Source: Sphingobacteriia bacterium
GTDB taxonomy: Bacteria; Bacteroidota; Bacteroidia; UBA7662
DNA length: 34,426 bases
Reading direction: 5' to 3'
Assembly: GCA_009927485.1 (NCBI GenBank)
Contig: RFMW01000235.1
Location: 1-34,426, forward strand
Part shown: positions 1-34,426 of the stretch, piece by piece
How positions within the stretch are numbered: the stretch's first letter is position 1
How the letters are laid out: each line of letters starts with the position of its first letter
The notes under the pieces: model-generated
What the model was told of the DNA's origin: nothing
What the model saw: the letters and a program-made list of their open reading frames with translations, nothing else
Database searches by the model: none
Translations under genes and position numbers: made by a program

Positions 1-80
1 TTTATTCCTGGCCTAATTCCCTTGCCACCTCGGCATGGGAACAAGGAACATTTTAGAAGGACAGAATGGCTGTTATCGTC

Positions 81-88
81 TAAATTTG
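81..88 (+). promoter_or_regulatory. Bacteroidota-type -7 promoter element for the carboxyltransferase gene
   Basis: TAAATTTG matches TAnnTTTG exactly and lies 40 bases before the ATG of the carboxyltransferase gene. No convincing TTG -33 box is seen at the usual distance. The remaining sequence from 1 to 128 shows no gene that can be supported; an in-frame stop at 14-16 could be the tail of an upstream gene, but too little is present to judge. Confidence 0.55.
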
Positions 89-128
89 AACTTGATAAAG
101 AAAATTACCTGAGTTCAAATTAAACCGT

Positions 129-1748
129 ATGTCCACCGAAAGCAAAACCTACTTTGATGACCTCATGCAGGATCTCCGGGTATTGGAGGAGAAAATAGCC
201 CAAGGCGGAGGGGCCAAGGCCATGGCCCGCCTCCATGAAAAGGGTAAAATGTCTGCTAGAGAACGCATCGCAGCCTTGCTGGATCCCGGCACGGATCGTC
301 TTGAAATTGGGGCATTGGCCGGGTTGGGCATGTACGAAGAGGAAGGCGGTTGCCCTTCCGGAGGGGTTGTGGTGGTTTTGGGTTATATCCATGGACGTTT
401 GGTGGTGGTCGTGGCCAACGACGCCACCGTCAAAGCCGGCGCTTGGTTTCCGATCACCGGAAAGAAGAATTTGAGAGCGCAGGAAATAGCAATGGAAAAC
501 CGTTTGCCGATTATTTACTTGGTGGACAGTGCCGGGATCTATCTGCCAATGCAGAACGAGATCTTTGCAGACAAAGAGCATTTCGGGAGAATTTTTCGTA
601 ACAATGCACGCATGTCTTCCATGGGTATTGTACAGATCGCGGCAGTCATGGGGTCTTGCGTAGCAGGGGGGGCGTATTTGCCCATCATGTCCGACGAGGC
701 CTTGATTGTCGAAGGGAGCGGGAGTATTTTCCTGGCAGGTTCTTACCTGGTCAAAGCAGCGATTGGTGAAGAAGTTGACAACGAAAAACTTGGGGGGGCA
801 ACAACGCACTGCGAGATCAGTGGGGTAACCGATCACAAAATGCCCAACGATGCGGCCTGTTTAGAGCGAATTCGTCTACTGGTGAGTCAATTGGCAGAGC
901 CTCAACGTGCAGGTTTTGACAGAGTTACGACCATAGAACCCAGCAGGCCTGCAATCGATTTGTTCGAGCTTTTCCCTGCAGGCAATGCCAAGCCCTATGA
1001 TGTGTTGCCGTTGTTGGAATGTCTGGTGGATGAGGGTTCCATGGTCCCCTACAAAGAGGGCTACGGCCAAAGTATCCTATGCGTTTATGCCCGAATCGAT
1101 GGTTGGGCGGTAGGCATCGTAGCCAACCAACGCAAGGTGGTCAAGAATGCCCAAGGGGAAATGCAATTTGGTGGAGTTATCTATTCGGACTCAGCCGACA
1201 AAGCGACACGGTTTATTGCCAATTGCAATCAGCGTCGCATTCCTTTGGTGTTTCTGCAAGATGTTACCGGGTTTATGGTGGGATCTCGATCCGAACATGG
1301 GGGCATTATCAAGGATGGAGCCAAAATGGTGAATGCCGTGGCGAATTCCGTGGTTCCTAAATTCACCGTCATTACCGGGCATAGTTATGGAGCGGGTAAT
1401 TACGCCATGTGCGGTAAAGCCTACGATCCTCGTTTAATCGTCGCATGGCCATCTGCCGAAATTGCGGTCATGGGCGGAGAACAGGCCTCCAAGGTTCTCT
1501 TGCAGATCCAATCTTCTGCAGCCAAAGCATCTGGAAAATCTTTAGACCCCGAAGCAGAACAACACCTCTTGAAGGAGATCCGGGCCAATTACAAGTCCCA
1601 AACCCATCCGCAATATGCGGCGGCGCGTTTATGGATTGATGGGATTATTGATCCACAGAGAACCCGTAAGGTAATCTCAATGGGAATAGAGGCGGCGAAT
1701 CATGCCCCTGTAACCGAGGCATTCAATATGGGAGTTTTGCAAGTTTAA
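129..1748 (+). CDS. mccB: Acyl-CoA carboxylase, carboxyltransferase (beta) subunit, probably methylcrotonyl-CoA carboxylase
   Basis: This 539-residue protein is a complete biotin-dependent carboxyltransferase: two crotonase-like halves that move carboxylate from carboxybiotin to an acyl-CoA. The N-terminal half carries the stretch around GGAYLPIMSDEALIV and FLAGSYLVKAAIGEEV; this, with the preceding DKEHFGRIFRN, resembles methylcrotonyl-CoA carboxylase beta subunits (leucine breakdown) more than propionyl-CoA carboxylase. The C-terminal half has the expected GGIIKDGAKMVNAVANS and GHSYGAGNYAMCG segments for acyl-CoA binding. Length is normal for the family. The ATG follows a -7 promoter at 81-88. 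No biotin carboxylase is adjacent; the only one in the window is about 29 kb away at the other end. Family assignment is firm; the leucine-pathway substrate is an inference, with geranyl-CoA or another branched acyl-CoA as alternatives. Confidence 0.9.
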   Translation: MSTESKTYFDDLMQDLRVLEEKIAQGGGAKAMARLHEKGKMSARERIAALLDPGTDRLEIGALAGLGMYEEEGGCPSGGVVVVLGYIHGRLVVVVANDATVKAGAWFPITGKKNLRAQEIAMENRLPIIYLVDSAGIYLPMQNEIFADKEHFGRIFRNNARMSSMGIVQIAAVMGSCVAGGAYLPIMSDEALIVEGSGSIFLAGSYLVKAAIGEEVDNEKLGGATTHCEISGVTDHKMPNDAACLERIRLLVSQLAEPQRAGFDRVTTIEPSRPAIDLFELFPAGNAKPYDVLPLLECLVDEGSMVPYKEGYGQSILCVYARIDGWAVGIVANQRKVVKNAQGEMQFGGVIYSDSADKATRFIANCNQRRIPLVFLQDVTGFMVGSRSEHGGIIKDGAKMVNAVANSVVPKFTVITGHSYGAGNYAMCGKAYDPRLIVAWPSAEIAVMGGEQASKVLLQIQSSAAKASGKSLDPEAEQHLLKEIRANYKSQTHPQYAAARLWIDGIIDPQRTRKVISMGIEAANHAPVTEAFNMGVLQV

Positions 1749-1802
1749 GTCCAAACCTGACCTAGGCCTGCGCCCAAGATGGATTCAAAAATTACTTTAG
1801 GG

Positions 1803-1967
1803 CTAGGCCCCGGCCTCCTCTGCGGCGATGGATTCCGAGAGGGAAACCCTGGCGACCCGGTTCGGGTTGCTGTACGAACCCAAAGTGGTTCCCTTGAGTT
1901 TCTGATTTCTCAAGGTGGATTTGATTTTATTCTTGGCGGCTTTGCGCTTGAGGGTACTTACGGCCAT
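1803..1967 (-). CDS. Small basic protein of unknown function, 54 residues
   Basis: A short reading frame encodes 54 residues with a strongly basic N-terminal half (starts MAVSTLKRKAAKNKIKS, rich in Lys/Arg) and an acidic, alanine-rich end. No family is recognised. The case for a real gene is its ATG 28 bases downstream of a perfect TATCTTTG promoter box on the same strand, and the composition: a basic helix-like N terminus unlike a chance frame. The same frame is open further upstream into the arginine decarboxylase gene, but that extension has no support. It lies just downstream of, and in the same direction as, the arginine decarboxylase gene. A nucleic-acid or ribosome-associated role would suit the charge but is only a guess. 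Confidence 0.55.
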   Translation of the reverse strand: MAVSTLKRKAAKNKIKSTLRNQKLKGTTLGSYSNPNRVARVSLSESIAAEEAGA

Positions 1968-1995
1968 GTTAATGAGTTTCAGCGTTGGAAGGGGA

Positions 1996-2003
1996 CAAAG
2001 ATA
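1996..2003 (-). promoter_or_regulatory. -7 promoter element for the 54-residue protein gene
   Basis: Read on the minus strand the sequence is TATCTTTG, an exact TAnnTTTG match, 28 bases before the ATG at 1967. No TTG box lies at 17-23 bases upstream; the nearest is 12 bases away. It indicates the small gene can be transcribed separately from the decarboxylase gene upstream. Confidence 0.55.
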
Positions 2004-2038
2004 AGCGGTTTCGATCAACCTCGGCGGGTTTTCTTGGC

Positions 2039-3421
2039 CTAATATCCCAAGATTTTGAGAACTTGTTTGCTGCTTTGCTCCTCTTGGAAGAGTCGGTAAT
2101 CGATTTGATTGTCCTTGGTTTTGCGAATCAAGACATGCCTGGGGGTGGGGATCAGGCAATGGTGAATTCCGCCCGTTCCGCTCAGGGTTTCCTGGTAAGC
2201 CCCGGTATGAAAGAAGGCCAGGTACTGAGCCTTCCGTGTTTTGGGCATCCAGGTGGAGGCGTTGTTGGGCTCTGTTTTGTAATAATCCAGGCTATCGCAG
2301 GTAATGCCTCCGATATTGACCCTTTCGTATTCCGCATCCCAGTTGTTTAGGGGAAGCATGATAAAGTTCTGGTTCATGGCCCATACATCGGGGAGCATGG
2401 TAATCATGCTGCCGTCCACCATGAGCCACTTTTCTTTGTCGTTCTGTTGCTTGCGCGCAAGGACTTTGAAGATGATTCCGGAGGCTTCAGCCACGGTATA
2501 GGATCCGAATTCGGTTACAATATCAGGTTCAGGGACACCGTTTTCGTTGCAAATTGTTTTGATGCGACCAATGATTTCCCCAATCATGTAGGTGTAATCG
2601 TAATTGAATTCCAAAGAGTTTTTGAAAGGCAATCCGCCCCCGATGTCCAGCATATGAAGGTCCGGGCAGACCTTCCGAAGCTTGGCGTAGGTCAAAACCA
2701 ATTTTTCCAATTCGTTCCAGAAATGGGGAGTATCGTTGAATCCTGAACTCACAAAGAAATGCAAAAGCTTGAGCTTAAAGCGATTATCTTCTTTTATTTT
2801 GTGTTGATAAAAATCCACGATTTCATCGGCACGAATCCCCAATCGGCTTGTATAAAATGGGAAATCAGGCTTTTCTTCTGCAGATAAACGAATGCCCAAT
2901 TGCATTTCCGATTCGACTTCGTTGTCGTAATAATTAAATTCTTCTTTGTTATCGAGAACCGGAATGATGTTTCGAAAACCATCGTGAAGCAAATCGACGA
3001 TATTTTCTTTGTACAATTCCTTTTTGAACCCGTTGCACACGATCATGATCTCTTTGTTCACCAAACCCTTGCGTTCCAGGGCTTCGATGATGGGCATGTC
3101 AAAGGCCGATGAAGTCTCCAGCTTGATATCGTTGGCCAGGGCCTCCTCGAGGATGTGTCGGAAATGGGAGCTTTTGGTGCAATAACAATAGGTATAAGTG
3201 CCTTGGTACTGGTGTTCTGCCATGGCCTGCCGGAAGAGCTTTTTAGCGCCTTGGATTTTTTGGGAAATCAGGGGCAAATACGTGAAACGCAACGGGGTTC
3301 CGAAGGTTTCGGCGAGCTCCATCAGGTTGATATCGTGGAAGTACAATTCGTCTTCCAATAATTTCCAACCGTCCTGGGGGAAACCCACGCTAAGGTCCAA
3401 GAATTCGGCGTAACTTTGCAA
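2039..3421 (-). CDS. speA: PLP-dependent arginine decarboxylase (alanine-racemase fold)
   Basis: This 460-residue enzyme belongs to the fold-type III PLP decarboxylases and most likely converts arginine to agmatine, the entry to polyamine synthesis. The PLP lysine is probably K83 in YCYCTKSSHF at the start of the barrel; a glycine-rich phosphate-binding segment (MLDIGGGLPF) and a late EFGSYTVAEAS segment are in the expected order. It is shorter than the classical E. coli SpeA (about 650 residues), which is usual for the Bacteroidota form. It is transcribed divergently from an arginase-family gene, so two arginine-consuming enzymes share one intergenic region. A -7 box lies at 3451-3458. Decarboxylase fold is well supported; arginine rather than another basic amino acid is inferred from overall resemblance and context. 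Confidence 0.82.
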   Translation of the reverse strand: MQSYAEFLDLSVGFPQDGWKLLEDELYFHDINLMELAETFGTPLRFTYLPLISQKIQGAKKLFRQAMAEHQYQGTYTYCYCTKSSHFRHILEEALANDIKLETSSAFDMPIIEALERKGLVNKEIMIVCNGFKKELYKENIVDLLHDGFRNIIPVLDNKEEFNYYDNEVESEMQLGIRLSAEEKPDFPFYTSRLGIRADEIVDFYQHKIKEDNRFKLKLLHFFVSSGFNDTPHFWNELEKLVLTYAKLRKVCPDLHMLDIGGGLPFKNSLEFNYDYTYMIGEIIGRIKTICNENGVPEPDIVTEFGSYTVAEASGIIFKVLARKQQNDKEKWLMVDGSMITMLPDVWAMNQNFIMLPLNNWDAEYERVNIGGITCDSLDYYKTEPNNASTWMPKTRKAQYLAFFHTGAYQETLSGTGGIHHCLIPTPRHVLIRKTKDNQIDYRLFQEEQSSKQVLKILGY

Positions 3422-3450
3422 AGTAGGCTATTTGTGGCTTTAGGGCCGGC

Positions 3451-3458
3451 AAATTTAC
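3451..3458 (-). promoter_or_regulatory. -7 promoter element for the arginine decarboxylase gene
   Basis: On the minus strand this reads TAAATTTG, matching TAnnTTTG, 29 bases ahead of the decarboxylase ATG. A TTG at the expected -33 spacing is not evident. The divergent arginase gene shows no clear box of its own in the 98-base gap. Confidence 0.5.
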
Positions 3459-3519
3459 AAGTTTCTACAAACTCTACACCCTTTCTTACAGGATTTCATC
3501 ACCCTAGCTCGCCCATGCC

Positions 3520-4485
3520 ATGTCTCGACTGCATTTAATTGAGGTTCGTTCCGAATTGGGAGCAGGGACCCGGGGCGCAAGTTTGGGGGTCGAGGCTGTC
3601 AAAATCGCTGCCCACGACTTTGCAAGCAAGTTTTTTTACAAAATTCCTGCCACCGTGGTGCCTGATCGCAACGACCTCTTGTACGGTTCAGAGGGTTCTC
3701 CCTTTGCGCGCTACCTCCCCGGTGTTGCCGAAGTCATCCAAAATGTTCGTGACGCGGTCGCAGAAAGCCTGCTTAGGGACGAATACCCCATCGTTTTGGC
3801 CGGGGATCATAGTACTGCGGCCGGAACGATCGCAGGAATTCGTAAGGCCATGCCTGATCGACGATTGGGGGTGATTTGGGTGGATGCCCATGCGGATATT
3901 CATTCGCCTTGGACCACTCCTTCGGGGAATCTGCACGGCATGACCCTTGCGATTGCCCTGGGCGAGGATCATCGTGATGCCGCCGTGCGCGAGCCGGATG
4001 CCACCACGGTCAAGCGGTGGCATGCCCTTCAAGCGATTGCTGGCACCCCTCCCATGGTGAATTATTCCGACTTGGTTTACATAGCATTGAGGGATCTTGA
4101 GCCTCAAGAATCCAAACTTATTCGAAAACACAAGGTCAAAGTCTTCAGCGTATCTGATTTGCGCCGCAAAGGGGTGGAACGAATAGCCTTGGATGCTTTG
4201 AATGCGTTGTCCTCGTGCGATGCCATTTATGTTTCATTCGATGTGGACAGTTTGGATGCTCGTTTAAGCCAAGGGACAGGAACCCCTGTGCCAGGGGGAA
4301 TCAACGAGCGTGAAGCGGGGAAATTGCTTCAGAATCTGGTACGCAACCCCAAAGTCTGTTGTTTTGAAATGGTGGAAATCAACCCTACCCTGGACAAAGA
4401 AAATTTAATGGCCGAAATGGCCTTCGAAATTTTGGTGAAAGTGGCGAATGCCATTGACTTACAAATCCCTTCTAAAGATGCTTAG
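3520..4485 (+). CDS. Arginase-family (ureohydrolase) enzyme, probably arginase
   Basis: A 321-residue ureohydrolase, a binuclear manganese enzyme that hydrolyses guanidino groups to urea. Metal-binding motifs are all present: AGDHST, WVDAHADIH and SFDVDSLD. The segment TPSGNLHGM after the DAHAD motif is the arginase form, which recognises the alpha-amino and carboxylate groups of arginine; agmatinases usually have a shorter HGT-type motif there. Arginase (arginine to ornithine plus urea) is therefore preferred over agmatinase, although the neighbouring arginine decarboxylase would make agmatinase attractive. The gene is followed after 3 bases by argS, so the two are almost certainly co-transcribed. 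Formiminoglutamase (HutG) is another family member and cannot be fully excluded. Confidence 0.82.
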   Translation: MSRLHLIEVRSELGAGTRGASLGVEAVKIAAHDFASKFFYKIPATVVPDRNDLLYGSEGSPFARYLPGVAEVIQNVRDAVAESLLRDEYPIVLAGDHSTAAGTIAGIRKAMPDRRLGVIWVDAHADIHSPWTTPSGNLHGMTLAIALGEDHRDAAVREPDATTVKRWHALQAIAGTPPMVNYSDLVYIALRDLEPQESKLIRKHKVKVFSVSDLRRKGVERIALDALNALSSCDAIYVSFDVDSLDARLSQGTGTPVPGGINEREAGKLLQNLVRNPKVCCFEMVEINPTLDKENLMAEMAFEILVKVANAIDLQIPSKDA

Positions 4486-4488
4486 GTT

Positions 4489-6348
4489 ATGATCGAGTGG
4501 AACGAGGTTTTGGCACAACGACTGGATGCCCCACTGCGGGCATGGTTTGCCGAACAATCGCTGTGGAAAGAGCGTAACGTAGAACCTGTTTGGCAAGAAA
4601 CCCGCAAAGAATTCGAAGGGGAATTAACCCTGGTTTTGTTTGGTCCCGCCAAAGCTGCCGGCGTCAAGCCTGAACTTTTGGCAACGATGCTGGAATCTTT
4701 TTGGCCATCCTTGACGCTTGAAAATGGAGACCCATTGATTCGCACGGTGCGCCTTGCCGGTGGATTCTTGAATTTGGGTCTGAGTTACGCCTATTGGCGC
4801 CAGCGTTGGTCCATGGGTTACTCGCTCTCAACGGATCTTGTACATGTTCACGCTGACCAAGCGAACCTTCCGAAACGATCCAAAATTGTTCTCGAATACA
4901 GTTCCCCCAACACCAACAAACCCTTGCACCTGGGTCATGTTCGCAACAATTTGTTGGGAGACTCCATGTACCGCATCTTGAAATCACTTGGTCATGAAGT
5001 CGTTCGGGTACAAGTCATTAACGACCGAGGCATTCATATCTGCAAAAGCATGTTAGCTTGGCAGAAATTTGGGGAAGGAGTACAGCCCAAGGACGTGAAT
5101 GCCAAGGGCGATCATTTTGTCGGTCATTATTATGTCCTTTACGAAAAGGCATTTCAAGCCCAGGTAGAAGAAGCGATTGCCGCAGGCGTGACTCGCGAAG
5201 AGGCGGAGGCCACGGCGACTATACTCCAGGAAGCAAGGACAATGTTGCAACAATGGGAATTGGGTGATGAGGCGGTGGTCAATTTATGGAAAATGATGAA
5301 TTCCTGGGTTTATGAAGGCTTCGACATTACCTATGAACGCCTAGGGATTGGCTTTGACCGCAATTATTACGAGTCTCAAACTTATGTATTGGGCAAGAAT
5401 TTGGTCGAACAAGGACTGGCTCAGGGCGTTTTTCGCAAAGATGAAAAGGGGGCTGTTTGGGCTGATCTCCAAGACATCGGCTTGGATTCCAAAATATTGT
5501 TACGAAGTGACGGGACCTCGGTTTACATCACTCAAGATTTGGGTACAGCCGATCAACGGCAGAAAGATTGGGGCTTTGATCGGATGATTTACACAGTGGC
5601 GGATGAGCAGAATTATCATTTCAAAGTACTGTTCGCGATCCTCGATAAACTGGGCTTTGCATGGGCCAGCCGTTGCCACCATCTTTCGTACGGCATGGTG
5701 GATTTGCCCAGCGGCCGTATGAAATCCAGGGAGGGGAAGGTCGTGGATGCCGATGATCTGATGGACGAAGTTCAAGGTCTCGCCGAAGCCAAGATGGGCG
5801 AATCCGAAAAGTTACAGGCCATGGCTTTGGAGGAACGCCAGGAATTGGCTTTGCAAATTGGGCTTGCAGCCTTGAAATTCTACATCCTCAAAGTCGATCC
5901 TTCCAAAAGAATGACCTTCAACCCCGAAGATTCCATCGATATGCAAGGCCATACCGGGCCATTCGTTCAATATGCTCACGCAAGGATTGCCTCCATGCTT
6001 GCTCGGGTTGTTGACCTTGAACCTGCTGAACCCTCCCATCCGGGATTGGAACCATGGTCCTTGGATCTTCACAGGGATTGGCTACCTGCAGAATTGGAAC
6101 TTGTTCGTCAATTCTCTCAGTTTGCCCCCGCCGTGAATTTGGCAGCCGAGAAATACAACCCAGCCCATGTTGCCGATTTTGCGTACAGCCTCGCAACGGC
6201 GTTTAATCGATTTTACCATGACTGCCCCGTTCTGCAAGAGAACCATGCCGAAACCAGGAGCTTTCGCATTGGACTCTGCCAGCAAACCCGTCAATTGTTG
6301 AGCGATTCTTTGGATTTGTTGGGCATCAAAGCCCCTCAACGCATGTAA
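4489..6348 (+). CDS. argS: Arginyl-tRNA synthetase
   Basis: Class I aminoacyl-tRNA synthetase of 619 residues that charges tRNA-Arg. The N-terminal Add1-type domain occupies about residues 1-110; the HIGH signature appears as HLGH at 147-150 within [15 protein letters not shown], and the KMSKS-like loop is RMKSREGKV at about 410-418. The C-terminal anticodon-binding domain follows from about 490 ([13 protein letters not shown] onward). Length is typical. The ATG is 3 bases after the stop of the arginase-family gene. Linking a charging enzyme for arginine to arginine catabolism may couple supply and use, but this is inference; a tRNA-Arg(ACG) gene also lies in the window 12 kb away. Confidence 0.97.
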
Positions 6349-6388
6349 ATCACCCTTACCTTTCTTTCTCACCATCAAAATCAATTCG

Positions 6389-7375
6389 ATGAGCGACCTT
6401 GTTTTCTTACTTGTCATAGCCGGTGGATTGGCTTTGGCCTTTTTCACCCTTTTGTATTTTGTACCCGTTAATTTGTGGATTACCGCCGTTTTTTCCGGTG
6501 TTCGTATCGGTATCATGGATTTGGTTTTGATGAGAATTCGTAAGGTTCCACCAGCAGTCGTCGTGAATGCGATGATCACCTCCACCAAAGCCGGTCTCAG
6601 CGTTTCGGCCAATGAAATCGAAACCCATTACCTTGCCGGTGGTCACGTCAACAACGTAATCAGGGCTTTGATTTCGGCTGAGAAAGCCAATATCCCCTTG
6701 GATTTCAAAGCCGCCACGGCGATTGATTTGGCAGGTCGGGATGTGTTTGAGGCTGTGCAAATGTCGGTCAACCCCAAGGTTATCGATACGCCTCCGGTGA
6801 CGGCGGTGGCCAAAGACGGTATTCAATTGATTGCCAGAGCAAGGGTAACCGTTCGGGCCAGCATCAAACAGCTTGTTGGGGGTGCCGGTGAGGAAACTGT
6901 GTTGGCGAGGGTGGGTGAAGGGGTGGTTTCTTCGATCGGTTCGGCGGTGAATCACAAAGAGGTTCTTGAAAATCCTGACCTTATTTCCAAGGCAGTGCTC
7001 AACAAAGGCCTGGATGCCGGGACCGCTTTCGAAATTTTGTCCATTGATATTGCGGACGTGGATGTGGGAAAGAATATTGGTGCGGGTTTGCAGACCGATC
7101 AAGCCGAGGCCGACAAGAAAATCGCCCAGGCCAGGGCTGAGGAAAAGCGCGCAATGGCCGTGGCCTTGGAGCAAGAATTCAAGGCGCATACCCAAGAAGC
7201 GAGGGCCAAAGTAATCGAGGCAGAAGCCAAAATCCCACTAGCCATTGCCGATGCCTTTCGGCAAGGGCAATTGGGTGTTATGGATTATTACCGTATGCAG
7301 AATATCAAGGCCGATACGGACATGCGCGAATCCATTGCCAAGCCGGCCTCCGCTTCTTCGGATCAGAAACCGTAA
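6389..7375 (+). CDS. floA: Flotillin-like membrane scaffold protein FloA (SPFH domain)
   Basis: A 328-residue FloA/YqfA-type protein thought to organise lipid microdomains. Residues about 5-30 form a hydrophobic membrane hairpin, followed by an SPFH domain (about 40-220, including [19 protein letters not shown] and [20 protein letters not shown]) and an alanine/glutamate-rich coiled-coil (about 230-290, with [22 protein letters not shown]). The family's usual length is about 330. It begins 40 bases after argS on the same strand. Its last 13 bases overlap the end of the convergent HtrA protease gene. No NfeD-type partner is next to it. Confidence 0.94.
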
Positions 7376-8814
7376 AAGGAATAAACGGATTTGCCTCCGT
7401 TTTTGTCATAGCCTTCGATGACAACCTGCCCTCGGGTTGAACTCAACGCATCGATCACATCGATAGGAGATTGCATTGCTTTTTTGTTGACATGGGTAAT
7501 CACAAATCCTTCGCGCAATCCCATTCTGCTGAGCGTTCCGGCTTGAATGGAAAGAATGCGCACCCCATGAGGACTCCCTAGGCGATCCAATTCCATCTTG
7601 CTAAGGGGCTCCAATTCGCAGCCCAGATCCGTTGATCGTACGCTGCGGTTCTTTTGGATTTCGGTGTCACCATCAAGGTTGGTCAAACGAACTTTTCTTT
7701 TGATCGCCTTACCGTCTCTTTCGAGAAGGAGTTCGACGGTCTCTCCAGGCCGTCGATAGCTAAGTTGTTCATCATAAGCAGATTTGCTGTGAACAGCCTC
7801 GTCGTTAATCGCTGTGATCACATCTCCCGAAAGGAGACCAGCTTCTTTGGCACCCCCGCTTGCTAGGATGGAAGTGATGAACACCCCGTTCAGGTGTGAA
7901 ATGCAGGCCTGTTTGCAAATCTTTTCATCCAAATCCACGACCTCAGCGCCCAAAAAGGCCCGTTGAACTTTGCCGAATTCCTTGAGATCTCCAATGATTT
8001 TGCGAACGATGTTCGATGGGATGGCGAAGCCGTAGCCGTTGTAGGATCCTGTTTTGGAAAGGATGGCGGTATTGATGCCGATGAGTGCTCCGGAGGTATT
8101 GACCAAAGCACCACCGGAATTACCGGGGTTGATGGCGGCGTCCGTTTGTATAAAAGCCTCGATAGGGAACATATTGCTCATCAGGTGCAGGTTCCTTCCC
8201 TTGGCACTGACAATGCCCGCGGTCACGGTGGAGGTCAAGTTGAATGGATTCCCAACGGCAAGCACCCATTCGCCAACCTTGACCTGGGATGAATTGGCAA
8301 AGGGTACAACGGGTAAGCCGGAAGCATCAATTTTGAGCAGGGCCAAGTCAGACCCCGGGTCGCTTCCCACCAACTCTGCGGTCAGGGTTTTCTTATTGAA
8401 CAGAACCACTTCAATTTTGGTCGCTTTATCCACCACATGGTTGTTGGTCACGATATACCCATCATCGGATACAATGACCCCGGAACCGGAATTCAAAACG
8501 GTCTGAGGACCTTGATTGAAGAAATCCCCAAAAAACCAATCGTTGAATGAACGCATAGCCTGGGTGGACTGGGTTTTGATATAGACCACCGCCGGGGTAC
8601 TGCGTTCGCTGGCCTCCACAAAATCAGGGATTGCGTTCCCGGCGCCAATAGGGATAGGTCTGGGCCCATCTTGGACCTCCCCTTGCCACCATGGCGCAAA
8701 TTGTTCGGAGCGCACCTGTTCCACCGCCCAACGCGCCCCGCCCCAAGCCGCAAGCACGACCAAAATCATAAACAAAAACGCCTGGACGAAAAATTTGGAG
8801 ATGTTTGAAAACAT
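7363..8814 (-). CDS. degP: HtrA/Do-type periplasmic serine protease with two PDZ domains
   Basis: Trypsin-like quality-control protease of 483 residues. A single N-terminal membrane segment or uncleaved signal spans residues about 9-24. The catalytic triad is visible: His126 (VTNNHVVD), Asp156 (GSDLALLKI) and Ser233 (NPGNSGGAL). PDZ1 runs from about 285 to 375 ([13 protein letters not shown]) and PDZ2 from about 395 to the end ([14 protein letters not shown]). The protein degrades or refolds misfolded envelope proteins. It has a strong own promoter at 8842-8869. Two cysteines near residues 310-315 ([10 protein letters not shown]) at the start of PDZ1 are a small oddity. DegP, DegQ and DegS-like naming cannot be separated here; the symbol is nominal. 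Confidence 0.93.
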
Positions 8815-8841
8815 AGAATAGGTTTAAAGGACCTGGAATCG

Positions 8842-8869
8842 CAAAAATAATTTCCGGGTTAAGGTCCAA
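8842..8869 (-). promoter_or_regulatory. Promoter of the HtrA-type protease gene (TTG-N17-TATTTTTG)
   Basis: On the minus strand TTG (8867-8869) is followed after 17 bases by TATTTTTG (8842-8849), fitting the Bacteroidota consensus TTG-N17-23-TAnnTTTG. The -7 box is 27 bases before the ATG. Confidence 0.65.
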
Positions 8870-8906
8870 GCAAATTGATGGTTACTTTGTAACGTCGGTT
8901 CAAGCC

Positions 8907-10232
8907 ATGGCATTGCATTTATACCACGGAATTTCTGCCCTGTGGGGTCACGAAGATTATCAGGCTGTTTGCAGGCAGGGTGGCCAATTGGGCGATCCCC
9001 TTGAGGATGCCTGGTTCCTGGTGGAAGATGGCATGGTCCTTGCAACCGGGCAATGGGATCTTAAAGCCGATGGGGGGTCAAAAAGTCATGCGTTTCACAT
9101 GCATTCGGTTAAGCAGGGTAGGCAGGTAGAGGTTACCCAAATCATGTCGGGCTGGCAAGACGGGCATTGCCCACGGACGGATCTGGAAGGAGCGGTGGTG
9201 ATCCCGGCCTTTGTGGATCCGCATACTCACTTGGTTTGGGCTGGCGACCGGTCCAACGAGCTTGCCATGCGATTGGCCGGGGCAACCTACAGCCAGATTG
9301 CAGAGCGAGGTGGAGGTATTTTGTCATCGGTTCGGCAGTTGAGGGCAATTTCCGAAGAGGCTTTGATGGGGGAGAGCTTAGCCAGGCTACAGCGTTTGAT
9401 GGCTTTGGGGGTTGGTACCTTGGAAATCAAAAGCGGTTACGGCCTTGAGTTGGAGGCAGAGGCCAAGACTTTGCGTGTTGCTCGCTCTTTGAGTCAATGG
9501 GCCGGGATTCCGATTCAGACTACTTTTCTGGGTCTGCATGCGGTCCCTCCGGAATTTCAAGGCAACCCCAAAGCTTATGCAAAGGTGGTGGTGGAGGATT
9601 GGTTGCCCAGGCTAACGGACCTAGGCTTGGTGGACGCCGTGGATATTTTTTGTGAATTGGGGTATTTTGATTTGGAAGATTTGGAAAACTTGGCCTTGGC
9701 GGCTCAGCGTTTGGGACTTCCGGTCAAGGCGCATCTCAATCAATTCCATTCCATTGGCGGTGTCAAAGTCGCCAAACGGCTTGGCTTGTTAAGTATGGAT
9801 CATTTGGAGGTGATATCCGAGGATGATGAATGCTCTCTGGGTCCCGATGGCCCCATTGCCGTAGGGTTGCCTTTATGTTCTCTTTATTTGGGTATTCCAT
9901 ATGCCCCGTTGGGTCGTATGCTCCAACGCGGGCAACGTATAGCCTTGGGCTCTGATTTGAATCCAGGCTCTGCACCGTCAGGCAATCCGTGGCTTACCTG
10001 GGGGCTGGCCTCTTTAAACTGCGGCTTGGATCCCAGGTCGGCACTGGCCTCCATGACCATCATGGCCGCGGCTGCGATGGGAATGCAGGATTCTGCAGGG
10101 TCCTTATACCCTGGATCCCGCGCAGCCTTCATGACCATGCCTCACGGATTTCAACCGGCCGCTGCGGTTGCCGGTATGGGGTTAAACCTCGCCACCAAGG
10201 TTTATGCAGGGAATTTGCTCCCTCAATCGTAG
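8907..10232 (+). CDS. hutI: Imidazolonepropionase (histidine degradation)
   Basis: A 441-residue amidohydrolase that opens 4-imidazolone-5-propionate to N-formimino-L-glutamate, the third step of histidine breakdown. Signatures in order: metal-binding FVDPHTHLVWAGDR, then GGGILSSV, the substrate-binding EIKSGYGL, the HAVPPE segment, the metal-binding His in KAHLNQF, MDHLE, and LGSDLNPGSAPSGN near the C terminus carrying the metal Asp. It is slightly longer than the usual 400-420 residues because of an insertion before the metal site at about 45-85. No other hut genes lie nearby, so the pathway is dispersed. The gene diverges from the HtrA gene across 92 bases. Confidence 0.93.
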   Translation: MALHLYHGISALWGHEDYQAVCRQGGQLGDPLEDAWFLVEDGMVLATGQWDLKADGGSKSHAFHMHSVKQGRQVEVTQIMSGWQDGHCPRTDLEGAVVIPAFVDPHTHLVWAGDRSNELAMRLAGATYSQIAERGGGILSSVRQLRAISEEALMGESLARLQRLMALGVGTLEIKSGYGLELEAEAKTLRVARSLSQWAGIPIQTTFLGLHAVPPEFQGNPKAYAKVVVEDWLPRLTDLGLVDAVDIFCELGYFDLEDLENLALAAQRLGLPVKAHLNQFHSIGGVKVAKRLGLLSMDHLEVISEDDECSLGPDGPIAVGLPLCSLYLGIPYAPLGRMLQRGQRIALGSDLNPGSAPSGNPWLTWGLASLNCGLDPRSALASMTIMAAAAMGMQDSAGSLYPGSRAAFMTMPHGFQPAAAVAGMGLNLATKVYAGNLLPQS

Positions 10233-10303
10233 GAACATCAGGCCATTTCCGAACAGCAAGCAACATCACCTTGGGCTTGTTAAGGATGGAATTTAAGGAC
10301 TTT

Positions 10304-10411
10304 GTAGGGGTTCTTGTAGAGGCCGTAGGGGCATTGAAGTAATTTTTGTTACAAGTGTAGGGGAAATGGTGAATTATTTGTGTATAAAGCTGTAGGGTAG
10401 GATGATAGGGG
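10304..10411 (+). repeat. Cluster of five TAGGGG-type short repeats upstream of the AraC-type gene
   Basis: GTAGGGG occurs at 10304-10310, 10325-10331 and 10357-10363, with a near copy GTAGGGT at 10392-10398 and ATAGGGG at 10405-10411. The first three are spaced 21 and 32 bases apart, close to two and three helical turns. They fill the 238-base gap between hutI and the AraC-type gene, which otherwise contains no reading frame of note. Repeated binding sites for a regulator are a reasonable guess. Confidence 0.45.
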
Positions 10412-10437
10412 CTTGATGGTGGGAATTTGAAAATATT

Positions 10438-10467
10438 GATGACGTACGCTAAACCCCGTACATCATC
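10438..10467. promoter_or_regulatory. 30-bp dyad immediately before the AraC-type gene
   Basis: GATGACGTACG and its near-perfect inverse CGTACATCATC (10 of 11 pairs) flank an 8-base spacer, ending 3 bases before the ATG at 10471. It may be an operator for autoregulation or an RNA hairpin that covers the start codon region; the sequence alone does not decide. Confidence 0.5.
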
Positions 10468-10470
10468 TTT

Positions 10471-11331
10471 ATGTTACCCAAAACCATCGTTGTCTTGGTG
10501 GATTCGTATACCGCGGGCCGCCTCAAATTCAAGAATTATCTCAATCCATCTTACCGAGTCTTGGACTTTGCTTCGGAGGAAGCTGCCTGGTCCAGGATGC
10601 TCAAGACCGGCCCTGCCCTCCTGGTGCATGTCATCAGAGGTTCAGGTCCTGATCGTTGGAACTTGGTTAGGCAGGTTCGAAGCCATTCCCAGCTTACCTA
10701 CCTCCCAGTTTTGGGTATCGTGGAGGCTTTGGATTCTTTAACCCGATTGCAAAGTCTGGAGGCGGGTATGGACCAACTCTTGGAATCTGTTTGTTCCCGT
10801 GAACTTTTGCTTATAGCGGCCGAGCGTTTGAGGAATGGGCTGGAAAGTGCTTACCATTATTCCTACAGAAGGTTCCTCTTGGAGGATAAATTTGGACAAT
10901 TGCCCTCAGAGGATGAACGATTTCTGGTCAAAATCCATGAATACGTCCGGAGAAACCTCCCCAAAGTTGATTTGCAGGTGGGGGATTTGGCCGAGGCAAT
11001 GGCTATGAGTCCTTCCCAATTGGACAGACGCTTGCAGCGACTCAAGGGCCTGACCCCTAAACAGTACATTTCCGAGCATCGACTTTGCGCGGCTTATCAT
11101 CTGTTAAGCACCAAAAAAGGCAATGTCTCGGAAGTTTCCGCTTGGACAGGTTTCAAAAGCCTATCCTATTTCTCAACCCGCTTCAGCGAACGATTTAGTA
11201 CAAACCCATCGGTGGTCCGCGAAAACCGTGAAAACATCGATGATCAGGCGCCTTGGCAGGAAATGGCCTCTCGATTGGGTCTAACTGGTCCCATCCAAAT
11301 CCCGGCTCATTATTCCAGAAAAAGAAATTAA
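10471..11331 (+). CDS. AraC-family transcription regulator with degenerate receiver domain
   Basis: A 286-residue protein with a response-regulator-like N-terminal domain (about 4-125) and an AraC-type DNA-binding domain (about 150-250: two helix-turn-helix units including LQVGDLAEAMAMSPSQLDRRLQ and NVSEVSAWTGFKSLSYFSTRFSE, split here by an intervening helix). The receiver fold is recognisable from the VLVDSY start, the LPVLGIV strand and the SLEAGMDQLLES segment, but the phosphoacceptor position appears to be His53 (in PALLVHVIRG) rather than Asp, and the conserved Thr/Ser and Lys are also not seen. Phosphorylation control is thus unlikely. It sits 80 bases before the large T9SS gene in the same direction and may regulate it. 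Target and signal are unknown. Confidence 0.85.
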   Translation: MLPKTIVVLVDSYTAGRLKFKNYLNPSYRVLDFASEEAAWSRMLKTGPALLVHVIRGSGPDRWNLVRQVRSHSQLTYLPVLGIVEALDSLTRLQSLEAGMDQLLESVCSRELLLIAAERLRNGLESAYHYSYRRFLLEDKFGQLPSEDERFLVKIHEYVRRNLPKVDLQVGDLAEAMAMSPSQLDRRLQRLKGLTPKQYISEHRLCAAYHLLSTKKGNVSEVSAWTGFKSLSYFSTRFSERFSTNPSVVRENRENIDDQAPWQEMASRLGLTGPIQIPAHYSRKRN

Positions 11332-11360
11332 TAATTCCTTAAAAGAAAATAATAAATCGT

Positions 11361-11390
11361 TTGTATTTCCAAAAGTTTCTTCTAAATTTG
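11361..11390 (+). promoter_or_regulatory. Promoter of the large T9SS protein gene (TTG-N19-TAAATTTG)
   Basis: TTG at 11361-11363 and TAAATTTG at 11383-11390 are separated by 19 bases, a full match to the Bacteroidota consensus, 21 bases before the ATG. This shows the large secreted-protein gene is transcribed on its own, separate from the upstream AraC-type gene. Confidence 0.72.
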
Positions 11391-11411
11391 AACAAACCTA
11401 AAATTTAAAGT

Positions 11412-14400
11412 ATGAGAAAAACCCTTCTTTTGGCCTTATTCCTGCTTGCGGGTATGGGGCAATGGGTCATGGCGCAGGGCAACCGCTACCTCTCCGAGGT
11501 CTTTGCGGATTCCCAAATAACCGTGACCAGCAACGTGGTTTATGGTCAGAATAATCATTTCTTTCCTCCCACCACCACCTATCCCGTCGCCAATTTGACC
11601 ATGCGGGTTTACCAGCCATCCCAGGCGGTTGACGCCAATCAGGCTCGTCCGGTGATGGTTTATATCCACACGGGGAACTTCCTGCCGCCTGTCATTAACG
11701 GTGGTATTACCGGAAGTATCGACGACTCTTCCGCCGTAAATCTTTGCCGGCAATGGGCCAAGCGGGGTTATGTGGTCATTGCACCCAAATATCGACTTGG
11801 TTGGAATCCCCTCGCCGCAACCCAATTGGAACGTACAGCCCAGTTGTTGAATGCGGTGTACCGCGCCATCAATGATATCAAATCTTCGGTTCGCTTTATG
11901 CGCAAAACCGTAGCTATTGATGGTAATCCCTACAAAATTGACCAGAGCAAAATTGCATTATTTGGCGTAGGATCCGGCGGTTATGTGGCCATCGCCTATG
12001 CGACGATGAACCAGTGGGCCGAAGTAAGTCTACCTAAATTCCAATTGCCCAATGGCCAATCCGTCATTGACTCCAACATTGTCGGAAATTTAGATGGCTT
12101 TGGAGGTCTTTTGAATCAGAACAACTGGCCTGGCTATTCCTCAGCGGTCAATATGGCAATCAATGTTGGCGGTGCAATGGCCGATACTTCTTGGTTGGAT
12201 GGCGGTGAGGTCCCCATGGTTTCATTCCAAGCGGTTCGTGATCCTTTTGCGCCTTACCGTCAGGGGATTGTCGTCGTTCCGACAACCAACGAAAACGTGG
12301 TTGAGGTTCAAGGTGCCGGTATTTTCCAAGCCTTGGTGAACGCTTACGGTAACAATGCTCCCTTTGCGGATGTCAATAAGTTTAGAGACCCTGTTTCGAA
12401 TGTTGCCCGTGGCAATTACAACCAAACCATTCCCTATATCTATCCCGCTCCAAACGACCAAATCAATACCGGTTCTGGCGAAGGTTTGTGGCCGATTATC
12501 CGTCCTGTACGGAATTTGCCTTTAGGGCCTGGTGGTTCCATCACCACCTTCTTCAACGAAACCGATCCGTACACTTGGTGGGATTCCACAACACTCACCT
12601 TCGTTGTCGCTGCTACCAATGCCCAAACCGGTGGTACGTACAATGCCCAGTCTTTGCACCAGCAAGGCTTGTTGGGTAACCCAGGGATGTCTCGTATCAA
12701 AGGCTTGACCTTTATCGATACCATTCAGCAATACATCCATCCTCGTATTGTTCACTCATTGAATTTGGCTACCAATGTTACCTTCCGTGTTAACATGGCC
12801 GGCTTGACGGTGAACAGCGCGGGCATGCACATTGCAGGGAATTTCCAAGGATGGAACCCTGGCTCTACTGCCATGACCCAGGATCCTAACAACGCCAATA
12901 TCTGGACCTACACCACCAAATTGACCCCTGGGGACAACTTGGAATTCAAGTTTATCAACGGTAATGCTTGGGGTAATGACGAGGCCATTCCATCAGCCTG
13001 TGCTGTGGGTGGTAATCGCGGTTACACCGTTACAAGTAACGGCAACGACACCTTACCCTTGTATTTCTTCGGTTCCTGCCAAAGCGGTTTAGTTCCTTTG
13101 CAGTCGGTGACATTCCAAGTTGACATGACGGGTCTTACGGTTAGTTCAAGCGGTGTTCGTATTGCAGGTTCCTTCCAAGGTTGGAATCCTGCCGGTACAC
13201 CAATGACACCTGCAGCTCATAACGGTAATATCTACACCTATACCACCAACCTTCCTCTTGGAGATGTGGTGGAGTGGAAATACATTAATGGCAATAGCTG
13301 GGGTTCAGAAGAATTTGTACCAGGTGCGTGCGCTATCAATGGCCAAGGCGGCGGTAACCGTTCTCATACCGTTGTTGCCGGCAACAATATCTTATCGCCC
13401 GTTATGTTCGGTTCATGCTCCGTCTTTACTCCTGTTCCTGTTAATGTAACCTTCATGCTGAGCATGCAAGGCCTAACTGTAAGTCCGAACGGTGTGCATA
13501 TTGCTGGCTCTTTCCAAGGTTGGAATCCATCAACCTCAGCACTTACCCAGGATCCACAAAATCCTAGCGTTTGGTCCTATACCCACAACGGTTTGATGTC
13601 CGGGGATACCATTTATTATAAGTTCATCAACGGTAACGCTTGGGGTAATGACGAATCGGTTAGCGGTTCATGTGCTTTCCCCGGTAGTAATAACCGTTAT
13701 TTGATTGTTCCATTGGTGAACAGAACCTTGGGTCTTGTTGGATTCGGTTCTTGTTCAGCGTCCAATCCGATTATTACCTTCCGTGTCAACATGACAGGAC
13801 TTACCATCGACTCCGCCGGTGTTGGTATTGCCGGTACGTTGAATGGTTGGAATCCTGCATCAACCCGTATGACCCAGGACCCAACCGATCCCAATGTTTG
13901 GACCTATTCCACGCCATTGGCAACAGGGACCACCGTCCTCTATAAATTTATCAACGGTGCTGCATGGGGTCGGGATGAATTGCTGGCGGATTCGACCTGT
14001 GGTCAACCCAACGGCTTCGGTTCGTACAACCGTCGATATGTAGTCCCAGCCTTGCCCACCACTTTGCCTGCGGTTGCTTTCGGTTCGTGCAACTTACCTC
14101 CCGTTATGGTGAGTGGCCGTTTCACTTACAACAATACGGCGATGACACCCATGACCAATTCAGTGGTTATGTTGATGAATGGTACCACCGTGGTTGCCTC
14201 TGATAGCACCGATGCCCTTGGCGATTTCTCTATATCGGCTCAGGCCGGTTCCTATACTCTAACCGGAGCGACAAGCAAAGCTTGGGGTGGTGTAACCGCA
14301 TCGGATGCCCTTCTTGCGACTCGTCACGTTGTGGGTACGGTCATCCAAACAGGTCTTCGCCTGAAAGCTTGCGATGTGAACAATTCCAACTCTGTAACTT

Positions 14401-15218
14401 CCGGGGATGCCTTGCTGATCAACCGTCGTTTTGCCGGCTCATTGACCTCTTTCAATGTTGGTAATTTTGCCTACGGTAGCCCAGCCGTTACGGTTGGTTC
14501 GGCCAACGTAACACAGAACCTTCAAGCGATTTGTTACGGCGATATCAACGGCTCATACACTCCAAACGTGAATACCCGCAACAGTACCGTGGCCCTTGTG
14601 GATGCTGGTCTTGTAAACGGTGATATTCTAGCCGTTTCATCGGACAGGAACTTGGAGCTTGGCTCAGTTTCTTTGGTTCTGAATATCCCTGCCGGTGTTA
14701 CGGTGCGTGATGTTCGTTCCAAACTCCATGGAGGTCAATTGGATTATCAGATTTCCGGAAACCAGGTCCGCCTGGGATGGTACAACACGGAAGGTATGAC
14801 TGTTGTGGCTGGTCAGGAATTGGTTGAATTGGTTCTTAGCAGTAGCCGTAACGTGAACGCCTCTGAGTGGATCCTTGGTTCTGAAACCGAACTGACTGAT
14901 GTGTGGGCTGAAGCATACAGCGGTGCTGCGCTACGCATTCCTTCCTTGAAGGCCAACGCAAGTACCTTAAGCATTTACCCGAATCCTGTAGTGAATCATT
15001 TGGGCATTCGTTTGCCTCTGCAGGCTTCTGCCAAGGTTCAGGTGGAGGTGCTCGATGCCACTGGACGTGTTGTATCCTTCAACGCATTTGATGCCTCCGC
15101 TGGTGAATTTGCTCAGCAAATTTCCTTGGAAGGCCTTGCCAAAGGTCAATACATGATTCGTGTCATTGAACAAGGCGCTCAAGGACAGGTATTGCACAAT
15201 GCCCGTTTTGTTCGCTAA
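11412..15218 (+). CDS. Large T9SS-secreted protein: esterase-like domain, four glycan-binding-like repeats, dockerin-like module
   Basis: A 1268-residue exported protein. Residues 1-21 form a signal peptide ending AQG. An alpha/beta-hydrolase, carboxylesterase-like domain spans about 25-450, but the usual oxyanion HGGG motif reads HTGN and the nucleophile elbow reads FGVGSGG, with Gly187 where Ser is expected and Ser188 one place later; activity is doubtful. Four repeats of about 110 residues begin at about 456, 566, 679 and 788; each has a GxFQGWNP or GTLNGWNP core and a KFINGNAWG or similar segment, resembling starch/glycogen-binding immunoglobulin-like folds. A module at about 900-1051 contains a carboxypeptidase-regulatory-like part and dockerin-like DVNNSNSVTSGDAL and GDINGSY segments. 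The end (about 1186-1268, SIYPNPVVNHL) is a type A T9SS sorting domain. It probably binds a glucan at the surface; substrate unknown. Confidence 0.88.
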   Translation: MRKTLLLALFLLAGMGQWVMAQGNRYLSEVFADSQITVTSNVVYGQNNHFFPPTTTYPVANLTMRVYQPSQAVDANQARPVMVYIHTGNFLPPVINGGITGSIDDSSAVNLCRQWAKRGYVVIAPKYRLGWNPLAATQLERTAQLLNAVYRAINDIKSSVRFMRKTVAIDGNPYKIDQSKIALFGVGSGGYVAIAYATMNQWAEVSLPKFQLPNGQSVIDSNIVGNLDGFGGLLNQNNWPGYSSAVNMAINVGGAMADTSWLDGGEVPMVSFQAVRDPFAPYRQGIVVVPTTNENVVEVQGAGIFQALVNAYGNNAPFADVNKFRDPVSNVARGNYNQTIPYIYPAPNDQINTGSGEGLWPIIRPVRNLPLGPGGSITTFFNETDPYTWWDSTTLTFVVAATNAQTGGTYNAQSLHQQGLLGNPGMSRIKGLTFIDTIQQYIHPRIVHSLNLATNVTFRVNMAGLTVNSAGMHIAGNFQGWNPGSTAMTQDPNNANIWTYTTKLTPGDNLEFKFINGNAWGNDEAIPSACAVGGNRGYTVTSNGNDTLPLYFFGSCQSGLVPLQSVTFQVDMTGLTVSSSGVRIAGSFQGWNPAGTPMTPAAHNGNIYTYTTNLPLGDVVEWKYINGNSWGSEEFVPGACAINGQGGGNRSHTVVAGNNILSPVMFGSCSVFTPVPVNVTFMLSMQGLTVSPNGVHIAGSFQGWNPSTSALTQDPQNPSVWSYTHNGLMSGDTIYYKFINGNAWGNDESVSGSCAFPGSNNRYLIVPLVNRTLGLVGFGSCSASNPIITFRVNMTGLTIDSAGVGIAGTLNGWNPASTRMTQDPTDPNVWTYSTPLATGTTVLYKFINGAAWGRDELLADSTCGQPNGFGSYNRRYVVPALPTTLPAVAFGSCNLPPVMVSGRFTYNNTAMTPMTNSVVMLMNGTTVVASDSTDALGDFSISAQAGSYTLTGATSKAWGGVTASDALLATRHVVGTVIQTGLRLKACDVNNSNSVTSGDALLINRRFAGSLTSFNVGNFAYGSPAVTVGSANVTQNLQAICYGDINGSYTPNVNTRNSTVALVDAGLVNGDILAVSSDRNLELGSVSLVLNIPAGVTVRDVRSKLHGGQLDYQISGNQVRLGWYNTEGMTVVAGQELVELVLSSSRNVNASEWILGSETELTDVWAEAYSGAALRIPSLKANASTLSIYPNPVVNHLGIRLPLQASAKVQVEVLDATGRVVSFNAFDASAGEFAQQISLEGLAKGQYMIRVIEQGAQGQVLHNARFVR
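12777..14094 (+). repeat. Four tandem in-frame protein repeats of about 330 bp
   Basis: Units begin at 12777, 13107, 13446 and 13773 (periods 110, 113 and 109 codons). Each encodes a beta-rich module starting VTFRVNM or a variant, with the core IAGxFQGWNP in the first three and IAGTLNGWNP in the fourth, and closing with a GSC. The first three agree closely; the fourth is the most diverged. Expansion by duplication within the gene is the likely origin. Confidence 0.85.
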
Positions 15219-15276
15219 TTAGCCTTGATTCAGGATTCTGCAAAGAATCCGTGAACTTCAAGAAGATTAGATTCGA

Positions 15277-15306
15277 CCCCGGTTCCCTTTGGAGCCGGGG
15301 TTTTTT
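15277..15306 (+). terminator. Rho-independent terminator after the large T9SS gene
   Basis: CCCCGGTTCC, loop CTTT, GGAGCCGGGG form a 10-bp stem with one G-T pair, followed by six Ts. It lies 58 bases after the stop and separates this gene from the rhodopsin gene. Confidence 0.85.
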
Positions 15307-15353
15307 GTTGATTATTTATGAGGATTTATCCACATTTTCATCGAATTACCATA

Positions 15354-15406
15354 ATTAAAGGCCCTTTAATGTGGGTTATCTCTCCTAAAGGAGTTCAGTG
15401 TGAACT
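15354..15406. promoter_or_regulatory. Three closely spaced dyads upstream of the rhodopsin gene
   Basis: ATTAAAGG-C-CCTTTAAT (15354-15370) is a perfect 8-bp inverted repeat; CTCC-TAAA-GGAG (15382-15393) and AGTTCA-GTG-TGAACT (15392-15406, followed by a run of Ts) come next. All lie 50-100 bases before the rhodopsin ATG. No exact TAnnTTTG promoter box was found in this gap, so these sites may mark regulated expression. The last one could also act as a small attenuator hairpin. Confidence 0.5.
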
Positions 15407-15455
15407 TTTTATAAATTAGGGTGTTTGATAAAGTATAAACCTTTAAACCAAATAT

Positions 15456-16229
15456 ATGGTACCACACAACACTCTTTTGATGGCATCTCTCCAGCCGGGG
15501 GACGTCACCGGGTTCACCTTTTTTGTGGGACTCATGGCCATGTTTGCCGCTTCGGTTTTCTTCTTTTTCGAAAGAAGTCAAGTAGATGGCAAATGGAAAA
15601 CCTCACTCCTGGTTTCAGGATTGATCACCATGATTGCCGCAGCGCATTACTATTACATGCGCGATTATTATCTCAATGCTTTGGCGCACAATGCCGCCGG
15701 AGGGTTGACCTCGGGTATGGATGGGTTTATCAACCCGTCTCCTACGCAGTTCCGTTACATTGACTGGACCTTGACGGTACCGTTGATGTGTGTGGAATTT
15801 TATCTCCTTCTGAAGCCATTCGGCGCAAAGCAGGGTCTTCTTTGGAAGATGATTGGTTATTCGGTGTTGATGCTTGTCGCCGGTTATATCGGTGAAGCTG
15901 TGCAACCTGAATCCACCATCTTGTGGGGTGTGATTTCCACCTTGGGCTGGGCAGGTATCGTTTACGAAGCTACTGCCGGTTCCGTTGCATCGATGGCCCG
16001 TGAATCAGGAGATGCTAACCTCCAAAATGCAATTCGCCTTCTGCGTAATTTCGTGTTGGTAGGTTGGGCAATTTACCCCATCGGTTACATGTTGATGGAT
16101 GGTAATTTGTTAGCAGCCTACAATGGTACTTTCAATATTGACTTGTTGTACAATATCGGAGATGCAGTGAACAAAATTGGATTTGGCTTGGTCGTCTATC
16201 AAATGGCGATTACAGCTTCCAAGAAATAA
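15456..16229 (+). CDS. Proteorhodopsin-type light-driven proton pump
   Basis: A 257-residue seven-helix rhodopsin. The retinal lysine is K240 (GDAVNKIGFG) with Asp236 as part of the counterion. Helix C reads RYIDWTLTVPLMCVEFY, giving the proton-pump motif Asp103, Thr107, Glu114 (proteorhodopsin D97, T101, E108); His64 matches proteorhodopsin H75. The spectral-tuning position is Met111, typical of green-absorbing forms. Helix E has Trp157-Gly158 (LWGVIST); by eye, Gly158 falls where xanthorhodopsin has the glycine that makes room for a carotenoid antenna. It is not a sodium pump (which has NDQ). The ATG at 15456 is used, but Met9 (15480) is possible. No retinal-synthesis gene is adjacent. A terminator follows directly. 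Confidence 0.95.
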   Translation: MVPHNTLLMASLQPGDVTGFTFFVGLMAMFAASVFFFFERSQVDGKWKTSLLVSGLITMIAAAHYYYMRDYYLNALAHNAAGGLTSGMDGFINPSPTQFRYIDWTLTVPLMCVEFYLLLKPFGAKQGLLWKMIGYSVLMLVAGYIGEAVQPESTILWGVISTLGWAGIVYEATAGSVASMARESGDANLQNAIRLLRNFVLVGWAIYPIGYMLMDGNLLAAYNGTFNIDLLYNIGDAVNKIGFGLVVYQMAITASKK

Positions 16230-16257
16230 ATTGCCGAACAATTTATTTTGAACAGGG

Positions 16258-16286
16258 TAGCCCCTCCATTCGGAGGGGCTATTTTG
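16258..16286 (+). terminator. Rho-independent terminator after the rhodopsin gene
   Basis: TAGCCCCTCC and GGAGGGGCTA make a perfect 10-bp stem with loop ATTC, then TTTTGT. It begins 28 bases after the rhodopsin stop and lies within 6 bases of the stop of the convergent glucanase gene, so it may serve both, though the T run favours the plus strand. Confidence 0.85.
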
Positions 16287-18143
16287 TTATGGTCGGTAGG
16301 AACCGTTCACATCCCCGGTCGCCAAAACCTTGATCAGAAGATTAGGATGTCCAATGTTGGTCAGTGGGACCGGAGTTGAATGGTAAACCCAATCTCCTGC
16401 CGCAAAAGAACTGATAGAACCGGAATATCGAAGGGCGATGTTGAGTGCATCATTCGCATTGATAGCTCCGTTTGCATTAACATCAGCCGCAAGGATTGCC
16501 AATCCTTGCAGTGGCTGTACCTGAGCAAAATGCAAAGCAACCGCTAATGCGTCTGATGCATTGAGGCCTCCATGGCTCTGTCGAATCACTGGTGTGCATG
16601 CGTAGTTACCGGGCAATAAACCGTAAAACCCAAATCGTCCTTGATTGCTTAACGCAGTATCATTTAGCCAACGGTTATTTTGGCGAAGCATGACTTTGCC
16701 ATTGGTCATGGGATCCAGGGTTGAATTATCGTAGCAAATTTGGCCTCGTAATTGCAAAGGCCCTTGCAGGTCAAGACTATCTTGGTAAATACGGATATAA
16801 TCAATTTGTAAACTGTCCGCTTGAAATTGTGATGCAGATCCGTTGAGCATGGCTACATTGAAGAGCAAATATTGAGGGGCATCAAAGGGCCAATTATTTG
16901 AGTTTCTTGGGTTGGGTTGGTACGTATACAGGGTTTGCCCATTAATGGAAAACGTAAGGCGGTTGGGTTGCCAGTCCAAGCTGTAAATCTGAAATTGTTG
17001 TCCCGCACCAGGGATTCTTCGGGTTGCTGTATGGATGGTTGCCCCAAAGCTTGAAGGGGTGTGGATGCTGCTATGAATGAATTCAGGATTACTGCCCCAA
17101 TGTTCCATAATGTCGATTTCACCGCAAGCAGGCCATACGCTGCTCGCGTATCCTTGCTGTTCCCAGTAGGCTCCAGGTTCTTGTACATTCCGCCCAAGCA
17201 TCCAAATTGCGGGCCAAGTTCCGGCGGACATCGGAATTCGGGCTCTGCATTCTATTCGTCCGTACCGAAAACTAAATTTGGAGTTGAGTCTCGCCGAGGT
17301 AAAAGCCTTGGTGATTCCTTGTTGGGTAAATTGTTCTCTTCGGACAACCAAGTTGAGCGTTCCGTCCTTCACATAGGCATTGCGCGGCTGATTCGTATAA
17401 TGTTGGATTTCGTTGTTGTACCAACTCGTTCCGTTAGGAAGAAGGGTTTGTGCAAACCATTTGTTGGTATCAATCGGCCCATTCGCTTCAAATTCATCGC
17501 TCCATACGAGGGTGTTTGAGGTGTTGGTATAGCCTAGGGTATCGTACACAAAATCGTCCAGGTATGCCAAGACTTGATCGTTGTTATTCTCCCCGTTGAT
17601 CTGTAAAACAACCCGATTGAAGTCGTTTCGATTCAAGGGTGACCCTGAGTTTGGGTTGAGATTGATCCAGGGATCTCTCCGAAAGTCGAATTGAACTTCT
17701 TGCCATTGGTTGAGGCCCAGTGGCTGGATGATTTCACATTGGGTGCTCCAGGGTGTGGCTGATCCGTTGTTTTGGAGTTTAAGGGAAATTCGGGGCGTTT
17801 GATTGCCCGTTGTCCCATTGGATGGGATATAGATCTTGAGTCTGAATCTCGAATGAATATTCAAAGGAAAATTACCCGGAATATCAAAACGCACGTTGGC
17901 GTATTGACCTCCTTGGTCATGGTATCGAAGGACATTCGCTGAAGGGTTTACCGCGTTGGGATTGGGGTTAGTGAAAGGCCTTTGCAGGGTGCATTGGTCT
18001 GCATACCAGGTGTTGATTGTGCCGTTTCCCTCGAAGGAATCCCCCACCGCAGGCAGCGATTGCCCGCTAATTCCTTGAGTATAAGCGAAGAATTGGTATG
18101 CACAAAGGATGCCCAATCTTTTGAATCCCTTTGTGGACGCCAT
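16287..18143 (-). CDS. GH16 glucanase (laminarinase-like) with N-terminal jelly-roll domain and dockerin-like C terminus
   Basis: A secreted glycoside hydrolase of 618 residues, counted from the ATG at 18143; a TTG 18 bases upstream is a less likely start. A signal peptide covers about 1-28. Residues about 30-205 form a carbohydrate-binding, jelly-roll-like domain ending AYLDDFVYD. The GH16 catalytic domain (about 215-455) begins LVWSDEFE and carries the catalytic motif GEIDIMEHWG with Glu342 (nucleophile), Asp344 and Glu347 (acid/base). Laminarin (beta-1,3-glucan) is the most likely substrate from the motif and WPAIWML segment. The last 150 residues match the dockerin-like module of the large T9SS protein, but the protein stops at GDVNGSYRP with no T9SS sorting domain. 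It follows a DUF1566 gene by 14 bases. Confidence 0.9.
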   Translation of the reverse strand: MASTKGFKRLGILCAYQFFAYTQGISGQSLPAVGDSFEGNGTINTWYADQCTLQRPFTNPNPNAVNPSANVLRYHDQGGQYANVRFDIPGNFPLNIHSRFRLKIYIPSNGTTGNQTPRISLKLQNNGSATPWSTQCEIIQPLGLNQWQEVQFDFRRDPWINLNPNSGSPLNRNDFNRVVLQINGENNNDQVLAYLDDFVYDTLGYTNTSNTLVWSDEFEANGPIDTNKWFAQTLLPNGTSWYNNEIQHYTNQPRNAYVKDGTLNLVVRREQFTQQGITKAFTSARLNSKFSFRYGRIECRARIPMSAGTWPAIWMLGRNVQEPGAYWEQQGYASSVWPACGEIDIMEHWGSNPEFIHSSIHTPSSFGATIHTATRRIPGAGQQFQIYSLDWQPNRLTFSINGQTLYTYQPNPRNSNNWPFDAPQYLLFNVAMLNGSASQFQADSLQIDYIRIYQDSLDLQGPLQLRGQICYDNSTLDPMTNGKVMLRQNNRWLNDTALSNQGRFGFYGLLPGNYACTPVIRQSHGGLNASDALAVALHFAQVQPLQGLAILAADVNANGAINANDALNIALRYSGSISSFAAGDWVYHSTPVPLTNIGHPNLLIKVLATGDVNGSYRP

Positions 18144-18157
18144 GGTTGTTATGGTTA

Positions 18158-18652
18158 TCAAAGGGTGCGCACTGGCCTAACCTTGATGGGCATGAGTTTG
18201 CGTGTTGGGTAAGCATACCCATCGAGGAAGTACATGACCCAAGCATTGGTTGCATCCACTTCTTGGCCGCTCCAATAGCCCATACCGTAAAAATTACCTC
18301 GACCTTGCAGGTGCAATTGCGTATACATGGCTTCCAATTCACCTTTGGTTGGAAGTCGCCAACCCTTACCTAACTGATTACACATTGTTTGCGCTTCCTT
18401 CCAATGGACTCTTGTTGGGAGATCCTCATCAGCTACCACAATGCGCTGCCCCTTAATGTGAATGATTAATCCTGATTGGGGTAAGGTATCTGTTGTTAAT
18501 GAATCATTCTTGTCTTGAGAAGGCCAAGGCAGGTCTGCGCGATGACTTGCAGCAAATCCGTAAAGGGTAGGGCATATCAACAAAAAAAATACCCCAACCA
18601 TCCAAACATTTCCGCAAATCAACTGAGTTTGATAAGGTTTGTTGAGTTGCAT
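18158..18652 (-). CDS. Exported DUF1566-type protein, unknown function
   Basis: A 164-residue protein with an N-terminal signal or membrane segment (about 12-36), a short linker and a C-terminal DUF1566-type domain (about 80-164) recognised from VHWKEAQTMCNQLGKGWRLPTK, the YWSGQE segment and the closing VRPVRTL. Such domains occur in surface proteins of many bacteria, with no known activity. It lies directly upstream of the GH16 gene on the same strand with 14 bases between them, so the two are probably co-transcribed and may act together at the surface. No promoter consensus is obvious ahead of it. Confidence 0.8.
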   Translation of the reverse strand: MQLNKPYQTQLICGNVWMVGVFFLLICPTLYGFAASHRADLPWPSQDKNDSLTTDTLPQSGLIIHIKGQRIVVADEDLPTRVHWKEAQTMCNQLGKGWRLPTKGELEAMYTQLHLQGRGNFYGMGYWSGQEVDATNAWVMYFLDGYAYPTRKLMPIKVRPVRTL

Positions 18653-18715
18653 TGTGCTGTGGAGGTGTTCGTGGTTTTTGTATGATTTGGGTAATACCCC
18701 CTGATACTGTTGTCG

Positions 18716-18789
18716 CGGTCCCGTAGGGATTCGAACCCCAAACCTTCTGATCCGTAGTCAGATGCTCTATCCAATTGAGCTACGGAACC
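18716..18789 (-). tRNA. tRNA-Arg (anticodon ACG)
   Basis: On the minus strand the 74 bases fold into a cloverleaf: acceptor GGTTCCG with CGGGACC, anticodon stem TCTGA/TCAGA with loop CTACGGA giving anticodon ACG, and T arm GGTTCGAATCC. The terminal CCA is not encoded. The ACG anticodon, after A34 to inosine editing, reads CGU, CGC and CGA. Confidence 0.95.
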
Positions 18790-18800
18790 TTCGAGCGTTG

Positions 18801-18808
18801 CAAATATA
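18801..18808 (-). promoter_or_regulatory. -7 promoter element for tRNA-Arg
   Basis: The minus strand reads TATATTTG, a perfect TAnnTTTG, 11 bases before the mature 5' end of the tRNA. No TTG -33 box is visible. Confidence 0.6.
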
Positions 18809-18942
18809 CATCTTTGGCCATGGAGAGCAGGCTTTTTGAGGTGATTTGGAATGTTTTTTCTTAAATGCTAAAAAAAACAGAAAAACCAATTAATTTAGCG
18901 TTCGTTACGGTGACCAACATAAACTCATTTAAACCGAAGACC

Positions 18943-19743
18943 ATGACCTATTTGGCATTGAATATGCGTTGGAAGCGCAAGAGTTTGGGATGGACCCAGG
19001 AAGAATTGGCAGAACGCTTGGGGGTGGGGCGATCGGTGATTGGTTCTTACGAAGAGGGTCGGGCGGAGCCCAGAAATGCAGTTCTTATGGCCTTGGCACG
19101 CTTATTTGATTGCACGATCGAGGATCTTTTGCAGGCTGATGGAGAGGCAGGGCAGTGGGGGCCTTCGCTTACGTCCAGGGTATCCGGGGATTCATTGCGG
19201 ATATTGACCGTGGGTGTGGAGGATTCTGGGGGCAAGGAACAGATTAGTTTGGTGCCCGAGCAGGCGGCTGCAGGGTATTTGCAGGGGCATCGTGATGCGG
19301 ATTATGTGGCTCGCCTCCCGGCCTTTCGTCTTCCTGTTCCGGAGTTGAGTTCCGAGAGAACGTACAGGTTGTTTCAAATCAAAGGGGATAGCATGCTCCC
19401 TGTTCCGGATGGATCGTACGTTGTCGCTGAATTTGCAGCGGATTGGCGCAGTATTCGTGCAGGTCAATGTGCTGTGGTTTTGTCTCGTGGCGAGGGTCTT
19501 GTCTACAAACGTATTTATCCGGCGTTGGGCGATGGGTATCTTGAGCTAAGGTCGGATCACCCGGCGTACAAACCTTACAGGATATCGTTGGATCAGGTGA
19601 TGGAAATGTGGAAAGTGTTAGGGTATTTATCCTTCCGACTCCCCGATGCTCATGGGGAGAGCGTGAATGATTCGACGATGTGGCCCCGGCTTCAGTCGTT
19701 GGCGACAGAGTTACAGGGCCTTGTCTATCAAATGAAAGGATAG
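18943..19743 (+). CDS. XRE-S24 (LexA-like) self-cleaving transcription regulator
   Basis: A 266-residue protein with an XRE helix-turn-helix at about 10-65 (LGWTQEELAERLGVGRSVIGSYEEG) and a peptidase S24 domain (about 100-230). The catalytic dyad is visible as Ser150 (IKGDSMLPV) and Lys189 (VYKRIY); the likely self-cleavage bond is Ala110-Gly111 in EQAAAGYLQG, by analogy with LexA and UmuD. It would repress genes until DNA damage triggers cleavage through RecA filaments. The next two genes in the same direction encode mutagenic polymerases, its obvious targets. The ATG in front of TYLALNMRWKR is chosen; the frame is open 78 bases further up but that part looks non-coding. No LexA-type operator was confidently found in the upstream region. 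Confidence 0.88.
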   Translation: MTYLALNMRWKRKSLGWTQEELAERLGVGRSVIGSYEEGRAEPRNAVLMALARLFDCTIEDLLQADGEAGQWGPSLTSRVSGDSLRILTVGVEDSGGKEQISLVPEQAAAGYLQGHRDADYVARLPAFRLPVPELSSERTYRLFQIKGDSMLPVPDGSYVVAEFAADWRSIRAGQCAVVLSRGEGLVYKRIYPALGDGYLELRSDHPAYKPYRISLDQVMEMWKVLGYLSFRLPDAHGESVNDSTMWPRLQSLATELQGLVYQMKG

Positions 19744-19814
19744 CGGTAAGGGTAGTTCACCGCAGGCGATACCGAACAGGGGAGGTCGTTTGCGGGATTG
19801 CAGAGAAGATTTGT

Positions 19815-22814
19815 ATGTATTTGCAGGTTCATAGTTGGTTCAGTTTGGGGTACGGTCTCCATGCCCCCGAGTACTTACTGAAGCAGGCTTCTCGTTTTGG
19901 CTGGGATACCATGGTTTTGACGGATATTAACAGCACGGCCGGTGTTGCGGAATGGATGCGTTTGGCTCCTCGATACGGGATTCGAGCCTTGGCCGGGTTG
20001 GATTGCCGTAGCGGATGCCAGCGCCGGTACGTATTGATTGCCCGGAATCATGAAGGGTATAAGGAGTTGTGCAGGCGTCTAACGGAATACTTGTGCGATG
20101 GGATTGATTGGCCTCTACCGGCGTTGCCTCATCCGGACCTTTGGGTGATTTACGGAGCAAAGCAGGCTCCGGGTCATCGCCTTCGAGAGGGGGAGAGGAT
20201 TGGCTTGTCCTCCAGGGAATTGCATCGGTATCCTGAGTGGGTTAACCGGGTAGGGGCTTCACGCTTGTTGGCAATGCAAACGGCAACTTTGATGGACGCT
20301 GCAGATTGGGATCTTCATCGGGTTCTTCGAGCGATTCATCATAACGTTTTGTTATCCAAATTGCAAGAGGCACACGATCTGGCCATGCCTACGGATTGCA
20401 TGCAATCATCCGAGCAGGTATTCGCTGATTTCGAGGGTTATACGGAACTTTTGTACCGTAGCGCAGCCCTGCTCGATGTTTGCCGTCTTCATTTTGAAAT
20501 CGGGCCGCAGTATCCGCACAAGAACCTGTCTCGTTATACGGGGCATGAGGATCTTGATTATCGTTTGCTTTGTTATCTTGCCCATAAGGGTATTTCAAGC
20601 CGTTACGGCAATCCACCCACGGGTTTGGAGGATCGCTTGCACAAAGAGTTAAGCATTATCCGTCAGAAGCGCTATGTGGCTTATTTTCTGATTAACTGGA
20701 AGATTCTCAAGTATGCCAGAGCATCGGATTTTTTTTATGTGGGCAGAGGGAGTGGCGCCAACAGTCTTGTGGCGTATCTGCTCTTCATTACCGATGTAGA
20801 TCCCTTGGACTTGGACTTGTACTTTGAGCGTTTTATTAATTTATACCGTCGTAATCCCCCTGATTTTGATTTGGACTTCTCTTGGCAGGACCGAGACGAG
20901 GTATTGCGTTACGTTTTTCGCAGATTTCCGAATGTCGCCTTGTTAGGCACCCATGTTTGTTATCGTCATCGTTCTGCCGTTCGGGAACTGTGCAAGGTGA
21001 TGGGGATTCCACGGGAGGAGAGTGATCGTCTTGCCTCGATAAGAGGGGGTCATCAGCAGGCTGAGGATAGCCTGGGTAGGATGATTGAGGATTATGCAAG
21101 GCGTATGCAGGATATGCCGGCTCATCACAGCATTCATGCCGGTGGGGTTTTGATTACAGATCAGTCTGTGTTGAATTATACGGCATGTTTTCGACCGCCC
21201 AAGGGTTTTCCAACCGCTATGATGGATATGCACGATGCGGAAGATTTGGGCTTTCACAAATTTGATTTGTTGAGTCAGCGTGGCTTGGCCAAAATCAAGG
21301 ACACCTTGCGGGGTTTGGGGCCCGTACGGCAAAGAGCGTTAACCCAAATTCTCAGAGATACTCCTCGGCTGAAGCGTAATGCCCGGGTTATTCAAATGCT
21401 TTCGCAGAGTGCGAGTGTTGGGTGTTTTTACATAGAATCACCGGCGATGCGCATGCTTTTGACCAAGCTCAGGGTTAGGGATTATCTGGGATTGGTCGCC
21501 GCGAGTTCCGTGATCCGCCCCGGAGTTTCTTCTTCGGGCATGATGCGGGTTTATATCGAAAGGGAGCGATGTCCTTCGAAGCGCAGGGAGGCGCCGGAGG
21601 CTTTGAGTAAATTGTTATCGGAAACACACGGTGTGATGATTTACCAAGAAGATGTGATACGGGTGGCTCATTTTTTTGGGGGCTTAAGCCTTGCGCAGTC
21701 GGATGTCTTGCGACGTTCCATGAGCGGCAAGCACAGAGGTCTTACGGAATTGCAGAATCTGGAACATGATTTTATGGTGAAGGCTACGGCACAAGGCCAT
21801 GATGCCGCTCTGGTCCAGGAACTGTGGAGGCAAATTGCGGGTTTTGCCGGGTATGCTTTTGCCAAAGGTCATTCGGCATCGTATGCGGTCGAAAGCTATC
21901 AATGCCTGTATCTCAAAGCCTATGCTCCGTTGGCGTATATGGTTTCGGTGCTGAACAACGGGGGGGGATTCTACAGTACAGAGGAATACCTTCAGGAAGC
22001 GGTGAGGCTGGGTGCTAAGGCCGAAGGACCTTGTGTGAACCGCAGTGGGGACTCTTTTGTGTTGGATGGAAAATCCATTTGGGTGGGATTGCGATGGATT
22101 AACGGTTTGGAGGAGAGGAGTATAACGAATATTCTGGAGTCCAGGTGTCAGGGCGGACCTTTTGTTGCTGTGGAGGATTTTTGCCGACGTACCGGTTTGG
22201 GCAAGGAACAGACCTTGTTGTTATGGCGGGTTGGGGCGTTACGATCGTTGTCCTCGTCCAGAACCTCGGCCCTGTGGAGTGTGCGACTTTATTACGGTGG
22301 GGTTTCGCCCTCGTTGGTCCATGCTCCAAGCATGGCCTTGTTCAAGGAAATGCCTTTGCAGCCATGGGGTGAGACCCAGGGCATGGGGTCTGTACCGCAT
22401 GCCGGTATTCGACAAGCGTACGATGAGATGGAATTGTTAGGGTTTACGCTTACGGATCCTTTTGCCTTGGTGGATCAGGGTACTTTTGGCCCACCTCGTT
22501 CGATGAGTGAACAAGCAGGTGCTGTTCCATCGGAGGTGATTCTGGACGTCTATGCGGTGCACATGCGTACGGTTCGCACCGTCAGGGGTGATCGTATGGC
22601 TTTTGGTTGTTGGAGAGACCCTCAGGGGGCTTGGGTGGATACGGTTCATTTTCCTCCGCAGCTCAGGGATTACCCGTGGAAAGGCAAGGGAGTTTACCGT
22701 ATTAGCGGAATTCTTCGCGAGGAATACGACTACCGTTATGTGGAGGTGAGCGCTATGCATAAACGTGCGTTCTTGTCCGTTGAGGCTTCTTTGGAGGGGC
22801 ATTCATTCTCTTGA
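19815..22814 (+). CDS. dnaE2: DnaE2-like error-prone DNA polymerase III alpha subunit
   Basis: A 999-residue C-family polymerase, short like DnaE2/ImuC rather than replicative DnaE. It has an N-terminal PHP domain (about 1-220) whose first His of the usual HVHS motif is Gln (LQVHSWFS). The palm's catalytic Asp residues are probably Asp352 and Asp354 (PDFDLDF) and Asp484 (KFDLLS), all kept. A fingers/HhH region (GYAFAKGHSASYAVESYQ) and a C-terminal OB domain (about 905-985) follow. The ATG before YLQVHSW is used: an alternative GTG at 19680 would overlap the S24 gene and add residues with no family resemblance. The gene begins 71 bases after the S24 regulator and ends 1 base before the Y-family polymerase, forming an operon. 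It likely carries out translesion synthesis. Confidence 0.9.
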   Translation: MYLQVHSWFSLGYGLHAPEYLLKQASRFGWDTMVLTDINSTAGVAEWMRLAPRYGIRALAGLDCRSGCQRRYVLIARNHEGYKELCRRLTEYLCDGIDWPLPALPHPDLWVIYGAKQAPGHRLREGERIGLSSRELHRYPEWVNRVGASRLLAMQTATLMDAADWDLHRVLRAIHHNVLLSKLQEAHDLAMPTDCMQSSEQVFADFEGYTELLYRSAALLDVCRLHFEIGPQYPHKNLSRYTGHEDLDYRLLCYLAHKGISSRYGNPPTGLEDRLHKELSIIRQKRYVAYFLINWKILKYARASDFFYVGRGSGANSLVAYLLFITDVDPLDLDLYFERFINLYRRNPPDFDLDFSWQDRDEVLRYVFRRFPNVALLGTHVCYRHRSAVRELCKVMGIPREESDRLASIRGGHQQAEDSLGRMIEDYARRMQDMPAHHSIHAGGVLITDQSVLNYTACFRPPKGFPTAMMDMHDAEDLGFHKFDLLSQRGLAKIKDTLRGLGPVRQRALTQILRDTPRLKRNARVIQMLSQSASVGCFYIESPAMRMLLTKLRVRDYLGLVAASSVIRPGVSSSGMMRVYIERERCPSKRREAPEALSKLLSETHGVMIYQEDVIRVAHFFGGLSLAQSDVLRRSMSGKHRGLTELQNLEHDFMVKATAQGHDAALVQELWRQIAGFAGYAFAKGHSASYAVESYQCLYLKAYAPLAYMVSVLNNGGGFYSTEEYLQEAVRLGAKAEGPCVNRSGDSFVLDGKSIWVGLRWINGLEERSITNILESRCQGGPFVAVEDFCRRTGLGKEQTLLLWRVGALRSLSSSRTSALWSVRLYYGGVSPSLVHAPSMALFKEMPLQPWGETQGMGSVPHAGIRQAYDEMELLGFTLTDPFALVDQGTFGPPRSMSEQAGAVPSEVILDVYAVHMRTVRTVRGDRMAFGCWRDPQGAWVDTVHFPPQLRDYPWKGKGVYRISGILREEYDYRYVEVSAMHKRAFLSVEASLEGHSFS

Positions 22815-22815
22815 T

Positions 22816-24036
22816 ATGCGGAGCCAAGATTTCAGTCAAGACCCGGGGCATATTCCGCCCATGAATGCCGATCCAGGGGGGTATGCTTTTGGCGAAAATC
22901 GTTGCGTCTTGCATCTTGATTTGGATACGTTTTTTGTTTCGGTCGAAAGGCTCATGGATAGCCGGCTTTGTGGTAAACCTTTGTTGATTGGTGGAGGAGG
23001 GGACAGGGCTGTGGTGTCTTCGTGCAGTTACGAAGCAAGGTCCATGGGGGTTTCATCGGGAATGCCGGTACGTATGGCAATGAAATTATGCCCTGAAGCA
23101 GTGCTGGTCAGGGGTCATGCCGATCAGTACAGCGAATACAGCAGAGCGGTGACTTCGTTGATGCAAGAATCGCTTCCTATGCTGGAGAAGGCATCCGTGG
23201 ATGAGTTTTACGCGGATTTGAGCGGAATGGATAAGTACCTGGGATGCTGGCGCTGGGCTAGCGAAATTCGCAATCGTGTAGCGCGTGAAATTGGCCTACC
23301 TTCTTCGTTGGGGCTTTCGGTAAATAAAACAGTTTCCAAAATCGCCACGGGTCAGGCCAAACCCGACAATCAGCAATGCGTGATTAGCGGAAACGAAGCG
23401 AGTTATCTGGCGCCGTTACCGGTTCGCAAAATCCCAATGGTCGGGCCGGTTTGGTCCAACCAACTCGAAGAGCTTGGGCTTGGTCGTATTTATTTGTTGC
23501 AACAAATCCCAAAGGATTATCTCGTACGGCTTTTTGGGAAGAACGGGATGACGCTTTGGGAAAAAGCGAGGGGGATTGACCCCAGTCCTGTGATTCCGTA
23601 CCGGGAACAAAAGTCCATTTCATCCGAACGAACTTTTGAACAGGATACCGCAGATCCTGCCTTGCTTAGAGCTCGTATTCGCTCTTTGGCTGAGGGGCTG
23701 GGAACGGAGCTAAGATCGCAGGGGATGGTTTGCGGTTGCGTGGCCCTGCGGATTCGCTACGCGGACTTCGAAACGGTAAGCCGACAGCAAACCCTGCCTT
23801 ATACGGCTTCGGATCGGGTTTTGATGGATACGGCAGTGGAATTGTTGCACAAACTCTATACCCGGAGAATGAGGGTACGTTTGGTAGGCGTTCGTTTGAG
23901 CGAATTAAGCCATGCAGGCAGTCAAATGGACTTGTTTGCTGATTATTCCCGCGAAGATGCCTTGTACCGTGTGCTCGATCGAATGAAGGATCGATACGGT
24001 CGCCATTCACTGCGTTGGGCAGGTGGAATGGGTTAA
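22816..24036 (+). CDS. dinB: Y-family DNA polymerase (DinB/Pol IV-like), catalytically intact
   Basis: A 406-residue translesion polymerase. The catalytic acids are present: Asp35 (HLDLDTFF, E. coli DinB D8) and Asp129-Glu130 (SVDEFYAD, DinB D103-E104). The little-finger region ends with a clamp-binding motif QMDLF at 370-374. The ATG follows the dnaE2 stop by 1 base, so translational coupling is likely. In classical imuA-imuB-dnaE2 cassettes the Y-family partner ImuB has lost its catalytic residues; here they are kept, so this is a different arrangement with two potentially active polymerases. Met16 (22861) is a possible later start, as the first residues are not conserved-looking. Pol IV and UmuC-like relatives cannot be told apart with certainty. 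Confidence 0.92.
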   Translation: MRSQDFSQDPGHIPPMNADPGGYAFGENRCVLHLDLDTFFVSVERLMDSRLCGKPLLIGGGGDRAVVSSCSYEARSMGVSSGMPVRMAMKLCPEAVLVRGHADQYSEYSRAVTSLMQESLPMLEKASVDEFYADLSGMDKYLGCWRWASEIRNRVAREIGLPSSLGLSVNKTVSKIATGQAKPDNQQCVISGNEASYLAPLPVRKIPMVGPVWSNQLEELGLGRIYLLQQIPKDYLVRLFGKNGMTLWEKARGIDPSPVIPYREQKSISSERTFEQDTADPALLRARIRSLAEGLGTELRSQGMVCGCVALRIRYADFETVSRQQTLPYTASDRVLMDTAVELLHKLYTRRMRVRLVGVRLSELSHAGSQMDLFADYSREDALYRVLDRMKDRYGRHSLRWAGGMG

Positions 24037-24058
24037 AAAAGCCATGCTGTGTTGAGGA

Positions 24059-24361
24059 TTAATGCCCGCTGACTCCAGCATCTTGTAACAATTCCCTCAT
24101 GTCGCTTATGCCTCCTGCATTGAATAATCCGGAAACTCCGGACTGTTGCAACAATTGAAGAGCCATGGCGCTGCGGGCACCGCTGCGGCAATAAAGAATA
24201 CGGGGTTCCGGCAATTGGTTGATTTGCTCGGTGTAGTCTAAAATTTGGGTGTGGGGTATGTGCAGAGAACCATTTATATGGTCTTGTTGGTATTCATCGT
24301 CTGTTCGGACATCGATCAAGGAATAGGTGCCGGAACGCAGAGCGTCTAATGGATTGAGCAT
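24059..24361 (-). CDS. Single-domain rhodanese-like protein
   Basis: A 100-residue rhodanese of the GlpE/PspE size class that transfers sulfane sulfur through a persulfide on cysteine. The active-site loop is YCRSGARSAM, with the catalytic Cys followed by the family's RSGxR pattern. The ATG at 24361 is preferred because the open frame upstream of it overlaps the neighbouring membrane-protein gene. It is 22 bases downstream of that gene, likely in one operon, and converges on dinB with 22 bases between stops. Confidence 0.88.
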   Translation of the reverse strand: MLNPLDALRSGTYSLIDVRTDDEYQQDHINGSLHIPHTQILDYTEQINQLPEPRILYCRSGARSAMALQLLQQSGVSGLFNAGGISDMRELLQDAGVSGH

Positions 24362-24383
24362 AAAAAATTGCGAAAAATAGGTT

Positions 24384-25238
24384 TTAGAAAAAGATAACGA
24401 AGATGAGAACAAAGACCAGAGCGGTGGCAACCCAGAGGCGATAATCAACCCGTGGCCTTCCCTGATCAGGAATAGGGACGTTGTACTCCGGTTTCTGAGG
24501 GCGAAAATTATGGTAAATGGTAAGCACCACAATCCCAATCAAGAATTGAATAATAACCTCGTAGTAATGACCCCGTATTCCATGGATAAGGGCGATAAAG
24601 GAAGAGCTGGCAAGCCAAGGCAGGAAAAGGGAATAGCGAACAAACTCTGCTCGGGCGTCTTCTTCTTCGGCCACTCGCTGGGAGCGGCTATTGAAAAGCA
24701 AAGGAGGGAGAAACTGTTTGGCAAGTGCCAGAAATAGACCAAAGAGCAAAACACTGAGAACAATACGAATACCCAGGTTAAGGCCTGTCGATAGAAAAAC
24801 GAGTCCTACAAACTTGGGGATAAAAACTCCGGCAACGGCGCCACACAGCAATCGGCTAAAGCCATGCAAGCTGGTCCAAATGATGAGCCCCAAGGAGATC
24901 CCATTATCCCATAGCATCTCCCATCGCTGCAAAATGTAAAAAGCGGCAAAAGCAAAAACGAGAGGACCTATAAAGAAAGCCGCAATCGTGGAGCCTCCAG
25001 ACCAACCTCCTCCTTGAATAACCGAGTCGTCGGCAAGACGACCGATGGTAACGCCATAGTAATGGAGAACAGGTCGAAGGTCTTCCAGTTTGGCAAAAAA
25101 ATAAGAAAGAAAAATCAAAGGAATCCGTACCAGATAATACCCTAAGATTGCAAGGCAGGCATTATTGATCACAAGGGCTAATCGCTCTTGGGCATTCCAA
25201 ATAGGTTGGTAAGGTTTGATATCGTCTTCGTCCGTCAT
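24384..25238 (-). CDS. Multi-pass membrane protein of unknown function
   Basis: A 284-residue protein with about six or seven hydrophobic segments (near 30-48, 85-103, 108-125, 135-150, 155-172, 200-232 and 265-284) and no soluble domain. No family is recognised; there is no zinc-protease HExxH motif, no ABC or transporter signature. A lysine/arginine-free core, a glycine-rich loop (QGGGWSGGST) and charged loop EEEDARAEFVRYS are the visible landmarks. It precedes the rhodanese gene by 22 bases, and sulfur or membrane stress roles would be guesses. Confidence 0.75.
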   Translation of the reverse strand: MTDEDDIKPYQPIWNAQERLALVINNACLAILGYYLVRIPLIFLSYFFAKLEDLRPVLHYYGVTIGRLADDSVIQGGGWSGGSTIAAFFIGPLVFAFAAFYILQRWEMLWDNGISLGLIIWTSLHGFSRLLCGAVAGVFIPKFVGLVFLSTGLNLGIRIVLSVLLFGLFLALAKQFLPPLLFNSRSQRVAEEEDARAEFVRYSLFLPWLASSSFIALIHGIRGHYYEVIIQFLIGIVVLTIYHNFRPQKPEYNVPIPDQGRPRVDYRLWVATALVFVLIFVIFF

Positions 25239-25266
25239 AGGGTCTTGGATGGGTGCAATTTTCGAA

Positions 25267-25325
25267 GATGAATTAGACTATTGGGTGAGCGATGAACTTA
25301 AACTATTGAATGAGCTATGAATTAG
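25267..25325. repeat. Imperfect tandem repeat of about 24 bp in an intergenic gap
   Basis: Two units of 24 and 25 bases (GATGAATTAGACTATTGGGTGAGC and a variant with the same frame of ATGAA, CTATTG and TGAGC) are followed by a partial third (TATGAATTAG). It lies in the 163-base gap between the membrane-protein and saccharopine-dehydrogenase-like genes, upstream of the former. Function unknown. Confidence 0.55.
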
Positions 25326-25401
25326 CGTGTTTTGAGGGATTAAAGGGAATAGAGGAGCGAAAATGCGAAACAAGGTAAAGATAAGGTTTTTTGGGGCAGA
25401 A

Positions 25402-26655
25402 TCAAGCGATCCCTGCGTACTCTTGGAGATGATGAAAGTTGGGATGCAAGCGGCCTTGGTTTAACAAAAGGGAGTTCCCTGGCATCGAGGAAGGGTCCTT
25501 GATCAAGGGCTTGAGGAAATGCCGAAGTAGAGAAGCACTGAAATCGCGAGACGCATCGGCGGGGAGCTCACAGGGCAAATTATCCACGGCCATGATGTCC
25601 ACGCTGTGGGGATCAAAGGGGGGACATTCAAGCAAAGTGTCCTTGGAAATTCCGTAATAAGGATCCTCAATGGTGGAGGGTCGAAGTGTTAGGGGCACGG
25701 ATCCTTCGATATCGCATGAAATATCCGCGATTTGTTGGATGTTGAATGTTGAATGTTGAATGAAGGCGGGCTCAAAATACCTGGGGGCATCAGGATTCCA
25801 ATAAATGGTATTGATCATGAGGTCCGCCGCACCCAAGTAGGGCCCAATGCAGGTTTCGAAATCTTGAGGATGCGTGTAGAAAGCCTGTGATGAATAGGGC
25901 GAACCGTCTTTGGCTCGAAACAAATCCTTGGAGCGCAGCACGGTGTAAAGGAGAGGCTTCGATCCGGTTGAATTGCTGTGGGAATTCAGGAAGTCTTGAG
26001 GGTCCAGGGCCATGAAACCGGCGTCTTCCAAAACTTTAACAGCGCCTTGACCCACCCGCCCGCTTCCGCAAACCAAAACCCTGTATGGGCTACCGTCCCG
26101 GTTGGCGATAAGCGCGGTTTCGGTTTGGAGGATATGTTGCAACGCTTGATAAGAGCCTGTTTCAAGAGCCTTTGGCCAGGTGTAGGTCCCGCTGCGTAAA
26201 CCCCGCATTCGCAAGCCATGCCATGCCCCCACGATCCCAGCCCAATACCCGAAGGCTACCGTCCTTTGACCCGATTCGTCGGTCATCAATTCATAATCGT
26301 GCAGGGTGATTCGATTTCGAACCATATGCCGCATCAATGCTTGGTTGTATGGCTGTGCTTTGATGGTATGCGAAAAAAAGGCAAAGGCATGATCCGGTAG
26401 CAGTTGATCCAAAGCCACTTCTTTGACCCCCAGAATGAGGTTACATCCTAACAAATCTTCTTGCAGGATGCATCCTGCATCGCGGTATTGACTATCCTCG
26501 TAGCAACGAAAAGGCGAGGGTTGTACCCGAATTTCAGTCCCTGGAAAGGCTTGCATAAGGGCCCTGCAATCCTCCGGAACCATGGGGGCACGAAGATCAT
26601 GAGGCTTTTTGGATTCTCGCAAAATTCCTAATCGGAAAGGCTGGCCAGGATTCAT
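25402..26655 (-). CDS. Saccharopine dehydrogenase (LYS1/lysine-ketoglutarate reductase)-like oxidoreductase
   Basis: A 417-residue NAD(P)-dependent enzyme of the alanine dehydrogenase/saccharopine dehydrogenase superfamily. It opens with the AlaDH/PNT-N-type LGILRESKKPHDLRAPMVP, has a Rossmann glycine motif VLVCGSGRVGQGA (about 190), and contains ADISCDIEGSVPLTLR and VDNLPCELP, which resemble LYS1 and the reductase half of eukaryotic lysine degradation. It could link lysine to saccharopine in either direction; the direction is unknown. A 7-bp tandem repeat of four units lies inside the gene. It begins 14 bases after the S46 peptidase gene and is probably co-transcribed with it. Confidence 0.8.
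   Translation of the reverse strand: MNPGQPFRLGILRESKKPHDLRAPMVPEDCRALMQAFPGTEIRVQPSPFRCYEDSQYRDAGCILQEDLLGCNLILGVKEVALDQLLPDHAFAFFSHTIKAQPYNQALMRHMVRNRITLHDYELMTDESGQRTVAFGYWAGIVGAWHGLRMRGLRSGTYTWPKALETGSYQALQHILQTETALIANRDGSPYRVLVCGSGRVGQGAVKVLEDAGFMALDPQDFLNSHSNSTGSKPLLYTVLRSKDLFRAKDGSPYSSQAFYTHPQDFETCIGPYLGAADLMINTIYWNPDAPRYFEPAFIQHSTFNIQQIADISCDIEGSVPLTLRPSTIEDPYYGISKDTLLECPPFDPHSVDIMAVDNLPCELPADASRDFSASLLRHFLKPLIKDPSSMPGNSLLLNQGRLHPNFHHLQEYAGIA
25734..25761. repeat. Four 7-bp tandem repeats within the saccharopine-dehydrogenase-like gene
   Basis: GTTGGAT followed by three copies of GTTGAAT. The unit is not a multiple of three, so gain or loss of one copy would shift the frame about three-quarters of the way through the gene. 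The region encodes the IQHSTFNIQQIA segment just before the conserved DISCDIEGS motif. Confidence 0.75.
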
Positions 26656-26669
26656 TCGCTTGCAGTGGT

Positions 26670-28913
26670 TTAGCGTTGCAGATGTTCAGGGAGCCCAAGC
26701 GGGAACAATTCCGAGAGGAGGCGTTGATCTCCGATTACATTTTTCAAGTTCCATAACACAAAGCGAATGTCTACCCCTATGGATCGGCTGTAGTCTGCAT
26801 TCCATGCAAAGTCGTTGATGGTTGCTCCAAAAGCTCGGTCGAAATTCACTCCCACCAATTCGCCGTCGGCATTCATGACGGGAGACCCGGAATTCCCTCC
26901 GGTGGTGTCGAGATTGTACAAAAATGCCACAGGAATATCCTCCGATTTGGTTCTTGGTTTTTTGACTGTTTGAGTTTGATCCCTTGCGGCGTCCACCATG
27001 GTGATGGCCAAATCCCCAAATCGCTGTTCTTGGTTTGGCTGTTCGGGTGTTGGTGTCAAGGCCGGGTAACCTTGACGAATGGCGCGGTACAGGGTGGAGT
27101 CGATACGGTAATCGGGATGCTCCGTGGATGCTTTTTCGAACATGCCCTTCAGGGTCGTGAATGGCCGATGATAAACCCCATCTTCCGGCGAGAAACCTTG
27201 GACCTTGCCGTAGGTTAAACGCAAGGTGCTGTTGGCATCCGGAACAAAAGATTGGTTGAGCACCTGAAGACGTAAATCAAGATAGGCGGGTAGGTTGGCG
27301 CTCAATCGGGCCGTCCAATCGCTTTGTTCCTGCTTGATGCGTAAGGACAAATTATGCCAATAATTCCCTAGTACCTGCGTCCATTTGGATTCTTTTGGAA
27401 AGTCATTGGACTGCTCTATTTGGTCCAACCATGCATTCCACTTTCCCAATTGGATGTCCTGCGGTAGTAATTCCGGATTTTGGGATACAAAATACTGGAG
27501 AACGTCCCTTTCGAGGGAACCACGCCAGCTGCCCCGGTTCTTCTCCTTCCAAACATTCAATGCTTTGGTTTCGGCTTCGAGGAGGGAGTCTTTGGAGGGG
27601 TTGTTCTTCCATGCGGTGAGCCGGTCCTTCAAGTCCGCTTCACGGATCAAGCACTGCATCGCTTTGGACTGACCTGCAAGGTGTTGAAAATTTAAATGCA
27701 ATTCAGCACGTTGATGCATGGCCTGATACAAGGAATCCAAGGCGTTCATGGCGATCAATGCATTCGCTTGACCCGCTTGACGGCATGCCTTGTCCACCGA
27801 TTCAAATTGTGCAAGGATGGGGACGCGGCGAAGGCCTTGCAATTTACCTCGGTAATTTTTGGAGGTATTGGCCAGGGACTTGATTCGGGAAGACCATAAC
27901 AACGATTCGCTTGTGGATAGCTCGCTTTGTTTTTCCAATCGCTGTATAAGCCAATCAAAATTCTTTTGGGTAATGGGGAGTAATTTTTCGGCTTGGTAGC
28001 GCAGATAAGAGGCCGGGTAATGGCGAAAAGTCCTGCCGGGATAGCCCATGATCATCACGAAATCATTTTCGGCAAGGGGTTTCTGGGCAATGGGTAAAAA
28101 TGCGATAGGCTTGAAAGGGATATTCTCGGGGTGATACGACCGTGATTCCCCTTTGGGTCCTGTATAGGCTCTCAGGAAGGTATAATCTCCGGTATGACGC
28201 GGCCAAACCCAATTGTCGGATTCCCCACCGAATTCCCCTATGGCACGGGACGGGGCATAAACGATTCGAAGATCACGGAGAACGGTGTATTGAAACAATA
28301 CATACGATTTACCCGGAAACATTTCCGAAACCTCGAACGTGGAATTGCTGTCTTTGGCCGCGGCGGTTTTTTCGAGGGTGGTCATGCGTTCTTTGATAGC
28401 TTTCTGCCGTTCTACAGGGCGGTCGGTACCGGGTAGGTCGGCGAGAATTCGTTCGCTGCAATCCTCAAAGCCTACGGTAATGCGAAGGCTGAGGCCTTTG
28501 GCTGGAATTTCGTCGGTCATTTTGCGCGCATAAAATCCTCTTTCGAGATGATTTTCCTCAGGGGTGCTGACTGCAGCCACGGCATCGAAGGCGCAATGGT
28601 GATTGGTGACCAGGAGTCCCTCCGAAGAAACAAAGGACCCTGAACAACCGCCCACCCTTACCAGGGCAGGGAGCAGTCCTTGGTTGCTTAGGCTCAAAAC
28701 CAGGTTGGGATCCATGCGAAGGCCGGCTTTGACAAGGGCTTCCTTCTGGATGGCGAGGGGAGGAAACATCCCCTCATCTGGCAACGCGTAGGCTGCATGT
28801 TTGCCAAAGACCCCAAGAAGCAGCCCTAACAACATGCGCATTGTTAAACGTTGCGGTAGCATACCCTTAAGGTCAATAGGCTGGGAGCATTCGTAGACGG
28901 TATGGTTTTTCAT
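26670..28913 (-). CDS. S46-family dipeptidyl-peptidase, DPP11-like
   Basis: A 747-residue periplasmic serine exopeptidase of family S46, restricted mainly to Bacteroidota and relatives, that removes dipeptides from peptide N termini. An export signal is within residues 17-43 (QRLTMRMLLGLLLGVFGKHAAYA); Met18 or Met25 may be the true start. Catalytic His106 is in VTNHHCAF and Ser675 in TGGNSGSPV. Arg693 (VGVNFDRAF) sits where DPP11 has the Arg that prefers Asp/Glu at P1; DPP7 has Gly there, so acidic-residue preference is inferred. The C-terminal SRSIGVDIRFVLWNL is typical. It lies between plsC and the saccharopine-dehydrogenase-like gene in one transcription direction. Confidence 0.93.
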   Translation of the reverse strand: MKNHTVYECSQPIDLKGMLPQRLTMRMLLGLLLGVFGKHAAYALPDEGMFPPLAIQKEALVKAGLRMDPNLVLSLSNQGLLPALVRVGGCSGSFVSSEGLLVTNHHCAFDAVAAVSTPEENHLERGFYARKMTDEIPAKGLSLRITVGFEDCSERILADLPGTDRPVERQKAIKERMTTLEKTAAAKDSNSTFEVSEMFPGKSYVLFQYTVLRDLRIVYAPSRAIGEFGGESDNWVWPRHTGDYTFLRAYTGPKGESRSYHPENIPFKPIAFLPIAQKPLAENDFVMIMGYPGRTFRHYPASYLRYQAEKLLPITQKNFDWLIQRLEKQSELSTSESLLWSSRIKSLANTSKNYRGKLQGLRRVPILAQFESVDKACRQAGQANALIAMNALDSLYQAMHQRAELHLNFQHLAGQSKAMQCLIREADLKDRLTAWKNNPSKDSLLEAETKALNVWKEKNRGSWRGSLERDVLQYFVSQNPELLPQDIQLGKWNAWLDQIEQSNDFPKESKWTQVLGNYWHNLSLRIKQEQSDWTARLSANLPAYLDLRLQVLNQSFVPDANSTLRLTYGKVQGFSPEDGVYHRPFTTLKGMFEKASTEHPDYRIDSTLYRAIRQGYPALTPTPEQPNQEQRFGDLAITMVDAARDQTQTVKKPRTKSEDIPVAFLYNLDTTGGNSGSPVMNADGELVGVNFDRAFGATINDFAWNADYSRSIGVDIRFVLWNLKNVIGDQRLLSELFPLGLPEHLQR

Positions 28914-28924
28914 GGTATGTATTA

Positions 28925-28962
28925 ATCGTAGATTCAGGGAAAATGTTGATCGTAGATTCAGG
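28925..28962. repeat. Direct repeat of 14 bp at 24-bp spacing between plsC and the S46 gene
   Basis: ATCGTAGATTCAGG occurs at 28925-28938 and 28949-28962. The second copy overlaps the plsC stop codon, and both lie in or at the edge of the 44-base gap before the S46 gene. A slippage-derived duplication or a processing/regulatory site are both possible. Confidence 0.7.
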
Positions 28963-29794
28963 ATATTTCATGATTTAGCTGTTGCACAATGGCTTCTTGA
29001 ACGGATTGCATCAAGAGTCTTGCCGCCTTTCCAACATGACCATCGCATTGTTGGAGGACCTCTTTGGAAAAGATCGAGGGGAGTACATCAAAGCGAATGG
29101 TTTGTCCAAAGGGTATGGGGAGGAAATTCCATTGAGCCAATCTCCAGGAATCGCGAATCGCCACAGGAACCAATTCCACTTGAGGATTGGAAAGCATCAA
29201 TTGTTCAAGACCCCCGCTTCGGAAGACTGCGGATTGGCCATCACGAGCTCGCGTTCCCTCTGGAAAGTACAAAATATTTTCTCCGCTGCTCGCGATACGT
29301 TCCCCCAATTTTCGCATGGCTTCCAAAGATTGCTGCGGGTTTCGGCGTTGGATGGCAATCACGCCTCCGGTTTTGAAATTGTACGAAATGGAGGGGATTC
29401 CTTTGGACAATTCGGCTTTGGAAACCAAAACCAAGCGGAAAGCACGAAGCTTCCAAATCAAAGGAGGAATATCGTTGAGGCTTTGATGGTTCGCGACAAA
29501 GATGCGGGGCACGGGACGCTGAGCAATACCCGAGGTCGATGCCGAAATCGACAAGGCATCAGGGTGCCTATTCCATGAGATCCGACAGGCATTCAGCCAC
29601 AATGCACCGTACAAAAGTCTATTCATCAGGCGAATCCCTTGCTGATGGGCTTCGTACCCAAAAACCAAATGAACCAAGCGCAGGCATGGATCAAAAACGA
29701 GAACAATGAGCCCAAAGGCCAGCAAATACAGGGGTGTTCCTAGCCACCCTAGCCATCGTGACGTTTTGGAATTCGGAGAAAAGTGGGTATTCAT
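28958..29794 (-). CDS. plsC: 1-acyl-sn-glycerol-3-phosphate acyltransferase (PlsC-type)
   Basis: A 278-residue membrane-bound acyltransferase of phospholipid synthesis. The catalytic H-x4-D motif is HQSLND with His103 and Asp108, and the acceptor-binding motif FPEGTRARDG follows at about 160. Hydrophobic segments near 14-36 and 48-64 anchor it. It converts lysophosphatidic acid to phosphatidic acid, or modifies a related lipid such as an ornithine lipid, which is common in this phylum and cannot be excluded. A promoter is present at 29806-29834. Transcription diverges from the SOUL-family gene. Confidence 0.9.
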   Translation of the reverse strand: MNTHFSPNSKTSRWLGWLGTPLYLLAFGLIVLVFDPCLRLVHLVFGYEAHQQGIRLMNRLLYGALWLNACRISWNRHPDALSISASTSGIAQRPVPRIFVANHQSLNDIPPLIWKLRAFRLVLVSKAELSKGIPSISYNFKTGGVIAIQRRNPQQSLEAMRKLGERIASSGENILYFPEGTRARDGQSAVFRSGGLEQLMLSNPQVELVPVAIRDSWRLAQWNFLPIPFGQTIRFDVLPSIFSKEVLQQCDGHVGKAARLLMQSVQEAIVQQLNHEIS

Positions 29795-29805
29795 GGCTTC
29801 AAGGC

Positions 29806-29834
29806 CGAAAATACAGCCTGACCCGACCTTCCAA
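29806..29834 (-). promoter_or_regulatory. Probable promoter of plsC (TTG-N18-TATTTTCG)
   Basis: On the minus strand TTG (29832-29834) and TATTTTCG (29806-29813) are 18 bases apart; the -7 box differs from TAnnTTTG at one position. It is 11 bases before the ATG. Confidence 0.45.
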
Positions 29835-29897
29835 AGGGTTCTTGTGAATTTGGGGGAGGAGCTGGAACATTATTCGTTCTTCGGCGTTTTGTAGTTA

Positions 29898-30497
29898 ATG
29901 AAATCGATGAAAATGCTGTTTATTGGCTTGCTTTTGGTCTTGGCTTTCTTGGCTGGGAGGCGTCTCTTGGCCTCCGAGAAGGTTCCTGAGCCGACCTTCA
30001 AGCGCTTGGCCAAATTGGGTGGGGGTGTGGAAGTCAGAGCATACCCGTCTTTGGTGGTGGCCAAAACGGGTCTGAGAAGCAATTCCTTGGGAGCCCCTGC
30101 CAACGAGGGTTTCCGTAAAGTTGCCCGTTACCTCTTTGGGGGGAATGAGCGTTCCGAATCCATGGCCATGACAGCGCCTGTGGTGATGGACATGGGCGAG
30201 CAGCCTTCCTTGTTCTTTTATATGCCCTTTGATCGTAGCGAGTCCGATTTGCCCGCTACAAGGGACCGTGCGATAACCTTGCAAACCCTTCCGCCTCGTA
30301 CCCTGGGGGTCCTAAGGTTTGGGGGCTATGCCAGCGACAAAGATCTGAAGAGGTACGGGCGTCGCCTAAGGGAAATCCTGGAGCAAGAAGGTTGGCAGGT
30401 GGAAGGTCCCCTCTTGTACATGGGTTACAATGCCCCTTGGACCTTGGTGGGGCGACGCAACGAGGTCGCCTTTGAGGTGCGACGTTCCAAGGCTTAA
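29898..30497 (+). CDS. SOUL-family (haem-binding-like) protein
   Basis: A 199-residue protein with an N-terminal signal or membrane anchor (about 3-22) followed by a SOUL domain of about 170 residues. Family landmarks include VEVRAYPSLVVAKT, FRKVARYLFGGNERSESMAMTAPVV and the FFYMPF and YMGYNAPWT segments. Family members in animals bind haem or similar tetrapyrroles; bacterial roles are unknown. No axial haem ligand can be assigned with confidence. The gene stands alone, divergent from plsC and convergent with tmRNA. An internal ATG nine bases downstream is an alternative start. Confidence 0.9.
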   Translation: MKSMKMLFIGLLLVLAFLAGRRLLASEKVPEPTFKRLAKLGGGVEVRAYPSLVVAKTGLRSNSLGAPANEGFRKVARYLFGGNERSESMAMTAPVVMDMGEQPSLFFYMPFDRSESDLPATRDRAITLQTLPPRTLGVLRFGGYASDKDLKRYGRRLREILEQEGWQVEGPLLYMGYNAPWTLVGRRNEVAFEVRRSKA

Positions 30498-30545
30498 ATC
30501 ATTCTTGGCATGGGGCCTGTTCCAAAAACAGATACCCCCGGGTTG

Positions 30546-30911
30546 TGGAGCTGCAGGGAGTTGAACCCTGGTCCAGTCAAGCCGATCCCCGACTTTCTAC
30601 ATGCTTATCCATCCCTTGATTTTCGACGGGATCCAGGCGGGCGGCGGGCCGAAGATCACGCTTAGGCTTTAGGGTTCTCGTTCCTTGGTCAAGCCTGCCT
30701 TAGAACCAGTTCAATGTGGTCGATGCCTCCATAGGACAGGCCATTGAGCTCACCTGTCCGGAGACAACTCTTGCTAATTCCTAGAATTAAGCAGCGAGTG
30801 CGTAGTCGTAGTTGCCGTTTAAGGCTTGAACCATCGGATTAACGAGCAACGGTTCCAGGCTCGGCATGCTTACCGGGTCATCTAAACAAGCTGTCGATTC
30901 CGTTCAGCCCC
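30546..30911 (-). ncRNA. ssrA: Transfer-messenger RNA (tmRNA)
   Basis: One-piece tmRNA of about 366 bases. The 5' end GGGGCTGAACGGAATCGAC pairs with the 3' end CAGCTCC through GGGGCTG, and the 3' half has the T-arm GGTTCAACTCC. A tag reading frame near 30787-30830 ends in NGNYDYALAA and TAA; YALAA is the usual degradation signal. The resume codon is one of the few codons before NGNYDYALAA and cannot be fixed by eye. The CCA end is not encoded. It rescues stalled ribosomes and tags unfinished proteins. Its promoter starts just 6 bases upstream of the 5' end. Confidence 0.96.
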
Positions 30912-30917
30912 GAAATG

Positions 30918-30948
30918 CAAAAATACGATCTTTTCCTGAAATCCGCAA
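30918..30948 (-). promoter_or_regulatory. Promoter of tmRNA (TTG-N20-TATTTTTG)
   Basis: TTG (30946-30948 read on the minus strand) and TATTTTTG (30918-30925) are 20 bases apart, a full consensus match, 6 bases ahead of the tmRNA start. It fits entirely in the 43 bases between tmRNA and the stop of the upstream biotin-carboxylase gene. Confidence 0.72.
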
Positions 30949-30954
30949 GGCGCA

Positions 30955-32529
30955 TTATCGATTCCAAAGCCTCTGCCAAGCATCGGTGGCGCCAATGGTA
31001 TGGTTTGAAGCGCTTTGGACTGTAGGGCTTTGGGTTCCTTGGGAAGAGGACTGGTGTTGTAACACTGCTGCAGCGATTGCGATTTCTTCCGAAAGGGAGA
31101 GTGGACTCCCTGATGCAGAGGACTCCCATGGCGGCAATGGGGTATCCAGGGATTCAGCACCACGAAAATATTGAGCAATAAAGCCGGTATCGAAACGGCC
31201 TTCCACAAAGGCGGATTGCTCCATGACCCAACGCCCAAAATCCAGGGTGGTAGCGGGTCCCGCAAGTTCAAATTCATCCAAGGCCCTTTTCATCCGAGCA
31301 ATGGCGGCCAATCGATTGGGGGCATGCACAATGAGTTTGGCCAGCAAAGGATCGTAATGCACCGGGATGTCCATGCCTTCTTCGTAACCGGAATCCAAAC
31401 GAACCCCGGGACCTTGAGGGGGTTGGAAGCGAATGAGCTTGCCCAGGTCCGGCAGAAATTGATTGCGAGGATCCTCTGCACAAATCCTTAGCTCAATGCT
31501 GTGACCGTTGATGCGCAAATCCTCTTGACGAAGCGTAAGGGGAAGTCCGGCCGCCATTTCGAATTGCAAACGAACCAGGTCCAAGCCCGTGATGCATTCG
31601 GTAACGGGGTGCTCCACTTGGAGGCGGGTGTTCATTTCCAAGAAGTAAAAGCGGTTGTCTTGGTCCAACAAAAATTCGACAGTACCTGCATTGCGGTACC
31701 CGCAGGCTTGGGCAACGCGTACCGCAGCTTCACCCATGGCTTTGCGGAGGTCTGCATCCAAACAGGAGGATGGGGCTTCTTCGACGAGCTTTTGGTGCCT
31801 GCGTTGAATGGAACATTCCCTTTCGAACAAGTAAACCGTGTGCCCGTAGTCATCGGCCATTAATTGAATCTCGATATGCCTGGGATTGGCGATGTACTTC
31901 TCCAAAAAGACAGCTCCGTCACCAAAGGCGTTGGTTGCTTCCGATATGGCCAAATGCAGGGATTCGTGGAGCTCTTCCAAACGGTTCACAATGCGCATTC
32001 CCTTTCCGCCACCTCCCGCAGCTGCTTTGATCAGCAAAGGAAATCCGATAGCTTGGGCGATCTCTGCCGCTTGTACGGGGTCTGAAACGGGATGATCGGT
32101 TCCGGGAACCAGGGGAATCTCGTATCCGGCAACGGCTTGTTTGGCGGCGACTTTGTTGCCCATGGCCTCCATGCTTCGGGAGCTTGGGCCTACCAAGACC
32201 AGGCCTGCTTCTTCAACCGCTTTGGCAAAGGCTGCATTTTCGGAAAGAAAACCATACCCCGGATGAATGGCTTGGCATTTCTGTTCCAAGGCAAGACGAA
32301 TCAAAGACTCTCCGCGCAGGTAGGATGCCGAGGAGGGTGCCGGACCAATCGGAAAGGCCCAATCGGCATGCCGAACGTGGGGGGCCATTCGATCTGCCTC
32401 GGAAAACACGGCGACCGTTTCGATGCCCATTTCTCGGGCAGTGCGCAGAATTCGCCAAGCGATTTCGCCGCGGTTGGCAATCAGGACTTTGTGAATGGGT
32501 CTGGGGGCGTGAGCGAGGGCAGAGGGCAT
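30955..32529 (-). CDS. Biotin carboxylase subunit of an acyl-CoA carboxylase
   Basis: A 524-residue ATP-grasp biotin carboxylase. The N-terminal domain begins VLIANRGEIAWRILRT; the ATP loop is AAAGGGGKGMRIV, and RRHQKLVEEAPS, FLEMNTRLQVEHPVTE and the RICAEDP segment are in place. After the carboxylase core (about 12-455) a Ser/Gln-rich tail of about 60 residues follows, with no biotinyl domain (no MKM motif), so a separate carrier protein is needed. Its best partner in the window is the carboxyltransferase at the opposite end, making an MCC- or PCC-type enzyme; housekeeping acetyl-CoA carboxylase is an alternative, though AccC is usually shorter and lacks such a tail. It diverges from ccmB. 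Confidence 0.9.
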   Translation of the reverse strand: MPSALAHAPRPIHKVLIANRGEIAWRILRTAREMGIETVAVFSEADRMAPHVRHADWAFPIGPAPSSASYLRGESLIRLALEQKCQAIHPGYGFLSENAAFAKAVEEAGLVLVGPSSRSMEAMGNKVAAKQAVAGYEIPLVPGTDHPVSDPVQAAEIAQAIGFPLLIKAAAGGGGKGMRIVNRLEELHESLHLAISEATNAFGDGAVFLEKYIANPRHIEIQLMADDYGHTVYLFERECSIQRRHQKLVEEAPSSCLDADLRKAMGEAAVRVAQACGYRNAGTVEFLLDQDNRFYFLEMNTRLQVEHPVTECITGLDLVRLQFEMAAGLPLTLRQEDLRINGHSIELRICAEDPRNQFLPDLGKLIRFQPPQGPGVRLDSGYEEGMDIPVHYDPLLAKLIVHAPNRLAAIARMKRALDEFELAGPATTLDFGRWVMEQSAFVEGRFDTGFIAQYFRGAESLDTPLPPWESSASGSPLSLSEEIAIAAAVLQHQSSSQGTQSPTVQSASNHTIGATDAWQRLWNR

Positions 32530-32574
32530 GGGCTAAATTTCGTCAACAAACGGACCTAAATTAGCCACCAATTC

Positions 32575-33243
32575 ATGAAAGGCATGCAAACCGTTCGAAC
32601 CATGCTCCTGCTCTTGCGGCATGAGTGGCTAAGGGAATGGCGTCAAGGGCAGTGGTTGGCAGGTTCCTTGCTGTACTTGGCCGGCGGCATCTTTGCTGCT
32701 CAATTGATGCTACGTCCAGCAGGCCCGCTGGCATGGGTGGCCATTTATTGGTTGTTGATGCTGTTCGCCTCGGTGTACGTCCTGTCGCGAACGTATTTGG
32801 GTTTGAGCAATGGATTGCTGATGTATTACAAGGTGTCAACCCCAGGGGTCACCTTGTGGATGATCAAGGTTCTAACGGGAACCCTTTCCCTGTGGGTGCT
32901 GATGGCCTTGGCCACGATCCTCATGGGTGTATGGATGGGTTATCCCATTCAAAATACAGGGATTTTTATCCTTACTCAATTGCTGGCCGGTCCATTGCTC
33001 GCTACGGTGCTGACCTTGGTTTCGGCCATGGCCCGCGGTGCCGCCAATCCCGCCCAACTCATGCCGGTTTTGGGATTTCCACTTTTGGTGCCCTGTTTAC
33101 TGCTGGTGCACCGTCTCTCGCGTATGGCCTTGGATGGCTTGGAATGGTCGGTGGTTTGGCCGTATGCGGTGGCGATGTCAGCCCTTTTGGTCATGATTTT
33201 GGCCTTGGGGACCTTGTTGTTTCCCTTTCTTTGGAGGGATTAA
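32575..33243 (+). CDS. ccmB: Cytochrome c maturation protein CcmB (haem-export ABC permease)
   Basis: A 222-residue, six-helix membrane permease of the CcmABCD haem-handling system. The N-terminal cytoplasmic stretch LLRHEWLREWRQGQW and the LSRTYLGLSNG, PVLGFPLLVP segments are typical of CcmB. It precedes ccmC by 28 bases and a ccmD-like gene, so a cytochrome c maturation operon is clear. The ATPase CcmA is not in the window. Met4 is a possible later start. Confidence 0.9.
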   Translation: MKGMQTVRTMLLLLRHEWLREWRQGQWLAGSLLYLAGGIFAAQLMLRPAGPLAWVAIYWLLMLFASVYVLSRTYLGLSNGLLMYYKVSTPGVTLWMIKVLTGTLSLWVLMALATILMGVWMGYPIQNTGIFILTQLLAGPLLATVLTLVSAMARGAANPAQLMPVLGFPLLVPCLLLVHRLSRMALDGLEWSVVWPYAVAMSALLVMILALGTLLFPFLWRD

Positions 33244-33271
33244 TGCCCAAGAAATTATCTTTGAACTTCCA

Positions 33272-33958
33272 ATGAACTCGACCCGACCTCGCATATCCCC
33301 ACTGCCTTTGGCCTTGAAGCTGATGACTCTACTGTGCATGGTCTATGTCTTTTGGATGGGTTGGATGGGCGAGGTGCCCCGCAAAGTGATTCTGAACGAA
33401 TCGGTAAGAAATCTCTATTTCCATGTCCCGATGTGGTTCGGGATGATCCTGATGTTGTTGGGAGCGGCGGTGTATTCGTTGAGGTATTTGTTGTTTCAAC
33501 ACGATACCGATGATGCTTGGGCTTCAGCCTTAACCCAAATGGGAATTCTCTTTGGGATGCTGGGCCTTATCACCGGAATGGTTTGGGCACAGTTTACCTG
33601 GGGTGCCTGGTGGAGTGGTGACCCCAAACAAAATGCCTCGGCCATAGGTCTTTTGATGTACCTGGCCTATACCGTTTTACGCTCCTCTTTCGAGGACAAG
33701 CGCAGGCAGGCCCGCATATCGGCTGCATACAATATACTGGCATTTTTCTGTTTGATTCCTTTGCTGTTCATTCTCCCAAGGCTTACCGATTCCCTGCATC
33801 CCGGCAACGGGGGGAACCCGGGATTTTCGGCCTACGATTTGGATGGACGAATGCGTTGGGTTTTTTATCCCGCGGTGATTGCCTGGACCCTCATGGGCTG
33901 GTGGGCCGCCAATCTGTGGGCTCGTTATACTTTGTTAAGAAATAGAATTCCATCCTAA
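33272..33958 (+). CDS. ccmC: Cytochrome c maturation protein CcmC (haem lyase partner)
   Basis: A 228-residue membrane protein that loads haem onto CcmE. The tryptophan-rich haem-binding motif appears as FTWGAWWSGDPKQ at about 110, and conserved His residues occur in LYFHVPMWF and in DSLHPGNGG, matching the expected haem ligands. Six hydrophobic segments are seen. It lies between ccmB and the ccmD-like gene on the same strand. Confidence 0.94.
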   Translation: MNSTRPRISPLPLALKLMTLLCMVYVFWMGWMGEVPRKVILNESVRNLYFHVPMWFGMILMLLGAAVYSLRYLLFQHDTDDAWASALTQMGILFGMLGLITGMVWAQFTWGAWWSGDPKQNASAIGLLMYLAYTVLRSSFEDKRRQARISAAYNILAFFCLIPLLFILPRLTDSLHPGNGGNPGFSAYDLDGRMRWVFYPAVIAWTLMGWWAANLWARYTLLRNRIPS

Positions 33959-33968
33959 ATCCTGGCCC

Positions 33969-34208
33969 ATGAAGCAGTTTTTTCTGGTTTTGACCTTGAT
34001 CATGATGCTTAGCATCGTTGGCCTCGCTGCAAGCACGGTCCAAGAGGTTGTCCCGACCATGAATGCGAACGAATCGGTGACCATGGCGGATACCCTGCGT
34101 AGCAACGGCAAAATCTTTGTTGTTTTGGCCGTTGTCCTGATCATACAGGCCGGTCTCTTCCTCATGTTATGGCGTTTGGACCGGAAATTATCCGCCTTGG
34201 AAGGCTGA
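33969..34208 (+). CDS. CcmD-like small membrane protein
   Basis: A 79-residue protein with a signal-like hydrophobic start (about 3-21) and a single C-terminal membrane helix (about 48-67, IFVVLAVVLIIQAGLFLML) followed by RLDRKLSALEG, which is the short basic tail seen in Bacteroidota CcmD-type proteins. It begins 10 bases after ccmC. CcmD helps assemble the haem-release complex; the assignment rests on position and the helix-plus-tail pattern. Confidence 0.8.
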   Translation: MKQFFLVLTLIMMLSIVGLAASTVQEVVPTMNANESVTMADTLRSNGKIFVVLAVVLIIQAGLFLMLWRLDRKLSALEG

Positions 34209-34249
34209 CCTTGGGATCACCATGCTGATCCACAGGTCCCTAGGTCGAT

Positions 34250-34426
<177 letters not shown>

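Follow-up and report, generated by a model that had tools for sequence, protein, structure and literature searches.

The window analysed here is a 34,426-nucleotide contig (C165) from a Sphingobacteriia bacterium assembly of 1.94 Mb, 251 contigs and 97% completeness. Its central part carries three genes that are collinear on the + strand: an S24/HTH repressor gene (18943..19743, 266 aa), a gene for a DnaE2-type C-family DNA polymerase (19815..22814, 999 aa) and a gene for a Y-family DNA polymerase, similar to the PolY2 of Bacteroidota (22816..24036, 406 aa). A single base separates the stop of dnaE (22814) from the start of polY (22816), just as a first-pass annotation, made by reading the sequence unaided, had described it. 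For the S24 gene an alternative in-frame ATG exists upstream, at 18865; the start is nevertheless likely to be 18943, because a relative (G005) has an in-frame stop directly before the equivalent position and because the operators described below lie between both candidate starts. The operon is immediately preceded by a - strand gene for tRNA-Arg (ACG) at 18715-18789, some 80 bp away from the first operator, and the same tRNA sequence is found upstream in G005.

The S24 protein combines an HTH_3 domain (2e-16) with a Peptidase_S24 domain (1e-6) according to Pfam, a search in which the winged HTH of LexA (LexA_DNA_bind) was not found in this protein. The predicted cleavage site, Ala110-Gly111, is encoded at 19270-19275 on the + strand, and the Ser150-Lys189 dyad at 19390-19392 and 19507-19509 on the same strand. 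Conservation of these residues is nearly complete: Gly111, Ser150 and Lys189 are present in all 62 family sequences and Ala110 in 61 of them, which bears out the earlier description of a regulator with its own HTH, catalytic dyad and Ala-Gly site. In the predicted structure, the N-terminal domain resembles P22 c2 and is thus phage-repressor-like, or CI-like (TMt 0.87-0.90), and the C-terminal domain resembles that of LexA (TMt up to 0.72); the linker that holds the cleavage site is modelled with low confidence, and the model has an extra C-terminal helix (243-265). S24 repressors with CI-like N-domains have been reported to run the SOS response of Bacteroidetes through either CTAA-N5-TTAG or GGA-N5-TCC operators (Sanchez-Osuna et al. 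2021, PMC8565304). With its CI-type multi-helical HTH joined to an S24 domain, its Ala-Gly scissile bond, its Ser-Lys dyad and its C-terminal extra helix, the protein is, by sequence and model, a member of this non-canonical LexA family of Bacteroidota SOS regulators, in which it matches the CTAA-N5-TTAG group. Self-cleavage of the repressor is likely.

The second gene product has Pfam matches to the PHP, DNA_pol3_alpha, finger and HHH domains. NCBIfam models for DnaE1 and for error-prone DnaE score it at 429 and 425 bits, both under their cut-off and with no separation between the two types, and a small tree was therefore built. In this tree the protein is split from the DnaE1 of its own genome and from that of E. 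coli at 100%, and falls into a Bacteroidota clade with other Bacteroidota DnaE2, apart from the ImuA-linked DnaE2 (DnaE2A) of Agrobacterium, Chelativorans and Burkholderia. By this placement, it is clearly a DnaE2-type enzyme and not DnaE1. Its catalytic residues Asp350, Asp352 and Asp484 correspond in alignment to D401, D403 and D555 of E. coli and are kept wherever covered among 40 aligned sequences; a candidate clamp motif, MALF, is found at residues 840-843.

The Y-family protein has IMS and IMS_C matches in Pfam, and its Asp35, Asp129 and Glu130 align to D8, D103 and E104 of E. coli DinB. Its clamp-binding motif, QMDLF (residues 370-374; 23923..23937, + strand), is aligned with Q-x-x-L/I/M-F in relatives. 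Both the catalytic acids and the clamp motif had been noted at first reading, and both polymerases of the operon apparently are active, as had also been proposed, judging from the alignment of their catalytic residues with those of E. coli. Close to its end, PolY carries a motif, SREDALYRVLDRMKDRYGRHSLRWAGG (23947..24027, + strand), which is the PolY window that best matches the N-terminus of the RecA encoded in the same genome. The score of this match was reached by 44 of 5000 shuffles, a modest result for the PolY of the window taken alone, and the motif is aligned and conserved in the PolY relatives that were read. In most of these (L070-L076, L102-L111), the motif is followed by a conserved tail, TIGRxNPFNGEPPxLLANR or variants of it, with which PolY may contact DnaE2 or some other partner; this tail is missing in the genus of the window (G000, G003, G004, G005, G007), which in the window concerns positions 24028-24036.

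The genome encodes one S24 protein, one Y-family polymerase, one RecA and two C-family polymerases, namely DnaE1 and the DnaE2 of the window, and an ImuA model matches only recA in it, far below the cut-off. Given these single copies and the ImuA result, canonical LexA, UmuD, ImuA and ImuB were scored as not found in this 97%-complete genome. An ImuA-ImuB-DnaE2 system would have ImuA present and ImuB catalytically dead, and the window genome offers neither. The first-pass annotation had placed the repressor "instead of ImuA", a description that appears misleading: since PolY carries the RecA-N-terminus-like motif, it is RecA that probably takes the place of ImuA.

Upstream of the S24 gene we find two tandem sites of the CTAA-N5-TTAG type on the + strand, which answers the earlier suggestion to look for an operator at this place. 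Operator 1, CTAAAAAAAACAG (18868..18880), is a decayed form with two mismatches, and operator 2, CCAATTAATTTAG (18886..18898), has one mismatch and starts 18 bp after operator 1. The stretch 18868-18898 aligns in the same register with exact or near-exact sites in relatives (G004, G005, G011, G013 and G057), with an exact copy of one of these sites in each of G011, G013 and G057, and the start-to-start distance is constant at 17-18 bp in the family alignment. Such a fixed-register pair was seen in six genomes (G000, G004, G005, G011, G013 and G057), where 0-2 of 500 composition shuffles reach the score; in most of genus g2, the pair is decayed, weaker than that of the window, and its score does not exceed nearly all of the shuffles. 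More generally, 14 of the 62 regions upstream of S24 genes contain an exact CTAA-N5-TTAG, usually no more than about 50 bp from the start; the expected number is 0.26. The alternative motif, GGA-N5-TCC, used by another group of Bacteroidota, was not seen by eye upstream of the S24 gene.

For the double-site pattern, the pair at 18868-18898 is the sole zero-mismatch match in its own genome, and other matches need two mismatches, which is control level. Exact single CTAA-N5-TTAG sites occur at four places, against 69 for a reversed control pattern, and no recognised repair gene was found at any of the four; one of these sites, which precedes a SPOR-like ORF after secA by 28 bp, was taken as chance. 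With the relaxed form CYAA-N5-TTAG, matches are scattered over dozens of places, a number that does not exceed the control. CTAA-N5-TTAG is also under-represented in G011, G013 and G057 (20-30 versus 55-159), perhaps through a general avoidance of such words. As regards recA, no site of this type was found before the gene in eight genomes of the family, and in one genome of another family (G059) an exact site lies at -71 of recA. As recA lacks such a site, the SOS regulon looks contracted in the family of the window. The contraction appears so from sequence, and single degenerate sites may lie elsewhere in the genome.

Of 119 related genomes, mostly from one class, 92 contain a match to the S24 protein, and DnaE2 orthologs are likewise widespread in related genomes. 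A near-identical operon is present on a record labelled 'Bacteroidota bacterium', a scan of close-relative contigs having returned two loci. Within the family, all ten genomes with a readable contig (G000, G003, G004, G005, G009, G011, G012, G013, G014 and G016) have S24, DnaE2 and PolY in this order on a single strand, a count that includes G003 although its S24 gene is cut by the contig end, and these operons show graded divergence. With orthologous operons in nine further genomes of the family, the operon is not a chance arrangement. Among the genomes compared, this collinear order is seen in the family of the window only: a genome of another family (G057) has the order S24-PolY-DnaE2, and the typical arrangement in the rest of the class is a divergent S24 gene. 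PolY is its direct neighbour on the opposite strand at 12 loci that were read, and match coordinates from about 19 genomes put DnaE2 on the opposite strand at a distance of no more than about 4 kb. The S24 and DnaE2 genes of many other genomes lie on separate contigs. One member of the family (G010, locus L108) has DnaE2 and PolY and no S24 match in a search of its whole genome; its polymerases may therefore be unregulated or under another repressor.

A more distant instance is found in a cultured member of the phylum, Emticicia oligotrophica, where an S24 gene whose product is 26% identical to that of the window stands divergent from dinB-dnaE on plasmid pEMTOL01 (L194). The exact CTAA-N5-TTAG is absent from the intergenic region between its S24 and dinB genes. 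Since pEMTOL01 is a conjugative plasmid, the S24/dinB-dnaE module can be mobile; on the plasmid it adjoins a gene for an SOS response-associated peptidase and ArdA.

Most components of this system have published counterparts. The S24 regulators of Bacteroidetes bind CTAA-N5-TTAG, their regulons are induced by mitomycin C and include dinB-dnaE operons, the regulator gene of Elizabethkingia adjoins an error-prone polymerase gene on the opposite strand, and some clades have small regulons with diverged motifs (PMC8565304). The window shares with this group the operator type, the control of error-prone polymerases and an autoregulation that we infer from sequence; it differs in that its S24 gene opens the polymerase operon as first cistron, whereas the published regulators stand alone or divergent, in its two tandem and partly decayed operators, and in a recA that lacks a site throughout the family genomes examined. 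As for the polymerases, a pair made of PolY2 and DnaE2, two apparently active enzymes, was described in Bacteroidetes without ImuA, and lexA was often included in the surveyed PolY/DnaE2/ImuB-C operons (Timinskas and Venclovas 2019, PMC6511836); a survey of 2026 named this pairing DnaE2B-PolY-RecA (PMC12926913). Like this putative mutasome of Bacteroidetes (Cellulophaga algicola, PMC6511836; survey, PMC12926913), the window encodes together a DnaE2 and a Y-family polymerase, both predicted from residues to be active, in a genome where ImuA and ImuB were not found, with a RecA-NT motif in PolY; it differs from it in having DnaE2 before PolY and in the loss, in its genus, of the PolY tail after the RecA-NT motif.

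Two other systems have a comparable logic. In Pseudomonas putida, the repressor gene of lexA2-imuA-imuB-dnaE2 (lexA2-imuABC) heads the dnaE2 operon (PMC5261740), and a self-cleaving, damage-responsive repressor is thus cotranscribed with the DnaE2 mutasome that it controls, an arrangement also predicted for the window; there, however, the repressor is a canonical LexA accompanied by ImuA and a dead ImuB, in contrast to the CI-like S24 protein and active-looking PolY found here without ImuA. Self-contained S24 units have been discussed for FddR of Francisella (PMC13148647), which together with HdiR and UmuDAb (PMC13148647, PMC8565304) represents S24 repressors derived from phages or from UmuD that govern small self-contained damage regulons, sometimes including dinB; these belong to other lineages, have other operators and were not reported with DnaE2. 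The regulator, the operator type, the polymerase pair and the regulatory logic are thus all described already, and the novelty that the first-pass annotation saw in the module does not survive comparison with this literature (PMC8565304, PMC6511836, PMC12926913). What is new is that one family has the genes in collinear order, together with the tandem operators, their drift and a probable contraction of the regulon.

We consider that the locus is an SOS-type mutagenesis operon of Bacteroidota under its own non-canonical LexA-family repressor, yielding a DnaE2B-PolY-RecA translesion complex, and assign this reading a probability of about 0.87. The S24 repressor would bind the two tandem upstream operators and keep its own operon off. 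Upon DNA damage, RecA filaments formed on single-stranded DNA would cause the repressor to cut itself at Ala110-Gly111 by means of the Ser150/Lys189 dyad, after which DnaE2 and PolY would be produced together. PolY would attach to the sliding clamp, use its RecA-like tail to bind a RecA filament at its end, and join DnaE2 in a translesion complex of the DnaE2B-PolY-RecA type; once repressor was restored, the operon would be shut off. In the family, this regulon would have shrunk towards one operon. The functional guess of the first reading, a self-regulated mutagenesis module, was in this respect a good one, with self-cleavage likely and with operator binding and induction predicted.

In its strong form, that first reading would make the locus a LexA-independent, self-contained mutasome that follows a new regulatory logic of its own and has no relation to the phylum's SOS response. 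The absence of canonical LexA, UmuD and ImuA from the gene inventory, a repressor that sits inside the operon and the lack of an operator before recA in the family would all agree with it. In a functional sense, "LexA-independent" is nonetheless unsupported: the S24 protein is related to published Bacteroidota SOS regulators, with which it shares operator type and cleavage residues (PMC8565304), and the polymerase pairing was itself already published (PMC6511836, PMC12926913), so that we hold complete independence to be improbable. Less probable again is the remnant of a phage or plasmid, in which a prophage repressor would sit beside captured polymerases and serve no host stress operon. The CI-like HTH, the tRNA-Arg gene immediately upstream and the similar module on the Emticicia plasmid would suit such a remnant, but the same operon recurs with graded divergence in ten genomes of the family, and the flanking genes with identified domains are ordinary chromosomal ones (rhodanese, AlaDh/PNT and GH16), with no phage genes recognised beside the operon. 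As the operon is conserved across the family, a prophage origin was rejected. That the S24 protein might be an ordinary, non-cleaving repressor answering another signal seems the least credible of the three: the published work did not include a non-cleavable mutant (PMC8565304), yet the Ala-Gly, Ser and Lys residues are near-invariant in the 62 sequences.

The operon overturns no present views; it is real and largely ordinary, and probably inducible by DNA damage. Its contribution is a Bacteroidota SOS mutagenesis module in compact, collinear form, with its tandem operators mapped, in a genome where no other S24 protein, no other Y-family polymerase and no ImuA was found, and this makes it a clean subject for the question of RecA in place of ImuA and for the shrinkage of LexA-type regulons. 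On the latter point, we offer tentatively, at somewhat less than even odds, the view that the SOS regulon of this family has contracted to a single operon, with a non-canonical LexA as the first cistron of its polymerases, with recA and other targets lost, and with operators drifting away from CTAA-N5-TTAG under the control of one site pair. Such a contracted regulon would be a natural minimal circuit of damage mutagenesis and a snapshot of operator drift. Elsewhere in the window, we noted a tmRNA gene on the - strand (30545-30911) with the tag GNYDYALAA, and a putative secreted GH16 glycosidase (16287-18161, - strand) with a weak dockerin-like region.
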